The position numbers were made by a program, and so were the translations under genes. Source: Microbacterium sp. STN6 (GTDB lineage: Bacteria > Actinomycetota > Actinomycetes > Actinomycetales > Microbacteriaceae). From it: 64,000 nt of DNA. The notes beneath the pieces were generated by a model. That model was not told the origin of the DNA and ran no database searches. It saw only the letters and a program-made list of their open reading frames with translations. This document shows positions 1 through 64,000 of this stretch, one piece after another. The DNA lies in NCBI RefSeq assembly GCF_026410545.1, contig NZ_JAPMIT010000001.1, forward strand, positions 1,116,001 through 1,180,000, given 5' to 3'. The stretch's first letter is position 1, and each line of letters opens with the position of its first letter.

Positions 1-6
1 CCCGAG

Positions 7-441
7 ATGAAGGTGGAGATGTTCGAAGGCGACGTGGATGCGCTCGAGTATGTGCGGGAACGCGGCGTCGGCGCCCTGGCCGACAAGATGGGCATCGAGT
101 TCATCGAATTCACCATTGAACGCTCCGTCGCCCGCATGCCGGTCGAGGGCAATACCCAGCCGGCGAACCTGCTGCACGGCGGCGCGTATGTGGTGCTCGG
201 CGAGTCCCTCGGCTCGATGGCGGCCAACCTGCACGCGGGGCCAGGCAAGCTCGCGGTCGGCATCGAGATCAACGCCACGCACACCCGGTCGGCCACCAGC
301 GGCTACGTCACCGGCGTCTGCACGCCCGTACACCTCGGCCGCACGCTGACCACGCACGAGGTCGCCGTCACCGACGATCAGGGCAGGCGCTGCTCGACGA
401 TCCGCATCACGAATTTCATCAAGGACATGCCGGGCCGCTAG
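7..441 (+). CDS. PaaI-family hotdog-fold thioesterase
   Basis: A 144-residue protein of the size of single-domain hotdog thioesterases related to PaaI and MenI, which hydrolyse acyl-CoA thioesters such as hydroxyphenylacetyl-CoA or DHNA-CoA. The family signature is visible at residues 56-70: a His-Gly-Gly turn (57-59) opening the long hotdog helix, followed by the acidic residue at 66 in the GES segment that in relatives serves as catalytic base or nucleophile. The frame is open to the left window edge (codons CCC GAG before the ATG), so the true start could lie outside the window and no ribosome site can be judged. It is convergent with pdtaR, 11 bp apart. The substrate cannot be told from sequence; nothing nearby points to phenylacetate or menaquinone synthesis. 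Confidence 0.85.
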   Translation: MKVEMFEGDVDALEYVRERGVGALADKMGIEFIEFTIERSVARMPVEGNTQPANLLHGGAYVVLGESLGSMAANLHAGPGKLAVGIEINATHTRSATSGYVTGVCTPVHLGRTLTTHEVAVTDDQGRRCSTIRITNFIKDMPGR

Positions 442-446
442 CCCGG
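430..446. terminator. Short hairpin at convergent gene ends
   Basis: A 6-bp perfect stem (CCGGGC / GCCCGG) with a 5-base loop overlaps the thioesterase stop codon and lies 7 bp from the pdtaR stop. Its place between convergent genes fits a bidirectional terminator, but there is no T-run on either side and the stem is short. Confidence 0.35.
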
Positions 447-452
447 CTCACG

Positions 453-1061
453 CTAGGACTTCTTGGGCGAAAGCTGCTCGATGATCGCCTGCGCGACATC
501 GTGCATGGTGAGTCGGCGGTCCATCGACGCCTTCTGGATCCAGCGGAACGCCTCCGGCTCACTCAGCCCCATCTTCTCGTTGAGCAGGCCCTTGGCGCGG
601 TCGACGAGTTTGCGGGTCTCGAAGCGCTCCACCATGTCGGTGACCTCTGCCTCGAGGGCGATGATCTGGGCGTAGCGGGCCAGAGCGATCTCGATCGCGG
701 GCAGCAGGTCGTTCGGCGTGAACGGCTTGACGACGTACGCGAGGGCGCCCGCCTCGGTGGCGCGCTCGACGAGTTCCTTCTGGCTGAATGCCGTGAGAAG
801 TACGACGGGGGCGATGTGCGCCTTCGAGAGGCGCTCGGCCGCCGAGATGCCGTCGAGCTGCGGCATCTTCACGTCCATGATCACCAGGTCGGGGCGCAGC
901 TCGGTGGCGAGTGCCACGGCCGTCTCGCCGTCGCCGGCCTCGCCGACGACCTCGAAGCCGTTGTCGCGCAGGATCTCGACGATGTCGAGTCTGATCAGCG
1001 ATTCGTCTTCGGCGACGACGACTCGGCGGGGAACTGCGGGGGCGTTTTCCTGGTCACTCAC
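453..1061 (-). CDS. pdtaR: ANTAR-domain response regulator PdtaR
   Basis: Two-domain response regulator of about 202 residues, the length of mycobacterial PdtaR (Rv1626). The N-terminal receiver shows the acidic pair in AEDES, the phosphoacceptor Asp in IMDVKMP, the Thr in LTAFS and the Lys in VKPF. The C-terminal ANTAR domain (about residues 135-195) carries the typical RAKGLL segment and ends in a helical ASMDRRLTMHDVA stretch. ANTAR domains bind dual hexanucleotide hairpins in mRNA and act as antiterminators; PdtaR is driven by the cytoplasmic kinase PdtaS, which is not in this window. I prefer the GTG at 1061, giving a start of MSDQEN as in relatives; a TTG two codons upstream (1067) is possible. 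It is divergent from tRNA-Leu, with only 38 bp between. Confidence 0.93.
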   Translation of the reverse strand: MSDQENAPAVPRRVVVAEDESLIRLDIVEILRDNGFEVVGEAGDGETAVALATELRPDLVIMDVKMPQLDGISAAERLSKAHIAPVVLLTAFSQKELVERATEAGALAYVVKPFTPNDLLPAIEIALARYAQIIALEAEVTDMVERFETRKLVDRAKGLLNEKMGLSEPEAFRWIQKASMDRRLTMHDVAQAIIEQLSPKKS

Positions 1062-1099
1062 GATCAAAGCCTACGGTATCCTGAGTCTCGTTGTTGTGC

Positions 1100-1182
1100 G
1101 CCGGTGTGGCGGAATGGCAGACGCGGAGCACTCAAAATGCTTTGTCCGAGAGGGCGTGTGGGTTCGAATCCCACCACCGGCA
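1100..1182 (+). tRNA. tRNA-Leu (anticodon CAA)
   Basis: An 83-nt class II tRNA. The acceptor arm GCCGGTG (1100-1106) pairs with CACCGGC (1175-1181), discriminator base A at 1182. The anticodon loop CTCAAAA (1131-1137) gives anticodon CAA at 1133-1135, reading UUG. A long variable arm (GTCCGAGAGGGC) is typical of tRNA-Leu, and the T arm GTGGG-TTCGAAT-CCCAC is perfect. The CCA end is not encoded. UUG is a rare Leu codon in such a GC-rich genome, yet TTG is used as a start codon several times in this window. Confidence 0.97.
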
Positions 1183-1218
1183 CGCGCGGCATCGATGCGG
1201 CAGACGATGTGATCTGCA

Positions 1219-2280
1219 CTACTGCTGGTCGACGAGCGTGGCCTGAAGCGACAGCGACTTCTTTCCGCGCACATCTGTGATCGTCACGGTGTGCCCCACC
1301 TTCGCCGCGCGCACCGCCGCCACCAGATCGAGCACGGTGTGCACGTTCCGATCCCCCACCTTCGTGATGATGTCGCCCGGTTTGATGCCGGCGCTCGCGG
1401 CGGGGCTGCCATCCTGAACCTGAATCACCAGGGCGCCCTCGGTCTTCGACAGCTCGAGCTGGTCCGCGAGCTGGGGCGTGATGTCGCGGCAGACGACGCC
1501 GAGGAACGCGTGGCTCGCCTTGCCGCTCTTCAGGAGCTGGTCGGCGACGTCGGTCACGGTCGTCGACGGGGTCACGAAGCCGATCGCGACGGCACCCGAA
1601 CTCGGGGGCAGGTACGCCTCGGAGAGGCCGACGACCTGCGCCTGCCCGTTGACGACCGCGCCACCGGAGTTGCCTGGCGAGATCGGCGCATCCGTCTGAA
1701 TGAGGTCGATGAGGCCCTGCGGCGACTGGCTCGAGGCGGGCATGTTGCGGTGCAGGCCCGAGATGATGCCCGCCGTGACCGTCTCGTCGAGGCCGAGCGG
1801 GCTGCCGAGCACGATCGCGAGCTCCCCCACCTCGGGCTCGCTCTTCGCGAAGGTGGCCGCGGGAAGGCCCTTCCGCTTCGCCTTGATGACGGCCACGTCG
1901 GTCGTGTCATCGACCGCGATCACCGAGGCCTGCGCCTGCGCGCCGTCGGCGAACTGCACCTGCACGGTGTCGAAGGGCCGCTTCTGCTCGTTCTCCACCA
2001 CGTGCGCATCGGTGACGATCGTGCCGTCGCTGCGATAGATGACGCCGCTGCCGAGGCCGATCGGGGTGGTGATCGTGACGACCGACGGCTCGACCTGCTT
2101 GACGACTTCCGGCACGACAGCCAGAGAAGCGGATGTCGGCGCAGCCACCTGCGGCGCCGCGGGCGGCTCGCTCGTGGCGGCTGGCGCGGGGTTCGGCATC
2201 CCGGTGCACGCGGCCAGGGCCCCGGCCAGGGCCAGGGCCGCTCCTGTGGCCAGGACGCGTCGTGCTGTGCGAGCGCTCAC
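1219..2280 (-). CDS. S1C (HtrA-like) serine protease, lipoprotein
   Basis: A 353-residue extracytoplasmic trypsin-fold protease with one C-terminal PDZ domain. The N-terminus is a lipoprotein signal: charged start, hydrophobic stretch, then lipobox ALAAC with Cys25, so it is probably anchored on the outer face of the membrane. The catalytic triad is intact: His93 in TDAHVV, Asp128 in DTTDVAV, Ser205 in SPGNSGGA. The PDZ domain lies at about residues 258-350. HtrA proteases degrade or refold misfolded envelope proteins. The start is GTG. It begins 7 bp after the stop of the conserved gene at 2288-2710 and is probably co-transcribed with it. The lipobox is unusual for HtrA, which more often carries a transmembrane anchor. 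Confidence 0.92.
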   Translation of the reverse strand: MSARTARRVLATGAALALAGALAACTGMPNPAPAATSEPPAAPQVAAPTSASLAVVPEVVKQVEPSVVTITTPIGLGSGVIYRSDGTIVTDAHVVENEQKRPFDTVQVQFADGAQAQASVIAVDDTTDVAVIKAKRKGLPAATFAKSEPEVGELAIVLGSPLGLDETVTAGIISGLHRNMPASSQSPQGLIDLIQTDAPISPGNSGGAVVNGQAQVVGLSEAYLPPSSGAVAIGFVTPSTTVTDVADQLLKSGKASHAFLGVVCRDITPQLADQLELSKTEGALVIQVQDGSPAASAGIKPGDIITKVGDRNVHTVLDLVAAVRAAKVGHTVTITDVRGKKSLSLQATLVDQQ

Positions 2281-2287
2281 GGGCGGC

Positions 2288-2710
2288 TCAGCCGTCCTCG
2301 CGGTCGGGGTTGTCGAGGCGGAAGAAGTTGGACTGGCTGCCGTCGCTGCGGGTCTCCTGGTAGATGAAGTTCAGCTTGCGGTCGTCGAAGGTGGCGAACC
2401 ATTCGTCCCAGTCGACCTCGCGAAGGTTCTTCGTCTCGTCGCCGAAGTCGAACCGCAGCACGCCCAGGTTCTCGCCATGCTCCGTGCCCTCGACCGTGGC
2501 GGGCCTGCCGCCGCGCGCTTCGGCCCATTCCTTGATGACCTCGTGGCTCGTCGTCGCGAGGCTGCGTCCCTCGCGCTCCGGCTCATCGTCGGGCGACGTG
2601 ACCTCCTGCGAATACTTCAGCGAATCCGACGAGTCCGGTCCCGTGCGCACCTTGCCGCCGTCGGGGCCGGCCCCGACGTCATCCGTGCCGTTCGCATCGT
2701 TGTCTGCCAT
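2288..2710 (-). CDS. Conserved protein of unknown function
   Basis: A 140-residue soluble, acidic protein. The first 50 residues look disordered and charged. The remainder reads as a compact domain: a helix with KEWAEARG, a strand containing PATVEGTEHG, a strand LGVLRFDFG, then the WDEWFATFDDR segment and a closing part with FIYQE and SNFFRLDNP. I recall similar short proteins as common uncharacterised bacterial proteins, sometimes mislabelled as glucan-branching enzyme; nothing here resembles a GH13 fold. It probably heads a two-gene unit with the S1C protease 7 bp downstream and is divergent from the SGNH hydrolase. The ATG at 2710 is preceded by a GGAAGGA motif about 10 bases upstream. Function unknown. 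Confidence 0.82.
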   Translation of the reverse strand: MADNDANGTDDVGAGPDGGKVRTGPDSSDSLKYSQEVTSPDDEPEREGRSLATTSHEVIKEWAEARGGRPATVEGTEHGENLGVLRFDFGDETKNLREVDWDEWFATFDDRKLNFIYQETRSDGSQSNFFRLDNPDREDG

Positions 2711-2808
2711 GGCCGTTCGTCCTTCCGTCTCGCGGGCGAGGGCACACGCCCTGCCTTCGCCCTCAGGGTAGGTTCATGCGGCCGTCTCGTGAAGGGGTGC
2801 GCTGGCGA

Positions 2809-2821
2809 TAGCGTTGAGGCA
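2809..2821 (+). promoter_or_regulatory. Candidate leaderless -10 box for the SGNH hydrolase
   Basis: TAGCGT at 2809-2814 fits the actinobacterial TANNNT -10 pattern and its last T lies 7 bases before the A of the ATG at 2821, the spacing expected when transcription starts on the start codon. The only SD-like element (GAGG at 2816-2819) is one base from the ATG, too close to work. No clear -35 is seen. Confidence 0.35.
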
Positions 2822-3597
2822 TGTTCCAGAGCTTCGTGGCCATCGGCGACAGTTTCACCGAGGGCGTCGGCGACGAGCTGGGCGACGGGCGCGTGCGCGG
2901 CTGGGCCGACCTGGTGGCGCTCGGCCTCGCGGCGGCGAGTGCCCAGCGCGTCACCTACGCGAATCTCGCCATCCGCGGCCGCAAGCTCGGCCCGCTCATC
3001 GCCGAGCAGCTCGAGCCCGCCATCGCGCTGGCGCCGCAGCTGATCAGCCTGAACGGCGGCGGCAACGACATCATGCGCCCCCGCGTGACGCTCGAATCGA
3101 TCGCCGACCAGCTCGCCGAAGCTGCCCGCCGCGTGGTCGCCGCCGGCCCGCACATGCTGCTGCTGAGCGGGGCGAACCCCACGCACCACCTGCCCGCCGG
3201 CCGTCTCATCCAGAAGCGCGGAGAGCGCCTGGCGGCCCTCGTGCGCGAGCGGTATCCGCGAGACGGCGTGACCTTCGTCGACAACTGGGCCGACGCGACG
3301 CTCGCCGACATTCGCTACTGGTCCCCCGACCGCATGCACATGAACGCTCTCGGTCACGCGCGGGTGGCCTCGAACGTGCTGCTGGCGCTCGGCTGCGTCG
3401 TCCCCACCGAATGGGGCGTCGACGAGGTGGCCGAGGCGCCCGCCGGCGAGCGTTCGCGCCGCACGGCCGCCTACTACCGAGAGTATGTGCTGCCGTGGAT
3501 CGGCCGCCGGCTCACGGGCCGCTCCTCCGGCGACGGGCGCGAGCCCAAGTTCGCGGCGCTCACCCCGGTCGTACCGGGACCGTTCATCTCGGCGTAA
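2821..3597 (+). CDS. SGNH/GDSL-family hydrolase
   Basis: A 258-residue SGNH hydrolase (lipase/esterase superfamily). Block I with the nucleophile Ser is AIGDSFTEG near residue 10; block III is NGGGNDIM with the oxyanion Asn; block V is DRMHMN, giving the Asp-x-x-His pair. There is no signal peptide, since the catalytic Ser lies only about a dozen residues from the start, so the protein should be cytoplasmic. Substrates of this superfamily range from lipids to acetylated sugars and cannot be told from the sequence. It converges on the OatA-like acyltransferase, whose C-terminal half is another SGNH domain, with 30 bp between the stop codons. Confidence 0.92.
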   Translation: MFQSFVAIGDSFTEGVGDELGDGRVRGWADLVALGLAAASAQRVTYANLAIRGRKLGPLIAEQLEPAIALAPQLISLNGGGNDIMRPRVTLESIADQLAEAARRVVAAGPHMLLLSGANPTHHLPAGRLIQKRGERLAALVRERYPRDGVTFVDNWADATLADIRYWSPDRMHMNALGHARVASNVLLALGCVVPTEWGVDEVAEAPAGERSRRTAAYYREYVLPWIGRRLTGRSSGDGREPKFAALTPVVPGPFISA

Positions 3598-3609
3598 GGC
3601 GCGGCGGGT

Positions 3610-3624
3610 GCGGCGAGTCGCCGC
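3610..3624. terminator. GC-rich hairpin between convergent genes
   Basis: Perfect 6-bp stem GCGGCG / CGCCGC with a 3-base loop, placed exactly between the stop codons of the SGNH hydrolase and the acyltransferase. Position suggests a two-way terminator; no T-run. Confidence 0.45.
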
Positions 3625-3627
3625 GGC

Positions 3628-5835
3628 TCACGCCTGCGCGGCCAAGGCCCGCTTGAGATACGGCGCGAGCGTCGCCGCGTATGTGGCGGTCATGTGGCTC
3701 TTGTCGCGGTAGACCAGCACGTGGCCGACGACCGGATCGCAGGAATCCTGAGTGCAGAAGTCGTCGGTCATGTCGATCAGCTTCACGCGAGACGATGCAC
3801 CGGATGCCGCGGCGACCAGCGGGTCGTCGCCGATCGCGTCCGCTCGCGACTGGGCGCACGCGCCCGGCTCGAGACGCTGGGCGGGCTCACGCACCTCGAG
3901 GCACGTCTGCGCATCCGCCGCCGGGCGCGGGGTGTCGGCGATCACGTACACCGTGCTGATGGAGGCGGGCAGGGCCTTCCACGTCGAGCGGTACCCGGCG
4001 ACGGCGTTCTGATAGCCGCTCCTGCCAGCCTTGTCTGCGTACAGGTCCTTGATGTCGGCGGAGGTGATGAGCGCGCTCACGCTCGGCATGGCGGCAAGCT
4101 TGTCACGCACGAGCGAGTTCCACTTCGCGCAGCTCGTGACCGCCGCCGAGGCAGGGTCGCCAGCCCGCGTCGCCTTCGAGAACGCGCACGACCCCTTCAG
4201 CATCATGACGATGTGCCAGCCCTTCTCCTGCGCCACCGTCTCGAGCGCCGGCTCCCATTGCGCGGCGTGCGAGTCGCCCACCAGGGCGACCGTCTTGGTT
4301 GCCGCCTCGGCGCTCACGCCGCCCTCGCACACCACCGGCTTCACGGCGCGCGTGCCCGTGATGCACGTGTCTGGCAGGTCGTCGGCGACCGAGACCGGGC
4401 TCGGCGCGAGCACGCCGTGCAGGTCGTCGTTCTCGCACGGCTGCGGCGTGGCGGGGTCGATGGCGGATGCGCCCAGGCACGCGGGCATGGCGCTCACGAG
4501 AGCGGCCGTCTTCACCTGCGACGTCGCGATCGTGTGCTGCACGCCGTTCCAGGCCACCCCGCACACCGCGACGATGACCGCCATGGCGCCGGCCATGACG
4601 AAGATGCTGCGGCGGGGGCGCGCCCCCGCGAGCACCGGAGCGGTGCGGGTACGGTCCTCGACGTAGCGCTTGCTGAGGCCGGCGCAGGCGAGCGATGCGA
4701 ACAGGATGGCGACGAGCGTCACTGCGCCAGCCTCGTGGTAGCCCGGAATGAATCGGGCCAGCGCTAGCGGCACGATGACGATCAGCGGCCAGTGCCACAG
4801 ATACAGCGAGTACGAGGCGCCGCCGAGCCACTGCACGAAGCGGCCCATCATGAGGCCGCTCGGCGCCCAGCGCGCGTCGGGCAGCCCCGCGGCGATGACC
4901 GCGATCGTGCCGGCGACGGGGAGTAGCGCGGCGGTGCCGGGGAATGGCGTGTCCCCGTTGATGACGAACGCGGAGACGCCGATCGCGGCCAGCCCCGCCC
5001 ACGAGAGAACGGCGCAGACGGCGGGGCGCATCCGCAGCCCTGCGATGACGAACGCGAGGAGACCGCCGACGCCGAACTCCCACGCGCGGGTGAAGGTCGA
5101 CAGGTAGGCGACCGAGGGGTCGGTGGCGCTCAGGGAGATGCCGTACGCAAGGCTCACGGCGCTGCCTGCGCCCAGCACGGCGAGCGTGACGGTGCGCTGC
5201 ACGCGTGAGCGGGCGCGGATGAGCAGAGGAAGCAGGAGCAGCAGCGGCCAGACGAGGTAGAACTGCTCCTCGACGGAAAGCGACCAGAAGTGCTGCACGG
5301 GCGAGGCGAGGTTGCCTGCCGCGAAGTAGTTGACGGCATCCTGCACCAGGGCCCAGTTCTGCACGTAGAGCGCGCTCGCGCCGATCTCCCGGAAGAACTG
5401 CTGCCACAGCGCCTCGGGCACGAACGCCCACACGCCCACGGCCACCGCGACGAGCACCAGGAACGCGGCGGGCAGCAGCCGGCGAACGCGTCGGGACCAG
5501 AAGCGCACGAGGCGGATGCTGCCGCTCGAATCGATCTCGCGGATCAACTGGCCCGTGATGAGGAACCCGGAGATGACGAAGAACACGTCGACGCCGACGT
5601 AACCGCCGGGCAGGGCACCGGGCCACAGGTGGTACGTGACGACCAGGGCGACGGCGAGTGCACGCAGCGCCTGAACCTCGGGACGGAAGCTGCCGGGTCG
5701 CCCGCCCGCCTTCGTGCCCGACGGCGCGCTCGTGGTGTGCGTCGTCTCGGTCGTGCTGATCGCCTGAGAGGTGATGGCTGACTCCTTGCGTCTGGTGCGC
5801 TCGCGTCTCGTGTACGGCGGTGGCGAGCCGGGCAA
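3628..5835 (-). CDS. Membrane O-acyltransferase, OatA-like (acyltransferase 3 + SGNH)
   Basis: A 735-residue integral membrane protein in two parts. Residues about 50-410 form an acyltransferase-3 domain with about ten hydrophobic segments; His69 in TYHLWPG, the GVDVFFVISGF motif (81-91) and SVEEQFYLVWP (188-198) are signatures. The last third is an extracytoplasmic SGNH domain with LVGDSHA as block I and DKSHMT as the Asp-x-x-His pair. This architecture is that of OatA and relatives, which move acetyl groups across the membrane onto peptidoglycan or surface glycans. The start is uncertain: TTG at 5835 is the only start-type codon upstream of the first membrane segment, and no good ribosome site precedes it. 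Residues 1-50 are Ser/Thr-rich and likely cytoplasmic. The exact acceptor glycan is unknown. Confidence 0.92.
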   Translation of the reverse strand: MPGSPPPYTRRERTRRKESAITSQAISTTETTHTTSAPSGTKAGGRPGSFRPEVQALRALAVALVVTYHLWPGALPGGYVGVDVFFVISGFLITGQLIREIDSSGSIRLVRFWSRRVRRLLPAAFLVLVAVAVGVWAFVPEALWQQFFREIGASALYVQNWALVQDAVNYFAAGNLASPVQHFWSLSVEEQFYLVWPLLLLLPLLIRARSRVQRTVTLAVLGAGSAVSLAYGISLSATDPSVAYLSTFTRAWEFGVGGLLAFVIAGLRMRPAVCAVLSWAGLAAIGVSAFVINGDTPFPGTAALLPVAGTIAVIAAGLPDARWAPSGLMMGRFVQWLGGASYSLYLWHWPLIVIVPLALARFIPGYHEAGAVTLVAILFASLACAGLSKRYVEDRTRTAPVLAGARPRRSIFVMAGAMAVIVAVCGVAWNGVQHTIATSQVKTAALVSAMPACLGASAIDPATPQPCENDDLHGVLAPSPVSVADDLPDTCITGTRAVKPVVCEGGVSAEAATKTVALVGDSHAAQWEPALETVAQEKGWHIVMMLKGSCAFSKATRAGDPASAAVTSCAKWNSLVRDKLAAMPSVSALITSADIKDLYADKAGRSGYQNAVAGYRSTWKALPASISTVYVIADTPRPAADAQTCLEVREPAQRLEPGACAQSRADAIGDDPLVAAASGASSRVKLIDMTDDFCTQDSCDPVVGHVLVYRDKSHMTATYAATLAPYLKRALAAQA

Positions 5836-6020
5836 CCGCTTCGGGCGCGCACGAAAGCGCGACGCGTCGAGGCGGGCGCCCCCGCGCCCTCGCCGGGCCG
5901 GCTACGCAGCCGACACCGTCACTTCGACGCTACCCGCGGGCTGAAGGCGGGGCGAGGAGCTCCCAGACAGCTCTGAGGAAAGCCGCAGCCGGGGCAGATG
6001 TGGCCGTCAGCGGGCCGCGG

Positions 6021-7421
6021 TCAGCTCGCGCCGGCCGTGCTGCTCACCAAGCGGCGCACCGCGGCCGCGGGGATCGGCAGCCATTCCGGCCGGTTCCGTG
6101 CCTCGTAGACCGTCTCGTAGAGTGCTTTGTCGAGTTCGAGGGCATCGAGAAGCGCCTGCGGCTCGGTGTCGCCGCCGACCGACCGGTACCCCTCGAGAAA
6201 CGCCTCGCGGCAGCGTTCGGCCCAGCCGTGGCCGTCTGGCGCACCCGGCACGGCGCCGGCCACGTAGTCGAAGCTGCGAAGCATGCCCGCCACATCGCGC
6301 AGTGCCACATCGGGGCGCGACCGCTCGGGAAGGGGGCGCGCCGGCTCGCCCTCGAAGTCGATAATGGCCCAGCTGCCGCCCGCGACCGAGAGAACCTGAC
6401 CCAGGTGCAGGTCACCGTGGATGCGCTGCAGGGGCGGCCATGCGCTGGCGGCGGCGCGAGCGTAGACGGCCGTGATGCGCTCGCGCAGCGGAGCAAGCTC
6501 GGGAAGCTCCTCGATCGCCTCGTCCAGGCGCCGGGCCCACGCAGCCCCCATCGCGGCGATGTCTTCGGGTTCGGCGGGCTGCGAGGTGAGAGCCGACCGC
6601 AGACCCACGTGCACCTCGGCGAGGGCCGAACCGATGGCCCGGGCGCTCGGGGTGAACTCCGCGCCCCTGGCGGCCGCGCCAAGCGCGAGCCGCCAGGCAT
6701 CCTCGGCCCCTACGAGGAACTCCTGCGCGAACGCGAGGTGGCCCGTGGCCCGCCCGCCCGGCGCCGACCGGTCGTTCCATTCGCCGACGAGGCTGCCGAT
6801 GGTCTGCGGCACGGCCGTCGACCCCGCCTCGAACAGCGCCTGCTGCAGCGTCACGTCGGGGTTCTCGCCGTGGTGCAGCGCCCGGAAGACCTTGCAGATG
6901 AGCCGGGGCAGACTGGCGGTCTCGTCGAAGCGGTACACGATCGAGGTGTTCGACTGCTCGCCGTCGAGCACCGCGGAGGTCATGCGCTGGTAGGTGAACG
7001 GCCGCGCGGAGCGGCCATGCGCATCCGCTCGGTCACCCGTGGCATGGCCGTCGTCGACGATGAGCGCGAGAAGGGCCTCGGCGAAGGCGGCATCGCGAGG
7101 GCCGTCGTAGAGGTAGCGCGGCTCGACGAGTTCGCCGTCGAGGCCGTCGTCGTCTTCGCTCCTGCCCTCGCCGAGCACGCCGATCAGCGCAGCCTCGCCG
7201 CCCGACAGCGGTTCGCGGCGCTCGGCGACCGGCACCTGGTAGAGCACAGAACGGCCGTCCCGCTCGTCCATGACCAGATGGATGCGCGAGTGCACCCCGG
7301 CGGATGCGGCAAGCTCGACGGTGCCGATGATGCGAAGGGCGGGCGCTCGGCCCTTGCCCGTGTACCAGCGCTGGCGCGGCATCCACCCCGTGAGGAGGTC
7401 GATTCGCGATGACGCCGGCAT
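6021..7421 (-). CDS. Maltokinase-like aminoglycoside-phosphotransferase-fold kinase
   Basis: A 466-residue protein, the length of actinobacterial maltokinases (Mak/Pep2), which phosphorylate maltose to maltose 1-phosphate for the GlgE glucan pathway. It starts with the cap segment that includes WMPRQRWYTGKG and ends with the kinase core: catalytic loop HGDLHLGQ near residue 335 and the metal-binding IDFEGEP near residue 355. It is the last gene of the glgX-treY-treZ set, 4 bp after treZ. Usually such kinases stand with treS, glgE or glgB, none of which is in view. Glucosamine kinases of actinobacteria are close homologues with the same motifs, so the substrate could be glucosamine instead; I hold maltokinase as likely but not certain. 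Confidence 0.85.
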   Translation of the reverse strand: MPASSRIDLLTGWMPRQRWYTGKGRAPALRIIGTVELAASAGVHSRIHLVMDERDGRSVLYQVPVAERREPLSGGEAALIGVLGEGRSEDDDGLDGELVEPRYLYDGPRDAAFAEALLALIVDDGHATGDRADAHGRSARPFTYQRMTSAVLDGEQSNTSIVYRFDETASLPRLICKVFRALHHGENPDVTLQQALFEAGSTAVPQTIGSLVGEWNDRSAPGGRATGHLAFAQEFLVGAEDAWRLALGAAARGAEFTPSARAIGSALAEVHVGLRSALTSQPAEPEDIAAMGAAWARRLDEAIEELPELAPLRERITAVYARAAASAWPPLQRIHGDLHLGQVLSVAGGSWAIIDFEGEPARPLPERSRPDVALRDVAGMLRSFDYVAGAVPGAPDGHGWAERCREAFLEGYRSVGGDTEPQALLDALELDKALYETVYEARNRPEWLPIPAAAVRRLVSSTAGAS

Positions 7422-7425
7422 ACGC

Positions 7426-9234
7426 TCAGGCTATGGCGAATGGATGCGCGCCGCTTGTCCCATCGTCGCGCGCCGCCCGCCCGACGAGCAGCGCGTGGGC
7501 GCCGAGCCGCAGCGCGTCGGTACCTGGCGTGACCTCGCCGGAGGTGAAGAGCGCGTCACCCCGGATGGCGAGGGGCACCCGAACCGCGTCGTCGCCGAAG
7601 TTGGCAACGACGAGCATCGAGCCGCGTCGCATGGCGAGCCAGCTTTCGTCGAGGTCGTACTCACTCGCGATGCGATCGAAGCGCGGGTCGGTGAAGTCGG
7701 CGTGCTCGCGGCGCAGGCGGATGAGCTCGCGGTAGCACGCGAACACCGCGCCATGGCGCCCCGAGCGCGCCTCGGACCAGTCGAGCATCGAACGCCGGAA
7801 TGTCTCGGGATCCTGCGGATCGGGAACGCTCGCCTCGTCCCATCCCATGCGCGCGAACTCGGCGATGCGCCCGCGAGCGGTCGCCTCGGCCAGCTCGGGC
7901 TCCGGATGGGAGGTGAAGAACTGCCACGGCGTCGACGCGGCCCACTCCTCGCCCATGAACAGCATGGGCGTGAACGGGCCGAGCAGCGTGAACGCCGCCG
8001 CGATCACAAGCTGCCGCTCGTCGAGCGACGCGCTGAGCCTGTCGCCCATCGCCCGGTTGCCGATCTGGTCGTGGTTCTGCGTGCACACCACCAGGCGCCA
8101 CGTTGGCGTGTGCGCCCGCTCGATGGGCCGCCCGTGGTGTCGCTCGCGGAAGCTCGAGTAGCTGCCGTCGTGGAAGAAGCCCTCTTCGAGCACCTTCGAG
8201 AGCGCGCCGATGCCGGCGAAGTCTGCGTAGTAACCGCTCGTCTCCCCCGTGAGATTCACGTGCATGGCGTGGTGGAAGTCGTCGTTCCACTGCGCCGTGA
8301 GCCCGTATCCGCCCGCCGCCCGCGGGGTGATGAGCCGCGGATCGCCCAGATCGGATTCGGCGATCAGCGTCAGCGGCCGCCCGACGTGTGCGGCGAGGGC
8401 GTCGACCTCAACCGCGAGCTCCTCGAGAATGTGCGTGGCGCGGTGGTCGACGAGGGCGTGCACGGCGTCGAGCCGCAGCCCGTCGACGTGGTAGTCGCCG
8501 AACCACATCACGGCGTTGTCGATGATGTACCGGCGCACCTCATCCGAGCCAGGCCCATCGAGGTTCACGCTCGCGCCCCACGTGTTCGCATGAGCGTCGG
8601 TCAGGTACGGGCCGAAGCGCGGAAGGTCGTTGCCGCTCGGGCCGAGGTGGTTGTACACGACGTCCTGAATCACGGCGAGCCCTCGTGCGTGGCACGCGTC
8701 GACGAACGCCTGGTAGCCGGCAGGCCCGCCATACGCCTCGTGCACCGCGTACCAGAGCACCCCGTCGTAGCCCCAGTTGTGCTCGCCGTTGAACGCGGCG
8801 ACGGGCAGCAGTTCGACGGCGTCGACGCCGAGCTCGACGAGGTGGTCGAGCCGCTCGATCGCCGAGGCGAACGTACCCGCCTGCGTGAACGTGCCGATAT
8901 GCAGCTCGTAGATCACGGCACCGGCGAGCGAGCGTCCGCGCCAGAGTGCGTCGCCCCACGCATACGCTGACGGGTCGAACGTGCGCGCGGCCGCGTGCAC
9001 GCCGTTCGGCATCCGCCGCGATCGCGGGTCGGGCAGCACGCTCCCCTCGCCGTCGATGCGGTAGCCGTAGTCGATATCGTCGTCGCCGGCCGCTGCCCGG
9101 ATCGCGTCGAGATCACCCGATTCGAGCGACCACCAGTCATCCGTGCCGCGGTGCAGTGTGAACGCGCCGACGCTGGTGTCGAGCTGAAGAGCGGATGCGC
9201 GTGGTGCCCACACCGCGAAGTCCGTGCCGATCAT
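7426..9234 (-). CDS. treZ: Malto-oligosyltrehalose trehalohydrolase
   Basis: A 602-residue GH13 enzyme that releases trehalose from the end of malto-oligosyltrehalose. The N-terminal beta domain begins FAVWAPRA. The barrel shows [30 protein letters not shown] with the nucleophile Asp, [11 protein letters not shown] with the acid Glu and [10 protein letters not shown] with the transition-state Asp. ATG at 9234 follows the treY stop codon after a single base, so the two are almost certainly translated together. Length is normal for TreZ (about 580-600). Confidence 0.97.
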
Positions 9235-9235
9235 G

Positions 9236-11524
9236 TTACGAGTCCTCCCTCACGAGAAGCGCGAGCGGATAGCGCGTGAGAATCTCCCCGATGCCAAGCC
9301 CATCGTCGGCCTGGTGCCTCCTGCCGCTCAGGACGTCGAGATACGAGCCACGCGGTGCCTGAAGGACCGTGTCGCCCCAGCCGCCGTCGCGCTCGAGGCC
9401 GACGGGCAGTCGGGTCACGAGGGTGATCGCACCGCCGCGGTCGAAGGCCACCGCGTGTGGCGCGGCGTGGCCGCGCGCGGCGACCGGCCGGTAGCCGGTG
9501 AAGAGGTCGGGTCGGTCCCGCCGCAGGCAGAGCGCGCGGTGGGTCACGAGCATCTTCGCGGCACCACCGGCATCGACGCTCGGATGCGCGCCGGCGCGAA
9601 TCTCGGCGAGAATGCGTCGCCTCTCCCCGAAGTCCACAGGCCGCCGGTTGTCCGGGTCGACGAGCGAGAGCTCCCACAGCTCGCTGCCCTGGTACACATC
9701 CGGCACGCCCGGAGCGGTGAGCTGCACGAGCTTGGCGCCGAGGCTGTTGCTGAAGCCGGGAGCCGTGACGAGCGCCGAGACGCGGTCGAGCACGGCGCGG
9801 ACGCGCGGGTCGTCGAACGCCGCATCGATGAGGGCGTGCATCCGCTCTTCGAATTCGGCGTCGGGCGACGCCCAGCCTGTCGAGTCGGCGGCCTCGCGCG
9901 CGGCCTTCTCGGCGAACGCGTGCAGCCTCTCGCGGGTCGCGGGGCGCGAGCCGATCACGGCCTGCCAGAGCAGGTTCTCGAGCGGACCGTCGCCGAGCGG
10001 GGCGAGCGTGCGAAGCTCACCGAGCGCGGCGGCCCACTCGTCGGGGAGCTCCGCGAGCACGCTGATGCGCGCGCGCACGTCCTCGCCGCGCTTCGTGTCA
10101 TGCGTGCTGAGCGTGGTCATCGAGCCCGGCCACGTGTCGAGGCGTTCGCGCTGGGCTGCGTGGAAGTCGTCGGGCGAGATGCTGAAGACGCTCGGGTCGC
10201 CGCCGACCTCGGTGAGCGAGGTGAGGCGCGTATACCGATAGAACGCGGTGTCCTCGACGCCCTTGGCCATCACCATGCCGGATGTCTGCTGAAACCTCAC
10301 CGCGGCGGGGTGCGAGGCATCCGCCAGCACCTCGGCGATGCGCCCGATCGCCTGCGCGAGATCCGGCCGTCTGGCGACCGCCGCCTCGTGCGCGCGGCCC
10401 AGGTGCTCGGCGCCGTTCGGCAGGTACGAGCGATAGACGGGGAAGCACGCGAGGAGTTCGGCGATGCAATCGCGCGTGAGCTCGTCATCCGCGCCAAGCT
10501 CACGGGCGAGGCGACGAACCTCGGAGCCGAGGATGCCGTCGGCGATCGCGCGCTTGCAGTCGTGCACGAGACGGTTCCAGTGGGCGGGAGTGCCGATGCC
10601 GCCGGCAAGGGCGTCGAGACCGGGCCGGCCGGCCGGGTCGACGAAGAGGCGGTCGACCTGCCCGAGCGCGTCGTAGCCGGTCGTGCCCGCGGTGGCCCAG
10701 CCGGAATCGAGCCGCTCGCCGTGCTCCAGGATCTTCTCTACCAGCACGTAGGCGCCGCCCGTCGCTTCGGCGAGCCGCCGAAGGTAGCCGCGGGGGTCGG
10801 CGAGCCCGTCGGGGTGGTCGACGCGCAGGCCGTCCACGAGGCCGTCGCGCAGCCAGCTGAGAATCTCGCCGTGCGCGGCGTCGAACACGGACGGCTCCTC
10901 TACCCGGATTGCCGCGAGGGTGTTGACGGCGAAGAACCGGCGGTAGTTGAGGTCGGTATCGGCCGTGCGCCAGTTCACGAGGCGGTAGTGCTGACGCTCG
11001 TGCACGGAGCGCGCCTCGCCGTCGCCCAGCGTTCCCTCCGCGATCGGGTAGCGGTTCTCGAAGTAGCACAGCATTCCATCTGCGATGTGCAGGTCGGCCA
11101 TTGCGTCGCCGTCGGCGAGCACGGGGATCACCAGTTTGCCCCCGCCGGCGTCCCAGTCGATGTCGAACGCATCGGCGTGCGCGGCGGCTCGCCCGTGGGC
11201 GAGCACATCCCACCACCACGCGTTCAGCGGCGGGCTTGCCACACCCATGTGGTTGGGCACGATGTCGACGAGCACGCCCAGGCCGGCGTCGTGCGCCGTG
11301 CGGGCGAGCGCGACGAGCGCGTGGCGGCCTCCCCGCGCCGCATCCACGCGCATCGGATCGACCACGTCGTAGCCGTGATCGCTGCCCGGCTCGCTCTGAA
11401 GCAACGGCGAGAGGTAGAGCCAGTCGATGCCAAGCTCATGCAGGTAGTCGACGAGCGCCGCGGCCTCGTTCAGGTCGAAGTCGGCGCGCACCTGCAGGCG
11501 GTACGTGCTGGCGGGGACGTTCAC
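9236..11524 (-). CDS. treY: Malto-oligosyltrehalose synthase
   Basis: A 762-residue GH13 enzyme that turns the reducing-end alpha-1,4 link of a malto-oligosaccharide into an alpha,alpha-1,1 link. Motifs in order: STYRLQ near the start, [29 protein letters not shown] with the nucleophile Asp, VEKIL with the catalytic Glu and [15 protein letters not shown] place the start at the GTG at 11524 because it shares GTGA with the glgX stop codon and begins right before the conserved STYRLQ; a longer frame upstream overlaps glgX and has no family match. It works with TreZ downstream and GlgX upstream to make trehalose from glycogen. Confidence 0.96.
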
Positions 11525-13713
11525 GGCGTGCCTCGTTCCGTGGCTCGCTCCGTGCCTCGTTCCGTGCCCTCGGAAAGCGACGCCGCAACAGAGTCGTCGA
11601 GAATCTCGTTCTGCTCGAAGGCGAGCAGCACCACGAGAGAGCGCGCTGCCAGCGTGATCGACGCGCCCGGCAGCACGCGGTCGGATGCCGCCACTCCCCC
11701 CGCGGTATCGACCACCGTCTGCCACTCGGTGCCGTATGACGCGTCCGGGACGACGAAGGAGACGTCGTCGTCTGCCGCATTGAAAAGCAGGATCGTGTTG
11801 TCATCAGTGATGCGCCGGCCACGCGCATCCCTGCCGTGAATTCCCTCACCGTTTAGGAAGACGGCGACGGCGCGAGCGGAGGCGGTGTCCCAGTCTTCTT
11901 CGCTCATCTCCTTGCCGTTGGGGTTGAGCCACACGATGTCGGGCAGCGGGGCGCCCTCGCCGCGTTTGACGGGCCGGCCGTCGAAGAAGCGCACGCGCCG
12001 GAACGTCGCGTGCTCGCGACGCAGCCGTGACAGGGCCGAGGTGAACTCGATGAGTGAGGCGTCTGCGCTCCCCCAATCGACCCAGCTGAGCGGCGAGTCC
12101 TGCGCGTAGGTGTTGTTGTTACCGTTCTGGGTGCGGCCAAGCTCGTCGCCGTGCAGGATCATGGGCACGCCCTGCGAGAGCAGTAGCGTGCCGATGAGGT
12201 TGCGCTGCTGCCTGGCGCGGATCGTCAGCAAACGCTCGTCGTCCGTCGGCCCCTCGACGCCGCCGTTCCAGCTGCGGTTGTGCGATTCGCCGTCGCGGTT
12301 CTCCTCGCCGTTCTCCTCGTTGTGCTTCTCGTTGTACGACACGAGGTCGCGCAGCGTGAAGCCGTCGTGCGCGGTGACGAAGTTGATGGATGCCACGGGG
12401 CGTCGCCCGTCCTTCTCGTACAGGTCTGCGGAGCCCGTGATGCGCGCGGCGAACTCCCCGAGCGTCGCGGGTTCTCCGCGCCAGAAGTCGCGCACCGTGT
12501 CGCGGTACCGGCCGTTCCATTCCGTCCACTGCGGCGGGAAGTTGCCGACCTGGTACCCGCCGGGCCCGATGTCCCACGGCTCGGCGATGAGCTTGACCTG
12601 AGAGACGATCGGATCCTGCTGCACGAGTTCGAAGAAGGTCGCGAGCCGGTCGACATCGTAGAACTCCCGTGCCAGGGTCGCGGCGAGGTCGAAGCGGAAC
12701 CCGTCGACGTGCATCTCGGTGACCCAGTAGCGCAGGCTGTCCATGATGAGCTGGAGCGCATGCGGGTGCCGCACGTTCAGGGAATTGCCCGTGCCCGTGT
12801 AGTCCATGTAGTACTGCGGGTCCTCGTCGGTCAGCCGGTAGTACGCGGCGTTGTCGATGCCCTTGAACGACAGGGTCGGCCCCAGATGGTTGCCCTCTGC
12901 CGTGTGGTTGTACACCACGTCGAGGATCACCTCGATCCCCGCCTGGTGCAGCTCGAAAACCATGCGCTTGAACTCCTGCACCTGCCCGCCGGCGTCACCC
13001 GACGAGGTGTAGCCGTTGTGCGGGGCGAAGAACCCGATGGTGTTGTAGCCCCAATAGTTCGAGCGGCCGGCCTCGATGAGGTGCTTGTCGTTGACGAACT
13101 GGTGAACGGGCATGAGTTCGAGGGCGGTGATGCCGAGCCGGTGCAGATGGTCGATGACGGCGGGGTGGGCGAGGGCGGCATAGCTTCCCCGCGTCTCGTC
13201 GCCGATCTCGGGATGCTGCTTGGTGAGCCCCTTCACGTGCGCCTCGTAGATCACGGTGTCGCTGTACGGGATCCGCAACTGAGCGTCGCCCGCCCAGTCG
13301 AAGAACGGGTTGATCACGACGCTCTTCATCATGTGCGCCGCCGAGTCGTCCTCGTTGCGCCTGGAGGGGTCGTCGAAGTCGTAGGAGAACAGGGCGGGCG
13401 ACCAGTCGATGGTGCCCGAGACCGCCTTCGCGTAGGGGTCGAGCAGCAGCTTGGCCGGGTCGCAACGGGCGCCCGTGCCGGGGTCGTACGCGCCGTGCAC
13501 GCGGTAGCCGTAGAGCGTGCCGGGCTGAACCTGCGGCAGATACGCGTGCCACACCGACGCGTCGACCTCGCGCAGCGGGATCCGCGTCTCCTTCCCGTCG
13601 TCGAACAGGCACAGCTCGACCGCCTCAGCGGCCTCACTGAAGAGGGCGAAATTGGTGCCGCTTCCGTCGTAGCTCGCGCCGAGCGGATACGCGCTTCCTG
13701 GCCAGGTCTCCAT
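11521..13713 (-). CDS. glgX: Glycogen debranching enzyme (isoamylase type)
   Basis: A 730-residue GH13 debranching enzyme (GlgX/TreX) with an N-terminal CBM48-like part beginning [15 protein letters not shown]. The catalytic barrel shows [21 protein letters not shown] with the nucleophile Asp, [14 protein letters not shown] with the acid Glu and VTAHDGFTL with the third carboxylate. It removes alpha-1,6 branches and supplies linear chains to TreY. It is the first gene of the operon; the stop codon overlaps the treY start (GTGA). The C-terminal tail carries a Glu-Arg-Gly/Ala-Thr repeat encoded by a 12-bp tandem repeat, which is not part of the family fold. Confidence 0.97.
11528..11572. repeat. 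12-bp tandem repeat in the glgX 3' end
   Basis: Three units of 12 bp (11528-11539, 11540-11551, 11552-11563; first and third identical GTGCCTCGTTCC, second with two changes) and a fourth partial copy to 11572. Read on the minus strand they encode repeated Glu-Arg-(Gly/Ala)-Thr at the GlgX C-terminus. A change in copy number would keep the reading frame. Confidence 0.85.
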
Positions 13714-13776
13714 ACTTCACGAGCATAGAAAGGCGGGGCCCGCACGGCTATGGGCTTGCGCGTGCGGTCGCGGATG

Positions 13777-13815
13777 CACGAAAGGCCCCCCCCCTGACGG
13801 GCGGGGCCTTTCGTG
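13777..13815 (-). terminator. Strong hairpin after pyk
   Basis: A perfect 13-bp inverted repeat, CACGAAAGGCCCC (13777-13789) and GGGGCCTTTCGTG (13803-13815), with a 13-base C-rich loop, begins 10 bases past the pyk stop codon. It is the most convincing terminator in the window. The A/T segment within the stem gives a short T-run in the RNA. It also insulates pyk from the glgX operon, whose start lies about 60 bp further on. Confidence 0.85.
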
Positions 13816-13825
13816 GCGTGGCGTG

Positions 13826-15274
13826 CTACCGGATCGCGGCGTACGCCGGCGCTGCCGCATTGTGGGCGTCGCCGACGACGTGAACACGCACGTCGTTGGT
13901 GGAGCCCGAGATTCCGGGAGGCGAACCCGAGATCACGACGACCTTGTCGCCGATCTCCGCCATGCCCTCGCCGAGCAGCAGGTCGTCGACCTGGGCGAAC
14001 ATCTGGTCGGTGTGGGTGACCATGTCGACCAGGTGGCTCTGGATGCCCCACGACAGGGCGAGGCGGCGGCGGATTCCCGGCTCCGGCGTGAACGCGAGCA
14101 TGGGGATCTTCGAGCGCAGGCGGGACATGCGGCGCGCCGAGTCTCCGGTCTGCGTGAACACGCACAGGTACTTCGCCTCGACGAAGTCCGCGACCTCGGC
14201 GGCGGCGAGCGTGAGAGCGCCGCCCTGCGTGCGCGGCTTCGTGCCGAGCGGCGCGACGCGCTCGAGGCCGTGCTCCTCGGTCGATTCCACGATGCGAGCC
14301 ATCGTCTGCACCGTGACCACCGGATACTCGCCCACGCTCGTCTCGCCCGAGAGCATGACCGCGTCTGCGCCGTCGAGCACGGCATTGGCGACGTCGGAGG
14401 TCTCCGCCCTGGTAGGAACGGGGCTGCTGATCATCGACTCGAGCATCTGCGTCGCCACGATGACCGGCTTCGCACGTCGGCGCGCGATCTCGACCGCACG
14501 CTTCTGCACGATCGGCACGGCCTCCAGGGGCAGCTCGACGCCGAGGTCGCCGCGCGCCACCATGATGGCGTCGAACGCGTCGATGATCTCCTCGAGTGCG
14601 TCGACGGCCTGAGGCTTCTCGATCTTCGCGATCACGGGGACCCGGCGGCCCTCCTCTGACATGATCTCGTGCACGCGCTCGATGTCGGCGGCGTTGCGCA
14701 CGAACGAGAGTGCGATCAGGTCAGCGCCCAGCTTGAGACCCCAGCGCAGGTCGGCCTCGTCCTTCTCCGAGAGCGCGGGAACGTTGACGGCGACGCCGGG
14801 CAGGTTGATGCCCTTGTTGTTCGACACCGCACCCGCCACGACGACCTCGGTCCTGACGACGGTGTCGTCCGCGTCGATGACGCGCACCTTCACCTTGCCG
14901 TCGTCGATGAGCAGGAAGTCGCCCGGCTTGACGTCGTGCGGCAGCCCCTTGAACGTGGTCGACGAGAGCTCACGGGTGCCGACGATGTCGTCGGTCGTGA
15001 TCGTGAAGATGTCGCCGACCTCGAGCTCGTACGGGCCGCCCTCGAACTTGCCGAGGCGAATCTTCGGGCCCTGCAGGTCGACCATGACGGCGATGGCGCG
15101 GCCCGAGTCGTCGGCGGCCTTGCGCACATTGGCGTAAACGCCCTCGTGCACGTCGTAGGTGCCGTGGCTCAGGTTCATCCTCGCTACGTCAACGCCCGCG
15201 TCGATGATGGCGCGAATGTTCTCGTAGCTGGATGTCGCCGGGCCGAGGGTTGCGACGATCTTTGCCCGTCTCAT
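13826..15274 (-). CDS. pyk: Pyruvate kinase
   Basis: A 482-residue pyruvate kinase, converting phosphoenolpyruvate and ADP to pyruvate and ATP in the last step of glycolysis. Visible landmarks are KIVATLGPA at the N-terminus, ARMNLSHG with the Arg that binds the phosphate, the signature IAKIEKPQAV with the catalytic Lys, ARGDLGVELPL and KPVIVATQMLESM. The C-terminal third is the regulatory domain. ATG at 15274 has a GGAG ten bases upstream. It follows gltD by 97 bp on the same strand and ends at the strong terminator at 13777-13815. Confidence 0.98.
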   Translation of the reverse strand: MRRAKIVATLGPATSSYENIRAIIDAGVDVARMNLSHGTYDVHEGVYANVRKAADDSGRAIAVMVDLQGPKIRLGKFEGGPYELEVGDIFTITTDDIVGTRELSSTTFKGLPHDVKPGDFLLIDDGKVKVRVIDADDTVVRTEVVVAGAVSNNKGINLPGVAVNVPALSEKDEADLRWGLKLGADLIALSFVRNAADIERVHEIMSEEGRRVPVIAKIEKPQAVDALEEIIDAFDAIMVARGDLGVELPLEAVPIVQKRAVEIARRRAKPVIVATQMLESMISSPVPTRAETSDVANAVLDGADAVMLSGETSVGEYPVVTVQTMARIVESTEEHGLERVAPLGTKPRTQGGALTLAAAEVADFVEAKYLCVFTQTGDSARRMSRLRSKIPMLAFTPEPGIRRRLALSWGIQSHLVDMVTHTDQMFAQVDDLLLGEGMAEIGDKVVVISGSPPGISGSTNDVRVHVVGDAHNAAAPAYAAIR

Positions 15275-15371
15275 GCGTGATGTACTCCAGATTTCCGCGC
15301 CGATATCTCAGCGCTCGATTGCGATAGCTGCCTGCGTGCGTGCCGAAAGGAATCGCACGCCGACTCGATGA

Positions 15372-16829
15372 TCAGAGCGTGATGCCTCGATCGGTCGGCT
15401 TCACCGGGAACGGCAGCTGGGTCGTCCCTTCAAGATAGCGGTCAACCGCGCTGGCCGCAGCACGACCCTCGGCGATCGCCCAGACGATGAGCGACGCACC
15501 GCGCCCCGCGTCGCCCGCGACAAACACGCCGGGCGTGCTCGTCTGGTAGTCGGCTGCACGCTCGGCGTTGCCCCGCTCGTCGAACGGCAGGCCGAGCTGG
15601 TCGGTGAGCTCGAGAGCGTCAGTTCCGGTGAAACCGAGCGCGAGCAGTACGAGGTCGGCCGGGATCTCCCGCTCCGTGCCGGCCTTCGGCACGCGGCGGC
15701 CGTCGACGAACTCGGTCTCGGCCACCCGGATCGCGCGCACCTGGCCGAGCTCGTTCGCGAGGAACTCAACGGTCGTCGCGAGGTACTCGCGCGTTCCGCC
15801 CTCCTCGTGCGAGCTCTGCACCTCGAAGAGCGTGGGAGTGATCGGCCACGGCTGGTGCTCGGGCCTCTCCGACGGCGGCTGCGTGCCGATCGCGAGGTTG
15901 GTGACGGATGCCGCGCCCTGACGGTGCGCGGTTCCGATGCAGTCCGATCCGGTGTCGCCGCCGCCGAGCACCACCACGTGCTTGCCGCGCGCGGTGATCT
16001 GGTCGGCCACGGTGTCGCCCGCGACGACCCGGTTCTGCTGCACCAGGTAGTCCATGGCGAAATGCACCCCGCCGAGCTCGCGCCCGGGGATCGGCAGGTC
16101 GCGCGGCACGAGTGAGCCGGTAGCGACCACGACAGCGTCGTACCGCTCCCTCAGCTCAGACCAGCTGATGTCGACGCCGATGTTGACGCCAGCGCGGAAG
16201 CGGGTTCCCTCTGCCATCATCTGGTTGAGGCGCGACTCGATGACGCGCTTCTCCATCTTGAAGTCGGGGATTCCGTAGCGAAGCAGGCCGCCGATGCGGT
16301 CGTCGCGCTCGTACACCGCCACCGTGTGACCCGCCCGGGTGAGCTGCTGGGCGGCGGCGAGGCCGGCGGGGCCGCTGCCCACGACGGCGACGGTCTTGCC
16401 GGTAAGGCGCTCCGGCGGATGCGGCTGCACCCATCCGTTCTGCCATGCCTGGTCGATGATCGAGACCTCGACCTGCTTGATCGTGACGGCGGGCTGGTTG
16501 ATGCCGAGCACGCACGACGTCTCACACGGCGCCGGGCAGAGGCGGCCGGTGAACTCGGGGAAGTTGTTGGTCTCGAGCAGACGGTCTGCCGCGAGCCGAC
16601 CCTCGCCGCGCCACATGAGATCGTTCCACTCGGGAATCAGATTGCCGAGCGGGCAGCCCTGATGGCAGAACGGCACGCCGCAGTCCATGCAGCGCCCGGC
16701 CTGCCTGCGCAGCTGTTCCGGGTCGCCCGGCTCGTAGATCTCCTTGTAGTCCATGAGCCTGACGGGAACCGGGCGCCGCTTCGGCAGCTCCCGCTCCGTC
16801 ACCTTCAGGAATCCGCGCGGGTCAGCCAC
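15372..16829 (-). CDS. gltD: Glutamate synthase (NADPH) small subunit
   Basis: A 485-residue beta subunit of NADPH-GOGAT. The N-terminal iron-sulfur region holds two Cys clusters, [13 protein letters not shown] and CPAPCETSC. The FAD-binding fingerprint is [12 protein letters not shown] and the NADPH-binding one is [12 protein letters not shown]. It passes electrons from NADPH to the large subunit. GTG at 16829 lies inside the end of gltB (8-bp overlap), so the two subunits are translationally coupled and made in step. Confidence 0.98.
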
Positions 16830-19800
16830 CGGTCACCTCCATGATTCTCTCCCATACAACGTCGCCGTCGGGGTCGAGGCCCTCGCTCAGCGCGTCCTGA
16901 CGGGTCGCCAGAACGGCCGCGTAGTCGCGCGGCAGCACCTTGACGAACTCGGTCACCGTGTCGGCGAAGGTCGCCAGCAGCTTCGAGGCGAGCGCCGAAT
17001 CCGTCTCGTTGCGATGGCGGACGAGCAGGTCGCGCACGATCTCGACGTCGGCGCTGCCGAGAGGCAGCAGCGCGAGCTCGCCGGAGGCGAGCGCATCCGG
17101 ATTCACGCGGTCCTCGCGCAAGCGGTACACGTACGCGGTTCCGCCCGACATGCCGGCGCCCAGGTTGCGGCCGGTCGAACCGAGAATGAGCGCGAGACCG
17201 CCCGTCATGTACTCGAGCGCGTGGTCGCCGACACCCTCGACGACCGCCGTCGCGCCGGAGTTGCGCACGAGGAAACGCTCGCCGACCATGCCCCGGATGA
17301 ACATGCTGCCCTGCGTGGCGCCATAGCCGATCACGTTGCCGGCGATGACGTTGTGCTCTGCGGGGAACACGCTGGTCGCCTCGGGCCGCACGACGATGTC
17401 GCCCCCGGAGAGGCCCTTGCCCACGTAGTCATTCGCGTCGCCGAACAGGCGCAGCGTGATGCCGCCGGGCAGGAACGCGCCGAGCGACTGCCCGGCCGAG
17501 CCCGTGAGCGTGACGTCGATGGAGCCGGCGGGCAGGCCGTCGACGCCGTGGCGCACCGTGACCTCATGGCCGAGCATGGTGCCGACCGCGCGCTCCGTGT
17601 TGCGGATGGGCAGGCTCAGCTCGATGTGACCGCCGTTCTCGAGAACGTCGCGGCTCGCCTCGATGAGCTGGTTGTCGAAGTGCGCATCGAGCTCGTGGTT
17701 CTGGCCGCGCGCGTTCTTCAACGGCGCGTCCGGCGCGAACGTCGGGCCGACGAGGATCGGCGAGAGATCCAGGCCCTCCGTCTTCCAGTTGGAGAGCGCG
17801 CGGTCGACGTCGAGCAGCTCACGATGGCCGATCGCCTCATCGAGCGTGCGGAAGCCGAGCTGGGCAAGGTATCCCCGCACCTCCTCGGCGATGAACTCGA
17901 AGAAGTTGACGACGAACTCCGGCTTGCCGGTGAAGCGGCTGCGCAGCAGCGGATCCTGGGTGGCGACGCCGACCGGGCAGGTGTTCAGGTGGCATTTGCG
18001 CATCATGACGCAGCCGGAGACTACGAGTGGGGCCGTCGCGAAGCCGAACTCCTCGGCACCGAGCAGGGCGCCGACGATGACGTCGCGACCGGTCTTCAGC
18101 TGGCCGTCGACCTGCACGACGACGCGGTCGCGCATGCCGTTCAGCATGAGCGTCTGCTGCGTCTCGGCGAGGCCGAGCTCCCAGGGCGTTCCCGCATGCT
18201 TGAGCGAGTTGAGCGGGCTGGCGCCGGTTCCGCCGTCGTGGCCGGAGACGAGCACGACGTCGGCGAGGGCCTTTGCCACGCCGGCGGCGACCGCACCGAT
18301 GCCGGATTCGCTGACGAGCTTGACGTGCACGCGGGCCTTCGGGTTGGCGCGCTTGAGATCGAAGATGAGCTGCTTGAGGTCTTCGATCGAGTAGATGTCG
18401 TGGTGCGGCGGCGGCGAGATCAGGCCGACGCCGGCGGTGGCGTGCCGGGTCCTGGCGATCCACGGATACACCTTGGCGGGCGGCAGCTGGCCACCTTCGC
18501 CCGGCTTGGCCCCCTGCGCGAGCTTGATCTGCAGGTCGTCGGCGTTCGTGAGATACATGCTCGTGACGCCGAAGCGCCCGGAAGCAACCTGCTTGATCGC
18601 GCTGCGCCGCTCCGGGTCGATGAGGCGCTCGAGGTCTTCGCCGCCCTCGCCCGTGTTCGACTTGGCGCCGAGCCGGTTCATGGCGATCGCGAGGGTTTCG
18701 TGGGCCTCCTGCGAGATGGAGCCGTAGCTCATCGCGCCCGTCGAGAATCGCTTGACGATGTCGGCGACCGACTCGACCTCGTCGAGGGGCACGGCGGGCC
18801 GCTGCGTGGTCTTCAGCCGGAACATGCCACGCAGGGTCATGAGAGCCTCTGCCTGGTCGTCGACGGCCTTCGTGTACTCGCGGAAGACGTCGTACCGGCG
18901 CGTGCGTGTGGAGTGCTGCAGCTTGAACACCGTCTCGGGGTTGAAGAGGTGCGGAGAGCCGTCGCGACGCCAGTCGTATTCGCCGCCCGTTGCGAGGCGC
19001 TCGTGCGCGATGACGGCGCTCTCGGCCGGGTACGCGCTCGTGTGCCGCTCGAGGTTCTCGGCCGCGATCACCTCGATGCCGACACCGCCGAGCTTCGAGG
19101 TCGTGCCGGTGAAGTACCGGTCGACGAACTCCTGGCTGAGACCCACGGCCTCGAACGTCTGTGCCGCCGAGTACGACGACACCGTCGAGATGCCCATCTT
19201 CGACATGATCTTCAGAACACCCTTGCCGAGCGCCTTGATGACGTTGTGCACCGCCGCCTCCGCCGAGACATCGGTGATCATGCCGCTGCGCACGAGTTCC
19301 TCGCACGTCTCCATGGCGAGGTACGGGTTGACCGCGGAGGCGCCGTAGCCGATGAGCAGCGCCACATGGTGCACCTCGCGCACATCACCGGCTTCGACGA
19401 TGATGCCGACCTTCATGCGGTTCTCTGTGCGGATGAGGTGGTGGTGCACGGCCGCCAGCATGAGAAGCGAGGGAACGGGCGCCAGGTCTTTGTTGGAGTC
19501 GCGGTCGCTCAGCACGATGAACTCGGCACCGGCCTCGATGGCCTCGTCGACCTCGCGGCACATCGCATCGATGCGCTTCTCGAGCGCGTCGGGGCCGGCG
19601 TCGAAGCGATACAGCCCCTTGACGGTGGTCGTGAGGCCGGTGGCGGGCTTCGTGTCGATGTGCTGGATCTTGGCGAGTTCATCGTTGTCGATCACCGGGA
19701 AGTCGACGACGACCTGCCTGGCGTGCGAGGGGCCGGCGCTGAGCAGGTTTCGCTCCGGGCCAATGGCGGTGGCGAGCGAGGTGACGACCGACTCGCGAAT

Positions 19801-21399
19801 GGAGTCGAGCGGCGGGTTGGTCACCTGCGCGAACTGCTGTGTGAAGTAGTCGAAGAGCAGGCGGGGCCGAGCTGACAACACCGCGATGGGTGTGTCGGTG
19901 CCCATGGCTCCGATCGGCTCCGCGCCGAAGCGCGCCATCGGCATGAGGATGCCGCGCACCTCCTCTTCCGTGTAGCCGAACGTGCGCTGGCGGCGGGTGA
20001 CCGACGCCCGCGTGTGCACGATGTGCTCGCGCTCCGGAAGATTCTTGAGGTTGATGCGACCCTCATCGAGCCAGTCGTTCCACGGCTCCTGGGCGGCGAG
20101 TGACGACTTGATCTCCTCGTCTTCGATCAGCCGGCCTGCAACGGTGTCGACAAGGAACATGCGCCCGGGGCGCAGGCGCCCCTTGCGCACCACACGGCTC
20201 GGCTCGATATCGATGACGCCGATCTCGCTGGCGAGCACGACGAGCCCGTCGTCGGTCACGAGGTAGCGCCCGGGGCGCAGACCGTTGCGGTCGAGCGTCG
20301 CGCCGACGAGGGAACCGTCGGTGAAGACGATCGCCGCCGGTCCGTCCCACGGCTCCATGAGCATCGAGTGGTACTCGTAGAACGCGCGGCGCTCTGCAGG
20401 CATGTCGCTCTGGTTCTCCCACGCCTCCGGCACCATCATCATGACGGCGTGCGGCAGTGAGCGGCCGGCGAGGGTCAGAAGCTCGACGACCTCGTCGAAC
20501 GACGCGGAGTCACTCGCACCGGGCGACACGATCGGCAGCAGGGGGCCGAGGTCGCCGAGCGCCTCGCTTGCCAGCTGGGACTGCCTGGCGCGCATCCAGT
20601 TGCGGTTGCCCTGAATGGTGTTGATCTCGCCATTGTGCGCGATCATGCGGAACGGCTGCGCCAGCGGCCACGACGGGAACGTGTTCGTGGAGTAGCGCGA
20701 GTGCACGAGCGCGAGCCGGGAGGCGAAGCGCTCGTCGGAGAGGTCCGGGTAGAACGGCTCGAGCTGAAGAGTCGTGACCATGCCCTTGTAGACGAGCGTG
20801 CGACACGACAGCGACGAGAAGTACAGCTCGAGCTCGCGCTCGCTGCGCTTCCTCAGCCGGAACGCCTGCCGGTCGAGTTGGATGCCGGAGACTGGCGAGC
20901 CGTTTTCGGTGGTGCGCGTGCTGGTCAGGAAGAGCTGCTCGATGGCCGGCATCGCCTGCCGCGCGAGCGTTCCGATCTCGTCCGGCCGAATCGGCACCTC
21001 GCGCCAGCCAAGGACACGCAGGCTCTCCTGCTCGGCGATGCGTGCCATCTCGGCCTTGACGCGCTCGCGCTCCGCGTCGTCTGACGGCAGGAACGCGTTG
21101 CCGACCACATACCGGCCTGGTGCCGGCAGCTCGACGCCCGCAACCTGCCGCAGGAACGCGTCAGGCACCTGGGTGATGATGCCCGCGCCGTCTCCCGTGC
21201 CCGCGTCGGAACCGACCGCCCCGCGGTGCTCCAGGTTGCGCAACGCCTTCAGCGCGGTCTCGATGATGTCATGACCGGCGCGGCCGCGCAGGGTGGCCAC
21301 CATGGCCAGGCCGCACGCGTCGCGCTCGTCGGCGGGGTCGTAGAGGCCCTGCTTGGCCGGCATTGTGCTGAAGCGGGAGAAAACGGGGGTCGTCGGCAT
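16822..21399 (-). CDS. gltB: Glutamate synthase (NADPH) large subunit
   Basis: About 1525 residues, full length for the alpha subunit, which transfers the amide of glutamine to 2-oxoglutarate. Order: N-terminal glutamine amidotransferase domain whose nucleophile is the Cys in ADERDACGL, freed by removal of a short propeptide; central domain; FMN domain with the 3Fe-4S Cys set in [14 protein letters not shown]-terminal GXGXG beta-helix domain. I chose ATG 21399 because AGGA stands five bases upstream; a GTG four codons earlier (21411) would place its own start inside that motif. It is upstream of gltD and probably forms a two- or three-gene unit with pyk further down. Confidence 0.98.
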
Positions 21400-21404
21400 G
21401 GTCG

Positions 21405-21408
21405 TCCT
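21405..21408 (-). promoter_or_regulatory. Ribosome binding site deciding the gltB start
   Basis: AGGA five bases upstream of ATG 21399 supports that start over the GTG at 21411. Confidence 0.6.
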
Positions 21409-21513
21409 CACGATGAAGCGGGAAGTGGGACGCCGTCGGCCCGCGAGTGGGGAGGGAAGCCGCCGCGTGCGCGGCAGCGGAGGTGTCAGGCGCGCTTCGT
21501 GTGTGCCTTGAAG

Positions 21514-22518
21514 TTATGAGCCGAGGGGGCTTGTGGCCCGGGCATCGCCGGATACGGAGGGCTGGTCGACATCGCCATCGTCGTCGACGTCGTCGTCCCA
21601 ATCCGTGTCGTCAGATTCTACATCAGCGTGAGGCGCTACCCATTCACGGCCCGCACGGTAGACGCTCGGTTCGATTCCGGGGTGCCTGCGGGACTGCACG
21701 ATGAGGATCACGATGCCGAGGGCGACGGCGCCGAACGCTGCCCAGACGTTGCTGGGGATGCCGAGGAAGCCGAACTCGCTCGGGTCGATGCGGATGGACT
21801 CGAGGTACGAGCGGCCGAGTCCGTACCAGATGAGGTAGAGCGCGAAGGTCTTGCCCCAGCGCAGCCGAAGCCGGCGCTCGAGGTAGAGGATGACGGCGAC
21901 GCCGATGAGGTTCCAGATGATCTCGTAGAGGAACAGCGGCTGGAAGAGCGTTCCCGCGGGAAGACCGGTCGGGAACGCCGGGTTGCTCTGCTCGATCTGC
22001 AGCCCCCACGGCAGGTTCGTCGGAAGGCCGAACAGCTCGTGGTTGACCCAGTTGCCCAGACGGCCGACGGCCTGCGCGAACAGGAGTGCGGGCGCCAGAG
22101 CGTCGGCGAACGACAGGAAGCGGATTCCGGTGTAGCGGCAGCCCACAGCAGCGCCGATCGCACCGCCGAGCAGCGAGCCGAAGATGGCGTTGCCACCCTC
22201 CCAGATGAACAGGGTCTTCCACAGGTTGGCGCCGTCGTAGAAGTAGTCGCTCGGGTGCGTGAAGACGTGGTAAGCCCTGGCCCCGATGATGCCGATGACG
22301 ATCGCCAGGATGGCGATGTCGATGAGGACGCCCGGTTCCGCCCCGCGCTTCGTGAGCCGGCGCGACGTCCAAAGCCCGGCGATGACGATGCCGGCGAGGA
22401 TGCACAGCGCGTATGTCTGGATGCGCCAGTCGATGAACCAGAAGTGCAGCGGTATCGACTGCCAGGCGGGATCGGGGCTGGGAATGCTCAGGGGCAACAG
22501 ATTCAACGGCGCATTCAC
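21514..22518 (-). CDS. lgt: Prolipoprotein diacylglyceryl transferase
   Basis: A 334-residue polytopic membrane enzyme that moves diacylglycerol from phosphatidylglycerol to the lipobox Cys of prelipoproteins. The family signature is seen in GRLGNWVNHELFGLP, and about seven hydrophobic segments follow each other. The C-terminal 60 residues form an Asp-rich cytoplasmic tail (DTDWDDDVDDDGD), longer than in the enterobacterial enzyme but common in actinobacteria. I place the start at GTG 22518, 6 bases after a clear AAAGGTGAG, rather than at an upstream codon that would add 13 basic residues. It follows trpA by 65 bp. One candidate substrate in this window is the lipoprotein protease at 1219-2280. 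Confidence 0.96.
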   Translation of the reverse strand: MNAPLNLLPLSIPSPDPAWQSIPLHFWFIDWRIQTYALCILAGIVIAGLWTSRRLTKRGAEPGVLIDIAILAIVIGIIGARAYHVFTHPSDYFYDGANLWKTLFIWEGGNAIFGSLLGGAIGAAVGCRYTGIRFLSFADALAPALLFAQAVGRLGNWVNHELFGLPTNLPWGLQIEQSNPAFPTGLPAGTLFQPLFLYEIIWNLIGVAVILYLERRLRLRWGKTFALYLIWYGLGRSYLESIRIDPSEFGFLGIPSNVWAAFGAVALGIVILIVQSRRHPGIEPSVYRAGREWVAPHADVESDDTDWDDDVDDDGDVDQPSVSGDARATSPLGS

Positions 22519-22524
22519 CGACAA

Positions 22525-22533
22525 CTCACCTTT
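22525..22533 (-). promoter_or_regulatory. Ribosome binding site deciding the lgt start
   Basis: AAAGGTGAG, six bases before GTG 22518, is a near-perfect complement to the 16S 3' end and fixes lgt at this non-ATG codon. Confidence 0.7.
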
Positions 22534-22583
22534 CAGCCGCGTACAACGTCTCGGCACGCGTGCGCGCCGTGGGCCACCATAGT

Positions 22584-23399
22584 CTAATTCGTTAGGTGCG
22601 TGCCCTCAGCAAGGGCTGCTGCCACCTCGGCCACCCGCTCGACTCCGCCATCCGCCAGCGCCTTCACCAGGGCGGAGCCGACGATCGCGCCGTCGGCGTA
22701 CTCGAGCACCTCGGCGACCTGCGCGGCCGAGGAGATGCCGAGGCCGACGCAAGTGCTCGTGCAGCCCGCGTCGCGCAGGCGGGCGACGAGCGAGCGCGCC
22801 GCCGCATCCACGTCGCTGCGGGCGCCCGTGATGCCCATGGTCGACACAGCGTAGACGAAGCCCCGGCTCGCGGAGACCGCCTGCGCCAGACGCGCATCGG
22901 ATGAGGACGGCGCGGCGAGGAACACGCGGTCGAGGCCGACCCGCTCGGAGGCGCTGAGCCACGGCTCGGCCTCGTCGGGAATGAGGTCCGGCGTGATGAG
23001 GCCGCTGCCGCCGGCGGCCGCGAGGTCGTCGGCGAAGCGGTCGACGCCGTATTGCAGCACCGGGTTCCAGTAGGTCATGACGAGAACCGGCACCGCGGCC
23101 TGCCTCGTGATCTCGCGCACGGCCTCGAAGCCGTGCGTCAGCCGAAACCCGCCGGAGAGCGCCTGCTGCGTCGCGGCCTGGATCACAGCACCGTCCATGA
23201 CCGGGTCTGAGTACGGCAGGCCCAGTTCAATGACGTCCACGCCGTTGTGCGCCAGCGCGACGGCTGCGTCGATGCTCGTGGCGAGGTCGGGGAACCCGGC
23301 GGGCAGGTAGCCGACGAGCGCGCCGCGGGCGTCGCGCGTGCGCCGCTCGATGACGGGAGCGACCGAATGGATGCCGCCTGCCGCATCCCGCTCGCTCAC
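22584..23399 (-). CDS. trpA: Tryptophan synthase alpha subunit
   Basis: A 271-residue TIM-barrel subunit that cleaves indole-3-glycerol phosphate to indole and glyceraldehyde 3-phosphate. The signature segment [19 protein letters not shown] holds the catalytic Glu (ELG) and Asp (SDP). The phosphate-binding loops appear as SSTMGITGA-like ([10 protein letters not shown]) and GLGIS. The start is GTG at 23399, sharing GTGA with the trpB stop, so the two subunits of the alpha2-beta2 complex are coupled. Confidence 0.98.
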
Positions 23400-24607
23400 G
23401 ACTGCACCGCGTCGTGGTCGATGAGGTCGAAGTAGCGCCCCGCGGTCTCCATGTCTTTGTCGCCGCGCCCGCTGAGGCTCACGAGGATCGTGGCGTCACT
23501 ACCGAGTTCCCGCCCGAGCGCGAGAGCACCCGCCAGGGCGTGCGAGGACTCGATGGCCGGGATGATTCCCTCGGTGCGGCTGAGGAGGCGCAGGGCATCC
23601 ATGGCCTCGGCATCGGTGACGGCACGGTACTGCGCCCGGCCGATGCTGGCCAGCCACGCGTGTTCCGGGCCGACGCCCGGGTAGTCGAGGCCGGCCGAGA
23701 TGGAGTGTGATTCGAGCGTCTGGCCGTCGTCGTCCTGCAGCAGGAGGCTGCGCGCGCCGTGCAGAACCCCGGCGCGACCGAGCGTGATGGTGGCCGCCGT
23801 TCTGGGCGTGTCTGTACCTTCACCGCCTGCCTCGAAGCCGTAGAGGGCGACCGACGGGTCGTCGAGGAATGCGTGGAAGATCCCCATGGCATTGGAGCCG
23901 CCGCCGACGCATGCGGCGACGGCGTCTGGCAGCCTGCCGGTGAGCTCGAGCACCTGCGCCCTGGCCTCGTCGCCGATCACCTTCTGCAGGTCGCGCACCA
24001 TGGAGGGGAACGGGTGCGGGCCCGCGACGGTGCCGAAGATGTAGTTGGTCGTCTCGACGTTGGTCACCCAGTCGCGCAGGGCCTCGTTGATCGCGTCCTT
24101 CAGGGTGCGCGAGCCGGCCTTCACCGGCACGACCTCGGCACCGAGCAGGCGCATGCGGGCCACATTGAGGGCCTGGCGCTCGGTATCGACCTCGCCCATG
24201 TAGATGACGCAGTCGAGCCCGAACAGGGCCGCCGCCGTTGCCGTCGCCACGCCGTGCTGGCCGGCGCCGGTCTCAGCGATCACGCGTGTCTTGCCGATGC
24301 GCTTGGTGAGGATGGCCTGGCCGAGCACGTTGTTGATCTTGTGAGAGCCCGTGTGGTTCAGGTCTTCGCGCTTCAGGATGATGCGAGCGTCGCCCGCGTG
24401 CCTGGCGAACCGCGGCACCTCGGTGATGATGGATGGCCTGCCCGTGTACGAGCGGTTCAGCTCGTCAAGCTCGGCGTGGAAGCCGGGGTCGACCTTGGCG
24501 AGTTCCCAGGCCTCGGAGAGCTCGTCGAGGGCCTTGATCAGCGATTCGGGAACGAACCGACCGCCGAACTCGCCGAAGTATGGACCGGTTTCGTCGCGCA
24601 GGGGCAT
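23396..24607 (-). CDS. trpB: Tryptophan synthase beta subunit
   Basis: A 403-residue PLP enzyme that condenses indole with serine. The PLP lysine sits in [11 protein letters not shown], and the glycine-rich phosphate loop reads [15 protein letters not shown] joins it to trpC (1-bp overlap) and GTGA joins it to trpA. Length and start are typical of TrpB1. Confidence 0.98.
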
Positions 24608-25377
24608 CAGACCGCCAGGAATTCGTGAAGGGTGGCTACAGGGTCGCTTGTGACGAGTGCCTCGCCGACGAGCACGACGTCGGCACCGGCCACGCGATAG
24701 TGCGCGACATCGGCGGCGCTCGTGACCGCGGACTCGGCGACGCGGATCACGCCGGACGGCAGCGTGTGGGCGAGGGAGCCGAACAGGTCACGGTCGAGCT
24801 CGAACGTCGTGAGATTGCGGGCGTTCACGCCGACGAGCTCGGCGCCGACATCGAGCGCTCGAGCGATCTCGTCTGCGGAATGCGTCTCGACCAGCGCCGT
24901 CATGCCGAGCGAGGTCGCGAGGGCGAAGAGCGAGGTCAGCGTGGCGTCATCGAGCGCGGCCACGATCAGCAACACGATGTCGGCGCCCGCCGCACGCGCC
25001 TCGTACACCTGGTACGGCGTCGCGATGAAGTCCTTGCGCAGCACGGGGAGGTCGACGGCGGCGCGCACCGCCTCTAGGTCTGCAAGCGAGCCATCGAACC
25101 GCCGCTGCTCGGTGAGCACGCTGATCGCGCTCGCTCCCCCGGTCTGGTAGGAGACGGCGAGGGCTGCGGGGTCGGCGATCGCGGCGAGCGGGCCGCGAGA
25201 CGGGCTCGAGCGTTTCACCTCGGCGATGATCTTGACGCGCTCGGCGGGTCGCAAGAGTGCCAGCGCGTCGAGCGCAGGCGGCCTCGCGAGCGCGGCCGCC
25301 TCAACCGCCGGCAACGGCGCCCGCTCTTCGCGCACGCGGGCGTCGGCCAACGCCCCGTCTAGGAGGTCTCTCAGCAC
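24607..25377 (-). CDS. trpC: Indole-3-glycerol-phosphate synthase
   Basis: A 256-residue TIM barrel that closes the indole ring from CdRP. Motifs: [11 protein letters not shown] with the catalytic Lys, VLRKDFI with the second Lys and VGVNARNL near the C-terminus. I place the start at GTG 25377, which gives the usual length and begins VLRDLLDGA; the reading frame runs on upstream but there it is antisense-like Arg/His-rich sequence overlapping the HGxxPAAW gene. It is monofunctional: no TrpF part is fused, so PRA isomerase must come from elsewhere (in actinobacteria usually the dual enzyme PriA/HisA, not in the window). Confidence 0.96.
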
Positions 25378-25382
25378 GTGGG

Positions 25383-25613
25383 TCAGTGGCCCTTCGGCGT
25401 GTACTTCGAACCGCCGACGCCGTAACCCATGCGCTTCATGACCCAGCCGACGATGAGGCCGACGATGAGCAGGCCCGCGGCCCCCCACACGACGGGCGCG
25501 AGAGAGAAGAAGAACGCCACCGTGCCGATGGCGAACGCGACCAGCATGATGACGACAGCCGTCCATGCTGCCGGGGAATGTCCGTGACCGGGGTCGAGCG
25601 TATCGGTGCTCAT
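25383..25613 (-). CDS. HGxxPAAW-family small membrane protein
   Basis: A 76-residue protein with two transmembrane segments (about 17-36 and 40-60). The family-naming motif is HGHSPAAWT at residues 10-18, just before the first membrane segment. A basic tail ends in SKYTPKGH. The family is a conserved actinobacterial one of unknown role, commonly found in the trp cluster between the trp-associated membrane protein and trpC, as here (5 bp before trpC). Its place suggests a link to tryptophan synthesis or export, but nothing in the sequence proves this. Confidence 0.9.
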   Translation of the reverse strand: MSTDTLDPGHGHSPAAWTAVVIMLVAFAIGTVAFFFSLAPVVWGAAGLLIVGLIVGWVMKRMGYGVGGSKYTPKGH

Positions 25614-25662
25614 GAGGCTCCTGAATCTCTGCGAGGGTGGTGGGCTTCAGTCTACCGAAGCC

Positions 25663-26370
25663 TCAGTCGGTGGGATCGTCGCCACGGGTGAGCTCGTCCC
25701 AGCGGTCGATGGCGCTATCCCTCGCGGCGGAGGCCTCGTCGCCGGCGATCGCGGCGCCGCCCTTCGCTTCGGTGGGATGCGACGCGGCCTCGGCCGCGTC
25801 ATCCGCGCTCTCAAAGCGCACCGCCTGGTAGCGCCGCGAGGGGCCGGGCCACGTGTGACCGGTGACGAGCACCGCGAGGGCTGCCAGCACCGCGACGACG
25901 CCGGCCGCGACGGCGACCCATGGCCACGCGGACGTGTCGACGTGGGTGACGAGGCGCGCCACGGAGTCGTGCCCGGCGATTCCCGTGGCGTTCGTGACGG
26001 CGCCGCTGCCCGCCTGCACGGGGTCGGCGAGAGCCGAGAACGACGAGATGAGCATGCTCGCGCCGATGAGGATGCCGAGGATGCCGAGCACGATGCGGGC
26101 AATGCGGCCGGAGATGCTGAGGGCGCCGGCGAGGGCGAGCCCGGCCAGGGCGAGCGCGGTGAGCGCGGGCGCGGCAGAGGAACCCTGCACCGTGACCGCG
26201 GACGTGCGGGCCGTGCCAGCCACGAGCCTGAGCGTGTACCAGGTCTGCGTCGACGCGAGAACGGCGAGGCCGCTGGCGGCCGCCGCAGCGATCATGGCGG
26301 CGTACTTGGCCCGGCGCGAGGGCACTGCTGCGTCGCTCATGCCCGTGTTCGTCTTGCCTGGATCGCTCAT
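25663..26370 (-). CDS. Trp biosynthesis-associated membrane protein
   Basis: A 235-residue protein with four predicted transmembrane segments (about 20-42, 68-88, 92-112 and 148-170), short loops and a hydrophilic C-terminal tail of about 60 residues. It matches the actinobacterial family found next to trpE (Trp_oprn_chp type), including the early TWYTL segment after the first helix. It begins 2 bp after the trpE stop codon, so the two are translated from one message. The function is not known; membrane placement in a biosynthetic operon suggests transport or scaffolding. Confidence 0.88.
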   Translation of the reverse strand: MSDPGKTNTGMSDAAVPSRRAKYAAMIAAAAASGLAVLASTQTWYTLRLVAGTARTSAVTVQGSSAAPALTALALAGLALAGALSISGRIARIVLGILGILIGASMLISSFSALADPVQAGSGAVTNATGIAGHDSVARLVTHVDTSAWPWVAVAAGVVAVLAALAVLVTGHTWPGPSRRYQAVRFESADDAAEAASHPTEAKGGAAIAGDEASAARDSAIDRWDELTRGDDPTD

Positions 26371-26372
26371 GC

Positions 26373-27902
26373 TCAGCGCACCCGCCGCATGGCGTTGGCG
26401 ACGGCGACGGCTCTCAGCGGCGCCGCCGCCTTGTTCTGGGATTCCTCGAATTCGCTGACCGGGTTCGAGTCGGCCACGAGGCCACCGCCTGCCTGCACGA
26501 GCGCACGCCCCTCGAGAATGGTCGCCGTGCGGATCGCGATGGCGAGGTCAGCGTCGCCGGCGAACCCGAAGTAGCCAACCACGCCGCCGTACACGCCGCG
26601 CTGGGCCGGTTCGAGCTCGTCGATGATCTCGAGCGCCCGCGGCTTCGGTGCGCCAGAGAGCGTGCCGGCGGGGAACGTGGCGCGGAACACGTCGACGCTC
26701 GTGACGCCGTCACGCATGTCGCCCTCGACCGAGGAGACGAGGTGCATGATGTGGCTGAACCGCTCGACGCGCATGAACTCGGTGACCTCGACGGAGCCCG
26801 CCTCGCACACCTTCAGCAGGTCGTTGCGCGCGAGGTCGACGAGCATGAGGTGCTCGGCGCGCTCCTTGGCGTCTCCGCGCAGCTCCGCCTCGAGCTCGGC
26901 GTCGAGGTCCGGTGTCGCGCCGCGCGGCTTGGATCCCGCGATCGGATGCGTGAACGCGCGTGAATCCTGCACCTTCACGAGCGCTTCGGGTGATGAGCCG
27001 ACGATCGTGTACGGCACCCCGTCTTCTCGCTCGAGGCTCAGCAGGTACATGTATGGGCTCGGGTTGAGCGAGCGCAGCACGCGGTAGACGTCGATGGGCG
27101 CCGCGGTGCACTCCTGCTCGAATCGCTGGGAGATGACGACCTGGAAGATGTCGCCGTCCCTGATGCGCTCCTTCGACGTCTCGACGGCGGCAAGGAAGTC
27201 GTCGCGACGGGTACGCGAGACCGGGTCAGCCGGGGTCGCGAGGTCGGCCTCGGCGAGCCACGCCTCGGACGGCTGGGCGAGCGCGCGCTGCATGGCGTCG
27301 AGACGGCCGGCTGCGCCATCCCACAGCGCATCTTCGCTCTCGGTGCCGTCTGCCAGTACGTTGGCGATGAGCTGCACGGTGCCGAAGCGGTGGTCGATGA
27401 CGACGAGGTCGGCGACGAAGCAGAAGGCCTGGCCCGGGATGTCGTAGTCGGCCGGCGGTCGGTTCGGCAGATTCTCGATCTGCCGGATCGCCTCCCACCC
27501 GATGAAGCCGACCAGGCCGCCCGTGAGCGGAGGCAGGCCGGCGATCGGCGGCGTCTGCCAGCGCTCGTAGAGATGCGCGAGGGCGTCGAGGGGTGCGCGC
27601 TCGAGGGCGCCCGAGCCGAGAGCGCGCTCCGCATCCACCCCCATGTCGAGCCAGCTGGACTCGTCGCCGCGCTGCGTCAGCACGCCGAACGAGGCCACAC
27701 CGACGAACGAATAGCGCGACCAGATGCCGCCCTGCTCGGCAGACTCGAGCAGGAACGTGCCCGGCCGTCCCGCCGCGAGCTTGCGATAGATGCCCACGGG
27801 GGTCTCGCCGTCGGCGAAGAGCTCACGGGTCACCGGGATCACGCGGTGGTGCCGAACGAGTTCGCCGAACGCCGCCCGGCTCGTCGTGCCCGTGCCACTC
27901 AC
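26373..27902 (-). CDS. trpE: Anthranilate synthase component I
   Basis: A 509-residue chorismate-using enzyme that makes anthranilate together with the amidotransferase TrpG. Visible motifs are AGSKPRGATP and LMLVDLARNDL in the core and GTLSGAPKPRALEIIDELEP near the C-terminus. An N-terminal LLES motif (residues about 51-54) matches the tryptophan feedback site of the family. TrpG and TrpD are not in the window. GTG at 27902 overlaps the hisI stop (GTGA), so the first trp gene is translationally coupled to the last his gene, and no leader peptide or attenuator can fit in front of it. Confidence 0.98.
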   Translation of the reverse strand: MSGTGTTSRAAFGELVRHHRVIPVTRELFADGETPVGIYRKLAAGRPGTFLLESAEQGGIWSRYSFVGVASFGVLTQRGDESSWLDMGVDAERALGSGALERAPLDALAHLYERWQTPPIAGLPPLTGGLVGFIGWEAIRQIENLPNRPPADYDIPGQAFCFVADLVVIDHRFGTVQLIANVLADGTESEDALWDGAAGRLDAMQRALAQPSEAWLAEADLATPADPVSRTRRDDFLAAVETSKERIRDGDIFQVVISQRFEQECTAAPIDVYRVLRSLNPSPYMYLLSLEREDGVPYTIVGSSPEALVKVQDSRAFTHPIAGSKPRGATPDLDAELEAELRGDAKERAEHLMLVDLARNDLLKVCEAGSVEVTEFMRVERFSHIMHLVSSVEGDMRDGVTSVDVFRATFPAGTLSGAPKPRALEIIDELEPAQRGVYGGVVGYFGFAGDADLAIAIRTATILEGRALVQAGGGLVADSNPVSEFEESQNKAAAPLRAVAVANAMRRVR

Positions 27903-28273
27903 GACGGCTCCCCCGGCCCGGGTGAGACGACGGGATCGAGCGGATCGACGTCGAAGCAGCTGTGCGCGCCCGTGTGGCAGGCCGCACCCACCTGCTCGAC
28001 CTGAATGAGCAGGGTGTCTCCGTCGCAGTCGAGAGCCGCGCCATGCACGTACTGCACGTGCCCAGACGTGTCGCCCTTGCGCCAGTACTCCTGCCGTGAG
28101 CGCGAGTAGAACGTCACCCTGCCCTCGGTCAGCGTGCGACGCAACGCCTCAGCGTCCATCCAGCCCATCATGAGCACCTCGCGGGTGTCCCACTGCTGGA
28201 TGATGGCAGGCACGAGGCCCGCATCGCTGAACGTCACGCGGTCGATGACGGCACTCGGATTCTGCTCGCTCAT
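27899..28273 (-). CDS. hisI: Phosphoribosyl-AMP cyclohydrolase
   Basis: A 124-residue stand-alone HisI, opening the purine ring of PR-AMP in the third step of histidine synthesis. The metal-binding residues are seen in DCDGDTLL (Asp set for magnesium) and CHTGAHSCF (Cys pair for zinc). The preceding step is done by the separate HisE in this cluster, so the two activities are not fused as in enteric bacteria. ATG 28273 overlaps the hisF stop by 4 bp (ATGA), and its own stop overlaps trpE. Confidence 0.97.
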
Positions 28274-29034
28274 GCGCGAACCTCCATTCCTTCGCTCGCC
28301 AGCGCGGCCTTGACCTGGCCGATCGTGAGCTGGCCGGAGTGGAACACGCTCGCGGCCAGCACCGCGTCGGCCCCGGCGGCCACCGCGGGCGCGAAGTCGT
28401 CTGCCGCTCCCGCGCCGCCCGAGGCGATCACCGGAACCGTGCTGATGCGCCGCATCTGCGCGATGAGTTCGGTGTCGAACCCCTGCTTGGTGCCGTCGGC
28501 GTCGATCGAGTTGACGAGCAGCTCGCCCGCGCCCAGCCGGATCGCCTCGGCGGCCCATTCGAGCGCGTCGAGGTCGGTCGTGCGTCTGCCGCCGTGGGTC
28601 GTGACCACGAAGCCGGATGCCGTTTGCGGCGACCGCGCGACATCGAGAGAGAGCACGATCACCTGGGCCCCGAACCGGTCCGCGATCTCGGCCACCAGGG
28701 CAGGACGCGCGATGGCCGCGCTGTTGACGCCGATCTTGTCCGCGCCGCTGGCGAGCAGGCGAGCGACGTCGTCGGCCGAGCGCACTCCCCCGCCCACCGT
28801 GAGCGGAATGAAGACCTGCTCGGCGGTCGCCCGCACCACGTCGTATGTGGTCGCACGATTGTCGACCGTGGCGGTCACATCGAGGAACGTCAGCTCGTCT
28901 GCGCCCTGCTCGAAGTAGCGCCGGGCGAGCTCAACGGGGTCGCCCGCGTCGCGCAGGTTCTGGAAGTTCACGCCCTTCACCACTCGGCCGTCTGCCACGT
29001 CGAGGCAGGGAATGACCCGAACGCACAGCGCCAT
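28270..29034 (-). CDS. hisF: Imidazole glycerol phosphate synthase, cyclase subunit
   Basis: A 254-residue half-barrel repeat TIM enzyme. The catalytic pair is visible: Asp in [13 protein letters not shown] and Asp in [10 protein letters not shown]. It makes IGP and AICAR using ammonia from HisH, which is not in this window. I take ATG 29034, which begins [11 protein letters not shown]; the longer frame adds 22 residues that overlap hisG. It starts one base after the hisG stop. Confidence 0.97.
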
Positions 29035-29035
29035 G

Positions 29036-29875
29036 TCAGATCCTCGCGGCGTGAATGGGGGTGACGAGGATCGCGCGGGCGCCGAGACCGTAGAGGTCAT
29101 CCATCACCCGGTTCGTCGTCGCCTTCGGCACCATGGCGCGCACCGCCACCCAGCCGGCGTCCCGCAGCGGCGAGACCGTGGGCGACTCCACGCCCGGCGT
29201 GAGGGCGACCGCCTGCTCGATGAGGTCGGCGGGCAGGTCGTAGTCCATGAGCACGAAGCGGCGCGCGACCATGACGCCGTCGAGGCGGCGGGTGAGCGTG
29301 TCGGCACCGGGCACGACGTGGGTGTTGCCGACGAGCACCGCCTCCGATTCGAGGATCACGGGCCCGAAGATCTCAAGGCCCTGCTTGCGCAGCGTGGAGC
29401 CCGTCTCGACGACGTCGGCGACCGCATCGGCAACCCCGAGACGCACGGCGGATTCCACCGCACCGTCGAGCTTGACGAGCTCGGCCCGCACACCGGCATC
29501 CGCGAGAAAAGTGCCGACGAGACCCGGGTAGCTGGTGGCGACCCGGGTGCCCGCAAGGTCGGTGAGGGAGTGGAAGCGGCCCGCCGGGCCGGCGAAGCGG
29601 AACGTGGATGCGGCGAAGCCGAGCGGCTCGATCTCGACGGCCTCGGAGCCGGAGTCGAGCAGCAGGTCGCGGCCCGTGATGCCGACGTCGAGGGCGCCGC
29701 TGCCGACATACGTGGCGATGTCGCGCGGTCGCAGGTAGAAGAACTCGACGTCGTTCACGGCGTCGGTGACGATGAGTTCCTTGGGGTCACGGCGACCGGT
29801 GTAGCCGGCCTCCGTGAGCATCTGGGCGGCCGTCTCGGCAAGCGAGCCTTTGTTGGGCACGGCGATTCTCAGCAT
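29036..29875 (-). CDS. hisG: ATP phosphoribosyltransferase (long form)
   Basis: A 279-residue long-form HisG, with the C-terminal regulatory domain that gives histidine feedback inhibition. It catalyses the first step, ATP plus PRPP to PR-ATP. The start [11 protein letters not shown] and the central [12 protein letters not shown] segment are typical. It follows hisE after 55 bp that contain a TTCGAA-rich stretch but no strong SD; AAGG is 13 bases from the ATG. Confidence 0.97.
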
Positions 29876-29930
29876 GAGTGGGGTTCGACCTTCGAAAGTG
29901 TGGGGGTGGAGGGTATGGCGGCTGTGGGGG

Positions 29931-30194
29931 TCACAGATGTCGCCAGACGTCCTCCGTGCCGAGCCCGCGCTCGATCATGAGAACCTGCACGTGGTACAGC
30001 AGCTGCGAGATCTCCTCGGCCGTGCGGTCGGTCGACTCGTACTCGGCGGCCATCCACACCTCGGCGGCCTCTTCGACGATCTTCTTGCCGATGGCGTGCA
30101 CGCCGGCGTCGAGCTCGGCCACCGTGCGCGAGCCGGCCGGGCGGCTCTGCGCCTTCTCGCGCAGCTCTGCGAACAGGTCGTCGAATGTCTTCAC
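29931..30194 (-). CDS. hisE: Phosphoribosyl-ATP pyrophosphatase
   Basis: An 87-residue all-alpha MazG-like enzyme of the usual actinobacterial length. The acidic metal-binding helix is seen in [10 protein letters not shown] and the second in [11 protein letters not shown]. It hydrolyses PR-ATP to PR-AMP, linking HisG and HisI. It lies 13 bp after rpe on the same strand. A small CTGTG/CACAG hairpin (29922-29936) overlaps its stop codon. Confidence 0.96.
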
Positions 30195-30207
30195 GGCATA
30201 CAGGTTA

Positions 30208-30882
30208 CTAGTACCCGGGCGTGTGCCGGTGCCCGGCGGCGACGGCGCGCAGCTCCTCGATGCGCGCGGCCGGATCGGGTGCCCCGAACACGCTGGAGCC
30301 CGCGACGAAGGTGTCGGCCCCCGCCTCGGCCGCCGTCACGATGGTCTTCTCGTCGATGCCGCCGTCGACCTGCAGCCACACGTCGAGGCCGCGCGCATCC
30401 GCTGCCTCGCGGAGCGCACGCAGCTTGGGCATGGTCTGCGGCATGAAGGACTGGCCGCCGAAGCCCGGTTCGACCGTCATGACGAGGACCTGGTCGAATT
30501 CGTCGATCGCGTCGGCGATGGCGCCCGCGTCGCTCGCCGGCTTGAGGGCGACGCCCGCCCTCGCGCCGAGGGAACGCAGGTGCCGGGCGAGTGCCACAGG
30601 GTCGCTCGAGGCCTCCGCGTGGAACGTGACGCTCGCGGCGCCCAGCTCGGCGTAGCCCGGCGCCCAGCGTTCCGGATCGTCGATCATGAGGTGCACGTCG
30701 AGTGGGATGCCGGCGACCGCCTGGATGCGCTCGACCATCTGCGGACCGAAGGTGAGGTTCGGCACGAAGTGGTTGTCCATGACGTCGACGTGCACGAAGT
30801 CGGCGGTGCCGATGCGCGCGAGGTCACGCTGCATGTTGACGAAATCGGCGGCGAGGATGCTGGGGTTGATCCTGACGGACAT
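30208..30882 (-). CDS. rpe: Ribulose-phosphate 3-epimerase
   Basis: A 224-residue TIM barrel that interconverts ribulose 5-phosphate and xylulose 5-phosphate. Motifs: NPSILAADF at the start, [17 protein letters not shown] with metal ligands, [10 protein letters not shown] and VDGGID for phosphate. I use ATG 30882; the frame runs further upstream into rsmB without family match. Its place next to hisE and hisG is sensible because both need ribose phosphate via PRPP. Confidence 0.97.
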
Positions 30883-30892
30883 GGCTGCCAGC

Positions 30893-32293
30893 CTACCGAG
30901 CGTCGCTGGCGGGCTTGGTGATGAGGGCGATGAACATGGCGTCGGTGCCGTGCCGGTGCGGCCACAGCTGCACCTGATCATCGCGACCGGCGAGCTCGGG
31001 CCGTTCGACGCACAGCGCCTCGATGAGGTGCCGGGTCGGCAACGGGACGAGCGAGCCTGCGGCGCGCTCGATGGCCGCGTCGACGATGAGACGCGTCTCG
31101 CCGACGTGCGGGGAGCACGTGACATAGGCGAGCACGCCGCCGGGCTTCAGGGCGGCGGCGGCCGAGTCGATGAGGGCCGACTGCAGCGTCGTGAGTTCGG
31201 CCACGTCGCGCGGCGTCTTGCGCCAGCGTGCCTCCGGCCGGCGACGCAGGGCTCCGAGGCCGGTGCACGGCGCGTCGAGCAGGATGCGGTCGAACGCCTC
31301 GGGCATCTGCGCACCGATCGTTGTGGCATCGTTCTGCCATACGGGGACGTCTGCCGGAACGGCCTCGAGCGCGCGGCGCACCAGGTCTGCCCGTGCGGGA
31401 ACCAGCTCGTTGGCGACGAGCGTCGCGCCGCCCAGGCGGGCCTCGGCGGCCAGCAGAGCGGCCTTGCCGCCGGGCCCCGCACACATGTCGAGCCATCGCT
31501 CGCCCGCCACGACAGGCCGGGCGCGTGTGAGCGCGAGAGCGGCCAGCTGGGATCCCTCGTCCTGCACGCGCAGCGTTCCGCCGCTGGCGCGCACGGGCGT
31601 CAGCGGGTCGCCGCCGCCGAGAGTGAAGCCCACCGGCGAGAACCGGTTGCCGGCCGCGTCGCGCGGCCGCTCGGCGAGGCCGGGCAGCGCCACCAGGTTC
31701 ACGGCGGGTGCCTCGTTGTCTGCCGTCAGCAGGTCGTCCAGCTCGCCCGCGCGGCCCTCGGCGTCGAGCGCCTGCCGGAAGGCGCGAACGATCCAGGCGG
31801 GGTGCGAGAAGAGGGCGGCCCGCTCGTCATCGGCTCCGCGGGCGGCGGCGGCAACGCGCATCCGCCATTCTTCGCGGCTGTGCCGGCCGATCTCGCGAAG
31901 CACTCCGTTGCAGAAGCCGGTCGCGGATCGTGAGGCGACGCACCGGGCCAGGGCCACGGACTCGTTCACGGCGGCGTGCGGAGCCACGCGCATGCCGAGC
32001 AGCTGGTGTGCGCCGAGGCGCAGCACATCGAGAACGGGCGGATCGATCTCATCGACGCCGCGCCGCGCCGCGATCTCGATGACGCGGTCGTAGTAGCCCC
32101 GCATGCGCAGGGTGCCGTACGTGAGCTCGGTGGCGAGCCCGGCATCAGCGGAGGATAGGGCCGCACGCCGGATGCGCGTGGGCAGAAGCAGGTTCGCGTA
32201 GGCATCGTCGGTTCGCACGGCGGCGATCACGTCGAACGCCACCTGCCTGGCCGGTTGGATGCGCGTGGGCGGAACGCGGGTGGGCGGGGTCAT
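30893..32293 (-). CDS. rsmB: 16S rRNA m5C967 methyltransferase RsmB family (NusB domain + methyltransferase)
   Basis: A 466-residue fusion typical of RsmB: an N-terminal NusB-like RNA-binding domain (about residues 1-135) and a C-terminal SAM methyltransferase. SAM motif I is LDMCAGPGGKAALLA. The two Cys of m5C enzymes are present: motif IV DAPCTGLGALRRRPEARW and motif VI YVTCSPHVGET. ATG 32293 overlaps the fmt stop by 4 bp (ATGA), which fixes the start; the longer frame lies within fmt. Confidence 0.96.
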   Translation of the reverse strand: MTPPTRVPPTRIQPARQVAFDVIAAVRTDDAYANLLLPTRIRRAALSSADAGLATELTYGTLRMRGYYDRVIEIAARRGVDEIDPPVLDVLRLGAHQLLGMRVAPHAAVNESVALARCVASRSATGFCNGVLREIGRHSREEWRMRVAAAARGADDERAALFSHPAWIVRAFRQALDAEGRAGELDDLLTADNEAPAVNLVALPGLAERPRDAAGNRFSPVGFTLGGGDPLTPVRASGGTLRVQDEGSQLAALALTRARPVVAGERWLDMCAGPGGKAALLAAEARLGGATLVANELVPARADLVRRALEAVPADVPVWQNDATTIGAQMPEAFDRILLDAPCTGLGALRRRPEARWRKTPRDVAELTTLQSALIDSAAAALKPGGVLAYVTCSPHVGETRLIVDAAIERAAGSLVPLPTRHLIEALCVERPELAGRDDQVQLWPHRHGTDAMFIALITKPASDAR

Positions 32294-33246
32294 TCGGCGA
32301 TCACCGGCCCCTCGTGCGCGAGGCCGCGCCACCAGTCGCTCGCAGCCATGGCGCGCTTGCCGGCGGGCTGCACGCGCCGCAGCGCGATCGGAGCGGTCGC
32401 GGTGCCCACGAGGACGCCGTCGGCGGCCGCCTGTGCGTGGCCGGGTGCCAGCGGCCCGGCGTCGGAGGCGATGCGCGCCTCGAGCACCTTCACGCGGACG
32501 CCGGCGATGTGCGTGAACGCGCCGGGCTCCGGAGTCATGGCACGGATGCGGTTGTACACCTCATGGGCGCCCCGCGACCAGTCCAGCCGCCCGTCTGCGG
32601 CGCTGAGCTTGGGGGCGAGCGTCGGCTCGCCCGACTGCGGCCGCGCGAGGGCGTCGCCCCGGGCGAGCGAGTCGACGACCGTCACAAGCAGGTCGGCGCC
32701 CGTCACAGCAAGGTCGGCGAGCACCTCTTCGGCCGTCTCGTCGGCGCCGAGCGGGCGCAGGTGCTCGCCGAGTACGTCGCCGGCGTCGAGGTCGGCGACG
32801 AGCTGGAAGACCTGGGCACCCGTGACGTCGTCGCCGGCGAGGATGGCGTGCTGCACGGGAGCGGCTCCCCGCCAGCGCGGAAGCAGGGAGAAGTGCAGAT
32901 TGATCCAGCCCAGGCGCGGCAGGCTCAGCAGAGGCTCGCGCACGAGCCCCCCGTACGCGACGATCACGCCGAGATCCGGCGCCAGCGCGGCAATCGCCTC
33001 GGTCTCGTCATCGCGCAGCCGGTTCGCCTTGATGACCGGCACGCCCAGCTCTCCGGCGCGCTCGGCAACGGGCGAGGGGGTGAGAACGCGTTTGCGGCCC
33101 ACTTCGGCGTCGCGACGGGTCACGACGCCCACGATGTCGTGGTCGGATGCCGCGAGCGATGAGAGCGAGGGCACGGCGGCCTCAGGCGTGCCCGCGAACA
33201 CGATGCGCAGGGGCCCAGCAGCGCGGGCGGGGTCGGTCACGGTCAC
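32290..33246 (-). CDS. fmt: Methionyl-tRNA formyltransferase
   Basis: A 318-residue enzyme that formylates initiator Met-tRNA. The catalytic Asn-His-Asp set is seen in INLHFSLLPRWRGAAPVQ and in DLDAGDVL. The C-terminal OB-like tRNA-binding domain follows. I place the start at GTG 33246, which overlaps the priA stop (GTGA) and has GGAG five bases upstream; a second GTG two codons further (33240) is possible. Much longer frames upstream are antisense-like and overlap priA. Confidence 0.96.
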   Translation of the reverse strand: MTVTDPARAAGPLRIVFAGTPEAAVPSLSSLAASDHDIVGVVTRRDAEVGRKRVLTPSPVAERAGELGVPVIKANRLRDDETEAIAALAPDLGVIVAYGGLVREPLLSLPRLGWINLHFSLLPRWRGAAPVQHAILAGDDVTGAQVFQLVADLDAGDVLGEHLRPLGADETAEEVLADLAVTGADLLVTVVDSLARGDALARPQSGEPTLAPKLSAADGRLDWSRGAHEVYNRIRAMTPEPGAFTHIAGVRVKVLEARIASDAGPLAPGHAQAAADGVLVGTATAPIALRRVQPAGKRAMAASDWWRGLAHEGPVIAE

Positions 33247-35258
33247 AGGATCTCCGGGTCGTCGAATCGTACTTTGAGTGTAGGCGGCGGGCGGTAGCCG
33301 CCCTTCTGCGCCGGTCGCTTTCGCCTGCCCGTCGCGTTGCGGATGACCGCGGCCCGCAGTGCGCCCGCCACTGCCGCCCCGCGACCGTACTCGAACCGCA
33401 GGATCGTGCGCACCGTGCCGTCGCCGAGCGGCACCGGACCGAGGGCGTCGAGTGTGTCTCCCGGCTCCAGAGCGCCGACGGCGACCTCGACGGCTTCCGC
33501 CGCGCCGCTCACGGTCGCGACGCGGATCGTGGGCGGCAGGCGCAGGAGGCGGCGATCGGCGAGCTCGTGGGAGGCGTACACGTCGTGCCGCCAGGTGGCC
33601 AGCGCGCTCGCGATGGGCCCCGCGACTCCCGCGAGGATCGTCGTCGCGCCGGGCGCCGCCAGCGCCGCCGCGTTCGACCACCAGCGCAGGCAGTCCTCAC
33701 CCACGCGCAGGGACTCACGCGCGAGCATACGCTCGCCATCGAGCAGGAGTACCGCGCGATAACCGCCCGCCGCGACCGGCTCTGCGCCTCGACTCGCCAC
33801 GACGAGCGCCGGCTTCGGCCCCACCTCAAGCACCGTGTGCTCGCCGTCGGCGACGATGACGCGTGCGCCGGGAAACGCGCGCCCCAGCTCCTCCGCAGTG
33901 CGCCCGGTGCCCGCACTCACCAGCCGGAACGCTCGCTCGCCGCACGCCGAGCACTCCCAGTCCACGGCAGGCGCTCCACACCAGGTGCACGCGGGCGTCG
34001 CCCCGGCGTGCGCCAAGGCGAGCGGCCCCTCACACCGCGTGCATCGCGCCGCCTGGTGACAACGCCGGCATGCGAGGGTCGGCGCGTAGCCCGGCCTCGC
34101 CACCTGTACGAGGACAGGGCCGTGCTCGAGGGCCGCCCTCGCGTGCCGCCAGGCAATCGATGGGATGCGCGCGGCCCGCGCCAGCGGGTCGTCGCCATCC
34201 TGCTGAGCGGTCACGATGACCTTCGGCACCGCACGCCGCGCCGGAGCAACCGCGCTGAGCCAGCCGATCTCGACGAGCCGCTGGGCCTCGATGCTGCGGG
34301 AGTGCGACAGCAGCCAGAGGGCGCACCCCTGCTGCTCCTGCCGCACGAGCGCGGCATCCCGGGCGTGAACGTATGGCGCAAGCGGCTCGGCGTGCAACGG
34401 GTCGCCGTCGTCCCAGATCGCGATGAGGCCGAGAGAGGCCGCCGGCGCATAGACGGCCGAGCGGTTGCCGACGATGATGCGCGCAGAGGCGAGAGTGTCG
34501 AGGAACGCCCGATAGCGCTCGGCGTTCGACTGCCGGGCGTCCATCCTCGCCACGGCGTGCTCGGGCGCGAGCGTGGCGAGGGCGCGCTGCAACTGCTCCT
34601 GGTCGCGATAGTCGGGCACGATGAGGATCGCACTGCGCCCGTCGAGCCAGCAGCGCGTCGCGGCCTGGGCGAGCGTGAGCGCCCAATGCCCCACCCAGGC
34701 GCCATCGGGCAGTTGTACGAGGCGCGGCACGGCGTCGACGCTCAGCCGGGCGGCCGCAGCGAGCCCCTCCTCGAGTTGTTCGGCGTACCCCGTGATCGCC
34801 GGCGGCTCTACATTCGGCGAATCGCCGCCGGCCGTGCCATCCTCGCTCGTTGCCTGCGCGCTGGTCGGCTGCTCGCTCGTCGACTGCTGACTCGCGAGCC
34901 AGGCCTTCTCCACGCGCACCTGCCGCGGCGGTATCGCAAGCCTCAGAACATCGGATGCGCCGCCCGCCGCGCGGTCGGCGACCCGTCGAGCGAGCTGGAA
35001 TACCTCGGTGCTGAGAACGGGCACCGGCGACACGACGCTCTCGATGCGGCTGAGGCTGCCCGAGTATTCGGCGTCGGGAGCGACCTCGACCACGTAACCG
35101 TCGGCGACGCGACCGGCGCTGCGCAGTGGCACCTTGACGCGCACGCCCAGCCGCACGTCGCCGGCCAGCTCAGGCGGCACGAGGTAGTCGAAGAGGTGGT
35201 CGAGCTGGGGCAGGGCGCTGGCGAGCAGCACGCGGGCGACCAGGTCCCCCTGTGCCAT
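33243..35258 (-). CDS. priA: Probable replication restart protein PriA, helicase motifs lost
   Basis: A 671-residue PriA homologue. The N-terminal 3'-DNA-binding domain (ARVLLASALPQLDHLFDYLVP) and the double zinc ribbon (CRRCHQAARCTRC, then CTWCGAPAVDWECSACGE) are preserved. The Walker A motif GSGKT expected after the linker is absent (the place reads DGAWVGHWALTL) and the DEAH-type box is degraded to IWDDGDPL. This is the known actinobacterial form, likely unable to hydrolyse ATP but possibly still a primosome platform. A low-complexity Ser/Thr/Glu linker separates the DNA-binding domain from the core. I use ATG 35258, 2 bp after metK. Confidence 0.94.
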   Translation of the reverse strand: MAQGDLVARVLLASALPQLDHLFDYLVPPELAGDVRLGVRVKVPLRSAGRVADGYVVEVAPDAEYSGSLSRIESVVSPVPVLSTEVFQLARRVADRAAGGASDVLRLAIPPRQVRVEKAWLASQQSTSEQPTSAQATSEDGTAGGDSPNVEPPAITGYAEQLEEGLAAAARLSVDAVPRLVQLPDGAWVGHWALTLAQAATRCWLDGRSAILIVPDYRDQEQLQRALATLAPEHAVARMDARQSNAERYRAFLDTLASARIIVGNRSAVYAPAASLGLIAIWDDGDPLHAEPLAPYVHARDAALVRQEQQGCALWLLSHSRSIEAQRLVEIGWLSAVAPARRAVPKVIVTAQQDGDDPLARAARIPSIAWRHARAALEHGPVLVQVARPGYAPTLACRRCHQAARCTRCEGPLALAHAGATPACTWCGAPAVDWECSACGERAFRLVSAGTGRTAEELGRAFPGARVIVADGEHTVLEVGPKPALVVASRGAEPVAAGGYRAVLLLDGERMLARESLRVGEDCLRWWSNAAALAAPGATTILAGVAGPIASALATWRHDVYASHELADRRLLRLPPTIRVATVSGAAEAVEVAVGALEPGDTLDALGPVPLGDGTVRTILRFEYGRGAAVAGALRAAVIRNATGRRKRPAQKGGYRPPPTLKVRFDDPEIL

Positions 35259-35260
35259 GG

Positions 35261-36454
35261 CTACAGGCCGGAGGCCTGGCGCAGGTCGTCGACGCGATCC
35301 GTACGCTCCCACGTGAACTCGGGAAGCTCTCGACCGAAGTGCCCGTACGTGGAGGTCTTGGCGTAGATGGGCCGAAGCAGGTCGAGGTCGCGGATGATGG
35401 CGGCGGGCCGCAGGTCGAACACCTCGCGGATCGCGCCGATGATGCGCTCGTCCGGCAGGTGCGCCGTGCCGAATGTCTCGACGTACAGGCCGACCGGCGC
35501 CGCCGTTCCGATGGCGTACGCGACCTGCACCTCGAGCCGGTCGGCGAGCCCGGCCGCGACCGCGTTCTTCGCGACCCAGCGCATCGCGTATGCCGCAGAG
35601 CGGTCGACCTTCGACGGGTCTTTACCACTGAAGGCGCCGCCGCCGTGCCTGGCCGCACCGCCGTACGTGTCGACGATGATCTTGCGGCCCGTGAGGCCGG
35701 CGTCGCCCTGTGGGCCGCCGATCTCGAAGCGGCCGGTGGGGTTGATGAGCGTCTTCGGGTTCGCGTGCGCCAGCTCGACGCGCTCGAGCACGGGGTCGAT
35801 CACGATGCGGCGCATCTCCTCGCGCAGCGTCGCCGTGCTCACGGCAGGCGAATGCTGCGTCGACAGCACGACCGTCTCGACGGTGCGCGGCACGTTGCCC
35901 TCGTAGCCGACGGTGACCTGCGTCTTGCCGTCCGGTCGCAGATAGTCGACCTCGCCGCTCTTGCGCACCTCGGCGAGGCGTTCCGCCATGCGGTGCGCCA
36001 GCCAGATGGGCACCGGCATGAGCTCGGGCGTCTCGTTGGTCGCGTACCCGAACATGATGCCCTGGTCGCCCGCGCCCTGACGATCGTCGAGGTCGACGCT
36101 TGCGCCTTCCCTGCTCTCGTAGGCGTCGTCGACGCCCTGGGCGATGTCGGGCGACTGGCCGCCGATCGAGATCGACACCCCGCAGCTTCGGCCGTCGAAC
36201 CATACGTCTGACGAGGTGTAGCCGATCGACGTGATGCGCTCGCGCACGATCGCCGGAATCTCCACGTACGCGCTCGTCGTCACCTCGCCCGCCACATGCA
36301 CGAGACCCGTCGTCACGAGCGTCTCGACCGCAACCCTGCTGTGCGGATCGACCGCGAGCAGAGCGTCGAGGATGCTGTCGGACACCTGGTCGCAGATTTT
36401 ATCCGGGTGCCCCTCGGTGACGGACTCGGAGGTGAACAGACGCAGGTCGGTCAT
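35261..36454 (-). CDS. metK: S-adenosylmethionine synthetase
   Basis: A 397-residue MAT enzyme making SAM from methionine and ATP. Motifs: [18 protein letters not shown] at the N-terminus, the hexapeptide GAGDQG and the phosphate loop [19 protein letters not shown]. The stop codon lies 2 bp before the priA start. No SAM riboswitch is visible in the 51 bp upstream. It is preceded by coaBC, a classic actinobacterial order. Confidence 0.98.
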
Positions 36455-36505
36455 AGGTATCCCAACAGGAGAGGGCGGTTACATCGCGGCCGGAGCAGCC
36501 CGGCG

Positions 36506-37729
36506 TCAGGCGAGGCGATCGAGGATGCGATCGGCCACGGAATCCTTGGCGCCGGCAGCCGTCATCACTATATCGCCGGCCGAATCGAGCATCATGACCT
36601 CGTTACGCTCGCTGGCGAAACCAGTGCTCCAGCCCACCCTGTTGAGGACGAGGTAGTCGCAGCCCTTGCGCCGCAGCTTCTGCCTGGCTGTCTCGATCAG
36701 CCGCTCGTCATCCGGTTCGGTCTCCGCGGCGAAGCCCACGAGCGTGACGCCCGGCGAACGATGCGCGGCGAGATCGGCGAGGATGTCCGGGTTCTGCACG
36801 AGTTCGAGGCTCAACCCCTCGTGCGCCTGGCCCTTCTTGATCTTCGCGTCGCTCGTTCGCTCAGGTCGGTAGTCGGCGACGGCCGCCGCCATGATGACGA
36901 GATCAGCGGATGCCGCGGCATCCGTCACCGCGACCTGCAGCTCGAGCGCGGTGCCCACCGGAACCAGGCTGACGCCGTCGGGAGGCTCGACCTCGAGGTG
37001 CGCCGTGATGAGTACGACATCGGCGCCGCGGTTGCGTGCGGCGCTGGCGAGGGCGACGCCCTGTCGGCCGCTCGAACGGTTGCCGAGGAAGCGAACCGGG
37101 TCGAGCGGCTCGCGCGTGCCCCCAGCCGTGATGACGACGCGCCGCCCGGAGAAGTCCTGAACCGTTGCGAGCGAGGACGCTGCCCCTGCCGCCTGCAGGG
37201 TCGCCGCCACGATCACCTCCGGCTCCTCCATGCGGCCGGGGCCGGAGTCGTTCCCCGTGAGCTGCCCGGTCGCGGGCCCGACGATGACGGCGCCGCGCTC
37301 GCGCAGGGTGGCGACGTTGGCGACGGTCGCCGGGTTCTGCCACATCTCGGTGTGCATGGCGGGAGCGAGAACGAGCGGCGCGCGACTGGCGAGAACGGTG
37401 TTGGTGAGCAGGTCGTCCGCGAGGCCGGCGGCGAGCCGGGCGATGGTGTTCGCGGTCGCCGGTGCGATCACGATGACGTCGGCCGACTGGCCGAGCGCGA
37501 CGTGGCGCACCTCGGCGACGCCCTCGTAGAGATCGGTCTCGATGCGGTTGCGGCTGATGGCCTCGAACGTGGGGGCGCCAACGAACCGCAGGGCAGCCTC
37601 GGTCGCCACCACGTGCACGTCGTGGCCGGCGAGAACGAGCTCGCGCACGACCTGAACGGCCTTATACGCAGCGATGCCGCCCGTCACACCGACGACGATT
37701 CTCCGTCGGGGGTTCGGGGCGGCATCCAC
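36506..37729 (-). CDS. coaBC: Bifunctional PPC synthetase/decarboxylase
   Basis: A 407-residue fusion of CoaC (N-terminal flavoprotein decarboxylase) and CoaB (C-terminal synthetase) of coenzyme A synthesis. The CoaC part shows VTGGIAAYKA, the catalytic His in VRHVALGQSAD and APAMHTEMWQNPA. The CoaB part shows ITAGGTREPLDPVR and NRSSGRQG for CTP/substrate binding. It follows rpoZ by 14 bp. Confidence 0.97.
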   Translation of the reverse strand: MDAAPNPRRRIVVGVTGGIAAYKAVQVVRELVLAGHDVHVVATEAALRFVGAPTFEAISRNRIETDLYEGVAEVRHVALGQSADVIVIAPATANTIARLAAGLADDLLTNTVLASRAPLVLAPAMHTEMWQNPATVANVATLRERGAVIVGPATGQLTGNDSGPGRMEEPEVIVAATLQAAGAASSLATVQDFSGRRVVITAGGTREPLDPVRFLGNRSSGRQGVALASAARNRGADVVLITAHLEVEPPDGVSLVPVGTALELQVAVTDAAASADLVIMAAAVADYRPERTSDAKIKKGQAHEGLSLELVQNPDILADLAAHRSPGVTLVGFAAETEPDDERLIETARQKLRRKGCDYLVLNRVGWSTGFASERNEVMMLDSAGDIVMTAAGAKDSVADRILDRLA

Positions 37730-37743
37730 GGTATGTGCTCGTC

Positions 37744-38001
37744 TCAGTCGGCGATCGAGGTGCTCTTCAGCTTGTCCTCGTTGATCTCACGCAGGGCGAC
37801 CGACAGGGGCTTGTCGTCGATCGTCGAGTCGACGAGCGGCCCGACGTTGTCGAACAGGCTTCCCTCGTGCAGGTCGGCGTAGTAGTCGTTGATCTGGCGG
37901 GCACGCTTGGAGGCGAAGATCACGAGCGCGTACTTCGACTCGACCTTCGAGAGCAGGTCGTCGATGGGCGGGTCGATGATGCCTTTTTGCGAAGTGGCCA
38001 T
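37744..38001 (-). CDS. rpoZ: RNA polymerase omega subunit
   Basis: An 85-residue omega subunit, which helps fold the beta-prime subunit. The conserved core is [28 protein letters not shown]-like (shown here at residues 11-38), followed by an actinobacterial C-terminal [10 protein letters not shown] segment. In E. coli and actinobacteria rpoZ lies next to gmk, as here (57 bp gap), the same gene pair that connects ppGpp and nucleotide metabolism. Confidence 0.97.
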
Positions 38002-38058
38002 GGGTGTCGTGCTCCTTGCTGGTGGTTGGGATGCCGCGTCGAGCCAGCGGCGTAAAGG

Positions 38059-38979
38059 CTACGGGCGCACCGGGCGGCGGCGCGCATCCATCAATTCTAC
38101 GACTTCTGCGGCTGCCTGGGGCACGCTGGCGTTCACGACGCGGTAGTCGAACTCGTTTTGCGCGGCAAGTTCGATGCGTGCGGTCGCCAGCCGACGCTGC
38201 TGTTCCTCGGAATCCTCGGTGTCGCGGCCGACGAGCCGGCGCACCAGCTCCTCCCACGTGGGCGGCAGCAGAAAGATGAGCACGGCGTCCGGCATGGCGG
38301 CGCGAACGCTGCGTGCACCCTGCAGGTCGATCTCGAGCAGCACGCTCTTGCCGGTGTCGAGAGCGGCCTGGATGGGGGCCCGCGGCGTGCCGTACCGGTA
38401 GGCGTTATGCACCACAGCCCATTCGAGCAGCTCGCCCGCCTCGATCATGCGGTCGAACTCGGCGTCGTCGACGAAGAAGTAGTTCACGCCGTCGACCTCG
38501 CCCGGCCGGGGAGCCCGCGTCGTCGCGGAGACTGACAGCATGACGTCGGGATAGTTCTCGCGAATGTAGGTCGACACCGTCCCCTTGCCGACCGCCGTAG
38601 GCCCCGCGAGCACGACCAGCCGGGTGGCCCTGGTGCGCCGGGACATGCGCTCGGCGAGGAACACGCGAAGCCGCTCGCGCTGGTGGATTCCGAGGCCGCC
38701 GAGTCGTTTGGCGTCCGAGATGCCGAGCGAGCTGAGCGCGCGACGCATCTTGGTCGCCCCGATGGCGGGAACGCTGAGCAGGAAGTCGGTCACGCGCATT
38801 CGCCCCTCGACGCCCTCGGGGTTCGCGATGGCCGCACCCAGCACCTCCAGCGGGCTCAGGTGGCCGGATGCGATCCGCGCCTTCAGCGCGGCTCGGGCCC
38901 GTCGGGCGGCGACGGCGGCGCGCGAGGCGGCCCGTCGGTCCACCTCCGGCGGCGCCGGTCGGGCGTTCGGCTCAGCCAT
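38059..38979 (-). CDS. gmk: Guanylate kinase fused to an actinobacterial IHF (mIHF) domain
   Basis: A 306-residue protein, about 110 residues longer than ordinary guanylate kinase. Residues 115-306 are the kinase (GMP + ATP to GDP + ADP): P-loop GPTAVGKG at 126-133, TTRAPRPGEVDGVNYFFV (153-170) with the GMP-binding segment, and the lid region near RDTEDSEEQ. Residues about 15-110 match mIHF (Rv1388): a basic helix RAAVAARRARAALKA, then FLLSVPAIGATKMRRALSSL with a helix-hairpin-helix and KRLGGLG. In Streptomyces and mycobacteria mIHF is a separate gene directly before gmk; here the two are one frame with no internal stop. It overlaps the pyrF end by 8 bp. Confidence 0.95.
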   Translation of the reverse strand: MAEPNARPAPPEVDRRAASRAAVAARRARAALKARIASGHLSPLEVLGAAIANPEGVEGRMRVTDFLLSVPAIGATKMRRALSSLGISDAKRLGGLGIHQRERLRVFLAERMSRRTRATRLVVLAGPTAVGKGTVSTYIRENYPDVMLSVSATTRAPRPGEVDGVNYFFVDDAEFDRMIEAGELLEWAVVHNAYRYGTPRAPIQAALDTGKSVLLEIDLQGARSVRAAMPDAVLIFLLPPTWEELVRRLVGRDTEDSEEQQRRLATARIELAAQNEFDYRVVNASVPQAAAEVVELMDARRRPVRP

Positions 38980-39858
38980 GCGAGCCTCGCCCCTCGTGGG
39001 CCGCGCGGGCGGCGCGCACCTCGGCTGCCCGCTCGGCGATGCGCGAGGCGAGAGCGGCGGGGCCGCCCGCCAGCAGGCCGCGCGACTCGCTCACGATCAC
39101 GCCGGGCTCGAGAGAGCCGAAGATGCGCGGAATGTCTTCGAGGCGGGCACCCTGGTGGCCGAAGCCCGGTGCGAGAATGGGCAGAACGGCGCCGGCGGCA
39201 TCCGTCGTGTCGATGTCGTAGTCAGCGGTGTCGATTGTCGCGCCGATCACGACGCCGATCGACGCGAGCGCCCCCGTCGCCTCGTCTCGGTTGTGGGCCT
39301 TCACATCTTCGATGATCGCACGAGCGAGCGTTCGCGTGGGGCGCTCGGCCCCGCCTGTGAGCGCCCGCTGGGTCGCCCGAGCCTCGGGGTTCGAGGTCGC
39401 AGCGAGCACGAATGCGCCCTTGCCCATGGCCTTCGCGAGGCGCAGCGGCTCGGCGAGGGAGCCGACGCCCAGGAAGGGCGACAGCGTCATGGCGTCGGCT
39501 TCCAGCGGTGAGCCCGGAGTCAGCCAGGCCTCGCCGTATGCCTCGACCGTGCTTCCGATGTCGCCGCGCTTGGCGTCGGCGATGACGAGCAGGCCCGCGG
39601 AGCGCGCGGCCGCCAGAACGTGCTCGAGCGCCCGGTAGCCCTGTGAGCCGAACCTCTCGAAGTACGCCACCTGCGGCTTGACGATGCCGGCCCGGCCGGC
39701 CGCCGCATCCACGACCCGCAGGCCGAACTCGCGTGCACCGCTCGCGGTGTCCCCAAGACCCCACTCGCTCAGCAGGTACCCGTGCGGGTCGATGCCGACG
39801 CAGAGCGCCCCGTGCGCGTCGAAGGCGGCGCGCAGGCGGGTGCCGAAGCCGGGTTCGC

Positions 39859-39862
<4 letters not shown>
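38972..39862 (-). CDS. pyrF: Orotidine-5'-phosphate decarboxylase (mycobacterial type)
   Basis: A 296-residue PyrF of the longer type 2 form found in mycobacteria and relatives. The catalytic signature is [12 protein letters not shown] (Asp-Lys-x-x-Asp), and LCVGIDPH opens the barrel. It makes UMP from OMP, the product that PyrR senses. GTG at 39862 shares GTGA with the carB stop. pyrD, which stands between carB and pyrF in Streptomyces, is missing. Confidence 0.97.
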
Positions 39863-43145
<3,283 letters not shown>

Positions 43146-43146
<1 letters not shown>

Positions 43147-44297
43147 TACTCGGCGCCTTCCTTCTCACTGTGGAGTTCGATGACCATGTCCCTGAACCGG
43201 TCGAACAGGTAGTTCGCGTCGTGTGGCCCCGCGGCCGCCTCCGGGTGGTACTGCACGCTGAACGCCTTCAGGTCGAGGCAGTTGAGCCCCTCGACGACGT
43301 TGTCGTTCAGGCTGAAGTGGCTTACCTTAACCCGGCCGAGACCGGCAGGTGAGTCGATGATTCCCTCGAGCGGCGCGTCCACCGCGAACCCGTGGTTCTG
43401 CGATGTGATCTCGACGCGCCCCGTGGCTTTGTCGAGCACCGGCTGGTTGATGCCGCGGTGCCCGAAGGGCAGCTTGTACGTGCTGAAGCCGAGTGCTCGG
43501 CCGAGCAGCTGGTTACCGAAGCAGATGCCGAAGTACGGCAGGCCCGCTCGAAGCGACTCGCGCAGCAGTTCCACATGGGCCTCGGATGCCGCGGGGTCGC
43601 CCGGTCCGTTCGAGTAGAACAGTGCGTCGACGCCGAGCGCGAGCACGTCGGAGGCGGTGACGGAGTGCGGCAGCACGTGCACATCGAAGCCGCGGGCCGC
43701 CAGATAGTCGAGCGTTGACTTCTTCACGCCGAGATCGAGCACCGCGACCGAGCCGATGCGCTCCCCCTCCGCCTGAACCGTATACGGCTCCGGCGTGGAG
43801 ACCTCGGCCGAGAGGTTGCGGCCGCTCATGTCCGCGGCGGCACGGACCGCCTCGAGCTGCTCGGCATCCGAAAGCGCGAATTCCTCCCCCGAGAAGATGC
43901 CGGCGCGCATGGCGCCGGCCGAGCGGATGTGCCGGGTGACGGCTCGTGTGTCGATACCGCTGATACCCACGATGCCGCCGTCCACGAGGTCGTCGTCGAG
44001 GCTGCGGGTGGCCCGGAAGTTGGAGACCACGCGCGATGGCTCGCGCACGATGAAGCCGGCTACCCAGATGCGCCGGGACTCCATGTCGACGTCATTCGTG
44101 CCGGTGTTGCCGATGTGCGGCGCCGTCATGAGAACGATCTGGCCGGCGTACGACGGGTCGGTCAGTGTCTCCTGGTATCCGGTCATGCCCGTTGCGAAGA
44201 CGGCCTCGCCGAGGGTGCGACCTCGAGCGCCGTACGCGCGCCCGGCATAGCGGGTGCCGTCTTCCAGAACGAGTACTGCAGGCTCGAAATCGGCCAT
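43146..44297 (-). CDS. carA: Carbamoyl-phosphate synthase small subunit
   Basis: A 383-residue glutamine amidotransferase subunit. The class I triad is visible: Cys in [12 protein letters not shown], then His and Glu in [12 protein letters not shown]. The nucleophile elbow usually reads GICLGHQ; here Phe and Asn replace Leu and His, while the Cys and flanking Gly are kept. ATG 44297 is chosen since it starts [13 protein letters not shown], typical of CarA; the longer frame lies in the gene upstream. It supplies ammonia to CarB for both arginine and pyrimidines. Confidence 0.97.
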
Positions 44298-44305
44298 GCC
44301 TTCCC

Positions 44306-44830
44306 TCACTTCTCCTGTGTGCCGGCGCTCGTGGCGCCGGAGATCGATGCGATCGCCTCGATGAGGCGTGCGCGGGCGTCGAGATCGACGACCCGCAGGT
44401 AGGTGTCCACACTCACGTCGTCGTCGCCGCGCGGAATGCGCCAGCCGATCACGATGAGGCCATCCTTCTCGACCGCGCGGTCGATGGTCCAGGAGGCGGC
44501 GTCGCACTCGACAATGGCGTCGGCGCGCACGAACACCTCCTGCTCGCCCGTGACGCGCAGGCTCACGCCGCCCTCGTGCACCGCGAGATGCGCTCGGCCA
44601 CGGAACCCGAGGCCGGCGACCGCGAGGCGCTCCAGCGGCTCCTCGTGTGCCGTGGTCGCCACGTAGAGTACGTCGGCGTCTTCGAGCAGTGCGCCGCGCG
44701 CCGCTTCGGCCACGGGCTCGGGGCGCAGAGCCGCGTCGCGTCGAACGCGGCGACGCCAGCTGAGCACCATGAGTGTGATGATTCCGACGAAGACGATCGC
44801 GATCACAATGGTGGGCAGCAGCTTATCCAT
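44306..44830 (-). CDS. Single-pass membrane protein with PH-like domain (Rv1382 position)
   Basis: A 174-residue protein with one N-terminal membrane helix (about 5-24) followed by a cytoplasmic part rich in beta strands, ending in helical [12 protein letters not shown]. The actinobacterial counterpart between pyrC and carA (Rv1382 in M. tuberculosis) is called a probable export or membrane protein; I read the soluble part as PH-like. ATG 44830 is inside the end of pyrC (8-bp overlap), so it is made with the pyrimidine enzymes. The role is not known. A scaffold or membrane tether for the pyrimidine enzymes is conceivable but unproven. Confidence 0.88.
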
Positions 44831-46163
44831 GGGTTGCCTCCTGTGCCGGCTTACGGCCGAGCTCGGCCTGCTCAACGATTCGTGCCGAGGCGAGCGTCGG
44901 CCTGCCGCCGTGGAAGGTCCAGAGCACCCGGCCGGGCAGCGTGCGTGCGAGGTAGGGCGAGTTGGTGGACTTGCCGACGAGGTCTTCTGCGCCGAGCACG
45001 CGGGAGGCGCTCGGGTCGTAGAGCGTGAACTCGGCGGGCGCGCCCTGCTCGATGGCCCGTCCGTGCCCGGCGAGGCCGCCGATGCGTGCCGGCGTCGACG
45101 AGAGCACCCTGGCGACATCCGCCCACGACAGCATGTCGTTCGCGACGACGGCCGCGTGCACAACCGAGAGCGCCGTCTCGAGGCCGACCATGCCGAACGC
45201 CGCGGCATCCCATTCGCAGTCCTTCGACTCGACGGGGTGCGGCGCGTGGTCGGTGGCGACGATGTCGATGGTGCCGTCGGCGAGCCCCTCGCGCAGGGCG
45301 AGCACGTCCTCCTCGCGGCGCAGCGGCGGGTTCACCTTGTAGCGCGCGTCGTAGCCCGCGGCGTTCTGCTCGGTGAGCAGAAGGTGGTGCGGCGTCACCT
45401 CGGCCGTGACCGTGATGCCCCTGGCCTTCGCCCAGCGGATCACGTCGACGCTGCCGGCCGTCGACACGTGACACACGTGCAGGCGGCTGCCCACGTGCTC
45501 GGCGAGCAGCACATCACGCGCGATGATCGACTCCTCGGCGACCGCCGGCCAGCCGGCCAGCCCCAGCTCACCGGAGAGCGCACCCTCGTTCATCTGGGCG
45601 CCCTCGGTCAGCCGCGGCTCCTGCGCGTGCTGTGCAATGACGCCGCCGAACGCCTTGACGTACTCGAGCGCGCGGCGCATGAGCTGAGGGTCCCAGACGC
45701 ACTTGCCGTCGTCGGAGAAGACGCGCACCGCCGCGCGAGAGGCTGCCATTGCGCCGAGCTCGGCGAGCCGGGTGCCCTCGAGCCCTACCGTCACCGCGCC
45801 GATGGGCTGCACGGTGGCGTAGCCGGCTCGTTCGCCGAGCGAGGCAACCTGCTCGACGACGCCGGCGGTGTCGGCGACCGGCGAGGTGTTTGCCATGGCG
45901 AACACGGCCGTGAAGCCGCCGGCCGCAGCCGCGCGGGTTCCGCTGAGCACCGTCTCGCTCTGCTCGAAGCCGGGCTCTCGCAGGTGCGTGTGCAGATCGA
46001 CGAGCCCGGGCAGCGCGATCAGGCCGTCGGCGTCGATCACGGATGCGCCCGCGTCGCTGAGGCCGCGGCCGAGTTCAGCGACGCGCCCGCCTGCAACGCG
46101 GAGGTCGGTGCGGGTTCCGTCGGCGAGTGTGGCGCCGCGCACGATGTACGTCTCGTCACTCAT
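44823..46163 (-). CDS. pyrC: Dihydroorotase
   Basis: A 446-residue type I dihydroorotase of the amidohydrolase superfamily, cyclising carbamoyl aspartate. Metal ligands: HTH in VDLHTHLREPG, His in HVCHVSTAG, and Asp in VATDHAPH. It starts 2 bp after pyrB. Type I enzymes often form complexes with aspartate carbamoyltransferase, in line with the adjacent genes. Confidence 0.98.
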   Translation of the reverse strand: MSDETYIVRGATLADGTRTDLRVAGGRVAELGRGLSDAGASVIDADGLIALPGLVDLHTHLREPGFEQSETVLSGTRAAAAGGFTAVFAMANTSPVADTAGVVEQVASLGERAGYATVQPIGAVTVGLEGTRLAELGAMAASRAAVRVFSDDGKCVWDPQLMRRALEYVKAFGGVIAQHAQEPRLTEGAQMNEGALSGELGLAGWPAVAEESIIARDVLLAEHVGSRLHVCHVSTAGSVDVIRWAKARGITVTAEVTPHHLLLTEQNAAGYDARYKVNPPLRREEDVLALREGLADGTIDIVATDHAPHPVESKDCEWDAAAFGMVGLETALSVVHAAVVANDMLSWADVARVLSSTPARIGGLAGHGRAIEQGAPAEFTLYDPSASRVLGAEDLVGKSTNSPYLARTLPGRVLWTFHGGRPTLASARIVEQAELGRKPAQEATHG

Positions 46164-46165
46164 GT

Positions 46166-47116
46166 TCAGGCATCCTCCCGCTCACCGGACAGCAGGAGAT
46201 ACAGCGTGGCCATCCGCACGCTGACGCCGTTGGCTACCTGCTCGCGCACCGTCGACTGCGCGGAATCCGCCGCGGCAGCAGAGATCTCGAGGCCGCGATT
46301 CATGGGCCCGGGGTGCATCACCATGCTACCGGGGCGCAGACGCGCGAGTCGTTCTTCGTCGAGACCCCAGATGCGCGCGTACTCGCGACTGTTCGGGAAG
46401 AACGAGGCGTGCATGCGTTCGGCCTGGATGCGGAGCATCATGACGACGTCCGGTGCGCCCGCCAGGGCAGCGTCGAGGTCGTAGCTCACCGTCACAGGCC
46501 AGGTGTGCGTGTCGACCGGCAGCAGAGTCGGCGGCGCGACGAGCTCCACTTCGGCACCGAGCGTCGTCAGCAGCCACGCGTTGGAGCGCGCGACGCGCGA
46601 GTGTACGACGTCGCCGACGATCAGCACACGAACGCCCTCGAGAGCGCGCCCGCGCGACGCGGCGCCGTGCAGGCGCTTTCGGATCGTGAAGGCGTCGAGC
46701 AGTGCCTGGGTCGGATGCTGGTGCATGCCGTCGCCCGCGTTGACGATGCCGGCGTCGATCCAGCCGCTCGTCGCGAGCGTGTGTGGGGCGCCTGACGACG
46801 GGTGGCGGATGACGACGGCATCCGCGCCCATCGCCGACAGCGTCTGCGCCGTGTCCTTCAGGCTCTCGCCCTTGGAGAGGCTCGAGCCCTTCGCGCTGAA
46901 GTTGATGACGTCGGCGGAGAGCCGCTTCGCCGCCGCCTCGAACGAAATGCGGGTGCGTGTCGAATCCTCGAAGAAGAGGTTCACGACGGTCTTGCCGCGC
47001 AGCGCCGGAAGCTTCTTGATCTCGCGCTCGGCCACACCCGCCATGTCCTCGGCGACGTCGAGAATGCGCACGGCGTCGTCGTGGGTGAGGCCGACCGTGG
47101 TGAGCAGGTGCCTCAT
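46166..47116 (-). CDS. pyrB: Aspartate carbamoyltransferase catalytic subunit
   Basis: A 316-residue ATCase. The carbamoyl-phosphate site is [13 protein letters not shown] and the aspartate side shows [10 protein letters not shown]. The 80s-loop [10 protein letters not shown] is intact. There is no PyrI regulatory subunit in the cluster, so control is expected at the level of expression by PyrR. ATG 47116 overlaps the pyrR stop by 4 bp (ATGA). Confidence 0.98.
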
Positions 47117-47676
47117 GAGAACTGCTCCTGTGCCTCGCCGGCGGAGTCGATGCTCACGAACTCGTCGCCGTCGAACTCGGCCACGTGCACGTTGATGCGC
47201 TCGTGCGTGGCGCTTGGCAGGTTCTTGCCCACGAAGTCCGCGCGGATCGGGAGCTCACGGTGGCCGCGGTCGACGAGCACGGCGAGGCGCACGGCGCGGG
47301 GCCTGCCGATGTCGTTGAGCGCATCGAGGGCGGCGCGCACGGTGCGGCCGGAGAACAGCACGTCGTCGACGAGCACCACGGTCTTGCCGTCAATGGATCC
47401 CGGCACACTGGTAGGGCCCGGGGTCCGGGTGCGACTGCGGGAAAGGTCGTCGCGGTACATGGTGACGTCGAGCGAGCCCACGATAGCCTCGGCGCTGATG
47501 CCGGGGTCGATTCGTGCGAGGCTGGTGGCGATGCGCCTGGCCAGATGAACGCCGCGCGTCGGAATGCCGAGAAGAACGAGATCCGCCGCGCCCCGATTGG
47601 ACTCGAGGATCTCGTGGGCGATCCGGGTCAGCGCCCGGGTGATGTCAGCCTGTTGCAGCACAATGCGCGCCGTCAA
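47113..47676 (-). CDS. pyrR: Bifunctional pyr operon regulator / uracil phosphoribosyltransferase
   Basis: A 187-residue PRTase-fold protein. The PRPP-binding loop is [21 protein letters not shown] (positions about 105-125). PyrR binds a short RNA hairpin when UMP or UTP is bound and shuts off the pyr genes; it may also have weak UPRTase activity. The start is TTG at 47676, with the strong SD AAGGAGGT four bases ahead and a PyrR-type hairpin directly upstream, so the gene probably controls its own translation and that of the genes coupled to it. First gene of the pyr operon. Confidence 0.97.
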
Positions 47677-47680
47677 ACCG

Positions 47681-47688
47681 ACCTCCTT
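47681..47688 (-). promoter_or_regulatory. Shine-Dalgarno of pyrR (fixes TTG start)
   Basis: AAGGAGGT four bases before the TTG at 47676; full complement to the 16S tail. It stands two bases after the PyrR hairpin and its GGUCG side can pair with an upstream CGACC (47705-47709) in a second, longer fold. Confidence 0.8.
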
Positions 47689-47690
47689 CC

Positions 47691-47706
47691 CCGTCTCACA
47701 GGACGG
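47691..47706 (-). promoter_or_regulatory. PyrR-binding RNA hairpin in the pyrR leader
   Basis: On the minus strand the RNA reads CCGUC-CUGUGA-GACGG: a perfect 5-bp stem with the hexaloop CUGUGA, matching the CNGNGA loop of known PyrR binding sites. The wider sequence GUCCUGUGAG fits the core of the Bacillus consensus ARUCCNGNGAGGYU. It ends two bases before the SD, and no terminator hairpin is visible between it and pyrR, so the control is expected to be on translation, as reported for Mycobacterium smegmatis, not attenuation. Confidence 0.85.
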
Positions 47707-47732
47707 TCGTTAAAGGATGTCTTTATGCGGCA

Positions 47733-47742
47733 AGCATAGCAG
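47733..47742 (-). promoter_or_regulatory. Candidate extended -10 promoter for the pyr operon
   Basis: TGCTATGCT on the minus strand is a TGn-TATNNT extended -10 element, about 60 bases upstream of the pyrR start and in the nusB-pyrR gap of 93 bp. No good -35 is seen at 17-18 bases. If used, the leader would hold the whole PyrR hairpin. Confidence 0.4.
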
Positions 47743-47769
47743 CGGCCGCGCTCCGATCTTTGCGCGGCT

Positions 47770-48192
47770 CTACGCGCGCCCGCTCTGCGTCTGCGCAATG
47801 CGGGCGAGCAGGCCGTTGACGAAGCCAGCGGACTCGTCGGTCGACAGCTCCTTCGCGGCGTCTACGGCCTCGGAGATCGCGACGCCTTCTGGCACCTCGT
47901 CGTTGAACAGGGCCTCCCAGACGCCGATGCGCAGGATCGCGCGGTCGACGGCAGGCATGCGCGCGAGACTCCAGCCCTGGGCGTACGTCGCGATGAGCTC
48001 GTCGATCTCCTCGGACCTCTCGATCACCCCGTCGACGATCTGCCTGGCGTACACCCACGACCCCTCGCGCGCCGGCTCGAGGGCCGCGCGCTCGGCCTCG
48101 CGTGCGAGTGCATCGGCGAGCGTGATCTGCCGCACATCGGCGGAGTAGAGAATATCGAGGGCCCTCTTGCGGGCCTTGCTGCGTGCGCTCAT
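47770..48192 (-). CDS. nusB: Transcription antitermination factor NusB
   Basis: A 140-residue all-helical NusB, which with NusE (S10) binds boxA in rRNA leaders. The basic N-terminus SARSKARKRALDILY and the LARMPAVDRAILRIGVWE helix are typical. It lies 18 bp after efp, a standard pairing. In Streptomyces bldD stands between nusB and pyrR; here it is absent. Confidence 0.97.
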   Translation of the reverse strand: MSARSKARKRALDILYSADVRQITLADALAREAERAALEPAREGSWVYARQIVDGVIERSEEIDELIATYAQGWSLARMPAVDRAILRIGVWEALFNDEVPEGVAISEAVDAAKELSTDESAGFVNGLLARIAQTQSGRA

Positions 48193-48210
48193 GAAGTCGA
48201 AGGGAACCGC

Positions 48211-48774
48211 TCAGTCGTTGACGCGGCCGAGGTAGTCGCCCGTGCGGGTGTCGACCTTGACCTTCGTGCCGGTCTCGAGGAACAGCGGAACCTGGATCTC
48301 GTAGCCGGTCTCGACGGTGGCGGGCTTGGTACCGCCGGTCGAACGGTCGCCCTGCAGGCCGGGTTCGGTGTACGTGATCTCCAGGACGACGGATGCCGGC
48401 AGCTCGACGTACAGCGGGTTGCCGTTGTTGAGGGCGACGGTCACCGGCTGGTTCTCGAGCATGAAGTTGGCGGCGTCGCCCACGACCGCCTCGGGCACCT
48501 GCAGCTGGTCGTAGTCCGTGGTGTCCATGAAGACGAAGCTGTCACCGTCGCGGTACAGGTACTGGAAGTCGCGGCGATCCACGTTCTCGAACTCGAGCTT
48601 GGCACCGGCGTTGTACGTGCGGTCGACGGTCTTGCCGCTCACCACGTTCTTGAGCTTCGTGCGCACGAACGCGCCACCCTTGCCCGGCTTGACGTGCTGG
48701 AACTCGATCACGGTCCAGAGCTGCCCGTCGATCGACAGGACGGCGCCGTTGCGGATGTCTGCGGTTGATGCCAT
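48211..48774 (-). CDS. efp: Elongation factor P
   Basis: A 187-residue, three-domain EF-P that relieves ribosome stalling at polyproline. The tip of the first domain reads [12 protein letters not shown] with Lys32 at the place modified by beta-lysine or rhamnose (Arg) in other bacteria. Most actinobacterial EF-Ps I know have PGKGP there and work unmodified; this one has PGKGG. ATG 48774 gives the usual ASTADIRNG start; the longer frame covers the leader only. A candidate promoter lies about 130 bases upstream. Confidence 0.97.
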
Positions 48775-48900
48775 GCGTGGGGTATCCGTTCGAAGAGAAT
48801 GAGATTCTTTGCTCGCCGGCGCGAAGCCGTTCGAGGCCGTGGCTTCCGTGCGCATCGACGCCGCGTCAGCGAGGACGATGGGCGGAACGCACCGCAAGCG

Positions 48901-48930
48901 ATTCTAGTTGTCGAACGCCCGATCGCCCAA
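48901..48930 (-). promoter_or_regulatory. Candidate promoter for efp-nusB
   Basis: On the minus strand TTGGGC (48925-48930), an 18-base spacer, and TAGAAT (48901-48906; five of six matches to TATAAT). It lies in the 212-bp gap between aroB and efp, the widest gene-free stretch here, and would give a leader of about 120 bases. Nothing else was recognised in that gap. Confidence 0.5.
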
Positions 48931-48986
48931 TGGTGCCAGCCGGCGATGGAACGAGACCGGCCGCCACTTCGCGCAGCGGAAGCGGG

Positions 48987-50072
48987 CTACGCGCCGATCT
49001 CCTGGTACGCCGCGAAGAGCAGTGACGGCTCCGGCGCCGCCAGCACGGTCGGCCTGGCGATGTCATCGAGCACGATGAAACGCAGCATGCTGCCGCGCGC
49101 CTTCTTGTCGCGGTGCATGGTGGCGAGCAGCGTCTCCCAGCGGCCGGCCGGGTATGTGGTCGGCAGGGTGAGCGAGGTGAGGATGCTGCGGTGCCGGTCG
49201 ACGACGGCGTCGGAGAGCCGCCCGCTGAGCCTCGCGAGCTCAGCGGCGTACATCATGCCAATGGATACGGCTGCGCCGTGGCGCCACTGGTAGCGCTCCG
49301 CATGCTCAATAGCGTGGCCGAGGGTGTGCCCGTAGTTGAGGATCTCGCGCAACCCCTGCTCGGTGAAGTCCTCCCCCACGACGCGGGCCTTGATGGCGAC
49401 CGAGAGCTCGACGAGACGGCGGAACTCGCCGGTCGTCGGGTCGGTGGCCGCCTCGAGGTCGGCCTCGATGATGTCGAGGATCTCGGGCTCGGCGATGAAA
49501 CCGTACTTCACCACCTCGCCGAAGCCGGCGAGCAGGTCGTTGCGACCGAGCGGCGTGAGTGTGTCGAGGTCGATGACCACCGCTGCCGGTGCATAGAAGG
49601 AGCCGACGAGGTTCTTGCCCTCATTGGTGTTGATGCCCGTCTTGCCGCCGATGGCCGCGTCGACCATGCCGAGCAGCGTCGTCGGCACCTGCACGAGCCG
49701 CACGCCGCGCAGCCAGGTCGCCGCGACGAAGCCTGCGAGATCCGTGACGGCGCCGCCGCCGAACCCGATGACGGCGTCGCTCCTGGTGAAGTCGGCCTGG
49801 CCCATGATCTGCCAGCAGAAGGCGGCCACCTCGACACGCTTGCCCGCCTCGGCGTCCGGCACCTCGGCGAGCAGCACCTGCATGTCGCCCGCCAGCGACT
49901 CGCGTAACTCGGCGGCCGCGGCGGCGAGCGTCGGCGGGTGCACGATGAGCACCTTCGCGATCCCCTGCCCGAGGTGGCGCGCGAGATCCAGGCGAAGCCC
50001 ACGCCCGATCTCGATGGGATACGGATTCGCCCCGTTCACCGTGAATGTGGTGGTCGAGCCTGCGTCGGTCAT
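48987..50072 (-). CDS. aroB: 3-dehydroquinate synthase
   Basis: A 361-residue NAD-dependent enzyme that cyclises DAHP, the second step of the shikimate route. The substrate loop GKTGINTNEGKNLVGSFY (in part) and the metal-binding His pair in HTLGHAIEHAE are visible. ATG 50072 overlaps the aroK stop by 4 bp (ATGA); the longer frame lies in aroK. Confidence 0.97.
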   Translation of the reverse strand: MTDAGSTTTFTVNGANPYPIEIGRGLRLDLARHLGQGIAKVLIVHPPTLAAAAAELRESLAGDMQVLLAEVPDAEAGKRVEVAAFCWQIMGQADFTRSDAVIGFGGGAVTDLAGFVAATWLRGVRLVQVPTTLLGMVDAAIGGKTGINTNEGKNLVGSFYAPAAVVIDLDTLTPLGRNDLLAGFGEVVKYGFIAEPEILDIIEADLEAATDPTTGEFRRLVELSVAIKARVVGEDFTEQGLREILNYGHTLGHAIEHAERYQWRHGAAVSIGMMYAAELARLSGRLSDAVVDRHRSILTSLTLPTTYPAGRWETLLATMHRDKKARGSMLRFIVLDDIARPTVLAAPEPSLLFAAYQEIGA

Positions 50073-50557
50073 GAGTTCTCCTTCACCCAGTCTGCGAGTT
50101 CGCGCGCGATGTCGTCGAGCGGCCGGTCGGAGGTGTCGACAGTGTGATCTGCGAGCCGGCGGTAGATCGGGTCGCGAGTCTCGACCAGGCGCCGCCACGC
50201 GTCGAGGTCGGTCACGAGCGGGCGTTTGCCGCCGCCGATGCGTGAGGCTGCAGCATCCGCGGTGACGGTCAGCAGGATGACGGTCGGCGCGGCGAGGTCA
50301 TGCTGGGTATCGCGGTCGAGCACCGCTCCGCCGCCGAGCGAGACGACGCCGGTGCTGCCGAGTGCCTTACTCACGACAGCGCGCTCGAGCGCGCGGAAGT
50401 GCGGTTCGCCGTGCGCGAGGAAGATCTCGTGGATGGGACCGTGCGCGGCGACGATGCGCTTGTCGGTGTCGACGAACGGCAGGCCGAGGCGCGCGGCGAG
50501 GCGCTTGCCGATGCGCGACTTTCCGGCGGCGGGCGGGCCGATGAGAACGATGCTCAC
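50069..50557 (-). CDS. aroK: Shikimate kinase
   Basis: A 162-residue NMP-kinase-fold enzyme. The P-loop is GPPAAGKSR, the shikimate-binding Asp is in VDTDKRI and the GGG motif is in SLGGGAVL. The GTG at 50557 shares GTGA with the aroC stop. Normal length. Confidence 0.97.
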
Positions 50558-51765
50558 GCGGGCGCGGAGGCAGACGAGCGGGCCGTGCGCAGCGACTCCG
50601 GCATGTTCTCGAGGTACGAGGTCATGTTGCGCCGCGTCTCGCCTACCGAGTCTCCCCCGAACTTCTCGACGACGGAGTTCGCGATGACGAGCGCCACCAT
50701 CGCCTCGGCGACGACGCCGGAGGCCGGCACCGCGCAGACATCCGAGCGCTGATGGTGCGCGGCCGCCTCTTCGCCCGTGGCCACGTCGATCGTGTGCAGG
50801 GCATGCGGCACTGTGGCGATGGGCTTCATGCCGGCGCGAACGCGCAGCACCGTGCCCGTGGACATGCCGCCCTCGGTTCCGCCCGCCTTGTCGCTGGTGC
50901 GCACGATCTCGCCGTCGATCTCGAAGAGCTCGTCGTGCGCCTCGGATCCGCGCCGCGTGGTGGTGAGGAAGCCGTCGCCGACCTCCACGCCCTTGATCGC
51001 CTGAATGCCCATGAGTGCAGCGGCCAGCTGCGAGTCGAGCCGGCGATCCCAGTGCACGTAGGAACCGAGGCCCGGCGGCAGGCCGTAGGCGAGCACCTCG
51101 ACGACGCCGCCGAGCGTGTCGCCGTCCTTGTGCGCCTCGTCGACCTCGGCAACCATCCGCTGTGAGGTCTCAGGGTCGAAGCAGCGCAGCGGATCGGCGT
51201 CGAGCATCTCCACGTCCTCCGGCGCAGGCAGCGACCTGCCTTCCGGCACGCGCACCGTGCCGATAGCGAGGGTGTGGCTGACGAGACGGATGCCGAGCTG
51301 CGCGAGGAACCCGCGGGCGAGCGCGCCGAGCGCCACCCGCGCCGCGGTCTCGCGTGCGCTCGCCCGCTCGAGTACCGGCCTGGCCTCGTCGAAACCGTAC
51401 TTCTGCATGCCGACAAGGTCGGCATGACCGGGACGCGGGCGGGTGAGTGGCGCACCGCGGGCGCCGAGCTTATGGTCGGGCTCGAGCGGCTCCGGGCTCA
51501 TGACGTCGACCCACTTAGGCCACTCGGTGTTGCCGATGCGGATCGCGATGGGGCTGCCTAGGCTGAGCCCGTGCCGCACCCCGCCGGAGAGGGTGAGCTC
51601 GTCCTGCTCGAACTTCATTCTGGCGCCGCGCCCGTAACCGAGCTTGCGGCGGGCGAGATCCGCCCTGATCCCGTCGAGGGAGACGGGCGTGCCTGCCGGC
51701 AGCCCCTCGAGGACGGCGATGAGTTCGGGACCGTGGGATTCCCCGGCCGTGAGCCAACGAAGCAT
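50554..51765 (-). CDS. aroC: Chorismate synthase
   Basis: A 403-residue FMN-dependent lyase that makes chorismate from EPSP. Signatures: [28 protein letters not shown] and [12 protein letters not shown] in the first half, and GGMSTG near the C-terminus. ATG 51765 begins [12 protein letters not shown]; the longer frame is antisense to aroE. EPSP synthase and DHAP synthase are not in the window. Confidence 0.98.
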
Positions 51766-51824
51766 GTTTCGATTCTGGCATAGGCCGTGCGCCGCGGCCG
51801 ACGCGTGTGCCTTGCGCGGCGTCC

Positions 51825-52772
51825 TCAGCCGGCGTGAGGGGTGAGGCCGACCGCCGCCAGCATGTCGGCGAGCACGGCATCCTCGTCTGGCAGCGGGGCG
51901 AGCGGATCGCCGTTCACGAAGACGCGCACCTGAAGAAGGGCCTGGTGCGTCAACATGGCGAGACCCGAGAGCACGCGGCCGCCGACCTCTGCCCATGCGA
52001 GAGCGAGCTCGCTCGGCCATGGGTCGTACGCCACGTCGAGCAGCAGGGCGTGCCGTCTCGTCGAGGCGGTGAAGAGCGCTCCGGTGCGCGTGCCGCCCGG
52101 CAGCGTGCTGATCACGACATCGGGAACCGCCAGGGTGCGGTCGGCGATGCCGATGGGGCGGATCGCCACACCCATTCCGAGGGAATGCGCCAGGGGCTCC
52201 AGCCAGACGGCCCGCTCGAGCGAGCGCACCGAGAGCATGACCTGCTCGGCGCCGAGCTCCGCGGCGGCCATGACGGCGGATGCCGCGGTGGCTCCGCCGC
52301 CGAGAATGTGCACGTACCGGGCGGCGCCGACGTCGGCGGCGGCCAGCGCGCGCACGATGCCGGCGACGTCGGTGTTGAATCCGCGAAGCACGCGCCCCGA
52401 GACCGGGGCCGCGGGCCCCGCGGCCCCGGCATCCGCGTCGCCTGGGGCCTCGTCGAAGAGCAGGGTGTTCGCGGTGCCCGTGACGGTGGCGACCTGATCG
52501 GCGTGCTCGAGCAGCGGCATCACGGCCTTCTTCAGCGGCATGGTCAGCGACAGGCCGCGCCACTCGGGGCCGCATGAGTCGATAAACGACGCGAGCTGCT
52601 CCTCGCGCACATCTGCGGTCTCATACCTCATGTCGAGACCGAGTCTGGCGTAGGCGGCGTCGTGCAGCGCCGGGGACTGCGAATGCGCGATGGGAGAACC
52701 GAGCACCGCCAGGCGCCGCTGGCCGGACGCGCTCTGCGGGCCTTCGGACGCCTGTTCAGCGATATCAGCCAT
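51825..52772 (-). CDS. aroE: Shikimate dehydrogenase
   Basis: A 315-residue NADP(H)-dependent enzyme, somewhat longer than the usual ~275. Seen: [17 protein letters not shown] for substrate, the catalytic Lys in LTMPLKK, and GFNTDVAG before the nucleotide-binding half, whose HILGGGATA is the dinucleotide loop. A Gly/Ala/Pro insert lies in front of GFNTD. ATG 52772 overlaps the end of mltG by 8 bp. Confidence 0.95.
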
Positions 52773-54087
52773 AGTTGGGGTGGTCCCTCATCCACTGCTG
52801 CCACTTCTTGACCGCAGCCTCGTGCTCGGCGTTCGTCGTGGAGAAGATCGTCTCGCCGGTCTCGAGGTTCCACGTCACGAAGAACATCCACGGGCCATCC
52901 GCGGGGTGCAGCGCGGCGTTGATGGCCACATCGCCCGGATTCGAAATGGGGCCGGGCGGCAGGCCCGCGTGCTGGTACGTGTTGTACGGGTTGGATGCGT
53001 CAGCACGCTCGGCGTTCGTCGTCGTCACCCGATCGGTGTGTCCGGTGCCGTACGCCACGGTGGCATCGGACTGCAGCTTCCAGCCCTGGTCGAGCCGGTT
53101 GTAGAAGACCCGTGCGACCTTCGGATAGTCGGCGGCGAGGCCGGCCTCGCGCTGCACAAGGGAGGCCATGACCACGATGTTCCAGCGGTCCGCCGGGGCG
53201 ACGCCCGCCGCATCGAGCGCCTGGAACATGCGGTCGACGAGCGTCTTGATGACCTCGGGCGCCGTCACGCCCGGACTGAAGCGATACGTGGCGGGGAACA
53301 GGAAGCCCTCGAGCGTCTTCGCCTCGGGCGGCACACCGTACGCGGCCACGTCGTCCGCCGCCTTCTGCAGGTCGGCGCGAGGAAGCTTGGTCGCTGTCGC
53401 CAGGATGCCGAGCACGTCCTTCTCGGCCGTGCCCTCGGGAATGACCGCCGTCATCTCCACCTTGTTCGCCGGGTCCTCGAGCGCGGCGAGGGCCGCTTTG
53501 GCGCTCATCTTCTTCGCCAGCTTGTACGCGCCCGGCTGGAACACGGGTGAGGGCTGGGTCTTCACGAGCAGCGAATAGAACGCCTCGTAGCTCTTCGTCA
53601 CGCCGGCCTTGTGCAGCGTCGAGGCGACGTCGGCGCCGATGTCGCCGCTCTTGATCGTCACAAGCACCTGGCCGGAGCCGGAGCCCTTGTAGTCGTTCGG
53701 CTCCATGGTGGCGAACAGTCGGCTCACCTGCGGCTGGAAGATCGCGTACGCGCCGCCGACGAGGCCGCCGAGGATCGCGATCACGATGAGCGTGACCCAC
53801 AGGCCCTTGAGGCTGCGCCGTCGCTTCTGCCGCTCGCGAGACGGGTATTGCTGCTGCCGCCATTCAAGGCTGGGACCGGCGGGCGCCTGAGGGTCGTCTG
53901 CCTCGCCCGGAACGCTGGTGGGCTCGTCGTCGCGCCTGGCGAACCAGTCCGCGGGGACCACGCCGGGCGGCTGCTCGCTTGCCGGCCGCGCGTCCGCGGT
54001 CTCCGCACCCTCCAGACTCTTGCGCTCGGCCTCGCGTGCCTCGCGTCGCGTGAGGGGGCGCTCGCTCGCGTCGCCTGGCGAGGGCAT
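52765..54087 (-). CDS. mltG: Endolytic murein transglycosylase
   Basis: About 440 residues: a charged cytoplasmic tail of about 95 residues, one membrane helix (about 96-117) and an extracytoplasmic YceG-type domain. The catalytic Glu is in SLVQREAGL, and the substrate groove shows LQSDATVAYG and NTYQHAGLPPGPISNPG. MltG cuts nascent glycan strands and sets their length. Two starts are possible: ATG 54087 with AGGA eight bases upstream (preferred), or GTG 54117, which would overlap the ruvX stop as GTGA. Confidence 0.94.
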   Translation of the reverse strand: MPSPGDASERPLTRREAREAERKSLEGAETADARPASEQPPGVVPADWFARRDDEPTSVPGEADDPQAPAGPSLEWRQQQYPSRERQKRRRSLKGLWVTLIVIAILGGLVGGAYAIFQPQVSRLFATMEPNDYKGSGSGQVLVTIKSGDIGADVASTLHKAGVTKSYEAFYSLLVKTQPSPVFQPGAYKLAKKMSAKAALAALEDPANKVEMTAVIPEGTAEKDVLGILATATKLPRADLQKAADDVAAYGVPPEAKTLEGFLFPATYRFSPGVTAPEVIKTLVDRMFQALDAAGVAPADRWNIVVMASLVQREAGLAADYPKVARVFYNRLDQGWKLQSDATVAYGTGHTDRVTTTNAERADASNPYNTYQHAGLPPGPISNPGDVAINAALHPADGPWMFFVTWNLETGETIFSTTNAEHEAAVKKWQQWMRDHPNYG

Positions 54088-54113
54088 GTCGGATCCTGGT
54101 TTCTCCGGCACGA

Positions 54114-54581
54114 TCACAATCCAATGTTCGGTGTCACGGGCGTGCCCGGCGGGTTGCCCGAGGAACGCTCCGAGTCGAGCGCGTGCTGCAAAATTACCGT
54201 GGCGGCCGCCTGGTCCACCACCTGGCGCTGTGCCTTGGCGCGCTTTCCGCCCGCGTACAGGGCGGTGCTCGCCGACACCGTCGAGAGCCGCTCGTCAACG
54301 AGACGGACGGGCACAGCGGATGCCGCGGCCAGCCGGTGCGCGAACGCCACCGCATCCGCGGTCGACGCCGTGCTGCGCCCCGACAGCGCGAGCGGATGCC
54401 CCACCACGATCTCGGCGGCCTCGTACTCCTCGACGAGGGCGAGGATGCGCGTCACATCGCTGTCGTCATCGGCCCGGCGCACCGTCTCGATGGGCAGAGC
54501 GAGCATGCCCTGAGGGTCGCTGCGGCTGACGCCGATGCGCACCGTGCCCACATCGATGCCGAGCCGCGTCCCGTTCCGCAT
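54114..54581 (-). CDS. ruvX: Putative pre-16S rRNA nuclease / Holliday junction resolvase (YqgF/RuvX)
   Basis: A 155-residue RNase H-fold nuclease. The acidic active-site motif LGIDVGTVRIGVS and the DERLSTVSA motif are present, along with VVGHPLALSG. The family is named for Holliday junction cutting, but in E. coli it processes the 5' end of 16S rRNA. ATG 54581 starts 13 bp after alaS. Confidence 0.95.
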   Translation of the reverse strand: MRNGTRLGIDVGTVRIGVSRSDPQGMLALPIETVRRADDDSDVTRILALVEEYEAAEIVVGHPLALSGRSTASTADAVAFAHRLAAASAVPVRLVDERLSTVSASTALYAGGKRAKAQRQVVDQAAATVILQHALDSERSSGNPPGTPVTPNIGL

Positions 54582-54594
54582 TCGCCTGCTCTCG

Positions 54595-57252
54595 CTACCC
54601 GCCGACGGCCTCGGCGACGGCAGCCAGGGCCGTGCCGATGGCGTTGACGTCGGTTCCGCCACCCTGCGCCAGGTCGTCCTTGCCGCCGCCGCCTCCGCCG
54701 AGGCGCGCCGCGGCAAGCCTGACGAGCGCGCCGGCGCGCGAGCCCGCCTGACGCGCGGCATCGTTGGTGGCGACGATCACGACGGGCCGGTCCGATACGC
54801 GCGCCGCGAGGGCGACAACGGCCGCGTCGGAGCTGAGGCGCTCGCGCACGCTCGTCACGAGCATGCGCAGCTCATCGGCGCTCGAGAGCGTGCCTGCGTC
54901 TGCGGCGACGAACGTGACGCTGCCGCGGCGCTCCGCCTTGGCCACCAGCTCGGGAACACGATCGAGCACGGCCCGCGCCTCGAACGCCGCGATCTTCTTC
55001 TCTGCGGCCTTGAGGCTTGCCATGAGGTCGGCCACGCGCTGCGGCAGCTGCTCCCGGGGGGTCTTCAGGGTTCCGGTCAGCTGGGAGACGATGGTGCGCT
55101 CGGTGGCGAGGTCGCGGAAGGCGTCGACGCCCACGAGCGACTCGACGCGCCGGTTCGTCGAGCCGACGGACGACTCGCTGATGAGGTTGATGATGCCGAC
55201 CTCCGAACTCGTCGAGACGTGCGTGCCCGCGCACAGCTCCCGCGACCATGGGCCGCCGATGTCGACCATGCGCACGGTGTCTCCGTACTTCTCGCCGAAC
55301 AGCGCCATCGCGCCCATCGACTTCGCCTCGGCGATCGGAAGCTCGCGCGTGACCACCTCGAGATTGTCGCGGATGGCGTTGTTCGCGATCTCCTCGATCT
55401 CGCCGCGCGTGTCGCTCGAGAGCGCGTGGTTCCACGAGAAGTCGAGCCTGAGGTAGCCCGCCTTGTTGTACGAACCGGACTGGTGCGCCTGCGGGCCGAG
55501 AACCTGGCGCAGGGCGGCGTGGATGAGGTGGGTTCCGGAATGCGCCTGGCGGGCGCCGCGACGGTAGGCCGCGTCGACGACGCTCGTGGCGGGGGCATCG
55601 ACGCTGACCTCGCCGTTTGTGACCCGCACCGTGTGGCTGATGAGACCCTTGATGGGCTTCTGCACGTCGAGAACGTCGAGCTCGTACGAGGGGCCGACGA
55701 TGCGGCCCGCGTCTGCGTCCTGCCCACCGGATTCCGCATAGAGGGCGGTGTCGGCCAGGATCACCTCGGCCACGTCCCCCACCGAGGCGGAGCGCACGGA
55801 CTGGCCGTCGACGATGATGCCGAGCACGCGAGACTCGGTTTGCAGCTCGGTGTATCCCGTGAAGTTCGTCTCGCCGAGGGAGCGGAACGCGCTGTAGACG
55901 GAGAGGTCGGCCAGCGCCGTCTTCTTCGCCTTCGCGTCGGCCTTGGCGCGGGCGCGCTGCTCGGCCATGAGCGTGTCGAAGGCCCCGCGGTCGACCGAGA
56001 GCCCGGCCTCCTCGGCCATTTCGAGCGTCAGGTCGATCGGGAAGCCGTACGTGTCATGCAGCAGGAACGCGGTGTCGCCGCCGAGCCTCGTGCCGCCCGC
56101 AGAGCGCGTCTTCTCCACCGCGAGGTCGAGGATGTCTGTTCCTCCGGCGAGGGTGCGCAGGAACGACTCCTCCTCGGCGTATGCCAGGCGGGAGACGCGG
56201 TCGAACTCCGCCGCGACATCGGGGTAGGCCGTACTCATGGCATCCCGCGAGAGGGTGAAGAGTTCCGGGAACGTCGCACCGGCTACCCCGAGCAGGCGCA
56301 TGCTGCGCACCGTGCGACGAAGTAGGCGGCGCAGGATGTAGCCACGACCCTCGTTCGACGGGGTGACCCCGTCGACCATGAGCATGAGAGCGCTGCGCAC
56401 ATGGTCGGCGACCACGCGCAGTCGCACGTCGTCTTCGTGCACCGCCCCGTACGTCTTGCCCGCCAGGGCCGCCGCCCGGTCGAGGACCGGCCGCACCTGG
56501 TCGATCTCGTACATGTTCTCGACGCCCTGCTTCAGGAAGGCGACACGCTCGAGGCCCATGCCGGTGTCGATGTTGCGCTTGGGCAGGTCGCCGAGAATCT
56601 CGAAGTCGTCCTTGCCGTTGCCCTCGCCACGCAGGTACTGCATGAAGACGAGGTTCCAGATCTCGACGTAGCGGTCGTCGTCGGTCGCCGGTCCACCGTC
56701 GCGGCCGTAGGCCGGACCACGGTCGAAGAAGATCTCGGAGCACGGGCCGGCAGGTCCCGGTTGCCCGGTCGACCAGTAGTTGGTATCCATCCCGAGGCCC
56801 TGGATGCGCTCGTCGGGCAGTGACGAGACGCGGCGCCAGATCTCGCGCGCCTCGTCGTCGTCGCGGTACACCGTGACCCAGAGATCCTTCGGATCGAAGC
56901 CGAGCCCACCGGCATCCTCGCTTGAGGTCAGCAGTTGCCACGCGAACGTGATGGCCGCTTCCTTGAAGTAGTCGCCGAACGAGAAGTTGCCGCACATCTG
57001 AAAGAACGTGCCGTGCCTCGGAGTCTTGCCGACCTCGTCGATGTCGTTGGTCCTGATGCACTTCTGCACGCTCGTGGCCCGCGGGTACGGTGCGGGAACC
57101 AGCCCCGTGAGATACGGAACGAACGGCACCATGCCGGCGACCGTGAAGAGCAGCGACGGGTCATCGCTGACGAGCGAGGCGGAGGGGACGACGGTGTGGC
57201 CGCGCTCGGCGAAGAACGCAAGCCAGCGCCTGTGGATTTCGGCAGTCTGCAT
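54595..57252 (-). CDS. alaS: Alanyl-tRNA synthetase
   Basis: A full-length 885-residue class II synthetase. Order: aminoacylation core (VQKCIRTNDIDEVGK, HGTFFQMCGNFSFGDYFK), tRNA recognition helices, editing domain with the zinc ligands in SGTHLIHAAL and CAGTHV, and a C-terminal DHHA1 part with a glycine-rich GGGGGGKDDLAQGGG-type segment. It follows the small gene at 57303 by 50 bp. Confidence 0.98.
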   Translation of the reverse strand: MQTAEIHRRWLAFFAERGHTVVPSASLVSDDPSLLFTVAGMVPFVPYLTGLVPAPYPRATSVQKCIRTNDIDEVGKTPRHGTFFQMCGNFSFGDYFKEAAITFAWQLLTSSEDAGGLGFDPKDLWVTVYRDDDEAREIWRRVSSLPDERIQGLGMDTNYWSTGQPGPAGPCSEIFFDRGPAYGRDGGPATDDDRYVEIWNLVFMQYLRGEGNGKDDFEILGDLPKRNIDTGMGLERVAFLKQGVENMYEIDQVRPVLDRAAALAGKTYGAVHEDDVRLRVVADHVRSALMLMVDGVTPSNEGRGYILRRLLRRTVRSMRLLGVAGATFPELFTLSRDAMSTAYPDVAAEFDRVSRLAYAEEESFLRTLAGGTDILDLAVEKTRSAGGTRLGGDTAFLLHDTYGFPIDLTLEMAEEAGLSVDRGAFDTLMAEQRARAKADAKAKKTALADLSVYSAFRSLGETNFTGYTELQTESRVLGIIVDGQSVRSASVGDVAEVILADTALYAESGGQDADAGRIVGPSYELDVLDVQKPIKGLISHTVRVTNGEVSVDAPATSVVDAAYRRGARQAHSGTHLIHAALRQVLGPQAHQSGSYNKAGYLRLDFSWNHALSSDTRGEIEEIANNAIRDNLEVVTRELPIAEAKSMGAMALFGEKYGDTVRMVDIGGPWSRELCAGTHVSTSSEVGIINLISESSVGSTNRRVESLVGVDAFRDLATERTIVSQLTGTLKTPREQLPQRVADLMASLKAAEKKIAAFEARAVLDRVPELVAKAERRGSVTFVAADAGTLSSADELRMLVTSVRERLSSDAAVVALAARVSDRPVVIVATNDAARQAGSRAGALVRLAAARLGGGGGGKDDLAQGGGTDVNAIGTALAAVAEAVGG

Positions 57253-57302
57253 GAGGTCCTGAAAGAAGGGACTCGTCGTCGGGGACGGCGAGTCGGGCGG
57301 TG

Positions 57303-57521
57303 TCAGTTGGAGAGGTCGGAGATCGTCTCGGCCGCGTCATCGAGGGCGTCGCGCAGCTCGGCCTCGCGCTGGCGGTAGCCATCGCTCACGGCGGCACCGA
57401 ACTCGCGTGCCTTCCGGTCGATGTCGCTGAACAGCGCTCGCCCGCGAGGCGTCTGGTTGACCTTGTGCGCCACGACGAAGCCGACGGCGACGCCGACGAC
57501 CAGCCAGAGGAAACTCTTCAT
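57303..57521 (-). CDS. Small single-pass membrane protein of unknown function
   Basis: A 72-residue protein with an N-terminal membrane helix (about 2-19) and a charged, mostly helical remainder that may form a coiled coil (REAELRDALDDAAETI). Similar small proteins stand between the DUF948 gene and alaS in many actinobacteria, as here. ATG 57521. Function unknown. Confidence 0.82.
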   Translation of the reverse strand: MKSFLWLVVGVAVGFVVAHKVNQTPRGRALFSDIDRKAREFGAAVSDGYRQREAELRDALDDAAETISDLSN

Positions 57522-57587
57522 ACCTTCTTCTCCGTTACAAGGTGAATGTCGATCGCGTGCGAGCGAGGGAAAGCGTGAGCCCTCAGT

Positions 57588-57986
57588 TTAGTGGCTGCCA
57601 TCACGCGAACGCTTGGAGCCGGCAGGGCGCTTGCCGGCCGCGCCCGCGGCCTTGAAAGCGGCGCGGACCCCGGCTGAGAACCCGGCGAGTTTGATGAGCG
57701 GGCCGCCGACGGTGGCGGCGACGAGTGCCACGAGCGCCGAGACGTTCCCCGTGACCTCCTCGACGTGTCCCGTGATGGTATCGACACGCTTGAGCTGGGC
57801 GTCGGCGTCGCGGATCGTGCCGGCCGTCTCCTCGAGGATCGGGGCGAGGCCGTCGCTCGCCTCCCTGATCGCGGCGCGCGTCTCATCGAGTACGCGGCCG
57901 AGCTTGAGGAGCGGCACCGCGAGGAGCCCGACGAGAACGGCGAACACGAGCGCCGCGACAAGACCGGCGATGTCGGAGACGGACAT
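57588..57986 (-). CDS. DUF948 domain membrane protein
   Basis: A 132-residue protein: an N-terminal membrane helix (about 5-25), a heptad-like helical region (about 30-85), a second hydrophobic stretch and a basic tail (GKRPAGSKRSR). It matches the DUF948 family often next to alaS and rpsD. I chose ATG 57986 (MSVSDIAG), which has GGAAG nine bases upstream; the ATG at 58001 directly abuts its AAGGA and would start poorly. Related methyl-accepting-like helices suggest a structural role; function unknown. Confidence 0.88.
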   Translation of the reverse strand: MSVSDIAGLVAALVFAVLVGLLAVPLLKLGRVLDETRAAIREASDGLAPILEETAGTIRDADAQLKRVDTITGHVEEVTGNVSALVALVAATVGGPLIKLAGFSAGVRAAFKAAGAAGKRPAGSKRSRDGSH

Positions 57987-58052
57987 GCTGATCACTTCCA
58001 TTCCTTGTGAGGCATACACGTGTCGCCCGCGGGCGCCGTCTTAAACGGCGAA

Positions 58053-58080
58053 GAGCGGGCCACCCGAGGGTGACCCGCTC
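58053..58080 (-). terminator. Terminator of rpsD
   Basis: GAGCGGG and CACC (58053-58064) pair with GGTG and CCCGCTC (58069-58080) around a CGAG tetraloop, with a single mismatch (C60/A73), making an 11-bp stem on the minus strand, followed by TTCGCCGTTT. An outer repeat TAAACGGC (58042-58049) / GCCGTTTA (58098-58105) encloses it and overlaps the rpsD stop. Confidence 0.8.
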
Positions 58081-58102
58081 CAGCCTAGTTGAGCGTTGCC
58101 GT

Positions 58103-58732
58103 TTAGCGAGCCGCGTAGTACTCGACGACGAGCTGAACGTCGCACGTGACCGGCACCTCGGCGCGCTTGGGGCGACGCACGAGACGCGCGTGCAGCTTGT
58201 CGAGCTCCACATCGAGGTACGCGGGGACCTTCGGCAGCACCTCGGCGTGGCCGCCGGCGGCGGCGACCTGGAACGGCTCCGTGCCTTCGCTCTTCGGCTT
58301 CACGTGGATGAGCTGGCCCGGCTTCACGCGGAACGACGGGCGGTCGACAAGCTGGCCATCGACCAGAATGTGACGGTGCACGACCATCTGGCGGGCCTGC
58401 GCCGTGGTGCGGGCGAAGCCGGCGCGCAGCACGAGTGCGTCGAGACGCATCTCGAGCAGCTCGACCAGGTTCTCACCGGTCAGGCCGGCGGCACGACGGG
58501 ACTCCTGGAAGACGATCTTCAGCTGGGCCTCGCGGATGCCGTACTGGGCACGCAGGCGCTGCTTCTCGCGCAGGCGCACCGCGTAGTCGGAGTCGGCCTT
58601 GCGCTTGCTGCGACCGTGCTCGCCGGGGCCGTACGGGCGCTTCTCGAGGTACTTCGCCGCCTTGGGGGTCAGGGCGATGCCCAGTGACCGGGAGAGGCGG
58701 GTCTTGCTACGGGTACGTGACTTGGTGGACAA
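58103..58732 (-). CDS. rpsD: Small-subunit ribosomal protein S4
   Basis: A 209-residue S4. The N-terminal basic part SRTRSKTRLSRSLGIAL is followed by the S4 RNA-binding domain containing LEMRLDALVLRAGFA and ARQMVVHRHILVDG. S4 nucleates 16S assembly. The start is TTG 58732, with AAAGGA five bases upstream, giving STKSRTRSK as in relatives; the frame that begins at 58774 has no such support. The zinc-binding Cys of some S4 proteins is absent. It is a single gene, not in an rpoA cluster. Confidence 0.96.
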   Translation of the reverse strand: MSTKSRTRSKTRLSRSLGIALTPKAAKYLEKRPYGPGEHGRSKRKADSDYAVRLREKQRLRAQYGIREAQLKIVFQESRRAAGLTGENLVELLEMRLDALVLRAGFARTTAQARQMVVHRHILVDGQLVDRPSFRVKPGQLIHVKPKSEGTEPFQVAAAGGHAEVLPKVPAYLDVELDKLHARLVRRPKRAEVPVTCDVQLVVEYYAAR

Positions 58733-58737
58733 GTCTT

Positions 58738-58743
58738 TCCTTT
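58738..58743 (-). promoter_or_regulatory. Ribosome binding site fixing the rpsD TTG start
   Basis: AAAGGA, five bases before TTG 58732. Confidence 0.75.
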
Positions 58744-58853
58744 CGGTTGTCTCTCTAACAATGGAAGCAGGCATACAGAACGTCCTGCGAAGATTAGAGG
58801 GATGCTGCCACGGGCCACCCGGCTACAGGGCGGGCCCAGTTGGAACCGGATGT

Positions 58854-58915
58854 CGACGCAGCCGCACGCGACACCCACTCCTAGGCCCATACACTCTAGC
58901 AGATTGGCTGCGTCG
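58854..58915. repeat. 10-bp inverted repeat between rarA and rpsD
   Basis: CGACGCAGCC (58854-58863) and GGCTGCGTCG (58906-58915) are perfect inverted copies 42 bases apart, beginning right after the rarA stop codon. The spacer holds a TGCTAGAGT extended -10-like element on the minus strand (58890s) and a CCTAGG palindrome. It could end rarA transcripts or flank the rpsD promoter. Confidence 0.6.
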
Positions 58916-60319
58916 CTACTCGCCTCTCACGATGCGCCGTAGCTTGGCCAGGCGTGCCGAGACGTCCCGCTCGTTCCCATGCTCCGTTGGCGAGTAGTAC
59001 GTTGTGCCGTCGAGCTCGTCCGGCAGGTAATCCTGCCGCAGCACGCCGAGTGCGTCGTCGTGCGGATACCGGTACCCCTTGCCGTGACCGAGCCGCTTCG
59101 CGCCGGGGTAGTGCGCGTCACGCAGGTGCTTCGGGACCCGCCCGATCTTGCCGGCGCGCACGTCGGCAAGCGCCGCATCCAGCGCCATGTACGCAGCATT
59201 CGACTTCGGTGCCGTCGCCAGATGCACGACGGCCTGGGCCAGAGGGATGCGCCCTTCTGGCATGCCGATGAGTTGCACGGCGTCGGCAGCCGCGACGGCG
59301 ATCGTGAGAGCCTGGGGGTCGGCCATCCCGATGTCCTCTGACGCGAGCACGATGATGCGGCGTGCGATGAAGCGCGGGTCCTCCCCCGCCTCGATCATGC
59401 GCGCAAGGTAGTGCAGCGCCGCATCGACATCCGACCCGCGCACCGACTTGATGAAGGCGCTGATGACGTCGTAGTGCTCGTCACCGTTGCGGTCGTAGCG
59501 CAGCAGGGCGCGATCGACCGCGAGAGCGACGAGTTCGGCCGTGATGGCCGGATGCACGGGGCGTGCCTCATCCTCATCCTCTACCTCGTCCCCGTTCCCG
59601 TTCCCGTCCTCTTGTGCGGGCTTGTCGTCCGACGCGGCAGCCGACGAGGCGGAGACGGCCGCCGCCTCGAGAGCGGTGAGCGCGCGCCTCGCATCGCCCG
59701 ACGCGAGGCGGATGAGCACGGCGCGGGCGTCATCCGCAAGTTCGAAACGACCGTCGAGGCCGCGCTCGTCGATGAGTGCCCGGTCGATGAGAATGCCGAG
59801 GTCGTCGTCGCTGAGGGGCTCAAGCGTGAGCAGCAGGGAACGCGACAGGAGCGGCGCGATGACCGAGAATGACGGGTTCTCGGTGGTCGCGGCGACCAGG
59901 ATGACCCAGCCGTTCTCGACGCCCGGCAGCAGCGCGTCCTGCTGCGCCTTGGTGAAGCGATGGATCTCGTCGAGAAAGAGGACCGTGGAGATGCCGTAGA
60001 GGTCGCGGCTCGACAGCGCCTCCTCCATGACCTGGCGCACGTCGCGTACGCCCGCAGAGACGGCGGAGAGCTCGACGAACCGGCGCCCGGATGAGTGCGC
60101 GATGGCCTGTGCGAGTGTGGTCTTGCCCGTGCCGGGCGGGCCCCAGAGAATGACGGAGACCGAGCCACGCTCCCCCGTCTTGTCTGCCGCCAGGCTGACG
60201 AGCGGCGAGCCCGGGGTCAGCAGGTGGCGCTGGCCAGCCACCTCGTCGAGGCTGCGCGGGCGCATGCGCACGGCCAGCGGGGTGGCGCCGGAATGAAGGC
60301 CCGGCTGTGCAGGGACCAT
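58916..60319 (-). CDS. rarA: Replication-associated recombination protein A (RarA/MgsA)
   Basis: A 467-residue AAA+ protein of the clamp-loader group acting at stalled forks. Walker A GPPGTGKT at 60-67, Walker B LFLDEIHR at 114-121, arginine-finger region near LLSRSLLL, then the C-terminal tetramerisation domain with [22 protein letters not shown]. An acidic/Asn-Gly insert at 222-255 breaks the fold between the AAA+ core and that domain. I use ATG 60319 because the family begins there; the same frame stays open for 777 codons further upstream but only as antisense of two real genes. Confidence 0.96.
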
Positions 60320-60358
60320 GCTGAAAGCGTACCGGCGCGGTGCGAGGCCGCACGCCGT

Positions 60359-60387
60359 TTTGCGCCCATAGGGTGTTTGCGTAGAGT
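60359..60387 (+). promoter_or_regulatory. Candidate promoter of the cyclophilin gene
   Basis: TTGCGC (60359-60364), a 17-base spacer and TAGAGT (60382-60387). If correct, transcription would begin within the left arm of the 60390-60425 hairpin. Confidence 0.35.
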
Positions 60388-60389
60388 CG

Positions 60390-60425
60390 AGAAGTCGAGC
60401 CCACCGCACAGCGGGCTCGACTTCT
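60390..60425. promoter_or_regulatory. Perfect 13-bp hairpin in the rarA/cyclophilin gap
   Basis: AGAAGTCGAGCCC (60390-60402) and GGGCTCGACTTCT (60413-60425) are perfect inverted copies with a 10-base loop. They lie 36 bases before the cyclophilin start and 70 bases from the divergent rarA start. No T-run follows. It could be an operator, a 5'-end stabiliser or an attenuator. Confidence 0.75.
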
Positions 60426-60460
60426 CTGCGCCGTAGCGACGCGCCCGATGGAGGACACAC

Positions 60461-61273
60461 GTGGCATCGAAGAATGCGAACGATCGAGAGGCTCGCGCGG
60501 CCAGGGAACGCCTGCGCGCGTACCAGGCGAGGCAGGCCGTTCACGAGCACACGGTGCGCCGCCGACGCCGAGACAACATCATCGCCGGCATCGGGATTGC
60601 GGTGATCGTGGTGCTCGCGGTCGCGACACAGCTTCTCTACTTCCAGGGCCCGGGGAAGGCCGCACCGCAGGCGGCCCCGAGCAGCACGCCGAGCCCGAGC
60701 GCCTCGTGCCCGCCCGCCGCTGATTCTGCGAACAAAGGGGACGTGCCCGCGGCATCCGTCTCCGAGTGCCGTACGTGGAGCGGAACGATGACGCTCAACG
60801 ACGTGAAGCTCGGCATCGCGCTCGACGGCGCGGCGGCGCCGCAGGCGGTCGCCTCCACCGTGTCGCTCGTGCAGAAGGGGTTCTACACGGGGCTCACCTG
60901 CCACCGGCTCACGAACGGCGGCTTCTACGTGCTGCAGTGCGGCGACCCGAACGGCAACGGCTCCGGCGGTCCGGGCTACAGCTACGGTCCGATCGAGAAC
61001 GCGCCGGCAGACAACGTGTACCCGGCCGGCACGATCGCCATGGCGCGCCAGGGCGGCGACGCGGCAAGCCAGGGCAGCCAGTTCTTCATCGTCTACAAGA
61101 AGACCACCATTCCCTCGGATGCGGCGGGCGGCTACACCGTCATCGGTCACGTCACGAGCGGGCTTGCCGACCTGACCTCGCAGATCACCGACAAGGGCGT
61201 CGTGCCGGGCACGTCGGCGAGTGACGGCGCACCGGTCGTACCGACGAAGATCACCTCGATAACACTTCAGTAG
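60461..61273 (+). CDS. Membrane-anchored cyclophilin peptidyl-prolyl isomerase
   Basis: A 270-residue protein with a basic cytoplasmic tail, one membrane helix (about 42-64), a Ser/Pro/Ala-rich linker and an extracytoplasmic cyclophilin domain. The cyclophilin core shows [37 protein letters not shown] and [11 protein letters not shown]. It speeds Pro isomerisation in exported proteins. The active-site Arg-Phe pair of classic cyclophilins is only partly kept (HRLTNG in place of HRVI), so catalysis may be altered. Start GTG 60461. Next gene is DUF349, same strand. Confidence 0.93.
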
Positions 61274-61360
61274 CCATGCGCGCGCGTCGGACGCGTGCAA
61301 TAGGCTGAAACGCGAACGTGCGGCTGCCAGGCGGGCCGCCGGTGGACAAGGTGAGTTCTT

Positions 61361-62590
61361 TTGGCTACTTCTGATCAGCAACCGTGGGGACGCGTCGACG
61401 AGACCGGAACCGTGTACGTGCGCGAGGGCGATGGCGAGCGCGTCGTCGGGCAGTACCCGGACGGCAGTGCCGAGGAGGCCCTCGCGTACTTCCAGCGCAA
61501 GTTCGCCGATCTCGCCGGGCAGGTGACCCTGCTCGAGCAGCGTGTGCGCCGTGGGGCTCCGGCGGCAGACATCGCTCGTGCCGTGGCGAAGCTGCAGGCG
61601 CAGGTGGTCGACGCGAACGCCGTGGGCGACCTCGCGTCGCTCGCCACGCGGCTCGGCGCGCTCGGCGGAACGGTCGAGGAGTTGACCGAGCAGCAGAGCG
61701 CCCAGGCGCAGGAGGCCCTGGCCGCGGCCGTGGCCGAGCGCACCGCCATCGTCGATGAGGCCGAGGCCCTCGCTGCTTCCGATCCCGCGCGCACGCAGTG
61801 GAAGCAGGCATCCGCCCAGCTCGACGCTCTCTTTGCGCGTTGGCAGACTCACCAACAGGACGGCCCGAGGCTGCCGAAGGGCGAGGCGAACGAGTTGTGG
61901 CGTCGATTCCGGGCGGCACGAAGCACGGTGGAGCACAACCGTAAGGCGTTCTTCGCCGAGCTCGACGCGCAGCACAAAGACGTGCGTTCGCGTAAGACGG
62001 CGCTCATCGAGAAGGCTGAGGCGCTCATCCCCCAGGGCGCGGATGCGGTTCCGGCGTACCGTCAGCTGCTCGATGACTGGAAGCAGGCCGGCCGCGCGGG
62101 CAAGCGCAACGATGACGCGCTGTGGGCGCGATTCAAGGCCGCGGGCGACGTGATCTACCAGGCGAAGTCGGCGGTCGACGCCAAAGAGAACGAGGAGTTC
62201 TCTGCCAATCTCGCCGAAAAGCTCGCGCTGCTCGACGAGGCCGAGCCGCTGCTTGGCGCGACGGATCGCGCCGCCGCGCGCGCCTCCCTCACCTCGATCC
62301 AGCGGCGCTGGGATGAGATCGGCAAGGTGCCGCGCGAGCAGGTGCGTGTGATCGAGGAGAGGTTGCGCCGCATCGAGACCGCCGTGCGCAAGCTTGAGGA
62401 CGAGCATTGGCAGCGCAACAATCCTGAGAAGCAGGCGCGCTCCGAGGGCCTCGCGAGCCAGCTGAACGACGCCATCGCGAAGCTCGAGTCTGAGCTCGAG
62501 CGGGCGCGTGCGACCGGTGATGCGGCGAAGATCGCCGAGGCGCAGGAGGCGCTCGACGCCCGCCGCCTCTGGCTTGACGCCCTGAAATGA
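61361..62590 (+). CDS. DUF349 coiled-coil protein
   Basis: A 409-residue highly charged, helical protein with repeated DUF349 units: segments such as [36 protein letters not shown] (in part) and [15 protein letters not shown] mark successive units. The family is thought of as ribosome or nucleic-acid associated, but its job is not settled. The start is TTG 61361 with AAGGTGAG five to six bases upstream. Place between a cyclophilin and Rel is conserved in actinobacteria from memory. Confidence 0.93.
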
Positions 62591-62633
62591 CGAGACGGCG
62601 GTGACGGATGGCGACGCCGGTCGCCATTCACCA

Positions 62634-62668
62634 TCCACAGGCGCCGTCACACTCGAGCGCGTCCACAG
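62634..62668. repeat. Paired TCCACAG boxes upstream of the AbiEi-like gene
   Basis: Two direct copies of TCCACAG (62634-62640 and 62662-62668), 28 bases apart. With flanks the first reads TCATCCACA, one base from the DnaA box TTATCCACA. Both are in the 128-bp gap between the DUF349 gene and the next start. Confidence 0.55.
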
Positions 62669-62718
62669 ATTGCGCGAGCCGGCATCCGGGCGCCGCGGCC
62701 GGGATGCAGGCTGGAGAC

Positions 62719-63270
62719 ATGCCTCGCCTCATTCCGTGTGTTCTGACGGAGACTGACCTCCCGCTTGCCGAGCTGTGCGCGGCGCGGATGGACGGCGAGG
62801 TTTTCGCGATCGACGAGTGCTTCGCCGCGATCGACGAGGTCGAGCGGTCGGCGCTGCGCGCCGGTTCTCTCGCGAGCCTGATCCCCGCCCACGCGATCGC
62901 CGAGAGTGCGAGCGCGCTCTGGGTCTACGGCATCGACCGCCTTCCCCCGCCGCGACACACACTCTGCGTACCGATCAGTCGCCGGGCGCGGATCGCGCCA
63001 TCCGCGCGCTGGCACGTGAGCGAGCGCGTCATCCGCGAATCCGAGATCGAGCGGATCGGCGAGCTTCGCATCGTGACGCCGATGTTCGCCGCGCTCGACC
63101 TACTGCATCGCACGGATCGATTCGATGCGGCAGATGTGAGGCGCATCCGTTCTCTGATGCGCCTTGGCAGCTTCGGTGCGGCCGAGTGCCGTGCGCTCGT
63201 CGAGGCGCGCTCCAGCATCCCGGGCAGCAGGCTGGCGCGCAATCGTCTTGACTCGCTGCAGGCCGCCTAA
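62719..63270 (+). CDS. AbiEi-antitoxin-like protein, no partner seen
   Basis: About 183 residues from ATG 62719 (MPRLIPCVL). The C-terminal half resembles the AbiEi_4-type segment of type IV antitoxins: [19 protein letters not shown], followed by an Arg-rich helical tail. Partner nucleotidyltransferase (AbiEii) is not adjacent: DUF349 precedes and rel follows. The reading frame is open from 62608, but the extra 37 residues are low-complexity and include the TCCACAG boxes, so I count them as non-coding. GGAG is only two bases from the ATG, so start choice is uncertain. The 3' end overlaps the convergent rel by 4 bp. Role: an orphan regulator is possible. Confidence 0.72.
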
Positions 63271-64000
63271 CCCGCGCTCACGCGGTAGACGTCGTAGACG
63301 GTGTCAATTCGGCGCACGGCGTTCAGCACGCGGTCGAGGTGCGTGGTGTCCCCCATCTCGAATACGAAGCGGCTGATCGCGAGCCGGTTGCTCGAGGTGT
63401 TCACGGTCGCCGAGAGGATATTGACGTGGTACTCCGAGAGAACGCGGGTGACGTCGGAGAGCAGACCGGCGCGGTCGAGCGCCTCGACCTGGATCTGCAC
63501 GAGGAACACGCTCTTCGAGCTCGGTGCCCACTCGACATCGATCATGCGCTCCGGTTCCTTCATGAGCGACTGCACGTTGTGGCAACTCGCCTGGTGCACC
63601 GAGACGCCGGAGCCGCGCGTGATGAATCCCACGATGGGGTCGCCGGGAACCGGTGTGCAGCACTTGGCGAGCTTGACGAGGATATCGGGCGCTCCACGAA
63701 CCAGGACGCCGGAGTCGCTGTTGCGCAGCGCCCGTGTGCGGCCCCGAGCAGAGACGGAGAGGTCGCTGTTCTCGTGTTCCGCCTCCGATTGCGCGGTCGC
63801 CAGTACCTTCTCGATCACGGACTGGGTCGACACGTGGCCCTCGCCGACCGCCGCGTACAGGGCGGAGACGTCGTCGTAGTGCAGCTGAGCGGCGACCTCG
63901 GCGAGCGAGTCCTGGTTCATGAGCTTCTGCAGGGGAAGGTTCTGCTTGCGCATGGCGCGGGCGATCGCATCCTTGCCCTGCTCGATCGCCTCGTCGCGGC
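63267..64000 (-). CDS. rel: Bifunctional (p)ppGpp synthetase/hydrolase, 3' part
   Basis: The C-terminal ~244 residues of a long Rel/SpoT protein; the frame is open through the right edge (ARDEAIEQGKDAIARAM leading in). Seen are the helical region, then the conserved Cys pair in KLAKCCTPVPGDPIVGFITRG (in part), the CHN zinc-type site HQASCHN, and a C-terminal ACT domain (VEALDRAGLLSDVTRVL) ending YDVYRVSAG. The catalytic hydrolase and synthetase domains are outside the window. It makes and degrades the stringent-response alarmone. Confidence 0.95.
   Translation of the reverse strand, partial: RDEAIEQGKDAIARAMRKQNLPLQKLMNQDSLAEVAAQLHYDDVSALYAAVGEGHVSTQSVIEKVLATAQSEAEHENSDLSVSARGRTRALRNSDSGVLVRGAPDILVKLAKCCTPVPGDPIVGFITRGSGVSVHQASCHNVQSLMKEPERMIDVEWAPSSKSVFLVQIQVEALDRAGLLSDVTRVLSEYHVNILSATVNTSSNRLAISRFVFEMGDTTHLDRVLNAVRRIDTVYDVYRVSAG

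Follow-up and report, generated by a model that had tools for sequence, protein, structure and literature searches.

Pairing kept without sequence in a hairpin at the predicted start of a cyclophilin transcript of Microbacterium sp. STN6

Introduction

Hairpins at the 5′ end of an mRNA are known as stabilizers of the message in a few model genes. Published work describes stabilizing 5′-terminal stem-loops for ompA of Escherichia coli and for ermC and aprE of Bacillus subtilis (PMC7148126), and adds papA as well as a general E. coli case for 5′ stem-loops (PMC3997798). In these accounts the stem-loops of ompA, papA, aprE and ermC are structures at or next to the mRNA 5′ end that do not depend on a particular sequence. 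A direct test in a mycobacterium was negative. The esxB 5′ UTR of Mycobacterium smegmatis contains a double hairpin, and the published test reports that the hairpins gave a reporter no stabilization, that their removal left the reporter half-life unchanged, and that no transcriptome-wide correlation was present (PMC11728522).

In this study, we analyzed a 64-kb stretch of DNA of Microbacterium sp. STN6 (the window), in which a perfect hairpin lies ahead of a gene for a cyclophilin-type peptidyl-prolyl isomerase. The hairpin adds an example to a known class of elements, and its value lies in pairing that is conserved without conservation of sequence and in the hint that long leaders in this family generally open in such a way. 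Like the stem-loops of the model genes, it would be a sequence-unspecific structure at the 5′ end, here predicted, of its mRNA; it differs from the ompA type in that it was predicted from sequence only, belongs to an actinobacterial host, and was found through conservation of pairing across genera. We found no literature on a described cyclophilin leader hairpin or on start-site maps in this bacterial family.

Materials and Methods

A cyclophilin ortholog was found at an E value of 1e-40 in 254 of 299 genomes of the bacterial family, and upstream regions were taken from among the best-scoring of these 254 matches. This gave 217 loci (5 left out). A search for rarA with a permissive cut-off matched 209 of them, unique sequences numbered 189, and the promoter score exceeded 7 in 127. 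Requiring a score of at least 10 and at least 24 nt ahead of the ribosome-binding site left 108 leaders, which were reduced at <65% identity to 76 nonredundant leaders spanning 31 genera. The half-swap tests, in which the 5′ half of a leader is joined to the 3′ half from another species, required a 38-nt leader and used 74 of the 76. Length classes were formed from 73 leaders, one (L212) having been removed for an absurd length caused by a misassigned start codon. An alignment within one genus held 8 distinct sequences from 12 genomes after three duplicates and one genome with an unalignable leader (G105) were dropped. For the next gene, encoding a DUF349 protein, 90 regions were collected, 77 had a promoter site, and 42 were nonredundant (43 in the half-swap). 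A scan of genome contigs gave only two remote relatives.

Results

The dyad at positions 60389 to 60426 is a perfect 14-bp stem closed by a 10-nt loop and lacks a T-run (Table 1). The first-pass annotation had described a perfect 13-bp hairpin at this site; the perfect hairpin is real, and its stem is one base pair longer. It lies in a gap of 141 bp flanked by two divergent genes: rarA on the minus strand, whose ATG is at 60319, and on the plus strand the cyclophilin gene, whose GTG is at 60461. With loops of 3 to 14 nt allowed, no other perfect inverted repeat in the window is as long, and 20 Markov windows of equal size contained one stem of at least 14 bp in total, which makes the dyad unusual at the scale of the whole window and more so within a gap of this size. 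The 103 nt from 60359 to 60461 fold at −51.2 kcal/mol (z −5.06), a value that none of 200 shuffles equaled. A terminator scan of 60000 to 61000 returned no site, and the letters directly after the stem read TGCGCCG, in agreement with the earlier description of a strong stem without a T-run between divergent genes. An Rfam covariance-model search of 60000 to 60900 gave no match up to an E value of 5. A search of the bacterium's own genome found the dyad in one copy, besides its reverse complement, so that a repeat element is unsupported. The cyclophilin product is probably membrane-anchored, as judged by eye from an N-terminal membrane segment. The runner-up among the perfect inverted repeats of the window is a 13-bp repeat, CACGAAAGGCCCC/GGGGCCTTTCGTG, at 13777 to 13815; it stands just beyond the end of a minus-strand frame (13826 to 15274), of which it is perhaps the terminator.

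Table 1. Features of the region between rarA and the cyclophilin gene, in window coordinates
Feature	Position	Strand	Remarks
−35 element of the cyclophilin promoter, TTTGCG	60359-60364	+	Aligned to the TTGG of relatives; alternative TTGCGC, 60360-60365
−10 element TAGAGT (consensus TAAAGT)	60382-60387	+	Conserved among relatives
5′ arm of the 14-bp dyad, GAGAAGTCGAGCCC	60389-60402	+	Of which 60394-60402 in the predicted RNA
Predicted transcription start G60394, 7 nt past the −10 element	60394	+	Deduced from where the −10 element lies and from the GGG kept in relatives
Loop, 10 nt	60403-60412	+	Between the dyad arms
3′ arm of the dyad, GGGCTCGACTTCTC	60413-60426	+	60413-60421 pairs inside the predicted RNA
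Shine-Dalgarno-like GGAGGA	60450-60455	+	Called from sequence; outside the hairpin
Cyclophilin-type peptidyl-prolyl isomerase gene	60461-61273	+	PF00160, E 9.7e-22
−10-like TACGCT of rarA	60326-60331	−	12 nt before the ATG; conserved TANNNT
rarA/mgsA AAA ATPase gene (MgsA_C, AAA)	58916-60319	−	PF12002, E 2.8e-73

Across 66 nonredundant relatives, the cyclophilin promoter has a TAAAGT −10 element, often followed by TC, a TTGG −35 element at the usual distance, and a preference for GGG 7 to 9 nt past the −10 element. Sites were chosen by their −10 pattern, with ties resolved toward TAAAGTTC; the −10 element and part of the TC are therefore built into this result, while the −35 element and the GGG played no part in the choice of sites. 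At a score above 12 the family promoter matrix hit the window twice, at the −10 site of the cyclophilin gene and once inside an open frame. The promoter had been proposed as TTGCGC-17-TAGAGT, and the conserved −10 element, −35 element and G-rich start of the relatives back that reading; its spacer has to be corrected, since TTGCGC and TAGAGT are 16 nt apart and 17 nt is obtained with the −35 element read as TTTGCG. In the predicted leader fold, the first G of GGAGGA is part of a weak stem formed with the beginning of the coding region, and the other five bases are mostly unpaired.

On the other strand, a TANNNT motif occurs 3 to 24 nt ahead of the extrapolated rarA ATG in 126 of 141 nonredundant regions, mostly at 9 to 13 nt. 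Such closeness to the start codon suggests that the rarA mRNA probably lacks a leader, and with it the hairpin. Farther along this strand, the rpsD leader (about 58898 to 58730) carries the conserved blocks GTGCGGCTGCG (58867 to 58857), CCTGTAGCCGG (58829 to 58819) and ATCCCTCTAA (58803 to 58794), and CGGCTGC followed by TGTAGCCG or TTTAGCCG is found in 27 of 30 loci (L238 to L267), the window's own included. The block is a candidate leader RNA of ribosomal protein S4, and Rfam gave no match for it in the window. After rpsD, at 58079 to 58054 of the minus strand, a stem AGCGGGTCACC/GGTGGCCCGCT is followed by CTTCG; similar stems occur in several relatives, and this one is likely to be a terminator whose T-run is very short.

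Relatives, including the only other genome of the genus examined, do not share the letters of the dyad. A scan for perfect stems upstream of the cyclophilin gene in 29 relatives had also hinted at no conservation, and it was misleading because imperfect hairpins of other sequence occupy the same place. When 35-nt windows were moved along the 76 aligned promoters (36 to 76 sequences per window), folding exceeded that of shuffles only at 0 nt (mean z −0.83, n = 76) and 5 nt (−0.90, n = 73; standard error about 0.15) past the −10 element; all remaining windows from −70 to +40 had mean z values between −0.23 and +0.31. In the half-swap test, native leaders folded at −12.43 kcal/mol and swapped ones at −9.93 kcal/mol, a mean cost of 2.5 kcal/mol (z −8.8, 74 leaders), and over four split points z ranged from −7.4 to −8.8, with none of 5,000 permutations as good at each. 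Control stretches across the promoter (−30 to 5) and in the downstream leader (20 to 55) gave z values of −0.0 to +1.0, and an upstream stretch (−55 to −20) showed a small effect (z about −2). Redundancy cut-offs from 65 to 45% identity (z −7.2 with 30 leaders at 45%), GC matching of the swap partners, and removal of the window's sequence from the set all left the result standing. When each of 30 genera contributed a single leader, drawn at random six times, the effect was smaller, with z values of −2.9 to −5.3 and at most 13 of 3,000 permutations as good.

The swap gain was nearly flat, at −2.20 to −2.50 kcal/mol, as long as the stretch started no more than 6 nt ahead of the end of the −10 element and no more than 7 nt past it. 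It dropped to −1.79, −1.36 and −1.05 kcal/mol at starts 8, 9 and 10 nt past that end, a fall-off that fits a stem beginning at the transcript start. The gain was larger for the sense strand (−2.50 kcal/mol) than for the antisense strand (−1.94 kcal/mol), which carries most of the pairing signal too. By this measure the window's own stem is the strongest of the 74, folding 17.6 kcal/mol better than its swaps. Within one genus, 8 aligned sequences, one of them (L089) visibly misaligned in the count, had 2 pairs in which both partners had changed (5 cells), and 92.9% of the cells were paired. Among 500 shuffles, 5 attained the covariation score and 1 the percentage paired; two of the five covariation measures failed against shuffles, the both-side-changed pairs being equaled in 191 of 500 and the pair types in 490 of 500. 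The first-pass annotation had set compensatory changes, expected of an RNA, against strict identity, expected of a DNA site, and the two pairs changed on both sides, together with letters that are not conserved, favor RNA.

Several results pull against conserved pairing. When the first 9 nt were held fixed and the rest shuffled, the pairing of the first G residues was 0.67 compared with 0.63 in the control, and 3 of 100 shuffle sets were as high; pairing above 0.7 was seen in 35 of 76 species compared with 32.7 expected, and only positions 8 to 11 past the −10 element rose (z 2.0 to 4.1). Longer windows weakened the excess, to a mean z of −0.62 for 45 nt and of −0.33 (median −0.02) for 44 nt taken from the start, with controls at −0.06 and −0.23. 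Control promoters from the bacterium's own genome (34 matrix hits in 464 kb, 4 usable) had a mean z of −0.14 to −0.16, with a standard error of about 0.7, a set too small to weigh on either side. In DNA this rich in GC, single hairpins are often near chance, and it is the ensemble that carries the claim. The dyad's five outermost pairs (60389 to 60393 with 60422 to 60426) precede the predicted start, and an RNA stem neither needs nor explains them. In the sister species (L004) a stem with other letters may likewise reach into the discriminator, as judged by eye, by 2 bases in one fold, with another fold differing. These outer pairs possibly reflect a start farther upstream, a genus-specific role of the DNA, or a by-product of mutation.

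The hairpin depends on the length of the leader. A swap gain of more than 2 kcal/mol was obtained for 30 of 46 leaders of at least 55 nt (18 genera), for 7 of 16 leaders of 40 to 54 nt, and for 2 of 11 leaders shorter than 40 nt, in which the tested stretch takes in the ribosome-binding region. In the region 61302 to 61360 of the window, the DUF349 gene likewise has a conserved promoter, GTGCAA and TAGGCT, of its own, and its leaders in relatives also folded better than shuffles, with mean z values of −0.95, −1.13, −0.79 and −0.52 at windows 0, 5, 10 and 15 (n = 39 to 42). In the half-swap (n = 43), the four split points gave z values between −3.8 and −6.4. This signal is placed less sharply; the window at −40 was also low (−0.87, n = 19), perhaps because of the terminator of the cyclophilin gene. 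In the window itself the DUF349 leader is unremarkable, with 9.5 to 21% of its swaps folding better. Both leaders tested, those of cyclophilin and DUF349, thus show an excess at their own start, and since the DUF349 leader shows a like excess, the start hairpin is not tied to cyclophilin. As comparators, rpsD was set aside because it carries its own sequence-conserved leader, and the alaS and DUF948 upstream regions, inspected by eye, gave no usable promoter set.

Discussion

We favor, with moderate confidence, a reading in which the dyad is the DNA image of a 5′-terminal RNA stem-loop that guards or insulates the front of the cyclophilin mRNA. The earlier suggestion that the hairpin opens this transcript as an RNA element is supported by the fold excess at the start, the half-swap and the pairs changed on both sides, the start itself being a predicted one. 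With respect to ompA-type elements, the half-swap indicates that structure and not sequence is kept, despite the weak result obtained when the first nine bases were fixed; the stem leaves GGAGGA outside; and for a start at G60394 the stem would begin at, or within a few nucleotides of, the 5′ end.

From the promoter, the position of the hairpin, the conserved pairing and the dependence on leader length, all observed in silico, we infer a start site, folding in the cell, and a benefit by protection or insulation. RNA polymerase would start at about G60394, and the first 28 nt would fold at once into a 9-bp stem, GUCGAGCCC/GGGCUCGAC, of about −18.7 kcal/mol with no free 5′ tail, after which the leader would leave GGAGGA outside. 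Relatives tend to keep this hairpin design while the sequence turns over. Such a layout is that of stabilizing 5′ stem-loops like the one of ompA. The most likely benefits would be protection from 5′ decay, the 5′ end being buried from enzymes that require a single-stranded 5′ terminus, or insulation of the ribosome-binding site, the G-rich start being kept from pairing with it downstream. The esxB result in M. smegmatis lowers our confidence in protection and makes insulation of translation a serious rival.

In that rival, the hairpin organizes the leader for translation, through ribosome standby or by preventing the G-rich 5′ end from pairing with the ribosome-binding site, and leaves stability untouched. 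The location of GGAGGA outside the stem agrees with it, as do downstream leader folding that is not above control (mean z −0.04 to +0.25 for windows 15 to 40), the occurrence of the hairpin mainly in long leaders, and the absence of a stability effect in M. smegmatis (PMC11728522). Some leaders of the family have no hairpin, so the structure is not required, and we regard this explanation as unlikely, if less so than the others that follow. A nascent hairpin might instead act on initial transcription by preventing backtracking or R-loops and aiding promoter escape: a stem beginning at the predicted +1 would close with polymerase still near the promoter, and the DUF349 leader has a similar excess, but relatives with short leaders mostly lack the hairpin, and an explanation of this kind seems improbable to us. 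Chance or mutation, with GC-rich leaders folding anyway and the perfect stem arising from template switching, could account for the weak result with nine 5′ bases fixed, for the pairing of bases upstream of the start, and for a stem of at least 14 bp that also turned up once in 20 random windows. The sliding-window, half-swap, redundancy and one-per-genus tests all argue against such a by-product, and we give it little credence.

The first-pass annotation had also raised a dimeric regulator acting on rarA and the isomerase together, and a regulator bound to a dyad over the start site might control cyclophilin, perhaps with rarA. Like the operator dyads of dimeric repressors, this inverted repeat overlaps a promoter, the perfect 14-bp dyad covering the discriminator and start; the flanking genes diverge, and in each of the two genomes of the genus complementarity seems to reach a few bases beyond the predicted start on its upstream side. 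Unlike such operators, the dyad has no sequence conservation, even within the genus, and the family pairing signal is confined to the transcribed side, with no rise when the tested stretch is extended upstream past the predicted start. A single copy was found in the genome, pairs have changed on both sides, and rarA has its own promoter-like TANNNT near its ATG. A shared operator therefore finds no backing here, and we attach very little probability to any operator at the site. The RNA element is favored over it because the pairing signal sets in close to the predicted start, is stronger for the sense than for the antisense strand, and is not seen in leaders shorter than 40 nt. That the hairpin terminates or attenuates a short RNA, or one coming from upstream, is hardly credible. 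The perfect GC-rich stem resembles that of an intrinsic (Rho-independent) terminator, and the terminator-like stem of rpsD in this genome is also without a long T-run; here, however, there is no T-run, the site is at a predicted transcript start, both flanking genes point away, and the hairpin position follows the −10 element across relatives.

Beyond cyclophilin, we put forward, tentatively and as rather less probable than the 5′-terminal stem-loop itself, a rule for this actinobacterial family by which mRNAs with long leaders open with a +1 hairpin kept by structure, a general sequence-free cap or insulator of the 5′ end, unlike leaderless genes such as rarA. That pairing, and not sequence, is kept among 30 genera suggests that hairpins of this kind matter in some actinobacteria. 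The family also offers a natural series in which their role may be tested, with the hairpin present in long leaders and little or none of it in short ones.
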